Assembly (NCBI RefSeq): GCF_000429265.1
Contig: NZ_AUBN01000009.1
Coordinates: 124,001 to 188,000, forward strand
Origin: Actinomyces gerencseriae DSM 6844
GTDB lineage: Bacteria > Actinomycetota > Actinomycetes > Actinomycetales > Actinomycetaceae
Length of the DNA: 64,000 nt
Direction of reading: 5' to 3'
Position numbers and translations under genes: made by a program. Below, piece by piece: positions 1-64,000 of this stretch; the first letter of the stretch is position 1, and each line of letters starts with the position of its first letter. Below the pieces are notes generated by a model. It made no database searches, was not told where the DNA came from, and worked only from the letters and a program-made list of their open reading frames with translations.

Positions 1-678
1 AGGACGCTCTCTTCGCCACCCTCGACCCGACCGTGCGCCGAGCCGAGACCTCCGACGGGCGCGTCTACACCCTCACCGACACGGTCGGCTTCGTTCGCAA
101 CCTCCCCCACGAGCTCATCGAGGCCTTCCGATCGACCTTGGAGGAGGTGGCGGGCGCGGACCTCGTCCTCCACGTCGTTGACGCCGCCCATCCCGATCCC
201 CTCGGCCAGGTGACGGCGGTGCGGGCGGTGATCGCCGAGATCCCCGGGGCGCTCGATGTCCCCGAGCTCATCGTTCTCAACAAGACCGACCTCGCCGACG
301 CCGTCACCCTTGTGACTCTGCGCACGCGCCTGCCCGGCGCGATCCAGGTCTCCGCCCGCACCGGCGACGGGATCGACGAGCTGCGGGCGCGCATCGCGGC
401 CATGCTGCCGCGCCCGGATGCGCACGTCGATGTCGTCATCCCCTATTCGCGGGGCGATCTGCTGCTCGGTCGGATCGAGACAAGCAGCGCCGTGCGTCAT
501 CCCCTATTCGCGGGGCGATCTGGTCTCCAGGGTGCACGCCGACGGTGAGATCGACACGATCGACTACGCACCCGACGGCACCCGCATCGTCGCCAGGGTC
601 GACGCCGCCCTCGCCGCTGAGCTGCAGGCCGCCGCCCTGCGCGACGCCGCTGCGGGCCCGATGCCGGACTCCCCGTGA
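1..678 (+). pseudogene. hflX: GTPase HflX, 3' part, frameshifted (partial at window edge)
   Basis: This is the C-terminal half of the ribosome-associated GTPase HflX, which splits stalled ribosomes. Reading from base 3, the G3 motif DTVGF and the G4 motif NKTD of the GTPase domain are present. The gene is broken: a 61-base insertion makes a 28-base segment occur twice (434-461 and 495-522). The first frame runs into a stop at 546-548, and the conserved HflX C-terminal region (VIPYSRGDLVSRVHADGE onward) continues in another frame to the stop at 676-678. Removing 61 bases would restore one frame ending there. The stop overlaps the GTG of the helicase gene that follows. Either a real recent mutation or an assembly error; the family call itself is secure. 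Confidence 0.8.
434..522 (+). repeat. 28-bp direct repeat flanking a 33-bp spacer in hflX
   Basis: The 28 bases at 434-461 recur identically at 495-522, an offset of 61, which is not a multiple of three. The first copy continues into a 33-base segment (462-494) with no duplicate nearby. The second copy continues into the expected HflX C-terminal coding sequence. This repeat causes the hflX frameshift. Confidence 0.95.
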
Positions 679-2702
679 GCCCGGCCGACGACACGGTCTC
701 CGCCGACTCGGCCGACGGGGACGGGCGCGTCCTCACCTCTCTCGACGAGGCCGTGCGTCGCCTCCGGGGCGCCCCGCGCCCCGGGCAGGTCGAGATGGCC
801 GCCCGCGTGGCCGATGCGCTGGAGACCCGAACGCACCTGCTGGTGCAGGCCGGCACGGGCACCGGCAAGTCCCTGGGCTACCTCGTGCCCGTCATGGTTC
901 GCGCCGTCGATGCCGGGGAACGGGCCGTCGTCTCCACGGCGACGCTGGCCCTCCAGCGGCAGATCCTGACCCGGGACGCCCCCCTGGCCGCGGACGCCGT
1001 CGAGGTCGTCACCGGGTCGCGACCGGGCGTCGCGCTGCTCAAGGGCTGGCAGAACTACGTGTGCCGTCATCGTCTGGAGGGCGGTTACCCCGACGACGAG
1101 GGAGCCCTCTTCTCCGCCGGGGAGGCGACCACGGCGGGGCGCATCGGGGAGGCGGGCCGGCGCAGCGTCGGGGAGCAGGTCGTCCGGTTGCGCGAGTGGG
1201 CGGCGGACACCACCACCGGCGACCGTGATGATCTCGTCCCGGGCGTCTCGGACCGGGCCTGGGCGCAGGTGTCGGTGTCCAGGGCCGAGTGCCTGGGCCC
1301 CTCCTGCCCGCTGCGCGAGGAGTGCTTCCCCGAGCTCGCCCGCGCCGCTGCGGCCGAGGCCGATGTCGTCGTGACCAACCACGCCATGCTCGGCATCGCC
1401 GCGGCGGGCAACCCCGGAGTACTGCCCGAGCACCGGGTCCTGGTGGTCGACGAGGCTCATGAGCTCGTCGAACGGGTCCGCTCCCAGAGCACCGTGAGCC
1501 TGTCCGCGGCCGCCGTCATGCGCGTGGCCGCCACCGCGCGGCGGGGGGCCTCGGTCCTCGTCACCGAGTTGGAGTCCGCCGGTCGGCGGCTCCAGCTCTC
1601 CCTGGCCGATCTGCCCGACGGACGACTGCGCGACGGCCCTCCTCCAGTCCTGCATGAGGCGCTCGTCGTGCTGGATGCCGCGGCGCGCCAGGTCCTCGCG
1701 GACGTGCGCGAGGCCGCCAGGGCCGGGAGGAAGGGCGCGGACGCCGGCGGGGCCGGGGGCGTGGCGCTGGCCCGCACCGCCGTGTCGGACCTGGTGGGGG
1801 CCATTGAGCGCATGACCTCGGACTCGGTGCGCGAGCATCGTGACGTCGCCTGGGTCGAGCGGCCTCGTATGGGGACCGAGCCCCCGCGGCTCACGCTGGC
1901 GCCCGTCGATGTCGCCGCCTCCGTGGCCGACTCCCTGCTGGGCGACCGCGCCGCCGTTCTGACCTCGGCCACACTGGCCCTGGGAGGCGGCTTCGAGCCG
2001 ATGGCCCGCGCTCTGGGGCTCACGCTGGCCGCCGGTCAGTGGGACGGCGCGGACGTGGGCACGCCGTTCGACTACGCCCGCCAGGGCATCCTCTACACCC
2101 CCACCCACCTGCCCAGGCCGGGCAGGGGCATCTCCGAGGCGGTGCTCGACGAGATCCTCGCCCTGACCGAGGCGAGCGGTGGCGGCATGCTGGGCCTGTT
2201 CTCCTCACGCCGCGCCGCCGAGGAGGCCGCCGGGGTCCTGCGCGGCGCCACGGCCCTGACCGTCTACGCCCAGGGCGATGACCAGCTGCCGACCCTGGTG
2301 GAGGCCTTCGCCGCGGAGGAGGACTCCTGCCTGGTGGGAACCCTGTCCCTGTGGCAGGGCGTGGACGTGCCCGGGCGCGCCTGCCGCCTGGTCATCATCG
2401 ATCGCATCCCCTTCCCCCGTCCGGACGACCCCGTGGCCCAGGCCCGCAGCGAGGCCGTCGCGGCCGGAGGCGGAAACGGCTTCATGAGCGTGTCCGCCGC
2501 CCACGCGGCCCTCCTGCTCGCCCAGGGGGCGGGGCGGCTCATCCGCCGTTCCGAGGACCGCGGCGTCGTCGCCGTCCTCGACCCGCGCCTGCGCACGGCC
2601 CGGTACGGCGCTTTCCTGGCCCGTTCCATGCCGGGGCTGTGGCCGACTCGCGACCGCGATGTGGTCCTCGGCGCGCTTGCGCGGCTGGCCGCGACGAGTT
2701 GA
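675..2702 (+). CDS. dinG: ATP-dependent DNA helicase, DinG/XPD-like
   Basis: Superfamily 2 5'-3' DNA helicase of the DinG/YoaA (XPD-like) family, which unwinds forked DNA, R-loops and similar structures. Of the 675 residues, 59-66 form the Walker A motif (AGTGTGKS) and 259-262 the DEAH box. Four cysteines at about 130, 206, 211 and 217 are spaced as the iron-sulfur ligands of the family. The C-terminal helicase half contains LWQGVDVPG and the QGAGRLIR motif. The GTG start overlaps the hflX stop as GTGA, so translation is probably coupled. The hflX-dinG-lexA neighbourhood is common in actinobacteria and fits a DNA-repair role; I see no SOS box in front of it. Confidence 0.9.
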   Translation: MSPADDTVSADSADGDGRVLTSLDEAVRRLRGAPRPGQVEMAARVADALETRTHLLVQAGTGTGKSLGYLVPVMVRAVDAGERAVVSTATLALQRQILTRDAPLAADAVEVVTGSRPGVALLKGWQNYVCRHRLEGGYPDDEGALFSAGEATTAGRIGEAGRRSVGEQVVRLREWAADTTTGDRDDLVPGVSDRAWAQVSVSRAECLGPSCPLREECFPELARAAAAEADVVVTNHAMLGIAAAGNPGVLPEHRVLVVDEAHELVERVRSQSTVSLSAAAVMRVAATARRGASVLVTELESAGRRLQLSLADLPDGRLRDGPPPVLHEALVVLDAAARQVLADVREAARAGRKGADAGGAGGVALARTAVSDLVGAIERMTSDSVREHRDVAWVERPRMGTEPPRLTLAPVDVAASVADSLLGDRAAVLTSATLALGGGFEPMARALGLTLAAGQWDGADVGTPFDYARQGILYTPTHLPRPGRGISEAVLDEILALTEASGGGMLGLFSSRRAAEEAAGVLRGATALTVYAQGDDQLPTLVEAFAAEEDSCLVGTLSLWQGVDVPGRACRLVIIDRIPFPRPDDPVAQARSEAVAAGGGNGFMSVSAAHAALLLAQGAGRLIRRSEDRGVVAVLDPRLRTARYGAFLARSMPGLWPTRDRDVVLGALARLAATS

Positions 2703-2766
2703 CGGCGCTCAGCGCGGCGACGCGCGCCGCAGTGTGTGAGAATCGGCCGAGGCGGAAGGGGAAGAG

Positions 2767-3474
2767 ATGCGCAGGGACATGGTCGGCCGGGTTGTCGATG
2801 ACATTCTCAACCGGATCGCCGACGGCCGGTACTCCCAGGACCGGACCCTGCCGAGCGAGGTCGACCTCGCCACTGAGCTCGACGTCTCGAGGCTGACGGT
2901 CCGCGAGGCCGTCAAGGTGCTGCGGGAGCGGGGGATCCTGCGGGTGGTCCAGGGTCGTGGCACCTACCTCACTCCGCGATCGGCGTGGACGGACCTGCCG
3001 ACCCTCATCTCGATGACGCTGAGGACCACTCCGGAGCGCGAGGTCGGCCTCAGACTCATCGAGGTGCGCAGGATGATCGAGGTCGGGGCCGCCGGGCTCG
3101 CCGCCGTCCACCGCTGCGAGGCGGACGTCCGAGTGCTGGAGGAGTGCATCGAGCGGATCGACGAGGCCGGTGACGGGCAGGACGTGCCAGCGGTGGTGGA
3201 GGCCGACATGGCCTTCCACTCCTCGATCATGGAGGCGAGCGGCAACCCCTTCGTGCCGACGATCATGATCCCCCTGTCCCAGGCCTTCAAGGCCTCGCGG
3301 GCCATCACCTCGGCCGATCCCGAGGTGCGCCGGCGCGCCCAGTGGCACCATCGCGAGATCCTGCGGGCGATCCGCAGCGGGGACGAGCAGGGCGCGAAGG
3401 ACGCCATGCGCTCGCACATGACGCAGACTCGGGCGGACCTGCTGGCCCGCATCTCCGCCTCCGACCGGAACTGA
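2767..3474 (+). CDS. GntR-family regulator, FadR subfamily (FCD domain)
   Basis: A 235-residue transcription factor. The N-terminal winged helix-turn-helix (about 1-72) has the GntR signature LPSEVDLATELDVSRLTVREAVKVL with a wing ending GRGTYL. The C-terminal half (about 85-220) is an all-helical FCD domain with Asp and His residues (for example in ADMAFHSSIMEASGNP) positioned to hold a metal or small organic acid. FadR-type proteins of this kind usually respond to sugar acids or carboxylates. The next gene is an SMP-30/gluconolactonase, and a perfect 16-bp palindrome lies in the promoter between them, so this protein probably represses the downstream pair. The ligand is unknown. Confidence 0.88.
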   Translation: MRRDMVGRVVDDILNRIADGRYSQDRTLPSEVDLATELDVSRLTVREAVKVLRERGILRVVQGRGTYLTPRSAWTDLPTLISMTLRTTPEREVGLRLIEVRRMIEVGAAGLAAVHRCEADVRVLEECIERIDEAGDGQDVPAVVEADMAFHSSIMEASGNPFVPTIMIPLSQAFKASRAITSADPEVRRRAQWHHREILRAIRSGDEQGAKDAMRSHMTQTRADLLARISASDRN

Positions 3475-3524
3475 GCGCCCGACCGACCGCGCTTGCGCGG
3501 GCACGGGTGGAAGATTATGCTGTG

Positions 3525-3553
3525 CGCGGTCCTCAGACGTCTGAGGGTATATA
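3525..3553 (+). promoter_or_regulatory. Promoter with 16-bp palindromic operator, likely for the GntR protein
   Basis: A perfect palindrome CCTCAGACGTCTGAGG occupies 3531-3546, immediately before TATATA (3548-3553), a plausible -10 element for the SMP-30 gene. The palindrome would fill the -35/-10 spacer, as expected for repression. Assignment to the adjacent GntR-family protein rests on position. Confidence 0.55.
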
Positions 3554-3685
3554 GGTGTTTGGTCCGGGTGTTCGCAAAGGGGCGACGCGCCTTCCGCGCC
3601 GATCTTCTGCGCCAGCACCGTACGGGTCTCCGCCTCCGGTCCCACCGACTGGGCGATGACGCCCGGAAAGGACGCGATATCAGAT

Positions 3686-4582
3686 ATGACTCGCATCGAC
3701 TCCCTGCTTCCGCCCGGCTGGCGGCTCCAGCGCCTCTTCACCGGCGGCTCCTGGCTCGAGGGCCCCTGCTGGCTCCCGCGGGAGCGCCGTCTGCGATTCT
3801 CCGACGTGATCGGCGACAGGGTGTGGGACCTCGACCCCCTGACCGGTGAGGCCGCCGTCCACCTGGAGACGCCCGACCACGTCAACGGACGCACCATCGA
3901 CCTCGACGGCTCCGTCCTCCAGTGCTCCCACGGGGGCCGGCGGGTCGAGAGGGACCGGGACGGAGTCGTCACGACGGTCGTCGACCACTGGCAGGACCGC
4001 CGCTTCAACTCGCCCAACGACATCGTCGTCACCTCCGACGGATCGATCTGGTTCACCGACCCCGCCTACGGCATCATCTACCCGCAGGAGGGCCACCCGG
4101 GCTCCCGGGAGTACTGCGACCACTGGGTCTTCCGCATCACCCCGCGGGGACGCCTCACCGTCGTCGCCACCGACGTCGTCGAGCCCAACGGCATCGCCTT
4201 CTCCCCGGACGAGACCCTCTGCTACATCGCCGACTCCGCTGCCCTCAACCGCGACGGCGTTCTCGCCCGCCACCACATCCGCAGATACCTCGTCGATGAC
4301 TGGCGGCTCAAGGCGGGGCAGGACCTCGCCGAGGTCTCCCCCGGGGTGCCCGACGGCATCAAGGTCGACGAGCACGGCAACATCTGGTCCTCGTGCCTGG
4401 ACGGCATCGTCGTCCTCACCCCCGAGGGGGAGGAGATCGGCCGTCTCCCGGTGCCCGAGAAGGTCGGGAACCTGTGCTTCGGCGGCGAGGACGGCACCGA
4501 TCTCTTCATAGCCGCCAGCACCTCCATCTACACGATTCCCACCCTCACCCGCGACTGCCGCCGCGCCCATGGCAGGGCGTGA
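3686..4582 (+). CDS. SMP-30/gluconolactonase family protein
   Basis: A six-bladed beta-propeller of the SMP-30/gluconolaconase/LRE family, metal-dependent lactonases that open sugar lactones. Family motifs are visible: EGPCWLP near the N-terminus (metal-binding Glu), NSPNDIVVTSDGSIWFTDP in the middle (the Asn and Asp ligands), PNGIAFSPDE, and PDGIKVDEHGNIW. I place the start at ATG 3686 because GGAAAGGA lies about 15 bases upstream and the protein begins just before the propeller. An in-frame ATG at 3656 would add ten residues. It follows the GntR operator and runs directly into the membrane hydrolase gene, so the two are probably one transcript. The substrate is not predictable. Confidence 0.85.
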   Translation: MTRIDSLLPPGWRLQRLFTGGSWLEGPCWLPRERRLRFSDVIGDRVWDLDPLTGEAAVHLETPDHVNGRTIDLDGSVLQCSHGGRRVERDRDGVVTTVVDHWQDRRFNSPNDIVVTSDGSIWFTDPAYGIIYPQEGHPGSREYCDHWVFRITPRGRLTVVATDVVEPNGIAFSPDETLCYIADSAALNRDGVLARHHIRRYLVDDWRLKAGQDLAEVSPGVPDGIKVDEHGNIWSSCLDGIVVLTPEGEEIGRLPVPEKVGNLCFGGEDGTDLFIAASTSIYTIPTLTRDCRRAHGRA

Positions 4583-4601
4583 CATCCGCCGAGAAACGAG
4601 C

Positions 4602-6464
4602 ATGACAATGACCACTCCGGCTACTCCGGCCACCCCCTCCTCCCATTCCCCCCGCGGCGCATCCCAGCGGGCCCTGTGGGCCGCTCTTGCCCTCCTGCTC
4701 CTCGTCTCACTGGCCGGCGCGGGCCTGTCCGCAGCCGCCGACCGGGGATTCGGACGCGTCGAGGTCCAGAAGATCGAGTTCATGACCGACCTCGGCGTGC
4801 CGATGACGGCGAAGGTTTACAAGCCCGCCTGGGTGAACGCGGACAACCCCGCCCCGGGGCTCCTCGCCCTTCACGGCTACCAGTCCGACAAGGAGGCGAC
4901 GACGACCTTCGGGACCATCGAGCTCGCCAGACGCGGGTTCGTCGTGCTCAGCATCGACCAGTTCGGGCACGGCTACTCCACTCAGCACCCCGTGGACACG
5001 GCGATCATGTCCGGTGCGGGCTATGGCCTGGACTACCTCAAGTCGCTGTCCTTCGTCGACGGCACGCGCATCGGCACCTTCGGTCACTCGACGGGCTCCA
5101 TCTACGCCGTCAAGCTGGCCGCGGAGGATCCGGCGGTCGGAGCCGTGGTCGCCCTGTCGGGCAACGGGGGCTCTCCCGACATCCCGTCGGTGCGGAACTA
5201 TCTGCTCGTGCAGGGCAGCAACGAGGAGATCGGGGGCTACCGGGAGAAGACCTTCCCCGTGTCCTCGTTGACCACCCATCCGGCGCGGCTGGAGGCGTTC
5301 GGACTGCCCGCGGACGGCTCCCTGGAGTGGAATCGCACCTACGGATCCTTCGCGGACGGCACGGCCCGCCGCGCCGAGCTGGTCTCGGGGACGCACCTCG
5401 GAGTGATGACCGGCGGCGCGTCGAACACCGCGGCCGTCTCCTGGTTCAACGATGCGCTGCGCGCGGGCGAGCAGGATGAGCACTGGATCGATCCGTCCTC
5501 CCATGTCTACCAGTGGAAGGAGATCGGGGGAGCCATCGCCCTGTTCGCGCTCGTCGCCTCGCTCGTCCCGATGCTCGGCCTGCTCCTGCGCGTCCCCCTC
5601 CTCCGACGGGCGGTGGGCTCGGAGGGGGCCTACCGGGGCGGCCGCCGGACGGGGCTCGCCGTATCCGCGGCCGTGAGCGTCGCTCTCACGGTCGTCATGT
5701 ACCCGCTGCTCACCCAGAAGGGGGGCGGCGAGGACCCGGTCTCCGCCGCCGTCCCGTTCCTGCCTCTCCAGATGGGCAACGGCATCGCCGCCTGGCTGCT
5801 GGGGACCACCCTCGTCACGCTGTGCCTCTTCCTGCTGTGGCGGCGCTTCGGCGCAGGGCGCGATACGTCCTGGACGGACCTGGGAGTGGTCGCTGCGGAG
5901 CATCCCGTCGGGCACATCGCGGCGGCGGTCGCGGTCTCGGCGGTCCTGATCGGGTGGCTGGCGCTGGTCGTGGAGGCGGTGGCGTTCTTCCGGGGCCCGG
6001 AGCTGCGCGTCCTGTGGCCGATGCTCAAGACCCTCACCCCCGAGCGGGTGGCGGTGCTCGTCCCCTACTTCGTCGTCATCTGGGGGTTCTTCTTCGTCGT
6101 CAACGGGCTCAGTCTCAGCGTCATGGCCAGAATCCCGTCCGGGCCCGGCCAACGGCCGCTCGTCCTGTGGGCCAAGCGCTTCTCCTTCGCCTGGGTGGCG
6201 GCCATCGGGGGCCTGTGCCTGCTGTGGCTCTTCCACTTCGTTCCCGGGTACATGGGCATCGGTCCTGGAATGGATGTGATCGGCCAGCCGACGCTCGGAG
6301 GACGGTGGATGATGATGCTCAACGTCATCATCCCGCAGTTCACGGCCCTGGTCGCGCTCAACGTGTGGGTGCAGGTTCGCTCCGCCTCGATCTGGCTGGC
6401 CTCGACCGTCGGGGCCGCGCTCTTCACATGGATGATGGTCGGCGGTCAGGTCGGAGTCTTCTGA
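4602..6464 (+). CDS. Alpha/beta hydrolase fused to a multi-pass membrane domain
   Basis: An unusual two-part protein of about 620 residues. A signal anchor (LWAALALLLLVSLAGAGL) is followed by an alpha/beta hydrolase domain with an LALHGYQSDK oxyanion region and a nucleophile elbow GHSTG (Ser about 163). The C-terminal half, from about residue 300, contains some seven to eight hydrophobic segments and looks like an integral membrane module of unknown role. The catalytic domain should face outside. An ATG at 4569 overlaps the SMP-30 stop; ATG 4602 is preferred because it leaves a normal signal anchor. The hydrolase is dienelactone-hydrolase or lipase-like; the substrate is unknown, though co-transcription with a lactonase-like gene suggests an ester or lactone. 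Confidence 0.75.
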   Translation: MTMTTPATPATPSSHSPRGASQRALWAALALLLLVSLAGAGLSAAADRGFGRVEVQKIEFMTDLGVPMTAKVYKPAWVNADNPAPGLLALHGYQSDKEATTTFGTIELARRGFVVLSIDQFGHGYSTQHPVDTAIMSGAGYGLDYLKSLSFVDGTRIGTFGHSTGSIYAVKLAAEDPAVGAVVALSGNGGSPDIPSVRNYLLVQGSNEEIGGYREKTFPVSSLTTHPARLEAFGLPADGSLEWNRTYGSFADGTARRAELVSGTHLGVMTGGASNTAAVSWFNDALRAGEQDEHWIDPSSHVYQWKEIGGAIALFALVASLVPMLGLLLRVPLLRRAVGSEGAYRGGRRTGLAVSAAVSVALTVVMYPLLTQKGGGEDPVSAAVPFLPLQMGNGIAAWLLGTTLVTLCLFLLWRRFGAGRDTSWTDLGVVAAEHPVGHIAAAVAVSAVLIGWLALVVEAVAFFRGPELRVLWPMLKTLTPERVAVLVPYFVVIWGFFFVVNGLSLSVMARIPSGPGQRPLVLWAKRFSFAWVAAIGGLCLLWLFHFVPGYMGIGPGMDVIGQPTLGGRWMMMLNVIIPQFTALVALNVWVQVRSASIWLASTVGAALFTWMMVGGQVGVF

Positions 6465-6488
6465 GTCCTCCGACGGCGGCGGGTGCTC

Positions 6489-6522
6489 GGGCCGTCCTCC
6501 GGGACCTCCCGGAGGACGGCCC
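6489..6522 (+). terminator. Perfect 15-bp hairpin after the hydrolase gene
   Basis: GGGCCGTCCTCCGGG (6489-6503) pairs perfectly with 6508-6522 across a four-base loop, 24 bases after the stop codon. There is no T-run, which is usual for high-GC actinobacterial terminators. It separates this group from ldh. Confidence 0.75.
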
Positions 6523-6641
6523 TCGATCCGCTCGCCGATGGGAGCCGATGCTGACGTGCCTCGTCCTGGTGGACGCGAACCGCGTACTCTGGGCATTGGC
6601 CGGCTCGCCTGCCGTGCCATCACCCGATTCGGAGGAAGACC

Positions 6642-7646
6642 GTGTCCGAGGCCACCATCACCAACAGTGCACAAGGTTCCTACCCGACGACCCCGGGGGG
6701 TCGCCCGTCCAAGGTCGCGATCATCGGCGCAGGTGCCGTGGGCTCGACGCTCGCCTACGCCTGCGTGACGAAGGGCGTCGCCCGCGAGGTCGTGCTGCAG
6801 GACATCGCCAAGGAGAAGGTCGAGGCGGAGGCCCTCGACATCGCCCAGGGGATCCAGTTCACCTCCGCCGGTTCCGTCTCCGGCTCCGACGACCCCGAGA
6901 TCTGCCGTGATGCCGACGTCATCGCCATTACCGCGGGCGCCAAGCAGAAGCCGGGCCAGTCCCGCCTCGAGCTCGCCGGGGCCACCGTGGGCATCATGGA
7001 GAAGATTCTGCCGAAGCTGGTCGAGGTCGCTCCCAACGCGATCTTCCTGCCGGTGGCCAACCCGGTGGACGTCGTGACCTACTGCGCCAAGAAGATCACC
7101 GGTCTGCCCGAGAACCAGGTCTTCGGCTCCGGCACCGTCCTGGACACGGCCCGCATGCGCTATCTGGTCTCCCTGGAGACCGGGACCGCCACCCAGAACA
7201 TCCACGGCTACATCACCGGTGAGCACGGCGACTCCGAGGTCCCGCTGTGGTCCTCGTGCGAGATCGGCGGCGTGCCGGTCACGCAGTGGGGCGGGACGCT
7301 GGACGGCGGTGTCTTCGACGAGGCCAAGCGCGAGCGCATCGCCCATGACGTCGTCCGCTCCGCCTACCGCATCATCGAGGGCAAGGGCGTCACGAACTAC
7401 GCCGTGGGCCTGGCCGTCCAGCGGATCATCGGCGCCATTCTCAATGACGAGCAGCGTGTTCTCACCGTCTCGCCCTTGCTGGACGACTGGCACGGCATCT
7501 CCGATGTCTGCATGGCGGTCCCGACCATCGTCGGGCGCGAGGGCGCGGGTCGCCGGCTCGAGCTGCCGCTGACGTCCGACGAGCGGGAGCGTCTGACGGC
7601 TTCCGCGGAGCGCCTGCGCGAGGTCGCCCGCGGTCTGGGCTACTGA
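6642..7646 (+). CDS. ldh: L-lactate dehydrogenase
   Basis: NAD-dependent L-lactate dehydrogenase, reducing pyruvate to lactate to regenerate NAD+ in fermentation; cytoplasmic. The 334 residues contain the Rossmann motif GAGAVGS, the active-site loop KQKPGQSRLEL (the Gln typical of LDH rather than MDH, plus the catalytic Arg), GSGTVLDTARMRYLVS, and the catalytic His in GEHGDSEVPLWSS. The GTG start is well placed behind GGAGGAAG. It stands alone between two hairpins, so it is monocistronic. Presence of this enzyme fits a saccharolytic, lactate-forming organism. Confidence 0.95.
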   Translation: MSEATITNSAQGSYPTTPGGRPSKVAIIGAGAVGSTLAYACVTKGVAREVVLQDIAKEKVEAEALDIAQGIQFTSAGSVSGSDDPEICRDADVIAITAGAKQKPGQSRLELAGATVGIMEKILPKLVEVAPNAIFLPVANPVDVVTYCAKKITGLPENQVFGSGTVLDTARMRYLVSLETGTATQNIHGYITGEHGDSEVPLWSSCEIGGVPVTQWGGTLDGGVFDEAKRERIAHDVVRSAYRIIEGKGVTNYAVGLAVQRIIGAILNDEQRVLTVSPLLDDWHGISDVCMAVPTIVGREGAGRRLELPLTSDERERLTASAERLREVARGLGY

Positions 7647-7697
7647 GTTACTGAGTCCGTCCGCGGTCCGTCCGCGTCGACGGCGCGAACTCTCCAA

Positions 7698-7746
7698 CGC
7701 GGGGCCGGGGTCGCTTCCGAGGACCGGGGCGAACCCCGGCCCCGCG
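7698..7746. terminator. Bidirectional hairpin between ldh and lexA
   Basis: Fourteen-base arms (CGCGGGGCCGGGGT at 7698-7711 and its complement at 7733-7746) enclose a 21-base loop in the short gap between two convergent genes. The position suits termination of both transcripts. Confidence 0.65.
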
Positions 7747-7781
7747 CCGCGAGCCGGTGCGCGCAGGGCCTGCGGGAGCAC

Positions 7782-8546
7782 TCATAAGGAGCGCAGCACA
7801 GTGACGACCTTCCCCATGATCGTGGCCTCGTCCCCCGGGATCGGCGCGTAGTCGGGGTTGCGGGGCAGCAGCCACTGGTGGCCGTCTTTGCGGGACAAGA
7901 CCTTGACGGTGGCAGTGGCGCCGTCGAGGTCGTTGAGCATGGCCGCGACGACGTCCCCGTTGACGGCGTCGGCCTGGGCTCGCACCACGACCCAGTCCCC
8001 GTCGCAGATGGCGGCGTCAACCATGGAGTCCCCGTGGACCTCGAGCATGAAGAGCTCGCCGCTGCCGGTCAGACGCCGGGGCAGCGCCACAACGTCCTCG
8101 ATGCTCTGCTCGGCCAGAATGGGAGACCCTGCGGCGATCCGTCCGACGAGGGGGACCGCGACGGCCTCGCCCTCGGCCACGCCCGGCAGGACGGGCGGCG
8201 AGGGGGGAGCGCCCCGTTCCTGCGGATGGGCGGGAACGGCCTCCTCGTCCTTCGGATCGGCACCGGGGCCGGGGCGGTCGGGCAGGACCACCTCGAGTGC
8301 GCGAGGTCGGTTCGGGTCGCGCCGGACCAGGCCGAACCGCTCGAGCTTGTCGAGCTGATGCTTGACCGAGGAGGGGCTCGTCAGACCGACCGCGGCGCCG
8401 ATCTCCCGCATGGAGGGCGGGTACCCGTGCGCGATGACGGCGTCGCGGACGGTCTCGTAGACGGCGCGGGCGCGCGCATCGAGGGCCTCGAGGGACTCGG
8501 CCGCCGAGGCCGTGGCGGCCGGGGTGGTGGTGCCGGGGGACGTCAT
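7782..8546 (-). CDS. lexA: SOS repressor LexA
   Basis: LexA represses DNA-damage genes and inactivates itself by RecA-stimulated autocleavage. The N-terminal winged helix (about 25-90) contains [20 protein letters not shown]. The cleavage pair is Ala139-Gly140 in GRIAAGSP, and the catalytic dyad is Ser174 (VHGDSMVD) and Lys215 (ATVKVLSR). A start at 8546 is chosen because GGAAGGA lies at the right distance; an upstream ATG at 8582 would add 12 poorly supported residues. The 254-residue protein has a longer linker than E. coli LexA, as in other actinobacteria. It is divergent from the LysM gene, and three SOS boxes in the shared region imply autoregulation. Confidence 0.96.
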
Positions 8547-8693
8547 GACCGGGCGGTCCTTCCTCGGCCCCGTCCCGCGCAACGGCCGTGGCGGCCGGGG
8601 CCCGGGCGACGCGGTTGCTCATGGGGCTCGAATTGGTGTCGGTGGCCTGTGGTGGGCTTGATGCGTCAAGCCTACGGCGGAATGACGAGCACT

Positions 8694-8778
8694 TCAAACA
8701 TGTGTTCGAAAATGCTCTGGACACTCCGTCGATCAGCCGCTACCGTATCGAACATATGTTCGTCGAACGTGTGTTCCA
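8694..8778. promoter_or_regulatory. Three LexA-binding (SOS) boxes between lexA and the LysM gene
   Basis: Three matches to the actinobacterial and Gram-positive SOS box (CGAAC-N4-GTTCG): TCAAACATGTGTTCGA at 8694-8709, TCGAACATATGTTCGT at 8748-8763, and TCGAACGTGTGTTCCA at 8763-8778. The middle copy is perfect in its core. The last two abut and end at the ribosome-binding site of the LysM gene. The first box is placed to control lexA, the other two the LysM gene. Confidence 0.92.
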
Positions 8779-8788
8779 GGAGGTTCTC

Positions 8789-9520
8789 ATGAGCGCTCTC
8801 ACGCTTGTCCCTTCTCACCGCCCGCGCGCCGTCTCGGTCGACTCGGCGCGGAAAGCCGAGGGCGACGCGGCTTCCGTCGGTGGCCGCCCCCGGCTTCGCC
8901 TGGTGACCGACGACGCCGGTGGCTCCCCGATCGGGGTCCTCCGGGCGGGGACTGCGATCGAGCTCCCCGCGGAGCTGTCCCGGCGCCCCGCCGTCCCGCG
9001 AGCGGCGTGGGCCGGCCGGCTCGAGCGGACCAGGGGCTCCGGACGGCCATCGCGCGCCGTGAAGGCGCGCCTCGCGGATCTTGCGCCGAACCACCCGGCC
9101 GTGCGCTCGCAGCGCCGTCGGGAGCGCGAGGGGCGGCGCCGAGCCGCGGCGGCGCCCCTCGCCGCGCATGGCGATACGCATGATGAACTGCACGGCGATG
9201 AGGCGCGCGGATCGGCGGTCGGGCGCGCTCGGGAGCCGGTGCGCCCGCTTCCGGTCGGGTTGCGCCGCCTCATGGCGGTGAGCGGGCTGGCGCTCGTGAT
9301 CGCTCTTGTCGTCTCCATCGGGATCATGATCCGCGGTTCCGCGAACGCCTCCCCCCGGACGACGACGGCCACCGTTCGAGCCGGGCAGTCCCTGTGGGAG
9401 ATCGCGGCGGGCACGGGCATTGACGACGTCGATCGAACCATGGCTCGGATCGTCGAGCTCAATGGCCTGGAGTCATCCGCTCTCGAACCCGGCCGGGTTC
9501 TGGTGGTCCCCGTCGAGTGA
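8789..9520 (+). CDS. SOS-induced LysM membrane protein (DivS/ChiZ-like division inhibitor)
   Basis: A 243-residue protein with a basic, low-complexity cytoplasmic N-terminus (about 1-155), one transmembrane segment (SGLALVIALVVSIGIMI) and a C-terminal LysM peptidoglycan-binding domain (about 192-240, VRAGQSLWEIAAGTG). Genes of this form divergent from lexA are the actinobacterial counterparts of SulA: DivS in Corynebacterium glutamicum and Rv2719c/ChiZ in Mycobacterium tuberculosis, which delay division after DNA damage. The start at 8789 follows AGGAGG, and two SOS boxes lie just upstream. Domain layout, position and boxes support the role; sequence similarity to either named protein outside LysM cannot be judged here. 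Confidence 0.85.
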   Translation: MSALTLVPSHRPRAVSVDSARKAEGDAASVGGRPRLRLVTDDAGGSPIGVLRAGTAIELPAELSRRPAVPRAAWAGRLERTRGSGRPSRAVKARLADLAPNHPAVRSQRRREREGRRRAAAAPLAAHGDTHDELHGDEARGSAVGRAREPVRPLPVGLRRLMAVSGLALVIALVVSIGIMIRGSANASPRTTTATVRAGQSLWEIAAGTGIDDVDRTMARIVELNGLESSALEPGRVLVVPVE

Positions 9521-9617
9521 CCCTCGATGAGCTCTGATCCGACGCCGCTTGCGGCGATCCGGCTCGCGCGTTTAGTCTCCATGGCACACCAGTGGTGACC
9601 AGTTGGAGGAGCTCGGC

Positions 9618-10079
9618 GTGCACTGTCCCTTCTGCCGGCATGACGGCTCGCGCGTGGTGGACTCCCGTACGGCTGAGGACGGGACATCGATCCGCCGTCG
9701 ACGCGAGTGCACTCGGTGCGGCCGCCGCTTCACCACGGTGGAGACGGCGAGTCTGTCGGTGCGTAAGCGCTCCGGCGCGGTTGAGCCCTTCTCCCGGGCC
9801 AAGGTGATCGTGGGGGTGCGCCGGGCCTGCCAGGGGCGGCCGGTCTCGGATGCCGATCTGTCGCTGCTGGCCTATAAGGTCGAGGAGGCGGTTCGGAGTA
9901 CCGGCCAGGCTCTCGTCGACTCCCACGAGGTCGGCTTGGCGATCCTGGGGCCGCTTCGCGAGCTCGACGAGGTCGCCTACCTGCGTTTCGCCTCGGTCTA
10001 CTCCGATTTCAACTCCCTGGAGGACTTCGAGACCGCGATCGCGCAGTTGCGCGCCGGACGCGCATCGCACGGCGCCTGA
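9618..10079 (+). CDS. nrdR: Ribonucleotide reductase regulator NrdR
   Basis: NrdR is a zinc-ribbon/ATP-cone repressor that senses ATP and dATP and represses ribonucleotide reductase genes. In 153 residues, Cys3, Cys6, Cys31 and Cys34 form the zinc ribbon and about 49-139 the ATP-cone. The GTG start at 9618 gives the family's usual MHCPFC beginning and sits behind GGAGGAG; an in-frame TTG at 9603 is less likely. A TAGTCT (9573-9578) and a short inverted repeat CACCAGTGGTG (9587-9597) precede it. No nrd genes are nearby; adjacency to lexA and the LysM gene is the common actinobacterial arrangement. Confidence 0.96.
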
Positions 10080-10143
10080 CCGGTCGCGACCACCCGCTGA
10101 AGCCCGCCGGCCTCGCCGCCTCCCCGCGGCGCCGTGCGTCGAT

Positions 10144-11283
10144 TCACCGCGCGTCGATCGCCTCGACGAGACCGGTGACCAGGGAGGACCAGGTCCATCG
10201 CTCCTGCATCAGCGCTCGCCCCGCCGTCCCCATCCGGGTCCGCAGTGCCGGATCCGACAGCTGGCGTACCAGCGCCTCCACCAGGGCGTCCTGGTCGCGG
10301 CCGTCGACGACGTCGCCGGTCACCCCCTCGACCACCGTCTCGGGCGCGCCGCCGCTCGTGCCGGCGATGACGGGCAGTCCCGTCGCCGAGGCCTCGAGGA
10401 AGACGATGCCCAGCCCCTCGACGTCGAGACCGCCTCCTCGCGTGCGGCACGGCATGGCGAAGACGTCGCCCATCGCGACATGACCGGGCAACTCGGCGGC
10501 GGGCACCTCGCCGGTGAGAGTGATCGACTCTCGCGCCGGTGAGGTGCGGCGGAGCAGGGCCAGCCGCCTGGCGTAGGAGCCCCAGCCCACGATCACCAGC
10601 CTGGCCCCGGGGAGGCGCCCGATCACCCGGGGCCAGGCCTCGATGAGCGAGTCCTGGCCCTTGCGCGCCACGAGCCGCGAGACGCACACGACGGTCGGGG
10701 CCTCGCCCAGGCCGTAACGGGCCCGCAGGGCCGAGCGGGCCTCGGCGTCGGGGCGGAAGCGCTCGACGTCGATGCCGCTGGGGAGGCGGAGCACCCGTTG
10801 ACCGTACGGCATGTGGGGGCGGAGCCTGCTCAGCGTGTAGTCGGAGATGCAGGTCACAACGTCAGAGTCGCGGAGGATCCTGCGCAGCACCTGCCGGGCC
10901 CCCGGGGTCATGCCCCACCCGACCTCGTGGCCGTGGGTGGTCGCGATGACGCGAGTGGCCCCGGCGCGCCTCGCGGCCCCGCCGAGCAGGCCCAGCGGGG
11001 CGGCGGCCCCGAACCAGACCGTCTCGATGCCGCGTGCCCTCACCAGGTGCTGCATCCGAGCGCGCACCCCGGGCGTCGGGAGCAGTACGCGCGTGGGCAC
11101 CCGTACGACCTCGAAGTCCCGTGTGGAGTCGAACTCGCGCGCCGCCCGCGGCCCCTCGGGCGGCGTGGAGGCCAGGACCACGAGGTCCTTCGCTGGCAGG
11201 CGCGAGGTGTAGTCGTCCAGATAGGACTGGATGCCGCCCACAACCGGGGGGAAGTCGTTGGTGACCAGCAGGGTGCGTCGCAT
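10144..11283 (-). CDS. pimB: Family 4 glycosyltransferase, PimB-like GDP-mannose alpha-mannosyltransferase
   Basis: A GT-B fold glycosyltransferase of 379 residues. The N-terminal VTNDFPPVVGGIQSY motif and the central THGHEVGW are characteristic of the actinobacterial PimB' subgroup, which adds the second mannose to phosphatidyl-myo-inositol mannoside on the cytoplasmic membrane face. The C-terminal nucleotide-sugar domain shows SRLVARKGQDSLI and an EGLGIVFLEASATGLPVI motif with the donor-binding Glu pair. It lies 114 bases downstream of the IclR-type regulator on the same strand. The exact acceptor in an Actinomyces-like cell, which may make different glycolipids, is inferred. Confidence 0.8.
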   Translation of the reverse strand: MRRTLLVTNDFPPVVGGIQSYLDDYTSRLPAKDLVVLASTPPEGPRAAREFDSTRDFEVVRVPTRVLLPTPGVRARMQHLVRARGIETVWFGAAAPLGLLGGAARRAGATRVIATTHGHEVGWGMTPGARQVLRRILRDSDVVTCISDYTLSRLRPHMPYGQRVLRLPSGIDVERFRPDAEARSALRARYGLGEAPTVVCVSRLVARKGQDSLIEAWPRVIGRLPGARLVIVGWGSYARRLALLRRTSPARESITLTGEVPAAELPGHVAMGDVFAMPCRTRGGGLDVEGLGIVFLEASATGLPVIAGTSGGAPETVVEGVTGDVVDGRDQDALVEALVRQLSDPALRTRMGTAGRALMQERWTWSSLVTGLVEAIDAR

Positions 11284-11397
11284 GCCGGGAGTCTATCGGG
11301 GCCCTCTCCGGCCTCGGCGGCGATCCGCCGTCCCGCCCGGCTCGCCGGTGCGGGGAGCGGGACTCCCCGGTGCTCCGGTCCGCCCGGGCGACGGGAG

Positions 11398-12138
11398 TCA
11401 GCCCTCGTCCGTGTTGCGCAGCACCTCGGACAGGCGGCGTGCCGCGGCCATGACGACCCCGCCGTGCGCGCGGCCGGGCTGGCGACCCATCCGCTCGATC
11501 GGTCCGGAGATCGATACGGCGGCGATCACCTTCCCGCTGGCGCCGCGCACCGGGGCCGATACGCTGGCGACGCCGGGCTCGCGCTCGCCCACGGACTGGG
11601 CCCAGCCGCGGCGGCGCACGGCGGACAGCATGGTGGCGTTGAACCGCGCCCCCACCAGACCGCGGTGCAAGCGGTCGGGCTCCTCCCACGCCAGGAGCAC
11701 CTGGGCGGCGGAGCCCCCCTGCATGGACATCGTGGCGCCCACGGGGATGGAGTCGCGCAGGCCGATGGGGCGCTCCGCATTGGCCACGCAGATGCGGACA
11801 TCGCCCTGACGGCGGTAGAGCTGCGAGGACTCGTGGGTCTTGTCGCGCAGCGCCGCCAGCACCGGGCCGGCCGCCGAGAGGAGGTGATCCTCCCCGGCGG
11901 CCGACGCCAGCTCGCTCAGGCGCGGGCCGAGGACGAAACGACCCTGGGAGTCGCGCGACACAAGACGGTGGTGCTCCAGCGCCACGGCGATTCGATGGGC
12001 GGTGGGTCGTGCTAGGTGGGTGAAGGAGACGAGCTGCGCCAGGGTCGCGGGTCCCGACTCCAACGTGCTCATGACGAGGGCGGCCTTGTCGATGACGCCA
12101 ACGCCGCTGCTGCTCTCGGTATCGCTCAACGCGTCCAT
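11398..12138 (-). CDS. ltbR: IclR-family regulator of leucine biosynthesis (LtbR/NdgR type)
   Basis: A 246-residue IclR-type transcription factor with an N-terminal winged helix (about 20-75: [22 protein letters not shown]) and a C-terminal effector-binding domain. It is divergent from leuCD, the position held by LtbR in Corynebacterium glutamicum (repressor of leuB and leuCD) and NdgR in Streptomyces. The start at 12138 leaves 234 bases of shared control region before leuC. Regulation of leuCD and itself is therefore likely; activator versus repressor cannot be told from sequence. Confidence 0.88.
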
Positions 12139-12372
12139 AATCTGATATTGCCATTCCGAGAGATGAGACTTCAAGTACGCTTCGGCACAGAAGTGGCGCC
12201 GTGTCAGAAACTCGGCAACCATGTCGGCAGCCGTATCAGCGTCTGCCGTCGGCCTTGCGCTGCACGGTGCTCGGCGCCGTCCCGGGAACCGCCGCCCGTC
12301 ATGCTGCCGGCGTCGGTGACGGGCCTCGTGGCCCCGAGGGGCGCCCCGCCAAGAAGGAAAGGATGCGCAGTG

Positions 12373-13836
12373 ATGGGAATGACCCTCGCTCAGAAGGTCT
12401 GGCGCGACCACGTGGTCTCGCAGGGAGCGGATGGAGCCCCCGACCTGCTCTACATAGACCTTCACCTCGTCCACGAGGTCACCAGCCCCCAGGCCTTCGA
12501 AGGACTGCGCCTGGCGGGCCGCAAGGTCCGCCGCACCGACCTGACCCTGGCCACCGAGGACCACAACACCCCCACGCTCGATATCGACCTGCCGATCGCT
12601 GACATCACCAGTCGTACCCAGATCGAGACGCTGCGCGCCAACTGCGCCGAGTTCGGCGTGCGCCTGCACCCGCTGGGGGACGCGGACCAGGGCATCGTCC
12701 ACGCCGTCGGCCCCCAGCTGGGCCTGACCCAACCGGGCATGACCGTCGTGTGCGGGGACTCGCACACGTCCACTCACGGCGCCTTCGGGGCGCTGGCCTT
12801 CGGGATCGGCACCAGCCAGGTCGAGCACGTGCTCGCCACCCAGACCCTGCCCATCGCGCCCTTCAAGACCATGAGCGTGACTATTGACGGGGACCTGCCC
12901 GCCGGCAGCGGGGCGAAGGACATCATCCTGGCCATCATCGCCAGAATCGGCACCAATGGTGCGCAGGGGCATGTGATCGAGTACCGCGGCCGCGCCATCG
13001 AGCAGCTCTCGATGGAGGCCCGCATGACGATCTGCAACATGAGCATCGAGGGCGGCGCCCGCGCCGGCATGATCGCTCCCGATGAGACCACCTTCGACTA
13101 CCTCGCCGGCCGCCCCCATGCCCCCGTCGGCGGGGAGTGGGACGCGGCCGTGGAGTACTGGAGGGGGCTGCGCACCGACGACGACGCCGTCTTCGACACA
13201 GAGGTGGTCCTGGAGGCCGAGGATATCGAGCCCTTCGTCACCTGGGGCACCAACCCCGGCCAGGGGCTGCCCATCTCGGCGACCGTCCCCGACCCCGAGT
13301 CCATCGCCGACAGCACCCGGCGCCGCGCCGCCAGGCGGGCCCTGGAGTACATGGATTTGACGCCGGGCATGCCGCTGCGCGACATCGAGGTGGATACCGT
13401 TTTCCTCGGCAGCTGCACCAACGGGCGCATCGAGGATCTGCGCGCCGCCGCCGAGATCGTGCGGGGGCGCAGCAAGGCGCCGGGCGTGCGCATGCTCGTC
13501 GTCCCCGCCTCGGCCCGTATCCGCCTCCAGGCGGAGGCCGAGGGGCTGGATCGGGTCTTCAGGGACTTCGGCGCCGAGTGGCGCAATGCAGGGTGCTCCA
13601 TGTGCCTGGGCATGAACCCCGATCAGCTCGCCCCCGGCGAGCGCTCGGCCTCCACCTCGAACCGCAACTTCGAGGGCCGTCAGGGCAAGGGCGGGCGCAC
13701 GCACCTCGTGTCACCCGTCGTCGCGGCCGCCACCGCCGTGCGCGGCACCCTGTCGTCCCCCGCTGATCTCCCGTCCCGGTCGACGCCGGTGGACGCGTCC
13801 GGCTCCGTTGAGCCCACCGAGTCCGACGCGGCCTGA
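12373..13836 (+). CDS. leuC: 3-isopropylmalate dehydratase large subunit
   Basis: LeuC with LeuD converts 2-isopropylmalate to 3-isopropylmalate in leucine synthesis. It is an aconitase-type enzyme with a 4Fe-4S cluster held by Cys348 (FLGSCTNGR), Cys408 and Cys411 ([10 protein letters not shown]). The start at ATG 12373 lies behind AGGAAAGG; GTG 12370 is an equal alternative. The last 20 or so residues are a Pro/Ser/Asp-rich extension beyond the usual family end. leuD follows after 29 bases, so they form one operon facing away from the IclR-type regulator. I found no leucine-rich leader peptide in the 234-base upstream region. Confidence 0.97.
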
Positions 13837-13865
13837 GCCGGAGAAGGAGACAAGGAGACCCCGTC

Positions 13866-14543
13866 ATGGAGAAGTTCATCCGCCACACCGGTATCGGCGC
13901 CCCCTTGCGCCGCAGCGCCGTGGACACCGACCAGATCATCCCCGCCGTCTACCTCAAGCGCATCACCCGCACTGGTTTCGACGACGCCCTCTTCGCCGCC
14001 TGGAGGGCGAACGAGGCCGATTTCGTCCTCAACCGGGAGGCGTACAGGCGGGCCAGCATCCTCGTCGCGGGGCCCGACTTCGGCACCGGCTCCTCGCGCG
14101 AGCACGCCGTGTGGGCGCTGAAGGACTACGGCTTCAAGGTCGTGCTCGCCCCGCGCTTCGCCGATATCTTCCGGGGGAACGCGGGCAAGCAGGGCCTTGT
14201 CGCCGGTGTCATCAGCCAGGACGACGCCGAGCAGCTGTGGAAGATCCTCGAGACCGAGCCCGGTACGCAGATCACGGTGGATCTTCGGGAGCGGAGCGTG
14301 GTCGCCGGGGGCATGCGCACCACCTTCCAGATCGACGACTACGTGCGCTGGACCCTCATGGAGGGCCTGGACGACATCTCGCTGACCCTCCAGCACGAGG
14401 ACGAGATCGTCGCCTACGAGCGGGCGCGTCCGAGCTTCAAGCCGGCTGCGCTTCCGGCCCGCCACCTCCCGGAGGAGGAGGTCGTCCCCGCGCGCGCCGC
14501 CGATATGCCCGTGGTCGCCAGGCCGTCGGGCGCCGGCGGCTGA
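13866..14543 (+). CDS. leuD: 3-isopropylmalate dehydratase small subunit
   Basis: The swivelling small subunit of isopropylmalate isomerase. It begins [17 protein letters not shown] with DTDQIIPA and carries [17 protein letters not shown], the substrate-binding loop shared with aconitase domain 4. At 225 residues it is slightly longer than the usual 195-200 because of a C-terminal tail. The ATG sits behind a purine-rich GGAGA stretch. It is co-transcribed with leuC. Confidence 0.97.
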
Positions 14544-14697
14544 GACTCGCGGCACGGCCGCCCGTTCGCCGACGGCGCGCTCCACGATTCTCGCTGCGCC
14601 TGCCGTCTCGCTTATGCTGGGACGGCTCTGCGCTCGTCGGGCGCGCTCGTAGGCATCCGTGGTGCCCGCGACCACATCATCGTTTCGGAGGTACTTG

Positions 14698-16020
14698 ATG
14701 GTCGACGGATTGCTCCAGGTTCGGGGCGGACGCCCGCTCAACGGCGAGATCACGGTGCGCGGTGCGAAGAACCTCGTGCCCAAGGCGATGGTCGCGGCCC
14801 TGCTGGGCGCCACGCCGTCCCTGCTGCGCAACGTCCCGCTCATCCGCGACGTGGACGTCGTCTCGGGGCTTCTGTCCCTCCACGGGGTGGCCATCGATTA
14901 CGACCAGACCGAGGGCGTCCTGCGGCTGGACCCGTCTCGTGTCGAGACCGCCCACATGGCCGACATCGACGCCCACGCCGGCAGCTCGCGCATCCCCATC
15001 CTGTTCTGCGGCCCGCTCCTGCACCGGCTGGGGGAGGCCTTCATCCCGGATCTGGGCGGCTGCCGCATCGGGGACCGCCCGATCGACTTCCATCTGGAGA
15101 TCCTGCGCAAGTACGGGGCGGTCGTCGACAAACTCGAGGGCGGCATCCGCATCACCGCTCCCGACGGCCTGCACGGCACCGTCATCGATCTTCCCTACCC
15201 GTCCGTCGGCGCGACCGAGCAGACGCTGCTGACGGCGGTGCGCGCGGAGGGCCTGACCGAGCTGCGCGGCGCCGCGGTCGAGCCCGAGATCCTCGACCTC
15301 GTCGATGTCCTGCAGAAGATGGGCGCCATCATCTCGGTCGATACCGACCGCACCATTCACGTCGAGGGCGTTGACGAGCTCGCCGGTTACAACCACGCCG
15401 CTCTGCCGGACCGCATCGAGGCGGCGTCCTGGGCCTCCGCCGCCCTGGCCACCCAGGGGGACATCTTCGTGCGCGGCGCCCACCAGGGCGACATGACGAC
15501 CTTCCTCAACACCTTCCGCAGGGTTGGCGGCGCCTTCGACGTGCGCGATGACGGCATCCGCTTCTACCACCCCGGTGGGGAGCTGAGGAGCATCGTGGTG
15601 GAGACCAATGTCCACCCCGGCTTCATGACCGACTGGCAGCAGCCCCTGGTGGTGGCCCTCACCCAGGCCCAGGGACTGTCCATCGTCCACGAGACCGTCT
15701 ACGAGAACCGCTTCGGCTTCACGGCGGCTCTGCGCAAGATGGGCGCCACCATTCAGGTCTACCGCGAGTGCCTGGGCGGTACCGCGTGCCGCTTCGGCCA
15801 GCGCAACTTCTACCACTCCGCCGTCATCTCGGGTCCCTCGCCGCTTCACGGCGCCGACATCGTCGTGCCCGATCTGCGCGGCGGCTTCTCGCACCTCATC
15901 GCCGCCCTGACGGCTCAGGGCATCAGTCGGGTCGAGGGCGTCAACCTCATCGATCGCGGCTACGAGCACTTCATGAGCAAGCTCTCCGCACTCGACGCCG
16001 ACGTCGCGCGGCTGGCGTGA
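14698..16020 (+). CDS. murA: UDP-N-acetylglucosamine 1-carboxyvinyltransferase
   Basis: MurA transfers enolpyruvate from PEP to UDP-GlcNAc, the first committed step of peptidoglycan synthesis, in the cytoplasm. The 440 residues show RGAKNLVPKAMVAALL (the Lys-Asn pair of the active site) and the catalytic cysteine, Cys122, in LGGCRIGDRP, the residue attacked by fosfomycin. The start at ATG 14698 has GGAGG six bases upstream. A TATGCT at 14613-14618 may be the -10 of its own promoter, as 154 bases separate it from leuD. Lipid and envelope genes follow. Confidence 0.95.
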   Translation: MVDGLLQVRGGRPLNGEITVRGAKNLVPKAMVAALLGATPSLLRNVPLIRDVDVVSGLLSLHGVAIDYDQTEGVLRLDPSRVETAHMADIDAHAGSSRIPILFCGPLLHRLGEAFIPDLGGCRIGDRPIDFHLEILRKYGAVVDKLEGGIRITAPDGLHGTVIDLPYPSVGATEQTLLTAVRAEGLTELRGAAVEPEILDLVDVLQKMGAIISVDTDRTIHVEGVDELAGYNHAALPDRIEAASWASAALATQGDIFVRGAHQGDMTTFLNTFRRVGGAFDVRDDGIRFYHPGGELRSIVVETNVHPGFMTDWQQPLVVALTQAQGLSIVHETVYENRFGFTAALRKMGATIQVYRECLGGTACRFGQRNFYHSAVISGPSPLHGADIVVPDLRGGFSHLIAALTAQGISRVEGVNLIDRGYEHFMSKLSALDADVARLA

Positions 16021-16120
16021 GCGGCGCCTCGGATCGACTCACCGAGCGGCCCGGGGCCCGACCGGGCGCCCGCCGACCGGATTCGTGCGCCGAGGCGCGA
16101 GCACCGGCTAGAGTCGCGTC

Positions 16121-16987
16121 GTGCCCACGACCCGACGCATGACGCCCTTCTACCGGTTCGCAGCCCGGGGAGCGATCATCCCGTTCCTCAAGCTGGTCTC
16201 CCGTCACCACGTGAGCGGCACGGAGAACATTCCCCGCGAGGGGGGCTTCATCGCCGTCTGCAACCATCTATCGGACCTGGACTCCCTGACGGCCATGCGA
16301 TGCCTGGTGGATGAGGACGTGCCCGCGTACTCGCTCGCCAAGTCCACGATCTTCGATGCGCCCATCCTCGGGCACGTCTTCAAGGCCGGTGGTCAGATCC
16401 CCGTCTACCGGGGCACGAAGGAGGCCGGCAACTCCCTCGTCGAGGCGGAGAGGCGGCTGCTCGCCGGAGACGTCATCATGATCTTCCCCGAGGGCACGCT
16501 CTCGCGCGACCCGCTCCTGTGGCCCATGACCGGCAAGACGGGGGCGGCGCGCCTGGCCATGCGCACCGGTGCGCCCGTGCTGCCCATGGGGCAGTGGGGC
16601 GCGCAGGACATCCTCGACTCCTTCGGCGGCGGCTTCCACCCCTTCCCCCGCAAGGACGTGCGGGTCGAGATCGGCAGCCCCTTCACCCTGGAGTCATTCG
16701 GCTCGGACACCGAGGACCGTGCGGCGGTGCGTGCGGCGACGGCCGAGATCATGCGGCGGATCACCGTTCTGGTCGAGGAGCTGCGGGGGGAGAAGGCTCC
16801 GCGTCCCTATGACGTGCACTACGACGGCGACCCGGGCAAGAAGCATCGCGGTGTGCGCAGGCCCGACCCGCTCCCGGATGCGGAGGCCGCCGCCCAGACG
16901 GGGCCGGAGGCCGACGACGCCGAGGCCGGTGCGGGGTCCGACGCAACCGGGCCGACGGACGAGCCCGGCACGGAGCCCCGGTCATGA
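16121..16987 (+). CDS. plsC: 1-acyl-sn-glycerol-3-phosphate acyltransferase
   Basis: PlsC-type acyltransferase making phosphatidic acid at the cytoplasmic membrane. The catalytic HX4D motif is His49...Asp54 within NHLSDLD, and the glycerophosphate-binding motif FPEGTLSRD is at about 122-130. The last 50 residues are an acidic Ala/Pro/Asp-rich tail with no recognisable fold. GTG 16121 is taken as the start; ATG 16139 in the same frame is possible and neither has a strong ribosome-binding site. It overlaps gpsA by four bases (ATGA), joining two successive glycerophospholipid genes. Confidence 0.92.
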   Translation: MPTTRRMTPFYRFAARGAIIPFLKLVSRHHVSGTENIPREGGFIAVCNHLSDLDSLTAMRCLVDEDVPAYSLAKSTIFDAPILGHVFKAGGQIPVYRGTKEAGNSLVEAERRLLAGDVIMIFPEGTLSRDPLLWPMTGKTGAARLAMRTGAPVLPMGQWGAQDILDSFGGGFHPFPRKDVRVEIGSPFTLESFGSDTEDRAAVRAATAEIMRRITVLVEELRGEKAPRPYDVHYDGDPGKKHRGVRRPDPLPDAEAAAQTGPEADDAEAGAGSDATGPTDEPGTEPRS

Positions 16988-18015
16988 GCGCTCGGGCGGT
17001 GCGCAGGGCGGCCGTCGTCGGTGCGGGCGCCTGGGGCACCACCTTCGCCTGCCTGCTCGTCGAGGCGGGCACCCCCACGACTCTGTGGGCGCGTCGCGAC
17101 GAGCTGGCCGCCGAGATCAACTCGGGCAGCAACGAGCGCTACGTCCCGGGGCGCCGCCTGCCCGAGGGCGTGTCGGCCACGAGCGACCTGACGCGGGCCG
17201 TCGAGGGCGCGGGCCTGGTCGTGGTCGCCGTGCCCTCCCAGAGCGCGCGCGACGTCCTGTCCCCGCTGCGCGGCGAGCTGGGGGAGACGGCCCTGGCGGT
17301 CTCCCTGATGAAGGGCGTCGAGCTCGGCACGGGACTGCGCATGAGCCAGGTCCTGGGCGAGGCCCTCGCCCTGCCCCGTGAGCGGGTCGCCGTCGTCTCA
17401 GGGCCCAATCTCGCCGACGAGATCGCGGCCCACCAGCCCACCGCCACCGTGGTCGCCGCAACCGAGGAGGCCGTCGCCGCGCGCGTGGCGGCCCTGTGCG
17501 CGACCAGCACCTTCAGGCCGTACACGAACACCGATGTGCTCGGAGTCGAGCTGTGCGGTGCGGTCAAGAACGTCATCGCTCTGGCCGTGGGCGCCGCGTC
17601 CGGGTGCGGGTTCGGCGACAACTCCAAGGCGACCATCATCACCCGCGGCCTGGTGGAGATCACCCGGCTGGGGCTCGCCCTGGGGGCGGTCCCGGAGACC
17701 TTCTCGGGCTTGGCCGGTCTGGGCGACCTGGTGGCCACCTGCTCCAGCCCCCTGTCCCGCAACCAGACCTTCGGGCGCCGCCTGGGCGAGGGCATGAGCG
17801 TGGTCGAAGCGGGCCTGGCCTCGCGCGGCGTCGCCGAGGGCGCGAAGTCGGCCCGCGCCGTCCTCGACCTGGCGGCCGCCCACGGCGTCGATATGCCCAT
17901 CACCGCGGGCGTGGTCGCGGTGGTCGAGGGGAGGGCCACCGTCACCGAGGTCAACGATGCGCTGCTGGCCCGGCCCCGCAAAGCCGAGGGCATCAACGCC
18001 GCACCGCTGCGCTGA
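16984..18015 (+). CDS. gpsA: Glycerol-3-phosphate dehydrogenase [NAD(P)+]
   Basis: GpsA reduces dihydroxyacetone phosphate to sn-glycerol-3-phosphate for phospholipid synthesis. The N-terminal Rossmann motif is GAGAWGTT; substrate-site signatures are SGPNLADEIA and GAVKNVIALAVGAASG (catalytic Lys), with a C-terminal RKAEG end. Length (343) is normal. It overlaps plsC by ATGA, and a hairpin 100 bases downstream probably ends the transcript. Confidence 0.96.
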   Translation: MSARAVRRAAVVGAGAWGTTFACLLVEAGTPTTLWARRDELAAEINSGSNERYVPGRRLPEGVSATSDLTRAVEGAGLVVVAVPSQSARDVLSPLRGELGETALAVSLMKGVELGTGLRMSQVLGEALALPRERVAVVSGPNLADEIAAHQPTATVVAATEEAVAARVAALCATSTFRPYTNTDVLGVELCGAVKNVIALAVGAASGCGFGDNSKATIITRGLVEITRLGLALGAVPETFSGLAGLGDLVATCSSPLSRNQTFGRRLGEGMSVVEAGLASRGVAEGAKSARAVLDLAAAHGVDMPITAGVVAVVEGRATVTEVNDALLARPRKAEGINAAPLR

Positions 18016-18115
18016 TGCCGTCATCCGGACGCCCGTGACCGGCCGCCCCGTCGGTCGCGGCGGGCTCGGCCCCGGGGTGCTTCGGCGGCGTTCGCCCCGG
18101 TGGTCGGCGCGGTCC

Positions 18116-18136
18116 GTCCCCGCGGGACGCGGGGAC
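18116..18136 (+). terminator. Short hairpin after gpsA
   Basis: GTCCCCGCG (18116-18124) pairs perfectly with CGCGGGGAC (18128-18136) across a three-base loop, between gpsA and ddl. No T-run follows, so termination is probable rather than certain. Confidence 0.5.
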
Positions 18137-18222
18137 GATGCCGGCCGGGGGCCGTGCCGGTCAGCAGTACTGGGCGACGGGGACTGCGCGCGGTCCGCTG
18201 GCCACGCGGTAGCGTTAGCGGC

Positions 18223-19416
18223 ATGTCTCAGAGCGCCGTGCCGAGCCAGCAGCCCTCGAACCCCGACCCCCTCCCCCCCGCCGGACCGGGCGGCTCGCGC
18301 AGACCGCGTGTCGCCGTCGTCTTCGGCGGGCGCAGCGGAGAGCACACCATCTCGTGCGCCACCGCCGCCGGGGTCCTGTCGGCCATCGACCGCGACCGCT
18401 ACGACGTGCTGCCCATCGGCATCACGCCAACCGGTCAGTGGGTGCTCGTCGACGACGACCCCGCCGCACTGGCTCTGGACGACTCCCGCCCGCCCGTGGA
18501 GATCACCGCCGAGGGGCTGGGGCGCGGCGAGCTCTCCATACAGCTCGGGGGCGGAGCGCTGACCGCCCTGACACCCGCGGGGCCGAGCGTCCTAGGCGAT
18601 GTCGACGTCGTCCTGCCCCTGCTGCACGGCCCCTACGGGGAGGACGGAACCATCCAGGGGCTGCTGGAGATGCTGGGCATCCGCTACGTGGGCTGCGGCG
18701 TGCTCGCCAGCGCCGCGGGGATGGACAAGCAGGCGACCAAGGTGCTCCTGGAAGCCGCCGGCATCACCACCGCGCCGCACGTCGTCGTCGGGCCCCACCG
18801 GTGGAAGCGGGATCGCGCCGCCATCCTGGCGGCCTGCGAGGAGCTCGACTACCCGCTGTTCGTCAAGCCGGCCCGGGCCGGTTCCTCGCTCGGCATCACC
18901 AAGGTCGAGCGTCGCGAGGACCTACCCGCCGCCGTCGAGGCGGCTCGCGCGGTGGATCCCAAGGTGCTCGTGGAGACCGGGATCACCGGGCGCGAGGTCG
19001 AGGTCGCGGTTCTGGGGGGGCACGGCGATGACGCTCCGCGCGTGGCCGAGCCCGGTGAGATCGTCATGGACGCCTCTCATGGCGCCGGCGAGTTCTACGA
19101 CTACCAGACCAAGTACCTGGCCCACGACGCCGTGCAGATGGTCTGCCCCGCCCGGCTCACCGCCGCCGAGCGCGAGCTGGTCATGTCCACCGCCGCTGAA
19201 GCCTTCCTCGCCATCGGGGGCGAGGGCCTGACCCGCGTCGACTTCTTCGTCACCGACGACGGGCGCGCCGTCGTCAACGAGGTCAACACCATGCCCGGTT
19301 TCACCCCCTTCTCCATGTATCCCTACATGTGGGAGGTGACCGGCATGGACTACACAGCCCTGATCGGCGAGCTCATCGAGCTGGCCCTGGAGCGGCCGGC
19401 CGATGTCAATCGATGA
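18223..19416 (+). CDS. ddl: D-alanine--D-alanine ligase
   Basis: ATP-grasp ligase that makes D-Ala-D-Ala for the peptidoglycan precursor. Visible motifs are VVFGGRSGEHTISC at the N-terminus, GPYGEDGTIQGLLEMLGI, FVKPARAGSSLGI (ATP-binding) and RVDFFVTDDGRAVVNEVNTMPGFTP (Mg2+ ligands). Start at ATG 18223 gives 397 residues with a 25-residue Pro/Ser-rich N-terminal extension before the fold. The last 14 bases overlap thiL. Gene order gpsA-ddl-thiL is conserved in actinobacteria. Confidence 0.96.
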   Translation: MSQSAVPSQQPSNPDPLPPAGPGGSRRPRVAVVFGGRSGEHTISCATAAGVLSAIDRDRYDVLPIGITPTGQWVLVDDDPAALALDDSRPPVEITAEGLGRGELSIQLGGGALTALTPAGPSVLGDVDVVLPLLHGPYGEDGTIQGLLEMLGIRYVGCGVLASAAGMDKQATKVLLEAAGITTAPHVVVGPHRWKRDRAAILAACEELDYPLFVKPARAGSSLGITKVERREDLPAAVEAARAVDPKVLVETGITGREVEVAVLGGHGDDAPRVAEPGEIVMDASHGAGEFYDYQTKYLAHDAVQMVCPARLTAAERELVMSTAAEAFLAIGGEGLTRVDFFVTDDGRAVVNEVNTMPGFTPFSMYPYMWEVTGMDYTALIGELIELALERPADVNR

Positions 19417-20497
19417 GGGCGTCGACGCGCGCCGTCCGATCACGGTCGCCGATCTGACGGAGGAGGAGCTCCTCGCGGCCTTCACGCCGCTGCTGCCCGG
19501 CACCCGGCGCGCGCTGGTCGGCAATGGCGACGACTGCGCCGTCCTGACCGCGCCGGACGCCCGCTACTGCGTGAGCACCGACGTCCTGGTCGAGGGCCAC
19601 CACTTCTCCACCGACTGGTCGAGCGCCCAGGAGATCGGTGCGCGTGCCGCGGCCCAGAACCTCGCCGATGTGGCGGCGATGGGGGCCCGTCCGGTGGCGC
19701 TGGTGGTCGGCCTCGTCCTGCCCCTGAGCACATCGCTGACATGGATCCAGGACCTTGCGAGGGGCATGGCCCGAGCGTGCGACCGGATCGGCGCCGGTGT
19801 CGTCGGCGGTGACTTGAGCGCGGGGGAGGGGCTCGTCATCGCCGTCACCGTCCACGGCGATCTGCAGGGCCGCTCGCCCGTCCTGCGCTCGGGAGCCCGT
19901 CCGGGTGACCTGCTCGTCCACACCGGGACGCTGGGCCGCAGCGCCGCCGGGCTCGCACTGCTCGGCGCCGGCATCGACGATTCCGGTCGCAGCGGGGCGC
20001 GGGGCGGGGCCTCGTTCCGGGACGGGCTCGAGGAGCGGACGCGCGCCGCCGCGCACGAGAGCCTGTCCGTGTTCCGCACCCCCGTGCCGCCCCTGGAGGC
20101 GGGCCCCGCCCTGTCCGAGGCCGGTGCCACCGCGATGATGGACGTCTCCGACGGGCTGCTCCGCGACGCGGGGCGCATGGCTGAGGCCTCCCGGGTGCGG
20201 ATGGACATCGACGATCCTCTGGGCTCGGTGGCCGGAACCGGTGAGGACCTGGCCGTCCTGGAGCCCGTGGCGCGCCTGCTGGAGGACTCGCGAGCCGCCG
20301 CTCGGGCACTGGCGCGTCGATGGGTACTCACCGGGGGAGAGGACCACGGCATGCTCGCCGCCGTCCCGGCCGAGACAGGGCCCCCACCGGGCAGCCGAGT
20401 CATCGGGCGCGTGCTGGAGCCGGATGATGGCCCTCGCGTCATGGTCAGTGGACGGGCTCCCGATGCGGGGAAGGGGTGGGACCACTTCCGAGGTTGA
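19403..20497 (+). CDS. thiL: Thiamine-monophosphate kinase
   Basis: ThiL phosphorylates thiamine monophosphate to thiamine diphosphate. Motifs of the AIR-synthase-like fold include GNGDDCAVL, STDVLVEGHHF, NLADVAAMGARPVAL, VGGDLSAGEG and MMDVSDGLLRDAGRM. Length 364 is a little above the family average (about 320-330) because of a loop rich in Gly and Arg. It overlaps ddl by 14 bases and ends the plus-strand run; rpmB converges on it. Confidence 0.95.
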   Translation: MSIDEGVDARRPITVADLTEEELLAAFTPLLPGTRRALVGNGDDCAVLTAPDARYCVSTDVLVEGHHFSTDWSSAQEIGARAAAQNLADVAAMGARPVALVVGLVLPLSTSLTWIQDLARGMARACDRIGAGVVGGDLSAGEGLVIAVTVHGDLQGRSPVLRSGARPGDLLVHTGTLGRSAAGLALLGAGIDDSGRSGARGGASFRDGLEERTRAAAHESLSVFRTPVPPLEAGPALSEAGATAMMDVSDGLLRDAGRMAEASRVRMDIDDPLGSVAGTGEDLAVLEPVARLLEDSRAAARALARRWVLTGGEDHGMLAAVPAETGPPPGSRVIGRVLEPDDGPRVMVSGRAPDAGKGWDHFRG

Positions 20498-20642
20498 CAC
20501 CGCCGAGTCGGCTGAGCGGGCCGGGACGGGGCGGGCCCGACGATTCCGTCGCCGGACCCGTCCGGGAAAGCCGGTCTTATCGGGCTATCGGGGTGCGGCG
20601 CCGCCGAACCGATCTCGCCGCGGAACTCGACCGATCTCGACG

Positions 20643-20671
20643 AAAAGGCCGCCACCCGCGGGGTGACGGCC
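20643..20671 (-). terminator. Intrinsic terminator of rpmB
   Basis: Arms at 20647-20657 and 20661-20671 pair with one mismatch around a three-base loop. Read on the minus strand, the stem is followed by TTTT (20646-20643), a proper intrinsic terminator 29 bases beyond the rpmB stop. It may also stop thiL transcription coming the other way. Confidence 0.8.
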
Positions 20672-20699
20672 TCGCAGCGCCCGATCGGCGAGAGCGCAC

Positions 20700-20891
20700 T
20701 CAGATATTGCGCGTCACCTTACCGGCCTTGAGGCAGGACGTGCACACGTTGAGACGCTTGGGAGCGCCGTTCACGAGAGCGCGCACGCGCTGGATGTTCG
20801 GGTTCCACCGGCGGTTGGTCCGCACGTGGGAGTGCGAGACGCTCTTGCCGAAGATGGGGCCCTTGCCGCAGACATCGCACACAGCAGCCAC
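20700..20891 (-). CDS. rpmB: 50S ribosomal protein L28 (zinc-binding form)
   Basis: A 63-residue L28. It has two CxxC pairs (CDVCGKGP near the start and CTSCLKAGK near the end), so this is the zinc-ribbon version. The RRWNPNIQRVR motif is typical. The GTG start at 20891 follows AGGAGTGAG. It is a single-gene unit with its own terminator, facing away from the DAK2 gene as in other actinobacteria. Confidence 0.95.
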   Translation of the reverse strand: MAAVCDVCGKGPIFGKSVSHSHVRTNRRWNPNIQRVRALVNGAPKRLNVCTSCLKAGKVTRNI

Positions 20892-21206
20892 GGTCTCACT
20901 CCTGAATCTTCTTGCGTGAACGCCGGACGACGTCACGGCGCTGGATCGAATACCCCGAGCTCGCGCCCCGGGCAACCCGCAAACCCTATCGGACGGCAGG
21001 GAAAGGCCCCAAGCTGATGAGGCGTGGGGTGAGGCACATACGTGGCCGTCCAAGAGGAGCTCCGCTTCACTGCGCTCCTCGCAACGGCGCCTGGACCGGC
21101 GCTCAGGACGCGCGCAGCGGCGCGGACCGGTAGCCTTGGAACTATACAGGGGTAGCGGGCCGCCCGGTCGGGCGGCCGACCCACCGGTAGCCAAGGAGAA
21201 CGCGGC
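20892..21206. other. Divergent intergenic region, rpmB / DAK2 gene
   Basis: This 315-base gap must hold the promoters of both rpmB (leftward) and the DAK2-domain gene (rightward). A TATACA at about 21143-21148 is the best -10 candidate for the rightward promoter, but there is no matching -35. I see no coding potential, riboswitch or clear operator. Confidence 0.4.
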
Positions 21207-23063
21207 GTGACACGGCAGACGAGCGGCCAGTTGCCCACCCCGGTTCCCGTGAACGCCCTGACCGCTCCTGTTCTGCGCTCCTGGTTGCGTCTGACGCGCA
21301 GGACGGGAGAGATCACACGCGCGCTCGTCGACTCCCTCAACGTCTTCCCGGTCCCGGACTCGGACACCGGCACCAATGTCCTGCTCACCGTGCGCGCCGC
21401 CTGCGACGCCATGCGCCTCCTGCCGGCCGGCGCCGGCCTCGTCCAGGTCTCCCGGGCGGCGGCTGACGGAGCGGTGCGCGGCGCGCGCGGGAACTCCGGT
21501 CTTCTGGTCTCCCAGGTCCTGGTCGCCCTCGCCGACGTCTGCGCCGAGGCGCCCGACCCCGCTGCACTGAGGCCGGTCGAGATCGTCCGCGCCTACGAGC
21601 GCATCGCGGACACCACCTGGGCCGCCGTGTCGCGCCCGGTGACGGGAACCCTGCTGACGGTCGCCCAGGACGCCGCCGCCGCCGCGCGCGCGGCTCTGGA
21701 GGAGTCCCGCCCCACTGCGCCCACGAGCCTCTCGGCGGTCTGCGCGGCCGCTGCCCTCGGCGCCCAGGAGAGCGTCGTCGAGACCGCCGGACTCGGCCAC
21801 GGCCCGGTGGATGCCGGCGGTGCGGCCCTCATGCTCATGCTCACCTGCCTGTCGGATACGATCGACGCCGGAGACCGGGGGCAGGGGGACGCCGAGGCGC
21901 TGGAGGCCCCCCATCCCTGCACCGAGGTCGCCCACCAGATGCTCGTCGACCTGCTGGCCGGCGCCACGCATGTGGCCTCCGGACCGGGCGACAGCGCGCC
22001 GACGGCCTCCATGGGGGAGTTCGAGGTCATGTACCTGCTCGAGGCGACGACCGCCCAGGCGGACGTCCTGCGCGGTGAGCTCGAACGCGTCGGGGACTCC
22101 GTGGGCGTCGTCGGCACCCCCGACGCCCTGGGCGTGGGCCTGTACCAGGTCCACGTGCACACCGACACCCCCCGCGCGGCGCTGCCGCGTGCTGGACGGG
22201 CTCGCCAGGTGTGCGTCCACCACCTTCACCCCACGGCCCTGGCAGTCGTCGCCGACTGGGAGGCCGACGAGCCGCCTCTGCCCGGCGGCGACCGGATCGA
22301 GGACTCCCACGTCGTGTCCTTCGAGCGTCTCGCCGCGCGTCGGGCCCGGAATCGGGCCGCCAGGCGCGATAGTTCCATGCGCAAGCACCCCTCTCATCTC
22401 GGTCCCCCCACTCCGACGGGTGAGCGCACCGGGGTCATCGCCTGCACCCGCGCCCCGGGGCTCATCGAGCAGCTCGCCCGCACCGGCGCCGTCGTCGTCC
22501 TGGATCCCGAGCGGGACGGGATCATCCGCGCCGCCATCGACATCGGCCTGGAGCAGGTGATCGTGCTGCCCTGCGACGCCGACTGCGCCGCCCACGCCCA
22601 CGAGGCGGCGCGCTTCCTGGCCGCCCGCTCCGCCGTCTCCCATGTGCGCGGCGCGGCCGAGGCCGTTCCCGCACCCGGCGACGGCGTCCAACTCCTCGTG
22701 TGCGACACCGATGACGAGGCCCGTGTCCTGGCGGCGGCCGTGGCCGTGGCCGGAAGCGGCGAGGGCCTCACCGTTCTGGCCAGAAGGGCCGGGCGCGCCG
22801 CCATCGAGCTGCGCACGCTGGCCCTCGACGGCCCGGACGCCGAGGCCGATGCGGTCGCCGCCGCCCTGGACACCGCCCTGCGACCCGATGACGAGCTCGT
22901 CACCGTGATCCTCGGACGCGACGCCATGCCGGACGTCGGCGCCCTCGCCGCCGAGGCCGTCGCTCGTTACGGCGAGCGGACCCTCGGGGACCCCGACGCC
23001 ATCGAGGTCGTCATCCACGCCGGGGCCCAGGCGCGTCCCGATGTCCTGATGGCTCTGGAGTAG
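21207..23063 (+). CDS. DAK2/FakA-like kinase domain protein
   Basis: A 618-residue protein of the DAK2/YloV/FakA family. The N-terminal kinase-like domain (about 20-220) shows SLNVFPVPDSDTGTN and RGARGNSGLLVSQ, the nucleotide-binding loops of dihydroxyacetone kinase L subunits. In FakA such proteins phosphorylate fatty acids bound to a DegV-like FakB partner. The consensus PDGDTG reads PDSDTG here, a Gly-to-Ser change next to metal-binding Asp residues. The central and C-terminal regions match the FakA layout. It lies between rpmB and recG, its usual place in actinobacteria. No FakB is in the window, so fatty-acid kinase activity is inferred. Confidence 0.82.
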   Translation: MTRQTSGQLPTPVPVNALTAPVLRSWLRLTRRTGEITRALVDSLNVFPVPDSDTGTNVLLTVRAACDAMRLLPAGAGLVQVSRAAADGAVRGARGNSGLLVSQVLVALADVCAEAPDPAALRPVEIVRAYERIADTTWAAVSRPVTGTLLTVAQDAAAAARAALEESRPTAPTSLSAVCAAAALGAQESVVETAGLGHGPVDAGGAALMLMLTCLSDTIDAGDRGQGDAEALEAPHPCTEVAHQMLVDLLAGATHVASGPGDSAPTASMGEFEVMYLLEATTAQADVLRGELERVGDSVGVVGTPDALGVGLYQVHVHTDTPRAALPRAGRARQVCVHHLHPTALAVVADWEADEPPLPGGDRIEDSHVVSFERLAARRARNRAARRDSSMRKHPSHLGPPTPTGERTGVIACTRAPGLIEQLARTGAVVVLDPERDGIIRAAIDIGLEQVIVLPCDADCAAHAHEAARFLAARSAVSHVRGAAEAVPAPGDGVQLLVCDTDDEARVLAAAVAVAGSGEGLTVLARRAGRAAIELRTLALDGPDAEADAVAAALDTALRPDDELVTVILGRDAMPDVGALAAEAVARYGERTLGDPDAIEVVIHAGAQARPDVLMALE

Positions 23064-23069
23064 GGGCGC

Positions 23070-25385
23070 GTGAGCACACGATCCACGCCCATCCGATCCG
23101 ATCCCGCTCGCGGGTCGGCGCCCCTGCTGGATCGCCCCTTGGACAGGATCCTGGGCGCGCGGACCGCCAACCAGCTCGCCAAGCAGGGGGCCCGTACTGC
23201 CGGAGACCTGCTGCGGCTCCTGCCTCGCCGCTACGACACATGGGGCGAGCTGACCGATCTGCGCGCCTTGGCCGACGGCGAGCAGGCCACCGTCCAGGCC
23301 CGGGTCGTGCGCTCGTCCGCGCGCCGCACCCGTGGCGGACGCCCTCCCGCCATTATGGAGGCCACTGTCACCGATGGCACGACGAGCATGGCCGTCGTCA
23401 TGTTCGGCACCGCGGGTCTCATGAAGCTGCGGGCGGACCAGCTCTCGCCGGGCACCACGGCGCTGCTGTCGGGCAAGGTCGGGCTTCACCGGGGGCGCAA
23501 GCAGCTCGTCGGTCCGCGCATCCAGGTCCTCGACGAGCTCGATGAGGCCGAGCGCGAGGCGCTTCTGGCCCGTCCACTGCCCATCTACCCTGCCACCGAG
23601 GCACTGCCGAGCTGGCGCGTCGCCAAGGCCGTGCGCACGCTCCTGGATCAGCTCGACGCAGCGGACGTCCCCGAGCCCCTGCCCGAGCGCGTGCGCACGG
23701 TCCACGGGCTCATCGACGCCTTCACCGCCTATCGCTGGGTCCACGAGCCGCAGGACACCGGGCAGTGGCGGGAGGCGCGACGGCGACTGCGACACGAGGA
23801 GGCGCTCGTCCTCCAGACCGCGCTCGCTCAGCGCCGGGCCCGCCATCGGGCCACGCGCACCGCCGTGGCCTGGCCCGCCCCCGGTCCCGATTCCCTGCGC
23901 GCCGACCTGGATGCCGCCCTGCCCTACGAGCTCACGGCCGGGCAGGCGCGCGTGGGGGAGGACATCGCGCACGCCCTGGAATCGACCGTGCCCATGCAGG
24001 TCCTCCTGCAGGGCGATGTGGGCAGCGGCAAGACCCTGGTCGCCCTGCGCGCCATGACCCAGGTCGTCGGGGCGGGAGGGCAGACGGCTCTGCTGGCCCC
24101 CACCGAGGTGCTGGCGGCCCAGCACCGGACCAGTCTCGAGGCTCTCCTGGGGCCCCTGGGGCGGGCGGGAATGCTCGGCGGTGCGGAGCGCGCCATCCGG
24201 GTCCTGCTGCTGACCGGCTCCACGCCGGCCGGCCGGCGTCGGGAGATCCTCGCCGCCCTGGCCGCCGGCGAGCCCGCCATCGTCGTGGGCACGCACGCGC
24301 TGCTGGCCGAGACCGTGCAGATCCCCTTCCTGGGGCTCGTGGTGGTCGACGAGCAGCACCGTTTCGGAGTGGCTCAGCGCGACGCCCTGCGCGAGCGTCG
24401 CGGCGTGACCGATCCCGCCACGGGGGAGGAGCGCACCCCGCACCTGCTGGTCATGACCGCCACCCCCATACCGCGCACCGTCGCCATGACGGTCTTCGGC
24501 GATCTCGACACGGCGATCCTCGATGAGCTCCCGGCGGGACGCGGCCCCGTGGACACCCACCTGGTGCCCTGGGACCGAGTGACGTGGGTGGAGGGGATCT
24601 GGCGGCGGGCCGCCCGGGAAGTGGCCTCCGGCGGTCGGGTCTACGTCGTCTGCCCGCGCATCGACGCCGGCGACCAGGAGCAGGGGGAGGACGACCCCGA
24701 TCGGCCCGAGGCCTCCGACGACCTGCCGGAGGAGCCGGACGGGGGCGCGGACCGGGAGGGGCCGACGCGCCCGCCGGCCGCGGTCGCCGAGTGGGCGCAG
24801 CGCCTGGCGGACGAGCCGTCGCTCACGGGGACGGGCATCGGCACGCTCACCGGACGGATGACCAGTGCCGAGAAGGACACCGCCATGGAGGCCTTCGCCA
24901 GCGGCGCCGCGCCGGTGCTCGTGGCGACCACCGTCATCGAGGTGGGGGTGGACGTGCCCGAGGCCACCATGATGGTCATCCTCGACGCCGATCGTTTCGG
25001 GCTCTCCCAGCTCCACCAGCTGCGCGGGCGCGTGGGCCGGGGAGACCGGTCCTCGGTGTGCGTGGCGACCACCGGCGTGGAGGTCGGGTCCGCCGCCTAC
25101 CACCGGCTCAAGGCCTTCGCCGAGACCGCCGACGGCTTCGCCCTGGCCGAGGCGGACCTGGAGCTGCGGAGCGAGGGCAACGTGCTGGGGGCGGCCCAGT
25201 CGGGGCGGCGCAGCGATCTCGATCTGCTGCGGGTGACTCGCGACAGGAGGGTCATCGAGGCGGCTCGCGGCGAGGCCGAGGAGATCGTCGCCGCCGACCC
25301 GCGGCTGACGGATCACCGCGCGCTGGCCGCCGCCATCGTCGAGCGGCTCGACGAGGAGTCGCAGGCCTATCTCGAGCGGGTGTGA
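23070..25385 (+). CDS. recG: ATP-dependent DNA helicase RecG
   Basis: RecG remodels stalled replication forks and Holliday junctions. The N-terminal OB-fold wedge domain (about 60-150) precedes the helicase core. Walker A is GDVGSGKT (about 313-320), and the DExH box reads DEQH (VVDEQHRFG), the RecG-specific form. Later motifs are TATPIPRT, TVIEVGVDVPEA and QLRGRVGRG. A long acidic insertion (about 530-570) lies between helicase domains and is not conserved in E. coli RecG. GTG start, six bases after the DAK2 gene stop; both are likely co-transcribed. Confidence 0.96.
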   Translation: MSTRSTPIRSDPARGSAPLLDRPLDRILGARTANQLAKQGARTAGDLLRLLPRRYDTWGELTDLRALADGEQATVQARVVRSSARRTRGGRPPAIMEATVTDGTTSMAVVMFGTAGLMKLRADQLSPGTTALLSGKVGLHRGRKQLVGPRIQVLDELDEAEREALLARPLPIYPATEALPSWRVAKAVRTLLDQLDAADVPEPLPERVRTVHGLIDAFTAYRWVHEPQDTGQWREARRRLRHEEALVLQTALAQRRARHRATRTAVAWPAPGPDSLRADLDAALPYELTAGQARVGEDIAHALESTVPMQVLLQGDVGSGKTLVALRAMTQVVGAGGQTALLAPTEVLAAQHRTSLEALLGPLGRAGMLGGAERAIRVLLLTGSTPAGRRREILAALAAGEPAIVVGTHALLAETVQIPFLGLVVVDEQHRFGVAQRDALRERRGVTDPATGEERTPHLLVMTATPIPRTVAMTVFGDLDTAILDELPAGRGPVDTHLVPWDRVTWVEGIWRRAAREVASGGRVYVVCPRIDAGDQEQGEDDPDRPEASDDLPEEPDGGADREGPTRPPAAVAEWAQRLADEPSLTGTGIGTLTGRMTSAEKDTAMEAFASGAAPVLVATTVIEVGVDVPEATMMVILDADRFGLSQLHQLRGRVGRGDRSSVCVATTGVEVGSAAYHRLKAFAETADGFALAEADLELRSEGNVLGAAQSGRRSDLDLLRVTRDRRVIEAARGEAEEIVAADPRLTDHRALAAAIVERLDEESQAYLERV

Positions 25386-25412
25386 CGGCTCCGGGGGCCC
25401 TCCCAGCTCCTC

Positions 25413-25985
25413 TCATCGGCTCTTCTCATCGGGCTCGGCGAACCAGAGGGAGGTCTCGCCGTAGCGCCTGTTCGCGACGTGCTCCAGCTTCCGGGGCCAG
25501 GCGGGCCCGGGCGAGCGGGAGGAGCGCTCCACCACGACGACGGCCCGCGGCGCCAGCCACGGGTCGTCGTCGCGAGCCAGGGGGGCGAGCATCGCGGCGA
25601 GTTCCTCGTCCCTCAGCTCGTAGGGCGGATCGATGAGCACCAGATCGACTGACCTCCCGGCGGGGCCCGCCAGGAATGCGGTCGCCCTCGCCGTCACCGC
25701 GCGCACGCCCGCCAGCCCCAGGGAGCGGATATTGCGCCGGCAGACGGCCACGGCCCTCCGCGAGGAGTCCACCAGTGTCACATCCGCGGCACCGCGGCTC
25801 GCCGCCTCCAGGCCCAGGGCCCCGGAGCCCGCGCACAGGTCGAGCACTCGCGCGCCGTCGATCGCCCCATTGTGCTCCAGCCGTGCGAACAGGGCCTCGC
25901 GCACGCGCTCCGAGGTCGGGCGCGTCCCCGCGCGGGGGACCTCGATCCTGCGTCCACCAGCCGTTCCGGCCACGATCCTGGTCAT
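25413..25985 (-). CDS. rsmD: 16S rRNA (guanine966-N2)-methyltransferase RsmD
   Basis: SAM-dependent methyltransferase modifying G966 of 16S rRNA. It starts MTRIVAGTAGGRRI and has RPTSERVREALF, the SAM-binding loop DLCAGSGALGLEAASRGA and the catalytic DPPY motif (IDPPYELRD), all diagnostic. Length 190 is normal. It converges on recG and is divergent from coaD, with 177 bases between. Confidence 0.95.
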   Translation of the reverse strand: MTRIVAGTAGGRRIEVPRAGTRPTSERVREALFARLEHNGAIDGARVLDLCAGSGALGLEAASRGAADVTLVDSSRRAVAVCRRNIRSLGLAGVRAVTARATAFLAGPAGRSVDLVLIDPPYELRDEELAAMLAPLARDDDPWLAPRAVVVVERSSRSPGPAWPRKLEHVANRRYGETSLWFAEPDEKSR

Positions 25986-26162
25986 AGTCGGAGCCTACGG
26001 CAGAGCGGAATCGGGTCGTCGCGCCGAGTCGGTCGGCCTCGTACCGGTTCGCGCGGCGGGACGGGGGCGCCCGGATGCCCCGACGACGTCGAGACGCGGA
26101 TCGGGTCGCCCGGCCCCGGCGCGCGTCCACCGTCGAGGCGGGGACGCCGTTAGCCTCGGGGC

Positions 26163-26699
26163 ATGTCACTGGCCGTGTACCCCGGAACCTTCGACCCCAT
26201 CACTCTGGGTCATGTCGACGTCGTACGGCGCGCCTCGACCGTGTTCGACCGGGTCGTCCTGGCCATCGCCCGGAACGCCGCCAAGGAGTCCGGTCACCTG
26301 TTCGACCTCGACACCCGCGTGGTACTGGCCCGGCGGGCTCTGGGGAACCTGCCCGGCGCGGAGGTCGACATCGTGCCCGGCCTCCTGGCCGACTACTGCC
26401 GCGCCCGCGGGGCCGACGTCGTCGTCAAGGGCCTGCGCAGCGGCACCGATCTGGACGTTGAGGCGCCCATGGCCCTGCTCAACCGCGATCTCGGCGCGCC
26501 CGAGACGGTCTTCCTCGTCGCCGCCTCCGCCCACGCCCATGTCTCCTCGTCTCTCGTCAAGGACGTGGCCCGGCACGGTGGCGACGTCTCCCGCCTCGTG
26601 CCCGACGCCGTCGTGGAGGCGCTCAGGGACGCCCTGCCGGTGCCGCACCCCCCGACAGCCTCCCGACAGGAAGGAACCACTCGTGACGACCAGCCGTGA
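26163..26699 (+). CDS. coaD: Phosphopantetheine adenylyltransferase
   Basis: CoaD joins ATP and 4'-phosphopantetheine in coenzyme A synthesis. The nucleotidyltransferase motif YPGTFDPITLGH (TxGH at 14-17) begins the protein, KGLRSGTDLDVE is the phosphopantetheine site, and VSSSLVKDVA the second ATP-binding signature. At 178 residues it has a short extra C-terminal tail. Its 3' end overlaps the next gene by 17 bases, indicating translational coupling. Confidence 0.96.
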   Translation: MSLAVYPGTFDPITLGHVDVVRRASTVFDRVVLAIARNAAKESGHLFDLDTRVVLARRALGNLPGAEVDIVPGLLADYCRARGADVVVKGLRSGTDLDVEAPMALLNRDLGAPETVFLVAASAHAHVSSSLVKDVARHGGDVSRLVPDAVVEALRDALPVPHPPTASRQEGTTRDDQP

Positions 26700-27237
26700 C
26701 GCCGGAGACGACCTGCTGCGCATCCTCGACGAGCTCGACCAGCTCATCACCGGTGCGCGCTCCGTGCCGATGAGCGCCTCCGCCATCGTCAATCGGGACG
26801 ATGCGCTGGCCCTGATCGACAGCGCGCGCCATGCCGTCCCCTCCGCCGTCCGTCGTGCCGAGGAGATCGTCGCCGACGCGGATGAGGTCCTGGCCCAGGG
26901 GCGGGAGGAGTCCGAGAGGCTCGTCCTGCACGCCCAGGAGGAGGCGGATCGTCTGGTGGCCGGGGAGAACGTCGTGCGCATGGCTCATGAGCGTGCGGAC
27001 GAAATCGTCGCCGAGGCCGAGGACCGCGCGGCGGGACTCCGTCACGGCGCCGACGACTACTCGGATCGCACGTTGGCGGCCCTGGAGGCCGAGCTCGTCA
27101 AGATCACCGAGCAGGTGCGCGCGGGTCGCGATGTCCTGGCATCCCGGCTCGGCGACCCCGCCGATGACGATGAGGCGACGCTCCCGGGCGACGGCCGCCG
27201 TCGCCCCGGATGGCCGCTCATCTCCGGGTCCGTATGA
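26683..27237 (+). CDS. SepIVA-like coiled-coil septation protein
   Basis: A 184-residue, strongly charged, helical protein. After a short N-terminal segment, a long coiled coil (about 50-150) is rich in Glu, Ala and Arg with heptad-like spacing (for example VRRAEEIVADADEVLAQGREE). It has no membrane segment. In mycobacteria the gene in this place (near rnc and the DUF177 gene) encodes SepIVA, a DivIVA-like protein needed for septation and cell elongation. The synteny here (coaD, this gene, DUF177, rnc, mutM) supports that match. The GTG start at 26683 follows AAGGAA and lies inside coaD. Function is inferred from position and form rather than from specific motifs. Confidence 0.7.
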   Translation: MTTSRDAGDDLLRILDELDQLITGARSVPMSASAIVNRDDALALIDSARHAVPSAVRRAEEIVADADEVLAQGREESERLVLHAQEEADRLVAGENVVRMAHERADEIVAEAEDRAAGLRHGADDYSDRTLAALEAELVKITEQVRAGRDVLASRLGDPADDDEATLPGDGRRRPGWPLISGSV

Positions 27238-27341
27238 GCACCGCCGGTCCGGGCGCGGCGGGGCGCGTGCGGTGCGCCGACCGTCCTCGCGCGTCCGCGC
27301 GGCCCCACGGCGGGGCGCGTGCGCGGCGCCCGTGCGGCTAG

Positions 27342-27365
27342 GGATCACGATTCGAAGTGTGATCC
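27342..27365. promoter_or_regulatory. 24-bp near-palindrome upstream of the DUF177-rnc-mutM operon
   Basis: GGATCAC (27342-27348) and GTGATCC (27359-27365) are perfect inverted arms around a central TTCGAA (27351-27356), giving 20 of 24 symmetric positions. It lies about 110 bases before the DUF177 start codon. It could be an operator or a terminator for the gene before; no T-run follows, which favours the former. Confidence 0.4.
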
Positions 27366-27475
27366 GCCGACGGGGGGCGCTGCGGGCTCGTGCCGCTGGC
27401 GCCCGGGTACCCTGATCCCTTGCGGGTTTGGGCGCCGCCCGACCCGTGTACGTACCGGATAACCGGAGGAGCACC

Positions 27476-28057
27476 ATGAGCACCACGGCCGCACTGGTGG
27501 TCGACATCGTCGATCTGCCGCACCAGATCGGGTCCGTCAAGGACGTCCGTGTGGAGACGGCCGCCCCCGCGGATCTGGGCACCGACGTCATCGGCGTGCC
27601 GGAGGGCAGCCCCGTCGTCCTGGATGCGCAGCTGACCAGCATGGAGGACGGCGTGCTGGCCCGCGGCCGCGCCGACGTCCGCATCCACGGCAGGTGCGTG
27701 CGCTGCCTGCGAGACCTCGACGAGGACCGCACCGTCGCCTTCGACGAGCTCTACTACCTGCCCCGGGCCGCCGAGGCCCGGGCGGCCGATGACGACGAGG
27801 AGGTCGAGGACCTGCTCCTGGTCGGCGAGACCGACCTGGACCTGGAGCCGGCGCTGCGCGACGCCCTCGTGCCCGCGCTTCCCTTCCAGCCCCTGTGCCG
27901 GCAGGACTGCGCGGGCCTGTGCCCGCAGTGCGGCGAGAGGCTCGACGACCTGCCCCCCGATCACCACCACGAGCAGCTCGATCCGCGTTGGTCCGCCCTG
28001 GCGGCTCTTCTGCCCGAGCGGGGCGAGCCGGACGCGAGTGAGGAGGGGCAGGCCTGA
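27476..28057 (+). CDS. YceD family protein (DUF177)
   Basis: A 193-residue protein of the YceD/DUF177 family, linked to 23S rRNA or ribosome maturation. Two cysteine clusters are visible: Cys74 and Cys77 (CVRCLRDLD) and CRQDCAGLCPQCGERL near the C-terminus, probably a metal site. An acidic linker (RAADDDEEVEDL) separates them. The ATG at 27476 follows CGGAGGAG. In most bacteria rpmF (L32) follows; here rnc begins on the last base of the stop codon, so rpmF has been lost from this position. Confidence 0.9.
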   Translation: MSTTAALVVDIVDLPHQIGSVKDVRVETAAPADLGTDVIGVPEGSPVVLDAQLTSMEDGVLARGRADVRIHGRCVRCLRDLDEDRTVAFDELYYLPRAAEARAADDDEEVEDLLLVGETDLDLEPALRDALVPALPFQPLCRQDCAGLCPQCGERLDDLPPDHHHEQLDPRWSALAALLPERGEPDASEEGQA

Positions 28058-28947
28058 TGGCCCACTCGTCTCGTAAGAGCGGCGGTAGGCAGTCCCGCCG
28101 CGTCGCCTCCCCGGCGCGAAGCGATGTCGAGGCCCTCGTCTACCGGTGGGGGCCGCGGATCGATCCGGATCTGCTCGACCTGTCGCTGACCCATCGCTCC
28201 TTCGCCCACGAGAACGGCGGGTTGCCCACCAACGAGCGCCTGGAGTTCCTGGGCGACTCCGTGCTGGGCATCGTGGTGACCGAGTACCTCTACCGCGCCC
28301 ACCCGGATGTCCCCGAGGGCCAACTGGCCAAGATGCGTGCCGCGACCGTATCGGAGCCCGCGCTGGCGGCCGTGGCCCGGGACCTGAACCTGGGGGAGTT
28401 CATCAAGCTGGGGAAGGGGGAGTCCCTGACCGGCGGTCGTGACAAGGACTCGATCTTGTCCGACACCGTCGAGGCGCTCATCGGTGCCACCTACCTCTCC
28501 CAGGGGCTCGAACCGACTCGTGCCGTGGTCGAGCGCCTCGTGGCCCGCTTCCTCAGCTCGGCCCGCACGCGCGGCGCGAGCCTGGACTGGAAGACCAGCC
28601 TTCAGGAGCTCGTCGCGGCTCACGGACTGGGCAACCCGCGCTACGAGGTTGAGAGCGTCGGGCCCGACCACGAGCGGGTCTTCACCGCGCAGGCGATCGT
28701 CGATGGCGAGGCCCGCGGCGAGGGCACGGGCACCTCCAAGAAGCTCGCCGAGCACGCCGCCGCGGAGGCCGCTTACGCCGCGATCCTGGCCAGTCACGGC
28801 GACGGCGGATTGGATCTGCCCGGGGTCAACGAGGCCCTGCGCACGGATCTGGCGGGTATGGCCGCCCGGCAGGCGCGGATCGGGCCGACTCCCGGGTCCG
28901 CTTCCGGGCCGGTCCCCGCGCCGGCTCCGCCGGCCCTCGGCGACTGA
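28057..28947 (+). CDS. rnc: Ribonuclease III
   Basis: Double-strand-specific endoribonuclease that processes rRNA precursors and structured mRNAs. The RNase III signature ERLEFLGDSVLG is at about 60-71 with the second acidic site in SDTVEALIGATYL, and the double-stranded RNA-binding domain (about 180-250) ends in GTSKKLAEHAAAEAAY. A basic Ser/Arg-rich N-terminus and a Pro/Ala-rich C-terminal tail are extras. It overlaps the DUF177 stop (TGATG) and is followed after five bases by mutM. Confidence 0.96.
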   Translation: MAHSSRKSGGRQSRRVASPARSDVEALVYRWGPRIDPDLLDLSLTHRSFAHENGGLPTNERLEFLGDSVLGIVVTEYLYRAHPDVPEGQLAKMRAATVSEPALAAVARDLNLGEFIKLGKGESLTGGRDKDSILSDTVEALIGATYLSQGLEPTRAVVERLVARFLSSARTRGASLDWKTSLQELVAAHGLGNPRYEVESVGPDHERVFTAQAIVDGEARGEGTGTSKKLAEHAAAEAAYAAILASHGDGGLDLPGVNEALRTDLAGMAARQARIGPTPGSASGPVPAPAPPALGD

Positions 28948-28952
28948 GCGGC

Positions 28953-29963
28953 GTGCCCGAGCTGCCGGAGGTCGAGTCCGTGCGCTCCGGACTGGCCCGC
29001 TATCTGATCGGTCGTGCGATCGAGGCGGTCGAGATCCTCGATCCGCGCTCCCTGCGCCGCCAGGCCGGCGGTCCCGGGGCCTTCGCCCGTCAGCTCGCCG
29101 GGCGGACGGTGACCGCGGCCGTACGGCGGGGCAAGTTCCTGTGGCTGCCGCTGGATGACGGCCGCGCGCTGTCCGCCCATCTGGGCATGAGCGGCCAGCT
29201 CCTCGTGCGCGGCGCCGTCGCGGAGCCGCACGACGACGTCGAGGGTGCCCGGGTCGCCGGCCGGGTCGATGCGCATCGCGCCGGTCCGATGGCCACCCGC
29301 GCCCCGACCCTCGTGCACGAGCCGTCCATACGGCCGCGTCATCTGCGCGTGCGCCTCCGTCTGGCCCCCATCGACGGGGACGCGTCCGACGGGGCCTTCG
29401 TCGATCTCGTCGACCAGCGCGTGTTCGGCGGCCTGCACGTCACCGACCTGGTGCCGACCTCGGACGGCGCGCCCGGCGGCAGGGGCAGCCCGGACGCCCT
29501 GCTCCCCGACGACGCCCGCCGTATCGCCCGCGACCTGCTCGACCCCGCGCTGGATCGGCGCGATGCAGCGGCCCGGATGCGGTCCTCGGGCCGTGCCATC
29601 AAGACCATCCTCCTGGACCAGCGCATCGTGTCGGGCGTCGGCAACATCTACGCCGACGAGGGCCTGTGGGCGGCCCGCGTGCACGGCCTGCGGCCCGGCA
29701 AGCGGATCGGGCCGCGCGTCGTGGAGCGCCTGCTGGCGCGGACCGCGGCCGTCATGGAGCGGGCGCTGGCCGTCGGGGGGACGAGCTTCGACTCCCTGTA
29801 CGTCGATGCCGACGGCGCCGCCGGCTTCTTCGCCCGCGAGCTCTCGGCCTACGGGCGCGCCGGGCTGCCCTGCGGGCGGTGCGGCGCGCCGATGCGCGTC
29901 GAGGCCGTCGGCGGGCGCAGCCATACGTCCTGCCCGAGGTGCCAGACCCGCCCGCGGTGCTGA
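28953..29963 (+). CDS. mutM: Formamidopyrimidine-DNA glycosylase
   Basis: Bifunctional glycosylase/AP lyase excising 8-oxoguanine. After removal of the initiator residue the protein begins PELPEVE, giving the catalytic Pro and Glu. The H2TH region contains VSGVGNIYADEGLW, and a C-terminal zinc finger has CGRCG...CPRC. At 336 residues it exceeds the usual 270-290, owing to an insertion at about 88-135. GTG start. The rnc-mutM order matches mycobacteria. Confidence 0.95.
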   Translation: MPELPEVESVRSGLARYLIGRAIEAVEILDPRSLRRQAGGPGAFARQLAGRTVTAAVRRGKFLWLPLDDGRALSAHLGMSGQLLVRGAVAEPHDDVEGARVAGRVDAHRAGPMATRAPTLVHEPSIRPRHLRVRLRLAPIDGDASDGAFVDLVDQRVFGGLHVTDLVPTSDGAPGGRGSPDALLPDDARRIARDLLDPALDRRDAAARMRSSGRAIKTILLDQRIVSGVGNIYADEGLWAARVHGLRPGKRIGPRVVERLLARTAAVMERALAVGGTSFDSLYVDADGAAGFFARELSAYGRAGLPCGRCGAPMRVEAVGGRSHTSCPRCQTRPRC

Positions 29964-29994
29964 GGACGGCGCAGGCGGCCGGGGGCGGCGGGGC

Positions 29995-30049
29995 TTGTCG
30001 GCGGGGCCTCGTCCTCTAAAATGAACGTGTTCATATCTGAACTTGTTCA
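29995..30049 (+). promoter_or_regulatory. Promoter with tandem palindromic operators for the TetR gene
   Basis: TTGTCG (29995-30000) and TAAAAT (30017-30022) form a -35/-10 pair with a 16-base spacer. Two related palindromes, TGAACGTGTTCA (30022-30033) and TGAACTTGTTCA (30038-30049), follow 16 bases apart and cover the start of transcription. They sit just before the TetR gene and are probably its autoregulatory operators. Confidence 0.65.
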
Positions 30050-30068
30050 GGAGAATGCGTGAGACTGC

Positions 30069-30641
30069 ATGAATCGTAGACAGGACACCGAGGCCCGGGT
30101 ACTGGAACGGGCCGAGCGGCTCTTCGTCCGCAGGGGCTACGCCGCCACGTCGATGCGGGACATCGCCGCCGAGGCGGATGTCTCAGTGGGCACCGTCGTC
30201 TCCGTGGGCGGCAAGGCCGAGCTCTTCGTGCGCTGCATGGAGCAGCGCGCCACGGCCGACGCCGTCGCCGCCCTGGAGGGGCGAGCGGATCTGCGCGACG
30301 CACTGCGGGCGCTCATCGCCGCCACCCCGGGTCTGGCGCCCCGGGGGAGCGGGTTGACCCGCGACTACCTGGCCGCGCTCCTGACCGGCCCCGTCCCCGC
30401 GGGCAACGACGATCGTCTGCGCGACGTCGTCGATCGCCTGGCCGCGTACTGGGCCGCGCACCTCGAGACCGGCCCGGACGACCCCCTGCCGCAGCTGCGC
30501 GCTCGCGCCTTCTACGTCGGCCTCGTCGGCGCCGTCTTCGCCGTCGCCTCCGGACAGCTGAGCGCGCGGGCCGCCATGGAGCTGATGGATCGGATCATCG
30601 ATGAGCAGACGGCGCCGCCCGGGGATCGGAGCCGAGGATGA
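30069..30641 (+). CDS. TetR-family transcriptional regulator
   Basis: A 190-residue regulator with an N-terminal TetR helix-turn-helix (about 8-55: RAERLFVRRGYAATSMRDIAAEADVSVGTV). The C-terminal ligand-binding half is helical and unspecific. Twin palindromes just upstream suggest autorepression. It overlaps the glycosyltransferase gene by four bases (ATGA), so it controls its own operon. The inducer is unknown, possibly the compound the glycosyltransferase acts on. Confidence 0.88.
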   Translation: MNRRQDTEARVLERAERLFVRRGYAATSMRDIAAEADVSVGTVVSVGGKAELFVRCMEQRATADAVAALEGRADLRDALRALIAATPGLAPRGSGLTRDYLAALLTGPVPAGNDDRLRDVVDRLAAYWAAHLETGPDDPLPQLRARAFYVGLVGAVFAVASGQLSARAAMELMDRIIDEQTAPPGDRSRG

Positions 30642-31894
30642 CCCACGTGCTCGTCGCCATCGGCTCCATGGGGGATGTGCGCCCGCAGCTGGCCCTGGCG
30701 CGAGCGCTCATCGCCGAGGGGACCGATGTCCTGCTGCTGGGACTCGATGACTACGCGGAAGCGGCATCCGAGTGCGACGTGCCGTTCCGGGGAGTGGGGG
30801 CCAGGCTCATGGGCCCGATCGCCTCGCCGGTCGTCGCCCGCGCCGCGAGACGCCATCAGGCGGCCGGCGCGCTCGTGCTGCGCCGCTGGATCCGCGCCGT
30901 CGCCCCCGCGATCGCTCGGGCGTTGGCGGCCAGCACGCGTCCCGGGGACGTCCTGGTCTCCGGGATCCTGGGCCTGCCGGCATGCCGTCTCCTGAGCGCG
31001 GCGCTCGGTTGCGAGGTGGTGGAGCTGGCACTGGCCCCCACGCTGCCCACTGCGCGGGCGGACAGCCTCGTGGGCGCACCGCGCAGGGGCCGGAGTCCGC
31101 TCAACCTGCATTACTCCCGCGCGCTGCGTCGCGGCTCGCTGGCAATGGGGGCGCCGATCGCCCGTGTACTGGCACGTGGCGTCCCGAATGGTCGTGGGAC
31201 CGCCGGCCGTCGGAGCGGCGGCACGGCGATCAACGGCACGGTGATCCTCGCGTGCTCCCCGCAGCTCGTCCCGCCCGCCGCCGACTGGCCGGCCGCCGTC
31301 CACTGCACCGGACGGCTCGCGGCGCCCGTGCGCGGATGGGAGCCCGACGCGGGTCTCGTCGACTTCCTGTCCTCCGGTCCGCCTCCGGTGTACGTGGGCT
31401 TCGGTTCCGTGCCGCTGGGGGAGCCTCGGGCCGCCGTCGCCCGTCAGGCCGAGGCCGCCCGTCGCGCCGGGGCGAGAGCGCTGATCTCGCCGGCCGCGGG
31501 GTTCGATGAGTGGGACGGGGACTACGGCGACCATGTGCACCTGCTCGGCTTCGCCCCGCATGACTGGCTGCTGCCGCGCACAGCCGCGGCGATCCATCAC
31601 GGGGGAGCGGGGACGACCCACGCCGCTCTGGCCGCGGGCGTGCCGCAGGGAGTCGTCCCCTTCTCCCTCGATCAGCCCTACTACGCGCGCCGCGTGGAGG
31701 CACTGGGCCTGGGGCCCGCGCCGCTCGCGCCGCAGCGGGCCGACGTCGAGGCTCTCGCCGTCCTCATGAGGAGGCTGGTCGGTGCCGGGCAGGCCCGGGG
31801 CTACCGTGAACGGGCGCGAGAGGCGGCCGGGGTCGTCGCCCGCGAGAACGGCGCCCGTACCGCCGCCGGGATCCTGCTGGCCGCCAGTACCTGA
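30638..31894 (+). CDS. Family 1 glycosyltransferase (macrolide/sterol UGT type)
   Basis: A GT-B glycosyltransferase of 418 residues resembling antibiotic, macrolide and sterol glycosyltransferases. The N-terminal acceptor domain begins with AIGSMGDVRPQLALA, and the C-terminal donor-binding signature is HHGGAGTTHAALAAGVPQ with the Asp/Gln pair DQPYYARR. No signal peptide or membrane segment. Being in one operon with a TetR-type repressor suggests an inducible reaction such as inactivation of a foreign compound or tailoring of a metabolite; no biosynthetic genes are adjacent. Substrate cannot be stated. Confidence 0.85.
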   Translation: MTHVLVAIGSMGDVRPQLALARALIAEGTDVLLLGLDDYAEAASECDVPFRGVGARLMGPIASPVVARAARRHQAAGALVLRRWIRAVAPAIARALAASTRPGDVLVSGILGLPACRLLSAALGCEVVELALAPTLPTARADSLVGAPRRGRSPLNLHYSRALRRGSLAMGAPIARVLARGVPNGRGTAGRRSGGTAINGTVILACSPQLVPPAADWPAAVHCTGRLAAPVRGWEPDAGLVDFLSSGPPPVYVGFGSVPLGEPRAAVARQAEAARRAGARALISPAAGFDEWDGDYGDHVHLLGFAPHDWLLPRTAAAIHHGGAGTTHAALAAGVPQGVVPFSLDQPYYARRVEALGLGPAPLAPQRADVEALAVLMRRLVGAGQARGYRERAREAAGVVARENGARTAAGILLAAST

Positions 31895-31927
31895 TCCGTC
31901 GGGGGAAGTCGAGGCCTCGTCGGTGCC

Positions 31928-31963
31928 GCCTCCGCGGGGCGGCCCATGGGCCCGGAGGCTTTT
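31928..31963 (+). terminator. Intrinsic terminator after the glycosyltransferase
   Basis: GCCTCCG (31928-31934) pairs with CGGAGGC (31953-31959), with further GC pairing inside, and TTTT follows at 31960-31963. It closes the TetR-glycosyltransferase operon. Confidence 0.8.
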
Positions 31964-31983
31964 CCCAGGACGACGCCGTGCTT

Positions 31984-32012
31984 GTGACGTAGGTCCCCAA
32001 CGCTGCTAGGCT
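31984..32012 (+). promoter_or_regulatory. DevR/DosR-like box and leaderless promoter of the response regulator
   Basis: GTGAC-GTAG-GTCCC (31984-31997) matches nine of ten core bases of the mycobacterial DevR box (GGGAC-N4-GTCCC); over the 20-base consensus 15 positions agree. TAGGCT (32007-32012) is a -10 element seven bases before the ATG at 32020, which implies a leaderless transcript starting at the ATG. The box then covers the -35 zone. Confidence 0.6.
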
Positions 32013-32019
32013 CGTTGTC

Positions 32020-32673
32020 ATGCCGAGAGCCGTCGCCGCCGAGCCCGTCCGCGTCATGATCGTGGACGATCACGAGATCGTCCGCCGCGGGATCGCCGAG
32101 ATCATCGACCGGGCCGACGGGCTGGACGTTGTGGCCGAGGCGGGCTCCTGCGCCGAGGCCCTGCGCCGGGCCGAGCTCGTACGTCCCGACGTCATCCTGG
32201 TCGACCTGCAGTTGCCCGACGGCACCGGCATCGAGCTCATGCGTGAGCTGCGGGCCTCGGTCCCCGGGGCCCTGCCGATCGTCCTGACCTCCTTCGACGA
32301 CGACGAGGCCCTGGCCGAGGCCCTCGACGCGGGGGCCCGTGCCTATCTGCTCAAGACCGTTCACGGCGCCGAGATCAGCGACGTCGTGCGGGCCGTCGCC
32401 TCGGGGCGCGTCCTGCTCGACGAGCGCACTGTCACGCGTCGGCGCGCCGACCACGACGATCCCACGGCGGATCTGACCAACGCCGAGAGAAAGGTCCTCG
32501 ACCTGATCGGCGATGGTCTGTCCAACCGGGAGATCGGCGAGCGCCTGGGCGTGGCCGAGAAGACCGTGAAAAACCACATCACCTCCCTGCTGGCCAAGAT
32601 GGGCCTCCAGCGCCGCACGCAGGTCGCCGCCTGGGTCGCCGGCCAGCGGGCCTCGGGCTGGCGCCGCGGCTGA
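32020..32673 (+). CDS. NarL/LuxR-family response regulator, DevR-like
   Basis: A 217-residue response regulator. The receiver domain (about 10-130) has the acidic pair Asp16-Asp17, the phosphoacceptor Asp62 (LVDLQLPDG), Thr90 and Lys112. The C-terminal LuxR-type helix-turn-helix (about 150-205) contains LTNAERKVLDLIGDGLSNREIGERL and EKTVKNHITSLLAKMGL, close in form to DevR/DosR of mycobacteria. Its gene faces the sensor kinase gene tail to tail. A DevR-like box in its own promoter suggests autoregulation. Likely partner: the DevS-like kinase next to it. Confidence 0.85.
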   Translation: MPRAVAAEPVRVMIVDDHEIVRRGIAEIIDRADGLDVVAEAGSCAEALRRAELVRPDVILVDLQLPDGTGIELMRELRASVPGALPIVLTSFDDDEALAEALDAGARAYLLKTVHGAEISDVVRAVASGRVLLDERTVTRRRADHDDPTADLTNAERKVLDLIGDGLSNREIGERLGVAEKTVKNHITSLLAKMGLQRRTQVAAWVAGQRASGWRRG

Positions 32674-32735
32674 CCGCTCCTCGGACGGCGTGGTCCGGGT
32701 CGCGGGCCGGCCCGCTGATAGGGATCCGGGGGAGA

Positions 32736-34691
32736 TCACCGCGGCGTCGGCTCCAGGGGGACCCTCCAGGTGAAGCAGGTGCCGCGGCGATCGCCGTCCG
32801 AGCGGGCCCGCGGTCCGATGACGAAGGTACCGGCATGGCGACGGGCGCGCTCGGCCATGTTCGCCGTGCCCGAGCGGCGCCTCACCGAGGGATCCACTCC
32901 CACCCCGTCGTCGCGGCACACCACCTCGACCACCGGCACGCCGTGGAATGGCTCGGCGTTCCCGGAGGCCGGCCCGTCCCCCGCCAGCAGGAGGCTGGAG
33001 CCGCCGGGCAGGACGCCCTCGATCTTGACGTCCACCGTCACCGAGGACGCCCTGGCGTGCCGGGCCACGTTGGACAGGCCCTCGCGCACGACCGCCACCA
33101 TGTCGTCGGCGATATCCGTCTCGACGGCCGCGTCGATGGCCTCGATGAGCTCGTCCTCCTCCTCGCGGCCCGCCTGAGCCAGGCCGCGCCCATCGACCGT
33201 GAGGATGAGGGAGGGGGCGAAGCCCAGGGATGTGCGTGCCAGGGACGCCTCGCGCCGCAGACGCTCGACGACGCTCACATCCTCGTCGCGGTCGCGCAGC
33301 GAGCGCACGATGGAGCGTATCTGGCGCACCGAGTCATCGATCGCCTCCAGCGAGGACTCCAGCGCCCCGCGCACCGCTACCAGGTCGACGGAGCCATCGG
33401 CGTCCTCGGCGCACAGGCGATCGCGGGCCGCGGAGATATGCATCCCGGTGGCGAAGAGCTGCTGGATGGCCAGATCGTGCAGATCGCGTCCGATGCGCGC
33501 CCGCTCGTCGAGCAGTGTCGCCATCTCCTCGGCGTGCTGGGCGTCGGCCAGCTCGAAGGCCATCGTCGCCTGTCCCGCCACCAGTTCGGCGATCTCCAGG
33601 TCCTGATCGGTGAACGGCGCCGCTCCCTGGGCGCGCAGCAGCAGCATGACCCCCACACCGCGGCCGCGGTGAATCATCGGGGCGTACAGAGCGGGCCCGA
33701 AGGACGCCAGCTCCGGCACGAGCAGGTCGTGAGTGCCCCACGCCTCGGCCAGGGAGTCCACCGTCAGGCCGGTCTGATGGGCCAGCGTCGTCAGCGCCCT
33801 GCCCTCCGGCGGGAAGAGCGTCCCGATGAGGCCGGCGGAGTGGGCCCCCGCCGCGATCTCGCAGACCCACGTCCGACCGACGCCGGGCAGGACCAGGGCG
33901 GCCGTGTCCGCGTGCGCGACCTCTTGGACGCGTCGGGCGATCAGAGTCAGGGCGTCATCCTCCTCGGCGCCCGACAGCAGCAGCGTCGTGAGCTCCTGGG
34001 ATACGGCCATCCAGCGCTCGCGGTCCCGGGCCTCCCGGTACAGTCGGGCGTTCTCCACGGCGACGGCCGCGGCCTCGGCGAGCGTGAGGACGACGGCCGC
34101 GTCCCCGTCGTCGAAGCCGTCATCCTTGTCGCACAGGTACAGGCGCCCGTAGACCCGCCCGCGCGCCCGCAGGGGGGCCGACAGGATCGAGCCCGCGGTC
34201 TCCCCCTCGATCCCGCCCGTGAAGGCGGAGGCGCGCGCCAGGTCGTTGTCGATGACGACGCCGTTGCCGGTCGGGCCGATGGCGTGAGCGCCCGACAGCA
34301 TGGAGTCGAGCTCGTGGGGCGAGGCCGTCGCCCGCGCCGTGGCCAGGGGCGGGGCGCCGGCGGCTCCGAGCACGTCGATGGTGCCCCAGGCCGCTCCGGT
34401 GATCGAGCAGGCGGAGTCCATCAGACGACGCAGCGCGTCGGGCATGGTGAGGGATCCGGTCAGCCGCAGGGCCGCGCGGAAGAGCTCCACGGCGCCGCCG
34501 TCCAGGCCGACGCCGTGGTCCGGGCGCTCGCGCGTGGAGGCCAGCCGATCGGTGTGGATCGCATAGGCGAGGGAGCCGATGCCCGCGGGATCGTCGGGGC
34601 TCGGACCGCTGGGCAGCGCCAGGACCAGGTCGTCGTCCGGCATGCCGGGGAAGACGGCGGGATCGGGTTGCGGATCCGAGTCTGTCATCAC
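32736..34691 (-). CDS. GAF-domain sensor histidine kinase, DevS/DosT-like
   Basis: A 651-residue cytoplasmic sensor kinase: two GAF domains (about 68-218 and 238-384), a HisKA_3 dimerisation segment with His405 (RDLHDLAIQQLF), and an HATPase domain (about 530-648, with EGLSNVARHARA). This is the DevS/DosT layout. In DosS a His in the first GAF domain binds heme; the matching stretch here (ASAFTGGIEGETAGSILSAP) has none, although YLCDKDDG is kept. A different cofactor or cue is therefore possible. It starts seven bases after cydC on the same strand, so it is transcribed with cydDC, tying the sensor to cytochrome bd assembly. Confidence 0.85.
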   Translation of the reverse strand: MMTDSDPQPDPAVFPGMPDDDLVLALPSGPSPDDPAGIGSLAYAIHTDRLASTRERPDHGVGLDGGAVELFRAALRLTGSLTMPDALRRLMDSACSITGAAWGTIDVLGAAGAPPLATARATASPHELDSMLSGAHAIGPTGNGVVIDNDLARASAFTGGIEGETAGSILSAPLRARGRVYGRLYLCDKDDGFDDGDAAVVLTLAEAAAVAVENARLYREARDRERWMAVSQELTTLLLSGAEEDDALTLIARRVQEVAHADTAALVLPGVGRTWVCEIAAGAHSAGLIGTLFPPEGRALTTLAHQTGLTVDSLAEAWGTHDLLVPELASFGPALYAPMIHRGRGVGVMLLLRAQGAAPFTDQDLEIAELVAGQATMAFELADAQHAEEMATLLDERARIGRDLHDLAIQQLFATGMHISAARDRLCAEDADGSVDLVAVRGALESSLEAIDDSVRQIRSIVRSLRDRDEDVSVVERLRREASLARTSLGFAPSLILTVDGRGLAQAGREEEDELIEAIDAAVETDIADDMVAVVREGLSNVARHARASSVTVDVKIEGVLPGGSSLLLAGDGPASGNAEPFHGVPVVEVVCRDDGVGVDPSVRRRSGTANMAERARRHAGTFVIGPRARSDGDRRGTCFTWRVPLEPTPR

Positions 34692-34698
34692 AGTCGTC

Positions 34699-36492
34699 TC
34701 ACCTGCGCTCCTGCTCGAGGGACCATCGGTAGGACTCGTCCTGAACGCTCAGCCGGGAGTGCGAGCCCCGGCGCACGACGGTGGCCGGCCGACCGGGCTC
34801 GGGAGCGTCGAGGACCAGGATCTCGTCGGCGCCGTCCAGGGCGCTCAGTCGATGGGTGACCAGCAGGACGCCTCTCCTCCTCTCGTCGGCGCCGTCGCCG
34901 GCGTGCAGCAGATCGGTCACGAGACGGTCGGCGGTGGCGGCGTCCAGGTGCTCGCCGGGCTCGTCCAGCACCATGAGCGGTGCCGGTGCGGCCAGCGCGC
35001 GGGCGAGCAGCAGACGACGGCGCTCGCCGCCGGACAGCGTCGTGGCGTTCGAGCCCATGATCGTGTCCAGCCCGTGCGGTAGGTCGGACAGCCACTCGCC
35101 CAGGCCCGCCCGCCGGAGCAGGGCGCGGGCCTCCTCGGGGCTCAGAGCGCCGTTGGCCACGCGCAGGTTCTCGAGGACGGTGGTGGCGAAGACGTGGGCG
35201 TCCTCCGCGGTCAGAGTGATCCGACTCGCCACGTCCGTCCTCCTCGCCGACCACGGTGGGGCCCCGTCCAGACTCAGCTCGCCGTCCCTGGGCTCCAGAA
35301 GGCCGACCAGGGTCGCCAGAAGAGTCGTCTTGCCGACTCCCGACGGCCCGACGACGGCCAGACGATCGCCGGGCGCCAGGTCGAGGTCGATGCCCTCGGC
35401 GACGACGGGGCCCTCCGGCCAGCCAACCGCCAGGCCCCGGGCTCGCAGGCGGGGGCCGTCGTCGCCGACTGCCGGCAGCGGTTCCGGATCGGAGGCCCCG
35501 GCGCGCGAGGACTCCGCCCGGTCGATGAGGGCGACGATGCGCGTCGCCGCCTCGGCGGAGGCGACCAGCTGGACGCTTGCGGGTCCCAGTGCCGAGGTGA
35601 CCTCGAAGACGGCCAGCGGCACCAGGGCGATCACGGCGAGCCACACCGGCGCCAGACGGCCGGAGGCCACCGCCGGGATGCCGACCAGTAGGCCGAGCAC
35701 GACCGCCAGGCCTGTGGCCGTCATGTCGACGGCCGCCGCCAGGGCCGCGGGGCGGGCCGCGCGGTCCCGGGTTGTGGCCAGGCGCGCCTCCAGATCGGCG
35801 AGCCCGCTCATGAGACGGGGCAGGCCTCCGGACACGCTCAACTCATCGCCGCTCTCCAGGGCGGTCAGGACGGTGGCGGACACGTCGTTGGCCTGCTGCT
35901 GGCGGGCCCTCTCGGCTGCCCGGGCCGCGCGGATCGACACCAGGGGCCCGACGACGCCCGCCAGCAGCAGGCATCCTGCCAGAACCAGCCCGGCCTCGGG
36001 CAGGATGAGGCCCACCCCGATGCTGGTGGCGGTGCTGACGCTCGCCGCCACCGCCACCGGAAGGCAGCCGCGCACGATCAGATCGCCCACGGCATCGACG
36101 TCGCCGCCCACGCGGGAGAGCAGGTCGCCGCGGCGCAGCTGCGCCACGGCATCGGTCGGCGAAGCGGCCAGGATCTCGTACAGGTGCGTGCGCAGGGCGC
36201 TCATGCCGCGCAGCGCGGTGTCGTGAGACAGAAGCCGCTCGCAGTAGCGCAGCACCGAGCGGGAGATCCCGAACAGGCGCACCGCCACGGGCGCCACGCC
36301 CAGGGCGACGACGTCGGGGACCTGGGAGGCGCGGGCGATCATCCAGGCCGCGACGATGGACAGCCCGATCGCGCTGCCCAGGCCGAGCGCGCCGGTGGCG
36401 ACGGAGGCGGCGAAGCGGGTCCGATTGAGATCGAGCAGCCCGACGGCCCGCCGCAGCGCGCGTCGTTCCCTCTGTGACAGGAGGGCCCTCAT
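34699..36492 (-). CDS. cydC: Thiol reductant ABC exporter subunit CydC
   Basis: Half of the heterodimeric CydDC ABC exporter, which moves glutathione/cysteine-type thiols out of the cytoplasm and is required for cytochrome bd assembly. Six transmembrane helices (about 20-310) precede the ATPase domain with Walker A GPSGVGKTT, signature LSGGERRRL and Walker B LMVLDEP. It overlaps cydD by four bases. Assigned as CydC because it is second after cydB, the actinobacterial order. Confidence 0.9.
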   Translation of the reverse strand: MRALLSQRERRALRRAVGLLDLNRTRFAASVATGALGLGSAIGLSIVAAWMIARASQVPDVVALGVAPVAVRLFGISRSVLRYCERLLSHDTALRGMSALRTHLYEILAASPTDAVAQLRRGDLLSRVGGDVDAVGDLIVRGCLPVAVAASVSTATSIGVGLILPEAGLVLAGCLLLAGVVGPLVSIRAARAAERARQQQANDVSATVLTALESGDELSVSGGLPRLMSGLADLEARLATTRDRAARPAALAAAVDMTATGLAVVLGLLVGIPAVASGRLAPVWLAVIALVPLAVFEVTSALGPASVQLVASAEAATRIVALIDRAESSRAGASDPEPLPAVGDDGPRLRARGLAVGWPEGPVVAEGIDLDLAPGDRLAVVGPSGVGKTTLLATLVGLLEPRDGELSLDGAPPWSARRTDVASRITLTAEDAHVFATTVLENLRVANGALSPEEARALLRRAGLGEWLSDLPHGLDTIMGSNATTLSGGERRRLLLARALAAPAPLMVLDEPGEHLDAATADRLVTDLLHAGDGADERRRGVLLVTHRLSALDGADEILVLDAPEPGRPATVVRRGSHSRLSVQDESYRWSLEQERR

Positions 36493-38264
36493 CGGGCGGG
36501 CTCCTCACGGGCGCCGGCTCCGAGCGGCTCCTCGGCGATCGTCTCCGGGAGATCCCGTCCACCCGCGACGAGCTCCGGCGCGGGCCGCGGGACGACCTCG
36601 ATCACCTCGTCCGCCACTGCCATCAGTGCCCGCCGGTGGGCGATCATCACGACGGTGCGGTGCTGGGAGCGCAGCATGCCGATCCCATCGAGGACGTGCG
36701 CCTCACTGGCCGCGTCCAGGTGCGCGGTCGGCTCGTCCAGGACGACGAGAGGGGCGTCCGACATGAGTGCCCGGGTCAGGCTCAGGCGCTGGCGCTGCCC
36801 CACGGACAGTCCGACGCCGCCCTGACCGATCCGTGTCCGCCAGCCTCGGGGGAGGGCGCTGATGACCTCGTCGAAGCCCGTGGCGCGGGCGGCGGCGAGC
36901 AGCCGAGGCGATTCCCGTCCGAGTCGGGCGTCGTCGATCTCCGAGGCGTGCTCGGGGCCCATCACGTTGGCGAGGACCGTTCCCGGAACGATGACCGGGC
37001 GCTGGGGGACCCAGGCGATCTGCGCCCACCAGGTGTGCGGATCGATATCGGACAGGTCCACGACGCCGCCTGCGCCGTTGTCGGAGATGATGCGCACGGC
37101 GCCTCGGTCGGGGGGCAGGAGCGCGAGCAGCACCTGGCAGGCCGTCGTCTTGCCCGCGCCCGAGGGACCGGACAGCGCCACGAGACGCCCGGGTCGGATC
37201 CTCGCGGTCAGTCCCGCGGGGGCCCAGGCGCCGCGCGCCGCGACGGCCAGGTCCTCGATCTCGATAACGGCCGAGCCGAGATCGGGGGCGGGGATCGTGC
37301 CGCGCTCGGGCGGGGGTGCGGCGAGGATCTCGAAGACGGCGTTGGCGGCGGCGACCCCGTTGGCCGAGGCGTGGAAGTGGAGACCGACCCGCCGCAGCGG
37401 CTGGTACACCTCCGGCGCGATCATGATGACCAGAAGGGCGGTGGCCAGGTCCATATGACCGAACAGCAGGCGGAAGCCCACCTGCACCGCGATGATCGCC
37501 ACCGACAGCGTGGTGATGAACTCCAGGACCGCACCGGACAGGAAGGCGATCCTGAGGGTGTGCATGGTGGCGGCGCCGTAGGCCCGTCCCAGCTCGCCGA
37601 TGCGCTTCGCCGGCCCGGCCTCCCGGCCGAGGGCCTTGAGGGTCGGCAGCCCGGCGAGCAGGTCGAGCACCTGACCGCCCAGGCGCTCCATGGCCTCCAG
37701 ACGCTCCTCCGAGTGGCGCTGGGTGAGTCGTCCGATGAGGATCATGAAGATGGGGATGAGCGGTATGGTGCACGCCACGGCGACGGCGGAGGGCAGGTCC
37801 TCCGCGAGCATGACCAGTCCGGTCAAGGGGGTGACCGTGGCGGCGAGGAGGAGCTGGGGCAGGTACCGGGTGAAGTACGGTTCGAGGTCGTCCAGGCCCC
37901 GTGTCAGCAGGGTGGCGGTCCCGGAGCCGTGCTCGGCCGCCCAGCGCGGTCCCAGCGTGGCGGCGTGCTCCAGGACCTGGCGGCGCAGTTCGATGATCGT
38001 GCGCGTGGCGGCGCGGTGGGCGAGGAGCTCCTGCGCGTGGAGGACGCCGACGCGCGCCGCCATGGTGAGCGCCAGCAGCCCGATGAGGGGCGCGACCGCG
38101 CTGAGCGCAGCATCGGAGGAGATGACGGGCGAGACGGACCTCGAGATGAGAACGGCCTGCGCGACGACGAGCAGGGCCGTCGTACCGCCGGCCAGGGCGG
38201 TGACGACGATGTAGCGCCGGGCGGCGTGCGCGTAACGCATGAGCCGGGGGTCCAAAGGCTTCAC
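36489..38264 (-). CDS. cydD: Thiol reductant ABC exporter subunit CydD
   Basis: Partner half-transporter of CydC: six transmembrane helices then an ATPase domain with Walker A GPSGAGKTT, signature LSVGQRQRL and Walker B LVVLDEPTAHLD. The start at GTG 38264 lacks a well-spaced ribosome-binding site, but TATTCT ends seven bases upstream, fitting a leaderless mRNA. A DevR-like inverted repeat lies behind that -10. cydD is separated from cydB by 663 bases holding a repeat array, so cydD-cydC-devS is probably a separate or semi-independent transcript. Confidence 0.9.
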   Translation of the reverse strand: MKPLDPRLMRYAHAARRYIVVTALAGGTTALLVVAQAVLISRSVSPVISSDAALSAVAPLIGLLALTMAARVGVLHAQELLAHRAATRTIIELRRQVLEHAATLGPRWAAEHGSGTATLLTRGLDDLEPYFTRYLPQLLLAATVTPLTGLVMLAEDLPSAVAVACTIPLIPIFMILIGRLTQRHSEERLEAMERLGGQVLDLLAGLPTLKALGREAGPAKRIGELGRAYGAATMHTLRIAFLSGAVLEFITTLSVAIIAVQVGFRLLFGHMDLATALLVIMIAPEVYQPLRRVGLHFHASANGVAAANAVFEILAAPPPERGTIPAPDLGSAVIEIEDLAVAARGAWAPAGLTARIRPGRLVALSGPSGAGKTTACQVLLALLPPDRGAVRIISDNGAGGVVDLSDIDPHTWWAQIAWVPQRPVIVPGTVLANVMGPEHASEIDDARLGRESPRLLAAARATGFDEVISALPRGWRTRIGQGGVGLSVGQRQRLSLTRALMSDAPLVVLDEPTAHLDAASEAHVLDGIGMLRSQHRTVVMIAHRRALMAVADEVIEVVPRPAPELVAGGRDLPETIAEEPLGAGAREEPAR

Positions 38265-38270
38265 CGCTCC

Positions 38271-38298
38271 AGAATAGTAGTCCTAGGACTGTGGTCCT
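38271..38298 (-). promoter_or_regulatory. Probable leaderless cydD promoter with DevR-like box
   Basis: On the minus strand AGGAC-CACA-GTCCT (38298-38285) is an inverted repeat with the DevR geometry (GGGAC-N4-GTCCC; 8 of 10 bases). TATTCT (38276-38271) is a -10 element six bases before the GTG start of cydD. An overlapping palindrome AGTCCTAGGACT lies at 38279-38290. Box-to-start distance is close to that at the response-regulator promoter (centre about 28-30 bases upstream). Confidence 0.5.
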
Positions 38299-38504
38299 GA
38301 AACTGGTTCTTCGTGTTGTGAGGGTGGGGTGTGTGCGGGTTGTGCGGGGCTTTTCTCGTCGGGTCTCGGGGCGCTGGTTGGCGGTTCCGGGGCGGGCGCG
38401 GGCCTCGGGCCTGCGTCGTCCTGCTGACGGGGCCTCGCTCGCCGTCGTGCCCGCGGAGGGTGCCGGCCCGCGCACTGCGCTTCGTCGCCGTGCGCCATCG
38501 GCCC

Positions 38505-38730
38505 TGCGCGGTCGTACGCGACTCCGCGCGGTCGTACGCAATCCAGCGCGGTCGTACTCCTGACGCTCCCGGTCGTACGCAACTCCGCGCGGTCGTACCT
38601 TAGAGCCCCTCTAAGGTACGACCGCGCGTCCCGGGGTACGACCGCGCGCTCCGGGGTACGACCGCGCGTCCCCGGGTACGACCGTGCGCTCCGGGGTACG
38701 ACCGCGCGCTCCGGGGTACGACCGCGCAGG
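38505..38730. repeat. Inverted array of 20-bp-period repeats between cydB and cydD
   Basis: Five copies of GGTCGTAC (38510, 38530, 38550, 38571, 38591; spacing 20-21) are followed by six copies of the complement GTACGACC (38616, 38636, 38656, 38676, 38696, 38716; exact 20-base period). Typical units are GCGCGGTCGTACGCGACTCC and GGTACGACCGCGCGCTCCGG. At the centre a perfect 20-bp inverted repeat (38586-38605 and 38609-38628) leaves a loop of three bases. The whole block can fold into one long hairpin. The flanks 38299-38504 and 38731-38927 hold no gene I can support. No cas genes or unique spacers are present. Confidence 0.9.
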
Positions 38731-38927
38731 GCCCCGAGGCACCGAACCGCCGGCACCCGCCCACCCCGACCACGCCCTCATACACGAAGGGCCCTGAAAC
38801 TCCTCGGTTCCGGTACAGCCGTCGCGCATGGACGGGTGGCCGTCCGCAGCGTCCGCGGGACGACCGCATGGCCCGCGCGGGAGCACTCGGGCGGAGCCGG
38901 TCGGGCGGTCGGCCCGGGTGCTCGGCA

Positions 38928-40064
38928 TCAGTATCCGATGACGGCCTCGGGCTGAGCGGAGTCGCGCACCCTCGTCGGGTGCAGCCCGCCCTCATGCGGG
39001 TCGATCGCCTCGGCACTGATGCGCTTGGAGAAGACCCTGTATCCCCAGATCGTGTAGAAGAGCACGACCGGGACGAAGACGACGGCGGCGACGGTCATGA
39101 TGAGGAGGGTCGTGTCCGCGCTCGCGGCCTGCTGGATCGTCAGGGAGTAGGCGGCGTCGATCGATGATCGCATGACATCGGGGGTCATGGCCGCGAAGAT
39201 GAAGACGACGGCGAGGGCGATGCCGACGAAGTGCAGGGCGAAGGCCCAGCCGATCCGGTCCTGCCGAGCGAGGCCCAGTGAGCCGATCAGCGCCAGTGCG
39301 GCGATGACCAGTGGGATCCAGGCCAGTGCGTTGGAGGAGTGGGCGAGCTGCGCCCACAGCGCCCACACGGCGGTGACGGCCGCGGATGCGATCGAGGAGC
39401 GCTTGGCGAGGCGGAGGGCTCTCTCGGAGAGGGGGCCCACGGTCTTGAGCGCGATGTAGAGCGCTCCGTGCGTCAGGAACAGCAGGCAGGTGACCGCCCC
39501 GCCCAGGAGCGTGAAGGGCGTGAGCAGGCTGAGGAAGCCGCCGGTGATCTGGTGCGAGGCTCCGTGGATCAGGACGTCGGTGGGGACCTCGCTCGCGGGC
39601 ACGGGCGCGCCCGAGGCCGTGTCGATGACCTCGATCCTCATGCCCTGGACGAGATTGGCGAAGGCCGCGCCCCACAGGATCGAGGGGATCCAGGCGCTGA
39701 TCGTGTGCGCCCAGTCCCAGCGGTCGCGCCAGGCCTGGTCATTGATCTTCTCCCGCCACTCGATTGCGCAGATACGCACGATGAGGCACAGGAGAATGAG
39801 GAGGAGGACGAGGTACGCGCCCGAGAAGAGAGTGCCGTACCACTCCGGGAAGGCGGCGAAGGTGGCGCCGCCGGCCGTCAATAGCCAGACCTCGTTGCCG
39901 TCCCAGTGGGGGCCGATGGTGCCGAGCATGGCTCGGCGCTCCCTCTCGTCGCGACCGAGGATCCTCAGCAGCATGCCGACGCCGAAGTCGAAGCCCTCGA
40001 GGGTGAGATAGCCGATCCACAGGACGGCGATGAGGACGAACCAGAGGATGGACAGCGGTGTCAT
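38928..40064 (-). CDS. cydB: Cytochrome bd ubiquinol/menaquinol oxidase subunit II
   Basis: CydB, the second subunit of the high-affinity bd-type terminal oxidase in the cytoplasmic membrane. It begins MTPLSILWFVLIAVLW and contains YLTLEGFDFGVGML and GPHWDGNEVWLLTAGGATFAAFPEWY, the most conserved CydB segments, with eight to nine membrane helices in 378 residues. cydA lies 18 bases upstream, so the two are one operon. Confidence 0.96.
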   Translation of the reverse strand: MTPLSILWFVLIAVLWIGYLTLEGFDFGVGMLLRILGRDERERRAMLGTIGPHWDGNEVWLLTAGGATFAAFPEWYGTLFSGAYLVLLLILLCLIVRICAIEWREKINDQAWRDRWDWAHTISAWIPSILWGAAFANLVQGMRIEVIDTASGAPVPASEVPTDVLIHGASHQITGGFLSLLTPFTLLGGAVTCLLFLTHGALYIALKTVGPLSERALRLAKRSSIASAAVTAVWALWAQLAHSSNALAWIPLVIAALALIGSLGLARQDRIGWAFALHFVGIALAVVFIFAAMTPDVMRSSIDAAYSLTIQQAASADTTLLIMTVAAVVFVPVVLFYTIWGYRVFSKRISAEAIDPHEGGLHPTRVRDSAQPEAVIGY

Positions 40065-40082
40065 GGTGTGCTCTCTTCCGGT

Positions 40083-41579
40083 TCAGTACTCGAAGGACAG
40101 GAGGGGGGAGGCGGTGCTGCTCGTCGCGGCCGTTCTGACGCGCTCGACGGAGGCCGCGGTCTGAGTGCGCACGCCCTCGCGGACGTAGCGGCGCACCAGC
40201 ACGAACCAGACGACACCGAGAGCCGCGTACAGGAGCGTGAAGAGGGCCATGGAGGCGAGCACCGTGCCGGAGGAGACGACGGTGGACACGCCGCTGCTGG
40301 TGAGCATGAACACCTGGGAGACGGGGTCGGCCAGGTTGGGGACGACGACCCACGGCTGACGGCCGATCTCGGTGAAGATCCAGCCGAAGGTCGAGGCGAG
40401 GAAGGGCAGCGGCAGGGTCCACAGGGCGATCCGACCCAGCCGCGGGCTGGTGATGAGGCGGTCCCCGCGGGTCAGCCACAGCCCGAGGGCGCCGATGAGC
40501 AGGGACAGCATGCCGAGCCCGATCATGAGGCGGAACGACCAGAAGGTCGTCATGACGTCGGGCGTGTAGTCGACACCGGCGCCGTATCGCTCCTCGTACA
40601 TGGCCTGCGCGTCGGCCAGGCCCGTGACCTTCGCGTTCGGGTCGTTGGTCGCCAGGAAGGAGTAGACGTAGGGCGCGGAGCCGATGCGGGTGACTCCGCC
40701 GTCGCAGTCGCCGAAGGCGGCCACGGTGAAGCCGGCGCCGGACTCAGTGGCGCACAGGGCCTCGGCGGCGGCCATCTTGGCGGGCTGCTCCTGGGCGACG
40801 AGCTGTCCCTGGGCGTGCCCGCTGCCGGCGGTGAGCAGGCCGGCGACGACGACGGTGATCGCGCCGAAGCGGGTGAGACGGCGCCAGAGCTCACGGGCCT
40901 CGTAGTCCTGGCCGGCTCGGGCGGCCTTGACCATCCACCACACGGAGACGCCGAAGACGATCGTCCCGGCGACGAGGAAGGAGGTGGCGATGACGTGGAG
41001 GATGGTCGTCCACAGGATGTGGTTGCCCAGGACCGCGAGGAAGCCGCCGATGCCGTCGAGCTCGGCCCGGCCGGTCGTCCTGTTGACGACGGCGCCCACG
41101 GGATGCTGCATCCAGGAGTTGGCGGCGAGGATGAAGAAGGCGGAGACATTCGTGCCCAGGGCGACCATCCACATGCACAGGTTGTGCAGCTTGGGGGACA
41201 GGCGGTCCCAACCGAAGATCCACAGGCCGAGGAAGGTCGATTCCATGAAGAAGGCGAGGAGGGCCTCGAAGGCCAGCGGCGCGCCGAAGATGTTGCCGAC
41301 GTAGCGGGAGTACTCGGACCAGTTCATGCCGAACTGGAACTCCTGCACGATGCCGGTGGCCACGCCGAGGGCGAAGTTGATCAGCAGGATCTTGCCGAAG
41401 AACGTCGTGGCGACGCGCCACTGCTCGTTGCCGGTGCGCAGGTAGGCGGTCTCCATGAGCGCCACGAGCGGGGACAGCCCGATCGTGAGCGGAACGAGGA
41501 TGAAGTGGTAGACGGTCGTGATGCCGAACTGCCATCGAGCCAGATCGAGGGAGTCCAACGCCATCGGTGCGAGCACCAT
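40083..41579 (-). CDS. cydA: Cytochrome bd oxidase subunit I
   Basis: CydA carries the hemes b558, b595 and d that reduce oxygen to water. The 498 residues show WQFGITTVYHFILVPLTIG (heme ligand His), GIVQEFQFGMNWSEYSR, FMESTFLGLWIFGWDRLS and NSWMQHPVG (second axial His); the Q-loop region is short, as in other Gram-positives. ATG 41579 has AAAGG at a proper distance; GTG 41588 in frame has it too close. A promoter with TATACT and an inverted repeat lies upstream. Confidence 0.96.
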   Translation of the reverse strand: MVLAPMALDSLDLARWQFGITTVYHFILVPLTIGLSPLVALMETAYLRTGNEQWRVATTFFGKILLINFALGVATGIVQEFQFGMNWSEYSRYVGNIFGAPLAFEALLAFFMESTFLGLWIFGWDRLSPKLHNLCMWMVALGTNVSAFFILAANSWMQHPVGAVVNRTTGRAELDGIGGFLAVLGNHILWTTILHVIATSFLVAGTIVFGVSVWWMVKAARAGQDYEARELWRRLTRFGAITVVVAGLLTAGSGHAQGQLVAQEQPAKMAAAEALCATESGAGFTVAAFGDCDGGVTRIGSAPYVYSFLATNDPNAKVTGLADAQAMYEERYGAGVDYTPDVMTTFWSFRLMIGLGMLSLLIGALGLWLTRGDRLITSPRLGRIALWTLPLPFLASTFGWIFTEIGRQPWVVVPNLADPVSQVFMLTSSGVSTVVSSGTVLASMALFTLLYAALGVVWFVLVRRYVREGVRTQTAASVERVRTAATSSTASPLLSFEY

Positions 41580-41652
41580 CAGCGCCACCTTTCAGGATGA
41601 ACGATGAGAGCAATAAGTGAATCCTCCGCACCCTTTGCGGAGTTATAGGAGC

Positions 41653-41682
41653 AGTATAAGGCACGTGACGACGGCTTGTCAC
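41653..41682 (-). promoter_or_regulatory. cydA promoter with GTGAC-N8-GTCAC repeat
   Basis: On the minus strand GTGACA (41682-41677) and TATACT (41658-41653) form a -35/-10 pair with an 18-base spacer, 74 bases before cydA. The -35 lies inside an inverted repeat GTGAC-N8-GTCAC (41665-41682), a likely regulator site. Its spacing fits neither a CRP/GlxR nor a DevR box exactly. Confidence 0.55.
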
Positions 41683-42031
41683 GAATGCGGGAATTCTAGG
41701 GCAGTCTTGGTGCGGCGGCTGCATGACGTCCCCGGGGAGTGAGCCAGTTCCCGGGCGGGCCGGTCCGTCCCGCGGCGCTCGGTGTGGAATACTGTCGTCG
41801 GCTTCGAGCGCTACGTACCGGCACCCGGGGCCCGAGCCTCAGTGGTCGAGACCGCCCTGGAGAAGTGCGCCGCACGACGCGCCGCCGCACTCCCGGACCG
41901 TGCGAGTCCCTCCGCGGGCAGGCGCCGCAAGGCGAGAACACAGACTTTTCCGCTCCCTCGTCGGGAGCACGACTGCGTCCCAGCGCCGTGGGTACGGTGG
42001 AGGCTGGGGCATCCGGAGAGTGCACCGCACC

Positions 42032-44740
42032 GTGTCCACATCGAAGTCCGCATCGAGCTCATCGCCCGCTCCCGATCGCGCCCCCCGTAGGCCCGGGACG
42101 CCCGTCGTTCCTGCTGCTGGGGAGGCTCCTGCCGCCGAGGCGTCCAGGACTCCGACCCGTCGGCGTCGTAAGGCGACCGCCGCGGCCACGGCTCCGGCGC
42201 AGGCCCCCGCCGCGGAGCAGCCGGTTCTCGCCCCGCCCGCGGACCATGACGCCGACCGTGCCGGTGGCGGGGCGCCCGCACGGATCCGGCCGTCCGACGA
42301 GGGCGGTCCCGACCGGGCGTCCGACGCGGCGGAGACCTCGGCCGTCGACGGGGCCGAGGGGGACCGGAGCTCCGAGGGCTCTGGGGGCTCTGAGGGCGCT
42401 GAAGACACTGGCGATGAGGGCGCCGCGGCGGCCGCCGAGGGTGGCGAGGCCGCTGAGGAGGCCGGCGGCGCCGATACCGTCGCCGCGCAGTCGGGTGCGT
42501 CCGAACAGGCGCCGTACCTCCCTGCCGCCTCCCTGCTCTTCCAGGCCCCGGATCCCGCACGGGCTCGCCGTCGGCGTCGTAAGGCGACCGCCGCGGCCAC
42601 GGCTCCGGCGCAGGCCCCCGCCGCGGAGCAGCCCGCGCCGGTGACCGCCGGGGGTCCCGACGACGAGACCGCTTCGAGCGCACCGGACTCCGGCGGCACG
42701 GCCCCGACCGCGCCGCGAGCGGGGGGCCGACGACGCCGGAGGGCCACGGCCGGCCAAGCCGCTCCCGAGCACGCCGAGGCGCCGGACGGCGCCTCGGCGG
42801 ACTCCCAGGAGTCCACCGGTCGGGAGGGTGCCGGGAACGACTCCCGGGCCGATGAGCAGGACGGCGCGGGTCGCCGTCGGCGACGTCGCGGAGGCCGTGG
42901 CCGTCGTGCGCGCTCCCGCACCGAGGAACGTCAGGAGACCGAGGGGACGGGGAGGGCCGAGAAGGCCGACTCCCGGGCCCCGGCGGGTGATGGCTCCGGG
43001 GATGCCCCGGGCTCCGCCGAGGAGGAGGCGGCCCCGCCCCGCCGTCGCCGTCGTCGCTCGCGTTCCCGCGCCCGTTCCGACGCCGGGCGGGACCCGCGTG
43101 ACGAGGTGACCGCTCTCAAGGGCTCGACCCGCTTGGAGGCCAAGCGGCAGCGCCGCCGTGAGGGACGCGCGGCCGGACGCCGCCGCCCCATTGTCACCGA
43201 GGCGGAGTTCCTGGCCCGCCGCGAGAGCGTGGATCGTCAGATGATCGTGCGCGAGCAGGACGGTCTCAATCAGATCGCCCTGCTCGAGGACGGGCTGCTC
43301 GTCGAGCACTACGTCGCTCGTCACACGCAGACCTCCATGGTCGGCAATGTCTACGTGGGTCGGGTTCAGAACGTGCTGCCCTCCATGGAGGCCGCCTTCG
43401 TGGACCTGGGCAAGGGGCGCAATGCCGTGCTGTACGCCGGCGAGGTCAACTGGGACGCCGCGGGGATGGAGGGCAAGCCGCGTCGCATCGAGGACGCGCT
43501 CTCCAGCGGCGACACGGTCCTCGTGCAGGTCACCAAGGACCCCATCGGGCACAAAGGCGCACGACTGACCAGTCAGATCACTCTGGCGGGCCGCTATCTC
43601 GTGCTCGTCCCGGGCGGCACGATGACCGGTATCTCCCGCAAGCTGCCCGACACCGAGCGCGTGCGCCTGAAGAAGATCCTCAAGCGCATCGTCCCCGATG
43701 ACGCCGGAGTCATCGTGCGCACCGCCGCCGAGGGCGCCAGCGAGGACCAGCTCGCAGCCGACGTCAACCGCCTCCTCACCCAGTGGCGGGCCATCGACAA
43801 GAAGGCGTCCTCCGTCTTCAGGGGCTCCAGCAAGGCCCCCGTCCTGCTCAAGGGCGAACCGGAGCTGGCCGTGCGCGTCGTGCGCGACGTCTTCAATGAG
43901 GACTTCCGGCGCCTGGTCGTCCAGGGCTCCGGCGCCTGGAAGACGATCAGCCAGTACGTCGGCGAGCTGAGCCCCGATCTGGAGGATCGCCTTGAGCACT
44001 GGGTGAGCCCTGAGGACGTCTTCTCCGCCCACCGGGTCGACGAGCAGCTCGCCAAGGGCTTCGATCGGAAGGTCTGGCTGCCCAGTGGGGGCACGCTCGT
44101 CATCGACCGCACCGAGGCCATGACGGTCATCGACGTCAACACCGGACGCTTCACCGGCGGCGCCGGCGGCACCCTTGAGGAGACGGTGACGCGTAACAAC
44201 CTCGAGGCGGCCGAGGAGATCGTCCGGCAGCTGAGGCTGCGCGACATCGGCGGCATGGTGGTCATCGACTTCGTGGACATGGTCCTGGAGTCCAACCGCG
44301 ACCTCGTCCTGCGCCGCCTGGTCGAGTGCCTCGGACGCGACCGCACCCGTCACCAGGTCACCGAGGTGACCTCTCTCGGCCTGGTTCAGATGACCCGCAA
44401 GCGCGTGGGGCAGGGACTGGTGGAGGCGTTCTCCACGCCGTGCGAGTGCTGCGGGGGTCGCGGATTCATCGTCCACGACAACCCGGTCGAGAATCAGACC
44501 GCGGATGGGCCCGCCCCCTCCCGGAGGGGCTCGGGATCGGGCCGCCGCGGTCGCAGGAATCGCGAGGAATCCGCACCCGCGCGTTCGTCCTCGCGCTCCA
44601 GCGGTTCCTCGGAGGCCTCCAGTGAGCCCGATGCGCCCGTGCACGATGACGCGGCGCGTGCCGCCGTGCGCGGCGCGCTCGCTCAGATCGCCGCTGCGGC
44701 GGAGCATGCCCACGAGCACGCCGACATCGATCAGGCCTGA
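42032..44740 (+). CDS. rne: Ribonuclease E/G family endoribonuclease
   Basis: The main mRNA-decay and rRNA-processing endonuclease. The N-terminal 370 or so residues are a disordered Ala/Glu/Arg-rich extension with arginine-rich blocks that probably bind RNA or partners. The S1 domain follows (about 430-515, MVGNVYVGRVQNVLPSMEAA), then the DNase I-like catalytic domain with Asp in VIDVNTGRF (about 701) and VIDFVDM (about 744), and the zinc-link cysteines CECCGGRG. The C-terminus is Ser/Arg-rich. GTG 42032 is chosen behind GGAGAG; other in-frame starts upstream cannot be excluded. It precedes rplU-rpmA-obg, as in other actinobacteria. Confidence 0.92.
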   Translation: MSTSKSASSSSPAPDRAPRRPGTPVVPAAGEAPAAEASRTPTRRRRKATAAATAPAQAPAAEQPVLAPPADHDADRAGGGAPARIRPSDEGGPDRASDAAETSAVDGAEGDRSSEGSGGSEGAEDTGDEGAAAAAEGGEAAEEAGGADTVAAQSGASEQAPYLPAASLLFQAPDPARARRRRRKATAAATAPAQAPAAEQPAPVTAGGPDDETASSAPDSGGTAPTAPRAGGRRRRRATAGQAAPEHAEAPDGASADSQESTGREGAGNDSRADEQDGAGRRRRRRGGRGRRARSRTEERQETEGTGRAEKADSRAPAGDGSGDAPGSAEEEAAPPRRRRRRSRSRARSDAGRDPRDEVTALKGSTRLEAKRQRRREGRAAGRRRPIVTEAEFLARRESVDRQMIVREQDGLNQIALLEDGLLVEHYVARHTQTSMVGNVYVGRVQNVLPSMEAAFVDLGKGRNAVLYAGEVNWDAAGMEGKPRRIEDALSSGDTVLVQVTKDPIGHKGARLTSQITLAGRYLVLVPGGTMTGISRKLPDTERVRLKKILKRIVPDDAGVIVRTAAEGASEDQLAADVNRLLTQWRAIDKKASSVFRGSSKAPVLLKGEPELAVRVVRDVFNEDFRRLVVQGSGAWKTISQYVGELSPDLEDRLEHWVSPEDVFSAHRVDEQLAKGFDRKVWLPSGGTLVIDRTEAMTVIDVNTGRFTGGAGGTLEETVTRNNLEAAEEIVRQLRLRDIGGMVVIDFVDMVLESNRDLVLRRLVECLGRDRTRHQVTEVTSLGLVQMTRKRVGQGLVEAFSTPCECCGGRGFIVHDNPVENQTADGPAPSRRGSGSGRRGRRNREESAPARSSSRSSGSSEASSEPDAPVHDDAARAAVRGALAQIAAAAEHAHEHADIDQA
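42157..42633 (+). repeat. 66-bp in-frame direct repeat in the rne 5' region
   Basis: The 66 bases at 42157-42222 recur identically at 42568-42633 (offset 411, in frame). Both encode an arginine-rich block RRRRKATAAATAPAQAPAAE. Identity without codon drift points to recent duplication or gene conversion. Confidence 0.92.
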
Positions 44741-44953
44741 TGGGAGCCGCGGTGGCCCCGCCGGCTGTGCGCGAAGGCTCGTGCCCAAGAACACAGGTTC
44801 GTGTGCCGACGCCGGGTTGGTCGAGCGCCGCGGATCGCCTACAGTGGTTCGCCGGTGCGTCTTGCGCCCTGCCAAGTGGATCGTTCTCCGGCGGTGGAAA
44901 TCGATGTTTCCCCGGATGCGATCCGAAGATTTTCGACAGAGATGAGCATTCAA

Positions 44954-45262
44954 GTGGTCTACGCGATCGTCAAGGCCGGCGGCCGTCAGGAGAAGGTCTC
45001 TGTCGGCGACGTCGTGGTTGTCGACAAGCTCGCCGGCGAGATCGGTGACGAGGTCTCCCTCGCCCCCGTTATGCTGGTGGATGGCGGTAAGGTGACCACT
45101 GCCGCTGCCGATCTCGCCGCATCCTCCGTCACCGCGGAGATCGTCGGCGAGGAGAGGGGCCCCAAGATCAATATCCTCAAGTTCAAGAACAAGACGGGCT
45201 TTCGCAAGCGTCAGGGTCACCGCTCTCGGCTCACGGCCGTCAAGGTCACCGCGATCAAGTGA
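44954..45262 (+). CDS. rplU: 50S ribosomal protein L21
   Basis: L21 of the large subunit. GTG 44954 gives the family-typical beginning [19 protein letters not shown] and a 102-residue protein ending with [15 protein letters not shown]; an in-frame ATG at 44942 would add four residues. The body contains the conserved [15 protein letters not shown]. About 210 bases separate it from rne, so it may have its own promoter. rpmA follows in the standard rplU-rpmA-obg order. Confidence 0.95.
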
Positions 45263-45314
45263 ACGTCCCGCGGCGTTCTCGGGCGCCGGCGGTCCCAAGC
45301 GCCGGTGCTGATGA

Positions 45315-48451
<3,137 letters not shown>

Positions 48452-48496
48452 GGCCGGCGCTGCCTCCTCTGCGACCTCCTCAGGTTCTCGTCGGAG

Positions 48497-49114
48497 TCAA
48501 GCCCCTGCTCGGACAACGAGGAGCTGGGTGCGCATCGACGTCAGCCTTGCGATCGTGCGGCGAAGACTCGGACTGCGTTCCTGTGCTTTGACAACGTCCC
48601 AGCGTTTGAGGGCGAACTCGTTGAGACGGATCACATAGAGCGGTCCAGGCGCACCGTCGGCGCGAGTCATGTCGTCACGTATTCGACGTGAACGGGATGA
48701 CCGGCACAGGTGGAGCAGCTCCCGTTTGGCGTGACGCAGTTGGTCCGGGGCTCGGGGGACCTTTTGCGCGGGCACCTTGAAGTGATCGGAGAAGTTCTCG
48801 GCGTCCGCCAGCAGCCAGGCTTCCGTCATCGAGCACGCGAAACGCAGTTCGAATCCGCCGTCGTGCGGACGCGAACCGATAAGGGCCATGCGGAGTTCAA
48901 CCGGACACTGGTTATCAGAATCCCTGAACACAATCCAAGGGTTATGGATCTTCGTTCGGGAGAGTCTGGGCAGAAGACTGTCGAGGTTGGCGACTCCCCG
49001 CTTGACGAGGCAGGGGCGCGAAAGCGCGAGGCCGGCGCTTTCGAGCAGGGCCCGGGCCATCCCCGTGTCCGACTCCCCCTCCACGGCGACCGAGACGTAA
49101 GGATCGTCCGTCAC
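48497..49114 (-). CDS. TOPRIM-like protein, DUF4276 type
   Basis: A 205-residue protein. The pattern of a TOPRIM nuclease is visible: Glu12 in VAVEGESD, then Asp65 and Asp67 in VFRDSDNQ, followed by SMTEAWLLADAENF (Glu98, Asp104) and a helical RAPDQLRHAKRELLHL segment, which match the DUF4276 family as I know it. It overlaps the upstream ATPase gene by four bases (ATGA), so the two are made together. Base composition is clearly lower in GC than neighbours (two 60-base lines counted gave 60% and 50%), pointing to transfer. By analogy with other ATPase/TOPRIM pairs it is a candidate toxic nuclease or effector held by the ATPase; this is inference. Confidence 0.72.
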   Translation of the reverse strand: MTDDPYVSVAVEGESDTGMARALLESAGLALSRPCLVKRGVANLDSLLPRLSRTKIHNPWIVFRDSDNQCPVELRMALIGSRPHDGGFELRFACSMTEAWLLADAENFSDHFKVPAQKVPRAPDQLRHAKRELLHLCRSSRSRRIRDDMTRADGAPGPLYVIRLNEFALKRWDVVKAQERSPSLRRTIARLTSMRTQLLVVRAGA

Positions 49115-50271
49115 CGATGACTCCTCGCGGCCCGAAGCAGACCTGTGAGATCGTCAGGGGCGATGAGGCCGTCGACGACATCCGAGACGGCCAGCTCCAG
49201 ACCGAGGTCGTCCACCGCTTCTGGCAACGAGGAGAGAAGATCCGCGCGCGAGCCGTCATCCGTCACCCGCAGGACGAGTATCTCATTCGGGCTGATCCCC
49301 TCGTCGTCGAGGATCTCGGGGGCGTGGGTCGACAGGATGATCTGGAGATCCGAGGAGCGCCGCGCCTGCGCGAGCACCGAGGGCAGGATCTTCACGATCG
49401 CGTTGTTGAGGGAGAGCTCGGGCTCCTCCAGCAGCAGGATCCCCGGGTTCGCCGGTGTCCTGATGATGGCCCACAGCAGGCCGATGAGCCGCAGAGTGCC
49501 GTCGGAGAAGTCGACCTCGTTCTGTCTCGAAGGGGTGGACCGCCAGTTCTTGTAGCCGGCGACCAGGTGCGGTCTGCCGGCGGCGTCCGTCTCAATGGTC
49601 AGGGACTCGAATCCGGGCACCGCCGCGCGCAGGGCCTGCTGCATGCGCCTGAGCCAGGCATCACGAGTTCGGGGCGCGGTCGCGTTCATCTGGGCGATGA
49701 AATCGCTCCCGAAGGGGTCGTCTCCGGCGGTGACGGCGCGCGAGGGGTCGCGGATGATCTGAGGGACGAGGTGGAAGTACTGGACTCGATCGAAGTAGTC
49801 GGCGACGGAGCGGAACCTCTGATTGGACGCGATCTGCTCGAGGTGCGTCTGGGTCAGAAGGGCCTCATCCATCAGATCCCGGTCATCGGGGCGCCTGAGC
49901 AGCTCCGTGCCGTTCCTCATGACCAGCTCCTCGTGGACGACGGGACGGTTTCGGCCCTTCCCCTCGCCCTTGACGGAGAGCCTGTACCGCCATGAGTCGT
50001 CGCCATCCCGCAGTGTCACGTCGATGACGAGGCGCCCTCCGGCATTGTTCCGCGAGAACAGACTGCGGACCTTCTTCAGACCTCCTCGACGGTCGATGGC
50101 GGAGGCGAGTCCGCCTCCCCGCCCGGCGATGTCGGCCAGGAAGCGGAAGATGTCGAGGAGGTTGGACTTGCCCGCCGCGTTCGGGCCCACGACGAACAGG
50201 CGCTCGCCGACGTCGAACTCCACGTTCTTGAAGTTCCGCCAGTTGCTCGCCTCCAGGTGCGTGACTCTCAT
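49111..50271 (-). CDS. AAA/ABC-type ATPase (OLD/RecF-like), DUF4276 partner
   Basis: A 386-residue ABC/SMC-type ATPase of the AAA_21 kind. Walker A is GPNAAGKSN (29-37), the signature-like motif FSDGTLRLIG is at 255-264, Walker B ILLLEEPELSLN at 278-289 with tandem Glu282-Glu283, and the switch His316 lies in STHAPEI. The opening MRVTHLEASNWRNFKN is typical of RecF/OLD ATPases, but no TOPRIM domain is fused; that role is in the downstream gene. ATG 50271 is chosen behind GGAGG. Architecture resembles PARIS (AriA/AriB) and split OLD systems, so phage defence is plausible, not shown. The pair interrupts proB-proA. Confidence 0.82.
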   Translation of the reverse strand: MRVTHLEASNWRNFKNVEFDVGERLFVVGPNAAGKSNLLDIFRFLADIAGRGGGLASAIDRRGGLKKVRSLFSRNNAGGRLVIDVTLRDGDDSWRYRLSVKGEGKGRNRPVVHEELVMRNGTELLRRPDDRDLMDEALLTQTHLEQIASNQRFRSVADYFDRVQYFHLVPQIIRDPSRAVTAGDDPFGSDFIAQMNATAPRTRDAWLRRMQQALRAAVPGFESLTIETDAAGRPHLVAGYKNWRSTPSRQNEVDFSDGTLRLIGLLWAIIRTPANPGILLLEEPELSLNNAIVKILPSVLAQARRSSDLQIILSTHAPEILDDEGISPNEILVLRVTDDGSRADLLSSLPEAVDDLGLELAVSDVVDGLIAPDDLTGLLRAARSHR

Positions 50272-50596
50272 GGGCGATACCTGTTCCTCCCGCTCGCTCC
50301 CCGATTGGGGGAATCCTATGGCGAATGCATCGGCGGGCGCACCAGTCACCCAAGCAGGGGCGAGGGCGCTCAACTGCGGGTGGTGGTGGTGTCGACCCAC
50401 GGCGAGCGATGCGGTTGCTCAAGCCATGGGCGGAACAGCCGAGCGCCCTCGCGCGAAGCATCATACCGCGTCCTTCTAGATCGCGGTACCCGACGAATAC
50501 GGTCGTCATCAATACGACGCCGCGAATCCCGCCCATCGTGCTCGCAATCATGGGGAAAGGTTCCCATGATGCCGATTGCGCACGTATGGTGCTGCA
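50272..50596. other. Divergent control region between the ATPase gene and proA
   Basis: This 325-base region holds the promoters of the ATPase/TOPRIM pair (leftward) and proA (rightward). A TATGGT at 50585-50590, six bases before the proA ATG, suggests a leaderless proA transcript. CATGGGGAA/TTCCCATG (50549-50568) is an inverted repeat with one bulged base in the proA -35 area. TAGGAT on the minus strand (50318-50313) is a possible -10 for the ATPase gene. No coding sequence is seen. Confidence 0.45.
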
Positions 50597-51916
50597 ATGA
50601 GCGCCACCTCCAGCAGCACCTACCAGCAGGATGCGACCGACCTGGTCGCGCGCACGGCCCGAGCCGCTCGCAGTGCCCAGCGCTCCGTGGTCGGAGCGCG
50701 CCGTGAGGTCAAGGATGCCGGGCTGCACGCCATGGCCGATCATCTTGTCGGATCCGCGCGGGAGATCCTGGTGGCGAACGCGGCCGATGCGGACCGCGCT
50801 CGCACGTCGGGCATGGCCGACGGACTCATCGATCGCTTGACCCTGACGCGCCGAAGAATCGGAGCCATCGCCGATTCCCTGCGCGAGATCGCGGGCCTGC
50901 CCGACCCGGTCGGCGAGATCATCGACGGGCGGACCCTCCCCAACGGGTTGCGGGTGCGCCGCGTACGGGTTCCCGTGGGCGTGGTCGGCATGATCTACGA
51001 GGCCCGTCCCAACGTCACCGTCGACGTGGCCGCCCTGACCCTGAAATCCGGCAATGCCGTCGTGCTGCGCGGTGGCAGTGCCGCCGAGCGGTCCAACGCG
51101 ACCATCGTGGGCGTCCTGCGCGGCGCTCTGGAATCCGCCGGCCTGCCCGCCGACCTGGTGACGACCATCGATACCGCGGGAAGGCAGGGGGCCACGGAAC
51201 TCATGCGGGCCCGCGGCCTCATCGACGTGCTCGTCCCGCGCGGTGGAGCCGGACTCATCAGGGCGGTCGTGGAGCAGTCCTCGGTGCCCGTCATCGAGAC
51301 CGGCTCGGGCAACTGCCACGTCTACGTCGATGCCAGTGCCGATCTCGAGTCCGCGGTCCCCCTCATCGTCAACGCCAAGACTCAGCGCGTGGGCGTGTGC
51401 AACGCCGCTGAGACGCTTCTGGTGCACCGCGACATCGCCGACCGTCTTCTACCGGCCGTGGCCGCGGCTCTGTGGGACAGGGACGTCGTCCTTCACGCGG
51501 ACGAGGCCGCCGAGGCGGCGCTGCGGGAGCCGGCCGCGCGGGCCGGGCGCGGGCGTTCGCTGATGCCCGCCACCGATGAGGACTGGGCGACCGAGTACGG
51601 CAGCCCCGACCTGGCCGTGCGCGTCGTCGCCGACCTGGAGGAGGCTGTCGCTCACATCTCGCAATGGTCCACAGGGCACACCGAGGCGATTCTCACCCGG
51701 GACATCGCCGCCATGAATCGCTTCACCGGGGCGGTCGACTCGGCCGTCGTCATGGTCAACGCCTCGACCCGATTCACCGACGGCGGTCAGCTGGGCCTGG
51801 GCGCCGAGCTCGGTATTTCCACCCAGAAGCTCCATGCCCGTGGCCCCATGGGGCTGGCCGCCCTCACGACGACTCAGTGGATCGTTCAGGGGAACGGGCA
51901 TGTACGTCCGGACTGA
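50597..51916 (+). CDS. proA: Gamma-glutamyl phosphate reductase
   Basis: Second enzyme of proline synthesis, NADPH-dependent reduction of glutamyl phosphate. Aldehyde-dehydrogenase-like motifs are [31 protein letters not shown] and [16 protein letters not shown] with the catalytic Cys (about 268), and the C-terminal [30 protein letters not shown] 50597 has no ribosome-binding site but lies six bases after TATGGT, consistent with leaderless initiation. It has lost contact with proB through the inserted pair. Confidence 0.96.
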
Positions 51917-52228
51917 CGGCCCCGGTCGTGACCGTCGCGGGGCCGTTCAGGCCGCCGGGATCGGCTAGAGGCGAGATCCCGCGATGGCCTCGGCCGTGAC
52001 CGTGCCGCCGTCGCGGCCGATGATCTGGCCGTGGAGACCCGCGAGTCTCCTTCGCGCGGCGTCCCGAGATCGTGCGGGGGAGGGGACCGGGGCGGGTGCG
52101 GATCGGACGGGGCGACACCGATCACGCTTGCGTGCGCGGCGGGCGTGGCACGAGCCACGCCGCGCCTCGTCCATGGCAGTATGGACGCGTCTGCGTGCAC
52201 ACGGCTCGCAGCGACCGAAGGAGCAGCA
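51917..52228. other. Gap between proA and nadD, possible minus-strand gene remnant
   Basis: No plus-strand gene is supported in these 312 bases except the nadD leader. On the minus strand an open frame ending at 51965 reads ...[24 protein letters not shown] before its stop, with actinobacterial codon bias over about 30 codons but no credible start or family. It may be the tail of a decayed gene. GGCAGTATGG near 52177 may contribute to the nadD promoter. Confidence 0.3.
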
Positions 52229-52939
52229 GTGCCGAAGAGCGACAGGGGGACGGCGCCGATGAGTGACGTCTCGCGCCAGCTGCGCATCGGCATCATGGGC
52301 GGAACCTTCGACCCGATTCATCACGGGCACCTCGTCGCGGCCTCCGAGGTTCAGTACGCCTTCGGGCTCGATGAGGTCGTCTTCATGCCGACCTGGAATC
52401 AGCCCTTCAAGAGGAATCGTCGTGTCACCCCGGCGGAGCACCGTTACCTCATGACGGTCATCGCCACCGCCCCGAATCCGCATTTCACCGTTTCCAGAGT
52501 GGATATTGATCGCGGTGGCACGACGTACACGATCGACACGCTCCACGACGTTATCGCCGAGTACCCCGGTGCCGAACTCTATTTCATCACCGGAGCAGAT
52601 GCCTTGGCGCAGATCCTGACGTGGAAGGACAATGAGAAGATCTTCGACCTGGCTCACCTGGTCGGAGTCACCCGTCCCGGGCATGTCCTCACGGATACCG
52701 GGCTGCCCGAGGATACTGTGTCTCTCGTGGAAGTACCCGCGATGACGATCTCGTCCACGGACTGCCGCAGTCGGGTCGCCCATGGCATTCCCGTCTGGTA
52801 TCTCGTACCCGACGGCGTCGTCCAGTACATCCGCAAGTACGGTCTTTACCGTACGGTTGAGCGTTCGGCATCGACGACGTCGATGACCGCTCGCGTCGCA
52901 CGGGAGCAGTCCCTGAGGAAGGAGAACGACGGTGAGTGA
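52229..52939 (+). CDS. nadD: Nicotinate-nucleotide adenylyltransferase
   Basis: NadD adenylates nicotinate mononucleotide in NAD synthesis. The nucleotidyltransferase motif [12 protein letters not shown] is at the N-terminus, with [26 protein letters not shown] and the [13 protein letters not shown] signature near the C-terminus. GTG 52229 is preferred because AAGGAG lies six bases upstream; ATG 52259 is a fallback. The end overlaps the next gene by eight bases (GTGAGTGA). Order nadD ... rsfS is standard. Confidence 0.95.
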
Positions 52940-54704
52940 TCCCACCGACGTCAACCAGAGCCAGTCCGACGCCGCAGATGACGACGCCGGCACTCGCCGC
53001 AGCCGTCGGGCGATGCGGCAGGCCGAACGCGCTGCCGAGCGCGAGGCCATCCTGACCGGACAGCAGCCTCTTCTGACGCGACGGGAGCTCAAGCGCCTGC
53101 GCCAGGAGGCCGCGGCGCTGCGTGCGGCCGTCGCCGCGGGGGAGATCACCCCCGAGCAGGCCAGGGCGTTGCAGGATCCGCTGGCCGAGCAGCCCGAGAT
53201 CGAGACCCCCAGCCTGGAGGCCACGGGGAGCCACGCCGCGTCCCATGAGGGACGGGCGGCGCAGGCCGATAATGAGCCCACCGCGTTCGGCACCGCGTCC
53301 CGCGGCGAGAGCCTGCCCGATGCGTCGTTGCAGGGGCAGTACGCGCCGGGGGAGTCCACGGTCCCCGCCTCCTCGTTCGATGAGGCGGGGGCGGCGCGTG
53401 TTCTGCAGATCCCCGAGCACCCCCCGGCGAGCAGGACCTCCGAGGCCGAAGCATGGACATCGTCCGCGCATGATGACGAGGCCGGGACGAGAGGCGCCGG
53501 CGCAACGGCCTTCCCCGGAGTCCCGTCCACGGGGGATGACTCGATGAGCCCCGTCGCGGCGCCGGCGCATCGCACGGACGGAACGGGTGGAGATGAGTCG
53601 GGCTCGTGGCAGACGTACTCGCGTGCGTCCGAGCCCCCGACGCCGATGGCAGCGCCACCGGTCCCCGGGAGCGCTCCAGGGCCCGTGATCGGACAGGGCG
53701 GGGACTCGAATGCTCCGGGTGCGGCCGCGTCTTTCGCGTCGTCGGGGGCCGGGGTCGTATCCGGGCCGGAGGCCTCCGCGGAGCCCTTCGCCGAGCCGGT
53801 GCCGCAGGTTGCCAACACCTCGCTGTCCGATGACGACATCGAAGACATCTCCGCCCAGCCGACCGGGGTCATGAACGCTGTCGATGCGTCGGCGCTGTCG
53901 CCCCTTCCATTGGCTCCGGCAACGGATGAGCCGGCCGGCATGCCGGAGCGGCGCTCTCTCTTCAATCGCGATACCCCGGCGCCCGGCGCCGAGACGGGGC
54001 CCGGCGAGCTCGCCCCCTCCGGTGCTGACGGGTACGAGGGGTACGCACCGGGCGCGGCGGCCCCGACCTCCTCGGGTGCTGACGGGTACGAGGGGTACGC
54101 ACCGGGTGGATCCGCGGAAGTCGAGGGGCTGCCCGAATGGGACTCGCAGGCCGCCGGTGGACCGCCCCGTCGCCCCACCGTGAGGATTCCCAACGCTGCT
54201 CAGGGCGTGCGCACGGTCGACACCAATACCGGTGAGCTCAGCGACGTCCGTCCTGTCGATGAGGAGTTCGACGGCATCGACAACCCGCAGTGGCGCATCC
54301 TGCGGCCCGAGGCCGCTCGGCCCGATGCGCCGTCCGATGAGCCCGAGGCGCCGGTTGCCGAGGAGCCCGCATCCGCGCCGCCCTTCACCCCCTACGAGCC
54401 GATGCCCGAGGCCGCGGTTCGCGAGCCGCAGCCCCCCGAGCCGCAGTTCCCCGAGCCGACTGCGACGGCGCCCGCCGACTCGGGCGCGGGATGGAGCGCA
54501 CCTGCTCCGACGTCATCTCCGATGAGCCCGGTCTCCGAGCCGCCGAAGACGTCGAGGATGGGCAAGATACTGCTCATCGTGCTGATCGTCGTCGTCGTCG
54601 CGCTCGTGATCCTCACCGTGGTGTGGTTCTTCCTCAACCGCGGGAGCGACAGCTCCGCGAGCGCTCTTGGCTCCGTTCCCACCTGGACCTCATTGATAGG
54701 CTGA
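52932..54704 (+). CDS. Large acidic tail-anchored membrane protein, unknown function
   Basis: A 590-residue protein I cannot assign. The N-terminus (1-85) is charged and helical ([39 protein letters not shown]). The middle 450 residues are low-complexity, rich in Ala, Pro, Glu and Ser, presumably disordered, with a tandem [12 protein letters not shown] repeat at about 364-391. One transmembrane helix ([19 protein letters not shown]) lies about 23 residues from the C-terminus, so the bulk is cytoplasmic with a tail anchor, or exported if inverted. It is translationally coupled to nadD and followed closely by rsfS. Confidence 0.8.
54021..54106 (+). repeat. 54-bp-period in-frame tandem repeat
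   Basis: The 32 bases at 54021-54052 recur identically at 54075-54106, offset 54 (18 codons), encoding [11 protein letters not shown] twice. Likely slippage expansion within the disordered region of the tail-anchored protein. Confidence 0.85.
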
Positions 54705-54737
54705 TGCGGAGTCCATCGCCTACTCCCAAGGAGTCCC

Positions 54738-55124
54738 GTGCCCGCCACTGATCACGCCGTCGCCCTGACCCGTGTCGCCGCCCGCGCCGCCGCAGAGAAG
54801 AAGGCGGAGGGCATCATGGCGATCGACGTCTCCGAGCGGCTCGCCCTGACCGACGTCTTCCTCATCCTCTCGGGTGATAACGACCGTCAGGTGCGAGCGA
54901 TCGTCGATGCGATCGATGAGGCCATGCTCAAGGCCGGAACCAGGCGCAGGTCGCGGGAGGGCTTCGAGGACTCCCGTTGGGTGCTCATCGACTACTCCGA
55001 CATCGTCGTTCACGTCCAGCAGTCCGAGGATCGCGAGTACTACGCCTTGGAGCGTCTGTGGAAGGACTGCCCTGTCATCGAGCTGCCCGAGGATGTGCCG
55101 GCTCCGGCCGATGTCGCGAGTTGA
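54738..55124 (+). CDS. rsfS: Ribosomal silencing factor RsfS
   Basis: RsfS binds L14 and blocks subunit joining when nutrients are scarce. The 128 residues contain KKAEGIMAIDVSERLALTD, FLILSGDNDRQVRAI and the signature DSRWVLIDYSDIVVHVQQ with EREYY-like EDREYYALERLW. The GTG start at 54738 follows AAGGAG. It sits in the nadD-rsfS-phosphatase group found in many actinobacteria. Confidence 0.95.
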   Translation: MPATDHAVALTRVAARAAAEKKAEGIMAIDVSERLALTDVFLILSGDNDRQVRAIVDAIDEAMLKAGTRRRSREGFEDSRWVLIDYSDIVVHVQQSEDREYYALERLWKDCPVIELPEDVPAPADVAS

Positions 55125-55140
55125 GGAGGGCCTGTTTCTC

Positions 55141-55791
55141 ATGACGCGACTGGTCTTGTGGCGGCACGGTCTGACCGATTACAACGTGGCGGGCAGGATC
55201 CAGGGACGAGTCGATATCCCGCTCAACGATGCCGGGCTCGCTCAGGCCTCGGCGGTGGCGCCGGCCATCGCGGCCATGGAGCCGACCGCGATCGTGTCAT
55301 CGCCTCTCGGCCGCGCCCGGCAGACCGCCGACGTGCTGTCCGCCGCAGTCGGTGTGGACGTGCGTGTCGACGACGCCCTCATGGAGCGGTCCTTCGGCAT
55401 GTGGGAGGGACTGGAGCGCCTCCGGATCGAGAGGACGTGGCCCGATCAGTTCGCGGTGTGGCGGGCCGGGGGGGATCCCGAGGGAGTCGGGGTCGAGACG
55501 CGCGGCGACACCGCCACCCGGGTCGGCGTTGCGATGGAGGACATAGCCGCGGAGGCGGGCGAGGCCACCGTCGTCGTCGTCGCGCACGGAGCGGCCATCA
55601 CCCTGGGCGTCACTCGTCTTCTGGACCTCGATCCCTCCGCGTGGTTCGGACTGCGCGGTCTGGACAACTGCCATTACGCGGTGCTGAGCAGCGCGGAACG
55701 ATCCCCGGGCTGGAGGATCGTGCACTGGAACCGTGGTGAGGGCTGGGCGGCCCCCGCCGCGAGTGCGGCGCTCGGCGGGTTCCTGTCCTGA
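55141..55791 (+). CDS. Histidine phosphatase family protein (GpgP-like)
   Basis: Branch-1 histidine phosphatase of 216 residues. Catalytic RHG is at 8-10 (VLWRHGLTDYN), a second Arg in SSPLGRARQTA, the Glu in LMERSFGMWEG, and the second His in VVVAHGAAI. In mycobacteria the gene after rsfS is the glucosyl-3-phosphoglycerate phosphatase GpgP (Rv2419c), so a similar role is possible; cobalamin or phosphoglycerate substrates cannot be excluded. ATG 55141 has GGAGGG upstream. Confidence 0.88.
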   Translation: MTRLVLWRHGLTDYNVAGRIQGRVDIPLNDAGLAQASAVAPAIAAMEPTAIVSSPLGRARQTADVLSAAVGVDVRVDDALMERSFGMWEGLERLRIERTWPDQFAVWRAGGDPEGVGVETRGDTATRVGVAMEDIAAEAGEATVVVVAHGAAITLGVTRLLDLDPSAWFGLRGLDNCHYAVLSSAERSPGWRIVHWNRGEGWAAPAASAALGGFLS

Positions 55792-55917
55792 ACCGGTACG
55801 CGGGCGGGGCGGGCGATGGCACCAGTAGGTGAGGTACCACACGCGGCATGGATTTGCCCGTAGGGGTGTGAAGTCCATACAGTTATCCGCGTCGCCCGCC
55901 GGGCGGCGCCCGGTGAC

Positions 55918-55990
55918 GGGGCTATGGCGCAGTTGGTAGCGCGCTTCCATGGCATGGAAGAGGTCGGGGGTTCGAATCCCCCTAGCTCCA
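55918..55990 (+). tRNA. tRNA-Ala (GGC)
   Basis: A canonical 73-base alanine tRNA. Acceptor GGGGCTA pairs with TAGCTCC, including the G3:U70 wobble that identifies alanine tRNAs; D-stem GCGC/GCGC; anticodon stem CTTCC/GGAAG around loop ATGGCAT (U33, anticodon GGC); variable AGGTC; T-stem GGGGG/CCCCC with loop TTCGAAT; discriminator A73. CCA is not encoded. Confidence 0.97.
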
Positions 55991-56036
55991 CGATTCGCAC
56001 TGCGGCATTGATCGTGCGGTACGGATGCCTGTTCAT

Positions 56037-56108
56037 GGGGCTATGGCGCAGTTGGTAGCGCGCTTCCACTTCGTGGAAGAGACGGGGGTTCGATTCCTTC
56101 TAGCTCCA
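56037..56108 (+). tRNA. Aberrant tRNA-Ala-like gene with UUC anticodon
   Basis: A 72-base gene with acceptor, D-arm and anticodon stem identical to the preceding tRNA-Ala, including G3:U70 and A73. The anticodon loop is ACTTCGT: C33 replaces the invariant U33, and the anticodon position reads TTC (glutamate codons). The variable loop has four bases (AGAC) and the T-stem GGGGG/CCTTC has two G-U pairs. The anticodon arm can also fold as a seven-bp stem with a three-base loop. Either a mistranslating chimeric tRNA, a decaying copy or a tRNA-like regulator. Confidence 0.7.
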
Positions 56109-56146
56109 CGGTTCACGCTCGACGGTCATCGAGTCGAGGGATCCGC

Positions 56147-56219
56147 GGGGTCATGGCGCAGTTGGTAGCGCGCTTCCATGGCATGGAAGAGGTCGGGGGC
56201 TCGAATCCCCCTGGCTCCG
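56147..56219 (+). tRNA. Variant tRNA-Ala (GGC), possibly degenerate
   Basis: A third copy: acceptor GGGGTCA pairs with TGGCTCC (G3:U70 kept), the D-arm and anticodon arm (anticodon GGC, U33) match the first copy, and the T-stem is perfect. But T-loop CTCGAAT has C in place of T54 and the discriminator is G instead of A73, both bad for a working alanine tRNA. It lies 82 bases before the OPT transporter gene. Confidence 0.75.
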
Positions 56220-56300
56220 CATTGGTTGAGAGGATAGCGGCGAGCCCGTTCCTCAGGTGCACGAGATGCACATGCCGTTATTCCCGCGTAGAGGAGAACC

Positions 56301-58289
56301 ATGTCCGGCAGCACCGCTCCCACCGCACCGGGTGTCCGTGAACTCACGATACGGGGCGTCGTCATCGGTGGCCTCATCACCCTGGTGTTCACCGCCGCCA
56401 ACGTCTATCTGGGATTGAAGGTCGGCCTCACCTTCGCCACCTCGATCCCGGCCGCGGTCATCTCCATGGCGATCCTGCGCAACTTCCGGGACCATTCCGT
56501 GGTGGAGAACAACATCGTTCAGACCATCGCCTCGGCGGCGGGCACCCTGTCCGCCATCATCTTCGTGCTGCCCGGCCTGGTCATGATCGGCTGGTGGACC
56601 GGCTTCCCCTACTGGCAGACCGCGCTTGTGACAGCGCTGGGCGGCGTGCTGGGCGTCATGTACTCCATCCCTCTGCGCCGGGCTCTCGTCACCGGATCCG
56701 ATCTGCCCTTCCCGGAAGGCGTGGCCGCGGCGGAGGTGCTGCGCGTCGGAGACAGTGCCGAGGGCGCGCAGGAGAACAGGCGCGGTCTGATGGTCATCAT
56801 CGTGGGCAGCCTGCTGTCGGCCGGGTTCTCCCTGCTGGCGGCGATGAAGGTTGTGGCCGGCAACATCGAGCGGGCCTTCCGCGTCGGTTCCGGTGGCAGC
56901 ATGGTCAGCGCCGGCCTGTCTCTGGCCCTGATCGGCGTGGGCCACCTCGTCGGCATCACAGTCGGCATCGCCATGATCGTCGGACTGGTCATCTCCTTCG
57001 GCGTCATGCTGCCGTTGCGGACAGCCGGCCGGATTCCCGCCGGTGACGACCTCGGCGAGGCCGTGTCGACGATCTTCAGCTCCGACGTGCGCTTCGTCGG
57101 AGCCGGGGCCATGGCGATCGCGGCCGTCTGGACACTCGTCAAGATCGCCCTGCCCATCGGTCGGGGCATCAAGGAGGCCTTGGCCTCCACCCGCGCCCGT
57201 GAGAGTGGGGCGGAGGTCCCCGTCGTCGAACGCGACCTGTCCGTGCGCGTGGTCGTCGGGGTGACGCTGGCCTCGATGCTGCCCATCGGACTCCTCTTGT
57301 GGCTCTTCGTGCGGAACACGCCCATCGCTCACCACGCGGCCGGCATGGTGGTGGTCAGTATTCTCTTCGTGCTGCTGATCGGCCTGGCCGTCGCGGGCGT
57401 GTGCGGTTACATGGCGGGCCTGATCGGCGCCTCCAACAGTCCCATCTCCGGGGTCGGCATCCTTATCGCCATCACTGCCGCCCTGCTCATCAAGGTGGTT
57501 CACGGAGCCCAGACGCCGGGGCAGGGCGATGCGCTGATCGCCTACACCCTGTTCACCGCCGCGGTCGTGTTCGGAGTGGCCACCATCTCCAATGACAACC
57601 TGCAGGATCTCAAGACCGGTCAGCTCGTCGAGGCCACCCCGTGGAAGCAGCAGGTCGCACTTGTCATCGGGGTCGTCTTCGGCTCGCTGATCATTCCGCC
57701 GGTGCTGCAGCTGCTCAATACCAGCTTCGGCTTCGCCGGTGCGCCCGGGGCCACCAGTAACGCCCTGGCCGCGCCCCAGGCGGCTCTGCTGTCCTCCCTG
57801 GCCAAGGGCGTGTTCGGCGGTGATCTGGACTGGGGACTTCTGGGCCTGGGTATCGCGATCGGCGTGGCCGTGGTCGTCGTCGACGAACTGCTCGGCCGGG
57901 CGACGGGGGGCGGGAGGCGCCTGCCGCCGCTGGCGGTGGGCATGGGGATGTACCTTCCGATGAGCCTGACGCTCATCATTCCCGTCGGGGCGTTGGCGGG
58001 CCTGATCTACGACCGGTGGGCGGAGGGAACCGCCGATCCGGAGGGCACCAAGCGGCTGAGCACTCTTGCCGCGACCGGGCTGATCGTGGGCGAGAGCCTG
58101 TTCGGCGTGGTTCTGGCGGGCATCGTCGCGGCCACGGGGGAGGACGAGCCCCTCGCCGTCGTCGGGCCCGGGTTCACGACCGCCTCCGAGATCATCGGAA
58201 CCCTGCTGTTCGCGGGCACGGTTCTCGGGCTGTACCTGTGGGTCAAGAGGCGGTCGATCGGGGCGATGAGCGCCCACGGCACGGCCTGA
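56301..58289 (+). CDS. OPT family oligopeptide transporter
   Basis: A 662-residue multi-pass membrane protein (about 14-16 helices) of the OPT superfamily, proton-coupled importers of oligopeptides or metal chelates. Recognisable segments are TIRGVVIGGLITLVFTAAN, YLGLKVGLTFATSIPAAV, PEGVAAAEVLR (the cytoplasmic loop of OPT/YSL proteins) and SNSPISGVGI. ATG 56301 follows GAGGAGAA. It stands alone between the tRNA genes and a convergent MarR gene. Substrate unknown; peptide uptake is the usual role in bacteria. Confidence 0.88.
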   Translation: MSGSTAPTAPGVRELTIRGVVIGGLITLVFTAANVYLGLKVGLTFATSIPAAVISMAILRNFRDHSVVENNIVQTIASAAGTLSAIIFVLPGLVMIGWWTGFPYWQTALVTALGGVLGVMYSIPLRRALVTGSDLPFPEGVAAAEVLRVGDSAEGAQENRRGLMVIIVGSLLSAGFSLLAAMKVVAGNIERAFRVGSGGSMVSAGLSLALIGVGHLVGITVGIAMIVGLVISFGVMLPLRTAGRIPAGDDLGEAVSTIFSSDVRFVGAGAMAIAAVWTLVKIALPIGRGIKEALASTRARESGAEVPVVERDLSVRVVVGVTLASMLPIGLLLWLFVRNTPIAHHAAGMVVVSILFVLLIGLAVAGVCGYMAGLIGASNSPISGVGILIAITAALLIKVVHGAQTPGQGDALIAYTLFTAAVVFGVATISNDNLQDLKTGQLVEATPWKQQVALVIGVVFGSLIIPPVLQLLNTSFGFAGAPGATSNALAAPQAALLSSLAKGVFGGDLDWGLLGLGIAIGVAVVVVDELLGRATGGGRRLPPLAVGMGMYLPMSLTLIIPVGALAGLIYDRWAEGTADPEGTKRLSTLAATGLIVGESLFGVVLAGIVAATGEDEPLAVVGPGFTTASEIIGTLLFAGTVLGLYLWVKRRSIGAMSAHGTA

Positions 58290-58328
58290 GGCACCGAATG
58301 CCGCTGGGACGGGATGCGGTGACCCGCG

Positions 58329-58805
58329 TCAGGGCCGCGGTCGGGCGGATGCCCGGGTCGTCAGATCGTCCGCCAGGCGGCTCGCGACATCGCTCGCGGC
58401 ATCGAGGAAGCCGACGAGCATCGACACCTGCTCGTCGGACCAGTCCGAGATGAGGCCGACCAGCTCCTCATCGGTTCGCGCGTAGACGTCGGTCAGGCGG
58501 CTCACCCCCGCGGTGTGGATGCGCACCGAGCGCCGGTCCGCCGCATCGGGCCTGCGCTCGACCCATCCTCCTCTCTCCAACCGCCTGAGAACCCCCGTCA
58601 TCGTGGCCAGATGGGTGCGGGTGCGGCGAGCGAGCTCGGTGGGAGTGAGCGGCCCCTCCCGATGGAGCACATCGAGGACGGTGAGGTCCGCGTCCTTGAT
58701 GCCGAGGACTGCGCCGACGGCGCGATTGGTCATGGACAGGACGCTGTTGAGCCGGCGCAGGGCCAGGACCGTTCGCAACCGCGGCGAATCAGGTACGGCA
58801 ATCAT
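58329..58805 (-). CDS. MarR-family transcriptional regulator
   Basis: A 158-residue winged-helix regulator: LTVLDVLHREGPLTPTELARRTRTHLATMTGVLRRLERGGWVERR is the MarR DNA-binding region, with DAADRRSVRIHTAGV as the wing (DxRxxxV-like). It is divergent from an NADPH-quinone-reductase-like gene, with an inverted repeat in the short gap, a common arrangement for repressors sensing electrophiles or drugs. Confidence 0.9.
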   Translation of the reverse strand: MIAVPDSPRLRTVLALRRLNSVLSMTNRAVGAVLGIKDADLTVLDVLHREGPLTPTELARRTRTHLATMTGVLRRLERGGWVERRPDAADRRSVRIHTAGVSRLTDVYARTDEELVGLISDWSDEQVSMLVGFLDAASDVASRLADDLTTRASARPRP

Positions 58806-58834
58806 GACGCTCCGTTTCTATAAGCGGTGTATCG

Positions 58835-58847
58835 TATGAGAATCATA
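58835..58847. promoter_or_regulatory. Candidate MarR operator
   Basis: TATGAGAATCATA is a perfect five-base inverted repeat with a three-base centre in the AT-rich 107-base gap between the divergent MarR and oxidoreductase genes. Position alone links it to the MarR protein. Confidence 0.5.
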
Positions 58848-58912
58848 GTAGATGGTCGGTGGTCCGGAAGACGCGTCGGGCGACGGCGATGAGAAGCGAT
58901 AGGAGTGAGGGT

Positions 58913-59863
58913 GTGTCGAGGGTGCGAGCGATCGAGTATCGGAGCTACGGCGGTCCCGAGGTCCTTGAGATGGTCGAGGTCCCGGAGCCGGTGCCGGGAG
59001 CCGGTGAGGTCCGCATCGCCGTCAAGGCGGCGGGCCTCAACCCCGTGGACTGGAAGATCTTCTCCGGCATGATGGGAGACGATGCCTCGGCGCTGCCGCG
59101 GGGCGTGGGGCGGGACTATGCGGGAGTCGTCGACGCCGTCGGCGAGGGGGTCGCCTCCGTCGCCGTAGGGGACGCGGTCCTGGGGACCGCGCGCTCCGCC
59201 CCGGGCCGCGGGATGGACGCGGGCGCACTGGCTGACGGGCTCGTGGTCGCGGCGGATGCAGTCGTGCGCAAGCCCGACGCTCTCGACTTCATTCGGGCGG
59301 CCTCTCTCGGAGTCGCCGTTGAGGCGGCGACCGGTGCGCTGCGCGCACTCGACGTCACCCGCGGCGACGTGCTCGTGGTCAGTGCGGCCTCGGGCGGAGT
59401 CGGCGCGATGGCGGTGCAGCTCGCCGTCCAGCGGGGCGCCGCCGTCATCGGCATCGCCGGTGAGGGCAGCCTCGACCGCATTCGCTCCCTGGGCGCCGTC
59501 GCGGTGGCCTACGGGGAGGGCATGGAGGCCCGAGTCCGCGCGGCGGCGCCGTCGCCGGTGAGCAAGCTGCTCGACTGCCGCGGTCCGGAGTACGTCGATC
59601 TCGCGCTGGCGCTCGGCCTGGCCCCCGATGCCATCGCGACCATCGTGCCCGCTCCGCCGTCCGTGGCCAAGGGGGTCCGGGTCACCGGCTCGCGCGATGC
59701 CCGTCCCGGGGACCTGCGTCGAGCGGCCGACCTCGTGGCCGATGGCGTTGTGACGGTGACCATCGCTCGCGTCCGCCCCTTCGATGCCGCCTCCGTGCGC
59801 GCGGCCTATACCGAACTGCGTGGCGGTCACGTGCACGGCAAGCTCGTTGTCGAGATGTCCTGA
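58913..59863 (+). CDS. Zinc-independent MDR oxidoreductase (quinone reductase-like)
   Basis: A 316-residue medium-chain dehydrogenase/reductase of the NADPH:quinone oxidoreductase type. It begins VRAIEYRSYGGPEVLEMVEV, has GEVRIAVKAAGLNPVDWKI and GRDYAGVVDAVGEGV, and binds NADPH through SAASGGVGAMAVQ. The Cys/His ligands of catalytic zinc are absent. GTG 58913 is preferred because AGGAGTGAG is just upstream; in-frame ATG codons at 58859 and 58889 are less likely. Probably repressed by the divergent MarR protein and used against reactive carbonyls or quinones. Confidence 0.88.
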   Translation: MSRVRAIEYRSYGGPEVLEMVEVPEPVPGAGEVRIAVKAAGLNPVDWKIFSGMMGDDASALPRGVGRDYAGVVDAVGEGVASVAVGDAVLGTARSAPGRGMDAGALADGLVVAADAVVRKPDALDFIRAASLGVAVEAATGALRALDVTRGDVLVVSAASGGVGAMAVQLAVQRGAAVIGIAGEGSLDRIRSLGAVAVAYGEGMEARVRAAAPSPVSKLLDCRGPEYVDLALALGLAPDAIATIVPAPPSVAKGVRVTGSRDARPGDLRRAADLVADGVVTVTIARVRPFDAASVRAAYTELRGGHVHGKLVVEMS

Positions 59864-60109
59864 GCGACGGCCGCGGCCCGTCGTACCGGGGCGCCTCGTC
59901 CGGACCACGACTCGGCGGGGCTCGCCCTGCTGGCGGGCACGGCTCGCCTCCCCGGTGCACCGCTCTCGGGTCGCGCGGCCGCGGAGCACCGGAGCGCGCC
60001 GGGCGGCCCGGGCCCCGGTCTCCCCGATGATCCCCCGGATTCGCCGCCCCTCCTCGGATCTTCGACTATTCTCGGTCCGTACCGATCAGAAGACTCTCGG
60101 GAGATAGCG

Positions 60110-60886
60110 ATGAGCCAAACCAGCCAGACGAGTCGGGGAAACCGGGTGGCGTGCGGGATCGACATCGGCGGGTCGGGGGTCAAGGGCGCCCTCGTCGACC
60201 TGGAGACCGGTGAGTTCGCGGGCGACCGCGTTCGCATCGACACGCCTCAACCCTCCACGCCCGAGGCCGTCGCCGAGGTGTGCCGGCAGATCATCGAGGA
60301 GTTGGGCGTCGACCCCGATGCGCCCGTCGGAGTCACCTTCCCGGCTCCGATCGTGCACGGGACCGTTCGATTCATGGCCAATCTCGACAAGTCCTGGGAG
60401 GGCATCGATGTCAACGAGCTCATGACGCGCGTCCTGGGACGGCGCTCGTACGCGCTCAATGACGCCGACGCCGCGGGCCTGGCCGAAGTCGCCTACGGCG
60501 CCGCCAAGGGCGTGCGCGGCACCATCATCGTCACCACGCTGGGCACCGGCATCGGCTCGGCCGTCGTCGTGGACGGCACGCTCGTGCCCAACACCGAGCT
60601 CGGCCACCTGGAGATCGACGGCCATGACGCCGAGACCCGCGCGTCCTCGGGGCAGAAGACGCTCCAGGACCTGTCGTGGAAGAAGTGGGCCAAGCGGTTG
60701 CAGCGCTACTACTCCCACGTCGAGATGCTCTTCTCCCCGGATCTGTTCGTCGTCGGCGGGGGAGTGTCGAAGAAGCACGAGAAGTTCCTGCCCCTGCTCG
60801 AGCTCCGCGCCCCCATCGTACCCGCCGCCCTGTTCAACACCGCCGGCATCGTCGGCGCCGCCTGGCAGGCCTCCCGGGTCGAGTAG
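60110..60886 (+). CDS. ppgK: Polyphosphate glucokinase
   Basis: PpgK phosphorylates glucose using polyphosphate (and usually ATP), a trait of actinobacteria. The ROK/hexokinase fold shows [16 protein letters not shown] (phosphate-1), [21 protein letters not shown] (catalytic Asp), [20 protein letters not shown] and ELGHLEIDG. The C-terminal part contains the [16 protein letters not shown] motif typical of PpgK. Length 258 is normal. Single-gene unit in the glucose entry pathway. Confidence 0.93.
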
Positions 60887-61066
60887 ATCGACGTCGTGGC
60901 GGGGCCGGGACGGCCTCCCGGTTGCTCTCACGAGGGCGAGGATGCGAGCTGCGGGGTCGGTCGCTCGCCGTCCCGGGCGGCCGCCCGCTCCCGCGGGGTC
61001 GGGGCCCGGTCCCGTTCGCGGAGCTCGCGGGGGAACCCGGTGGTCGGCCCCGTCCCGGCTCGGTTA

Positions 61067-61783
61067 TCAGCTCAGTGCGGCCGCGACGGCCAGGCGCACG
61101 GCGTCGTGGAATCGGGTCTCCCGCTCCCGAGCGCTCATGTCGTGGCGATGGTCGAGCAGGTGGTCCGAGACGGTGAGCACCGCCAGGGCTCGCCGGTCGT
61201 ACTCGGCCGCCACGGCGTACAGGACGGCGGACTCCATCTCCACGCACAGCGTCCCGTAGGCCGCCAGGCGCTCGGTCTGGCCCTCGGGGGTGAGGTAGAA
61301 GTGGTCGCGGGATATGATCGTGCCGGTGCGGGTGCGCTCGACGATGCCGGAGGCGACCGCCTCCGCGTGGGCCGCCATGGCCAGGTGGAAGTCCGCGACG
61401 GCGGAGAAGTTGACGCCCGGGATGCGCAACTGGTTCATGGCGGAGTCGGTGTGCGCGCCGGTGGCGATGACGACGTCGCCCACTGCGACCCGATCACTGA
61501 TGCCCCCCGCCGTCCCCACGCGGATGATGCGCTCGACGCCGTAGTGGGCGAACAGCTCGGTGGCGTAGATGGCCAGGGACGGCTGGCCCATGCCCGAGCC
61601 CATGACGCTCAACGGCCGGCCCTCGACGGTACCGGTGAAGCCGAGCATCCCGCGCACGTCGGTGACCAGCCGGGGCCCGGTCAGAAGGGTCTCGGCCATG
61701 CGCCGGGCGCGCTTGGGATCGCCGGGCATGAGAACGGCGGGGGCGAATTCTCCGGGCTCGGCGGCGATGTGGGCAGTGGCCAT
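61067..61783 (-). CDS. deoD: Purine nucleoside phosphorylase DeoD-type
   Basis: Hexameric phosphorylase of the PNP/UDP-1 family cleaving purine (deoxy)nucleosides. It starts MATAHIAAEPGEFAPAVLMPGDPKRARRMAE, and has GSGMGQPSLAIYATEL, RVGTAGGIS and EMESAVLYAVA. The 238-residue length equals E. coli DeoD. The start at 61783 follows GAAGGA; longer in-frame starts lack support. The catalytic Asp is in VSDHLLDHRHDMS. Single gene, divergent from metP. Confidence 0.92.
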   Translation of the reverse strand: MATAHIAAEPGEFAPAVLMPGDPKRARRMAETLLTGPRLVTDVRGMLGFTGTVEGRPLSVMGSGMGQPSLAIYATELFAHYGVERIIRVGTAGGISDRVAVGDVVIATGAHTDSAMNQLRIPGVNFSAVADFHLAMAAHAEAVASGIVERTRTGTIISRDHFYLTPEGQTERLAAYGTLCVEMESAVLYAVAAEYDRRALAVLTVSDHLLDHRHDMSARERETRFHDAVRLAVAAALS

Positions 61784-62024
61784 GGGCGTCCTTCGTGCGA
61801 GGGGGCGAGACGGGAGCGGGAGTCGGGACGTGCAGGATACGTCATGTGGCGCGTCGTGCGGCACGGCATCGAGGTCCCGGAATATGAAACGCTGTGTGCT
61901 CATTCAGTGAGCAGAGTTACCGTGCACTGGTTCCACCGTCCCTGCGTTCGCCTCGCAGGTCGACGACGCCGTCTTCACGACGCCGTCCCACGACGACCAT
62001 CCATCACGCACAGGGGCTTCACCC

Positions 62025-63587
62025 ATGTCCTCCACACCCACCACACCCGTGCCCGCGCGCGAGCAGTGGAGCGGCCAGCTCGGTTTCCTCATGGCCGCCA
62101 TCGGCTCGGCCATCGGGCTGGGCAACATCTGGCGCTTCCCCGGCGTCGCCTACTCCAACGGAGGCGGCGCCTTCATGATCCCCTACATCATCGCCCTCCT
62201 GGCCGTGGGCGTCCCCGTCCTCCTGCTCGACTACGCCCTGGGGCATCGTTACCGGGGCTCCTCGCCGGCGGTCTTCCGACGCGTGTCCGCCAGGTTCGAG
62301 TGGCTGGGGTGGTGGCATGTCGTCATCTGCTTCGTCATCATGACCTACTACGTCGTCATCGTCGCCTGGGCGCTGCGCTACACGATCTTCTCGCTCACCA
62401 TCGCCTGGGGCGAGGACGCCGCGGGCTTCTTCAACGAGTACATCGGCCTGGGCACGATCTCCGAGGCCGGCGTCCCGGCCTACTCGGCCAGGCCGATCGC
62501 CGGCGTCGTCGTTCCGCTGGTCCTCGTGTGGGCCTACGGGCTGTACGTCGTGGCGCGCGGCGTGTCCAGGGGGGTCGAGCGCGCCAATCGGATCTTCCTG
62601 CCCGTCCTGGTCGTCATGTTCCTGATGCTCGTCGTGCGCGCCATGCTCCTGCCCGGCGCCACCGACGGCCTCAACACCCTGTTCACCCCCGACTGGGGCA
62701 AGCTGGGCGACTACCGGGTCTGGATGGCCGCGTTCGGTCAGATCTTCTTCTCGCTGTCCATCGGCTTCGGCATCATGCTGACCTACGCCTCCTATCTCAA
62801 GCGCCGCTCCAACCTCGTGGGCACGGGGCTGACGGCCGCCTTCGCCAACTCATCCTTCGAGCTGCTCGCCGGCATCGGGGTGTTCGCGACTCTCGGCTTC
62901 ATGGCGCACGTCCAGAACGTCCCGGTCGGCGAGCTCGAGGACATCTCGGGCCCGGCCCTCGCCTTCGTGACCTTTCCGACCATCATCTCCCAGATGCCGG
63001 GCGGGCCGGTCTTCGGGTTCCTCTTCTTCGCGTCCTTCACGCTGGCGGGCCTGACCTCCTTCATCTCCATCATCCAGGTCGTCGCGCCCGCGGTCGCGGA
63101 GAAGTTCGGCTGGTCCAACGTCACCGCCACGCTCGCCTGCGGACTGCCCAGCGCCGTCCTGTCCTTCGTGCTGTTCGGCACCGCCTCGGGGCTGTACGAC
63201 CTCGACGTCGTGGACGCCTACATCAACAACATCGGCGTTGTGGGTTCCGCGATCATCATGTGCGTCGGCCTGGGGCTGGTCCTGCGCCGCTTCAAGGTCC
63301 TCCAGCGCCACCTCAACGCCGTGTCCGAGACCCGTGTGGTGGGGGCCTGGTGGCGGCTGCTGATCGCGGTCGTCGTGCCCGCGCTCCTCGGATACATGTT
63401 CGTCCAGACCGCGTGGTCCTACGGGCGGGACGGTTACGGCTACTCCCCGAGTTTCGAGGCGGTGTTCGGCTGGGGCATGCTCTTCGCGGGGGCGGTGGCG
63501 ACCGTCGTGCTGACCGTGATCCCCTGGAGGACGCCCGTGGACCGTTTCACCCCGCTCGACCTGGACGCCCGCGAGGGGGTGAAGTGA
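62025..63587 (+). CDS. metP: Sodium-dependent amino-acid transporter, MetP-like
   Basis: A neurotransmitter:sodium symporter family (NSS/SNF) transporter with 12 helices in 520 residues. Helix 1 carries IGSAIGLGNIWRFPGVAYSNGGGAF, which lines the sodium and substrate sites; helix 6 has FFSLSIGFGIMLTYASYL. In Corynebacterium glutamicum such a protein (MetP) works with the small MetS to take up methionine and alanine. The metS-like gene follows by one base. No methionine riboswitch was seen in the 241-base leader, only a small hairpin near 61897-61911. Confidence 0.9.
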   Translation: MSSTPTTPVPAREQWSGQLGFLMAAIGSAIGLGNIWRFPGVAYSNGGGAFMIPYIIALLAVGVPVLLLDYALGHRYRGSSPAVFRRVSARFEWLGWWHVVICFVIMTYYVVIVAWALRYTIFSLTIAWGEDAAGFFNEYIGLGTISEAGVPAYSARPIAGVVVPLVLVWAYGLYVVARGVSRGVERANRIFLPVLVVMFLMLVVRAMLLPGATDGLNTLFTPDWGKLGDYRVWMAAFGQIFFSLSIGFGIMLTYASYLKRRSNLVGTGLTAAFANSSFELLAGIGVFATLGFMAHVQNVPVGELEDISGPALAFVTFPTIISQMPGGPVFGFLFFASFTLAGLTSFISIIQVVAPAVAEKFGWSNVTATLACGLPSAVLSFVLFGTASGLYDLDVVDAYINNIGVVGSAIIMCVGLGLVLRRFKVLQRHLNAVSETRVVGAWWRLLIAVVVPALLGYMFVQTAWSYGRDGYGYSPSFEAVFGWGMLFAGAVATVVLTVIPWRTPVDRFTPLDLDAREGVK

Positions 63588-63588
63588 G

Positions 63589-63774
63589 ATGACCGGTCCC
63601 GCGATCACCCTCATGCTCGTCGCCATCATCATCATCTGGGGCGGCCTCGCCGTCTCGGTCACCGCCCTCGTCGTGCGTGGGCGCCGTGAGGACAGGGACG
63701 CCCGTGCCGAGGCGCGCGCCGCTGCCCGTGAGCACCTGCGTCACCCCGAGGCTCCCTCGCGGGCTCAGGACTGA
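63589..63774 (+). CDS. metS: MetS-like small subunit of NSS transporter
   Basis: A 61-residue membrane protein with one transmembrane helix (TLMLVAIIIIWGGLAVSVTALVV) and a charged cytoplasmic tail (RGRREDRDARAEARAA). Size, form and position right after an NSS transporter match MetS of Corynebacterium, needed for activity of MetP. The ATG follows the metP stop by one base. Confidence 0.85.
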   Translation: MTGPAITLMLVAIIIIWGGLAVSVTALVVRGRREDRDARAEARAAAREHLRHPEAPSRAQD

Positions 63775-63890
63775 GCGCGCGCCACCCGGCCCCGGGGCCC
63801 AAACCCGGCCGGTACGTCGCGCCCGCGCGTCCCGACACGCACGGACCGCATCGGGTTCCCGCCCGCGCCCCCGTGCGACACAATGCAGCC

Positions 63891-64000
63891 ATGGCTGACA
63901 CCTGCGGCACCGCTGCTCCCGACGCCCTGTCCACAGCACCGGAGGACATCGTTCCCCGGTTGGTCGCCTTCGACCTCGACGAGACCCTGGCCCCCTCCAA
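63891..64000 (+). CDS. HAD-superfamily phosphatase, N-terminal fragment
   Basis: Only the first 36 residues lie in the window. After a 20-residue low-complexity lead, VAFDLDETLAPSK contains HAD motif I (DxDxT), in the form seen in phosphomannomutase-like and Cof-type (HAD-IIB) hydrolases. The gene continues past the window edge, so substrate class is open. Confidence 0.7.
   Translation, partial: MADTCGTAAPDALSTAPEDIVPRLVAFDLDETLAPS

Follow-up and report, generated by a model that had tools for sequence, protein, structure and literature searches.

What is a tRNA for when its body is that of an alanine tRNA and a glutamate triplet stands at the anticodon position? The question is raised by the second of three consecutive tRNA genes in Actinomyces gerencseriae DSM 6844, and the answer developed below is that the RNA probably carries alanine for a job other than the reading of codons. 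The genes lie in a window of 64,000 nucleotides (contig NZ_AUBN01000009.1, positions 124,001 to 188,000) from a 3.42-Mb draft genome (G000), which was studied within a comparison set of 49 genomes of the genus, one per species.

Three tRNA genes and their locus in Actinomyces

The row of three genes at 55918..56219 that was proposed in the first-pass annotation, made from the letters of the DNA, was recovered both with ARAGORN and with the Rfam model RF00005, all three scoring above the gathering score of 29 bits. The genes and the two parts of copy 2 that are central to the argument are:

55918..55990, + strand: copy 1, an ordinary tRNA-Ala(GGC) (ARAGORN; RF00005, 68.4 bits)
56037..56108, + strand: copy 2, an alanine-type tRNA with a predicted sealed anticodon arm (RF00005, 57.5 bits; 'Glu(UUC)' in ARAGORN; orthologues in G059, G061 and G028)
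56063..56079, + strand: anticodon arm of copy 2, predicted as a 7-bp hairpin with a UUC triloop, A32-U38 and C33-G37 (fold; four-species alignment)
56084..56100, + strand: T arm of copy 2 with G50-U64 and G51-U63 (both pairs invariant in four species)
56147..56219, + strand: copy 3, a tRNA-Ala(GGC) with C54, G73 and U5-G68 (ARAGORN; RF00005, 60.2 bits)

Copy 1 is the normal tRNA-Ala(GGC) that it had been taken for, and the peculiarities that had been listed for the other two genes are likewise present: G3:U70, A73 and UUC at the anticodon position in copy 2, together with C33, a four-base variable loop and the T-stem G-U pairs 50:64 and 51:63, and C54 and G73 in copy 3. Copy 2 also has G37. 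With 57.5 against 29 bits it belongs to the tRNA family, and its score is no outlier among the 51 tRNA matches of the genome, which range from 45.7 to 77.3 bits, so that the score alone gives no mark of a pseudogene. The acceptor and D arms are those of copy 1. Outside the anticodon there is no resemblance to the tRNA-Glu of the genome, the other Glu(UUC) gene differing from copy 2 in the anticodon stem, the loop and the T-stem. As the genome contains this Glu(UUC) gene and two Glu(CUC) genes, copy 2 would be dispensable for the reading of Glu codons. The further alanine genes are Ala(CGC) and Ala(TGC). Among the 49 distinct tRNA sequences of the genome, 48 have U33 and copy 2 is the exception.

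Outside the window, the same genome has a tRNA that is called Ile(UAU) and whose variable region contains a long insert (L086, G000:C12:1109-1199) and a short-armed tRNA called Leu(CAA) (L085, G000:C7:146285-146358). The anticodon CAT was seen in only two genes, each of them called Met, and a separate Ile(CAU) was not recognised in the genome.

The tRNA-Ala(GGC) locus was examined in 48 of the 49 genomes; in G026 there was no tRNA-Ala(GGC) among the matches listed. At 47 of these loci the 73 bases of copy 1 are identical and come first, and at the remaining one, in G002, the first tRNA-Ala(GGC) differs in the T-stem at the 49:65 pair. Two consecutive ordinary tRNA-Ala(GGC) genes are present at 42 of the 48 loci, and at four the second gene is the odd RNA represented by copy 2 (G000, G059, G061 and G028, referred to below as carriers). 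A pattern made from the T arm and the 3′ acceptor strand, with at most two mismatches, matched once in each carrier and in none of the other 45 genomes. The odd RNA of G059 and the bases that follow it agree with those of A. israelii DSM 43320, and G059 may belong to that species. The third tRNA-Ala-type gene, copy 3, was seen only in G000 among the 48 loci; on the evidence of this one genome it is probably a weakened extra tRNA-Ala. The loci of G021 (L046) and G003 (L048) have a single tRNA-Ala(GGC).

In the window, the genes on either side of the tRNAs are:

54738..55124, + strand: rsfS (ribosome silencing factor), upstream neighbour (TIGR00090, 102 bits, cut-off 56.9; synteny)
55141..55791, + strand: gene of the histidine-phosphatase/phosphoglycerate-mutase family, upstream neighbour (17 NCBIfam models, all below their cut-offs; synteny)
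56301..58289, + strand: OPT family transporter gene, downstream (TIGR00733, 759 bits)

Both upstream genes are found at 47 of the 48 loci, the stretch available for G065 being too short to contain them. Downstream, with about 1.5 kb covered at the 48 loci, an OPT match is present in G000, G059 and G061 only and was not found in the examined stretch of the carrier G028. It had been suggested that tRNA-like RNAs are kept here as regulators ahead of the OPT gene; the tie to OPT is seen in three of the four carriers and is missing from the G028 stretch, and it is the other half of that suggestion, a role other than decoding, which fits best. No consensus promoter was found at the four carrier loci. 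Terminator-like sites are present at two of them, in G061 (15 pairs) and G028 (6 pairs), where about 0.5 would be expected by chance, and should be weighed little.

The anticodon arm of copy 2

In all four carriers A32, C33, G37 and U38 are fixed, giving an arm of the form CAC-loop-GTG, below which the 4-bp stem varies among the species (CTTC/GAAG, CCCC/GGGG or CTCC/GGGG). The triplet in the loop is different in every carrier, being UUC in G000, UUU or GUU in two others and a four-base UAUU in G061, and the names given by ARAGORN to the orthologues in the four species are tRNA-Glu, tRNA-Lys, tRNA-Asn and undetermined. The NGC anticodon in an open 7-base loop with U33, by which a tRNA-Ala would be recognised, is absent from copy 2 and its orthologues alike.

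The predicted fold closes the anticodon arm to 7 bp in each of the four orthologues, which agrees with the possible seven-base-pair hairpin pointed out earlier for copy 2. In this computation the closed form lies 3.4 kcal/mol below the open 7-base loop for copy 2, and 3.4 to 4.8 kcal/mol below it across the four; ordinary tRNA-Ala(GGC) is also folded closed in the prediction, with two extra pairs, though with a smaller gain of 1.8 kcal/mol. All 23 pairs of the structure form in all four sequences, and two pairs of the anticodon stem have changed on both sides. With four sequences the evidence from covariation is thin, 43 of 500 shuffled controls reaching the covariation score and 211 of 500 reaching the two-sided pair count.

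The usual U-turn is impossible in a loop closed by a C33-G37 pair. Such closure, together with a triplet that drifts from species to species, makes decoding unlikely as the trait under selection. The first-pass annotation had put forward that copy 2, if charged with alanine and used, would place Ala at Glu codons, and had itself listed reasons for doubt. The doubts were well placed: the orthologues have UUU, GUU or a four-base loop where copy 2 has UUC, and C33-G37 is present in each of the four. As the triplet is not conserved, Glu-to-Ala mistranslation as a maintained function is rejected in the form in which it was stated. The precedent invoked for it, mistranslating tRNAs of alanine identity in actinobacteria, was not recovered either: in the dual-identity tRNAs of actinomycetes that were found in print, anticodons for Ala, Asn or Thr are combined with the identity of proline (PMC11415595, PMC10365949).

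A milder form of the idea, by analogy, is that of an alanine-charged tRNA-AlaX family that reads Glu, Lys or Asn codons inefficiently, with C33 acting as a damper. UUC, UUU and GUU are all sense anticodons, and tRNA-ProX likewise joins a single body to anticodons for Ala, Asn and Thr, has A33 and not U33, and mistranslates in E. coli (PMC11415595). We nevertheless consider this attenuated mistranslation unlikely: the four bases of G061 belong to an anticodon loop of 8 bases, such as no ordinary decoder has, C33-G37 is able to close the loop in all four RNAs, and the carriers have no second AlaRS, whereas ProX is accompanied by ProRSx (PMC11415595).

To place the arm among other tRNAs, the whole genome collection was surveyed with a pattern for an alanine-type tRNA having G at 37 and any base except U at 33, a pattern that is blind to the G061 form, to pairs other than with G37 and to a different D arm. 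It matched 66 stretches, of which 62 could be parsed, the other four (L138, L149, L152 and L157) being tRNA genes whose anticodon arm contains masked bases. All seven anticodon-arm pairs are present in three of the 62, two Actinomyces records and one record from Patescibacteria (L143, L151 and L126). The Patescibacteria gene (L126, 3369-3405, minus strand) has the anticodon GGC together with C33-G37, could form a 7-bp anticodon hairpin, is without G3:U70, and may represent an independent instance of arm sealing. Within the order, a stricter pattern matched two of 396 genomes, both of them carriers; G059 and G061 are outside that sample. The exact 25-base T-arm/acceptor pattern matched no stretch in viral contigs, and a phage origin of copy 2 was discarded on this account. 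A literature search combining Actinomyces israelii with tRNA and anticodon found no paper, and no tRNA of this kind appeared among the literature matches listed, as judged by titles and the openings of abstracts.

Alanine identity and conservation of the body

tRNA-Ala is defined by G3:U70 and A73, which AlaRS recognises independently of the anticodon. Both features are intact in copy 2 and its three orthologues. A single full AlaRS match is present in every carrier; G028 has a second match, which is a fragment of 37 residues. A search for a partner AlaRS for copy 2 in the four carriers found none. Nor is there a dedicated synthetase beside copy 2, its near neighbours being rsfS, the phosphatase gene and the OPT gene.

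These identity elements also bear on the possibility that the RNA is a structured regulator or decoy which uses the tRNA fold and has no need of charging, by analogy with the tRNA-Other of Bacillus cereus. Pseudo-tRNAs with regulatory roles do exist (PMC3399842), and a fixed fold with a free loop would be in keeping with such a role. G3:U70 and A73, however, would be needless in a mere decoy and are kept in four of four sequences, and no T-box RNA was found in eight genomes that included the four carriers, by a search that was positive in 5 of 14 controls, Corynebacterium glutamicum among them. An uncharged regulator or decoy would therefore seem improbable.

In a tree of rsfS and the phosphatase gene from 47 of the 48 loci the four carriers form a single clade, with support of 99-100. 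The phosphatases of the other three carriers are 66-75% identical to that of G000, fourfold sites differ between pairs of carriers by 23-57% according to gene and pair, and of the 127 fourfold-degenerate sites that the four carriers share, 41 have the same base throughout. The body of the RNA has hardly changed over the same distance. Outside the anticodon arm, and up to the discriminator base, the four orthologues have one variable column, a base of the variable loop, and the variable loop and T arm agree in 20 of their 21 columns. Given the fourfold identity of 41/127, the probability of 20/21 is about 2e-9, on the assumption of independent neutral sites and with the proviso that many of the tested bases are common to copy 1, where conversion could help. 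Gene conversion with copy 1 could in this way have preserved the acceptor and D arms and those T-arm bases that the two copies have in common. The states peculiar to copy 2 are also kept in all four species, namely C33 and G37, one change in the T-loop, two in the T-stem and the loss of a variable-loop base. Since neighbouring synonymous sites have diverged and the body is near invariant, the body appears to be kept by selection, and by comparison of sequences copy 2 is no random relic, the same RNA standing in the same place in three other Actinomyces species.

The explanation that we regard as least probable is that copy 2 is a decaying tRNA-Ala(GGC) duplicate partly refreshed by conversion: acceptor and D arms equal to those of copy 1 are what conversion would yield and copy 3 has the look of a decaying copy, but the persistence of copy-2-specific bases in species that have kept so few fourfold sites, the intact stems and the two pairs changed on both sides are left unexplained by it, so that the earlier suggestion of decaying duplicates fits copy 3 and is disfavoured for copy 2.

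Proposed role and comparison with known systems

We favour the reading, with a probability of roughly 0.58, that copy 2 is an alanine-accepting, non-decoding tRNA with a sealed anticodon arm that has a non-ribosomal or regulatory role, and that it belongs to a small family specific to one clade. More tentatively, with the odds slightly against it, we suggest that a tRNA-Ala duplicate was sealed by C33-G37 and kept as a dedicated donor of alanine, in which case a non-proteinogenic tRNA would have arisen along a new structural route.

In the proposed sequence of events copy 2 would be transcribed downstream of tRNA-Ala(GGC) and then matured as a tRNA. The single AlaRS would charge it through G3:U70 and A73, ignoring the anticodon, and the sealed loop would bar the product from the ribosome. 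Weaker binding to EF-Tu through the altered T-stem may add to this exclusion. The occurrence of G50-U64 and G51-U63 in four of four sequences is a hint of such weak binding; tRNA-Gly isoacceptors of S. aureus are thought to escape EF-Tu through T-stem changes that include the 51-63 pair (PMC4052509). Two points, among others, count against the favoured reading: the tRNA-Arg(ACG) of the same genome likewise has two T-stem G-U pairs, and the score of copy 2 is normal.

The alanyl-RNA might then feed a non-ribosomal reaction, for example an alanyl transfer of FemX or MprF type, or act as a regulator. No enzyme confined to the carriers was found among the candidates sought in the 49 genomes, FemAB being present in 48, the MprF domain in 44 and the lanthipeptide dehydratase N-domain in 12, with seven of these over the cut-off. 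Three carriers have matches to the dehydratase N-domain, and of these G000 alone is over the cut-off. An MprF-type protein with only the Pfam LPG_synthase_C domain and no LysRS domain is found in all four carriers and in the non-carrier G015. The window genome has two FemAB-family proteins, one of them encoded beside thrS and the other a weak match to the FemX alanyltransferase model (42.9 bits against a cut-off of 500). At L221 (G000:C8:84000-103000) two FemAB genes lie about 10 kb apart, with tRNA-Val(GAC) and tRNA-Gly(GCC) between them.

If the favoured reading is true, a cell could keep one aminoacyl-tRNA away from the ribosome simply by closing its anticodon loop, and the family would provide a natural test of how far a loop can be closed before decoding stops. 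In annotation, calling by anticodon gives orthologous RNAs different names, and gene finders assign other amino acids to what is an alanine-type tRNA.

Among known systems, copy 2 is like the non-proteinogenic tRNA-Gly of S. aureus, which serves peptidoglycan bridge synthesis, in being an extra isoacceptor with T-stem changes that include 51-63 (PMC4052509). The S. aureus RNAs carry glycine, have G18 and G19 replaced and have T-stem changes to A-U (PMC4052509), whereas copy 2 has alanine identity, intact G18 and G19, G-U pairs in the T-stem and a sealed anticodon arm. With the tRNA-Other of B. cereus it would share a tRNA shape in an RNA outside translation (PMC3399842), an exclusion that we infer in the case of copy 2. 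tRNA-Other carries an anticodon for Trp, accepts lysine poorly in vitro, lies at the flank of a genomic island and may be part of a larger RNA (PMC3399842); copy 2, in contrast, has alanine determinants and lies at an ordinary tRNA locus.

The tRNA-ProX of Streptomyces and Kitasatospora (ProA, ProN and ProT) resembles the family in having one body with several non-cognate anticodons and an unusual base at 33 (PMC11415595). It is described there with proline identity, A33, A34, A15-A48, G21 and the partner ProRSx (PMC11415595), whereas in copy 2 and its orthologues the identity is that of alanine and the corresponding bases are C33, U34 or G34, G15-C48 and A21, with no second AlaRS. Copy 2 thus falls outside tRNA-ProX, for which the proline body with these bases and a synthetase isoform alongside would be expected. 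Finally, an anticodon stem of more than 5 bp is shared with tRNA-Pyl and with the allo-tRNAs, whose anticodons are very diverse (PMC7609411). tRNA-Pyl decodes and has an anticodon stem of 6 bp, and the allo-tRNAs have long arms like those of tRNA-Sec (PMC7609411); copy 2 differs from both in placing a predicted closed arm of 7 bp, with a loop of three to four bases, on an otherwise standard tRNA-Ala body.
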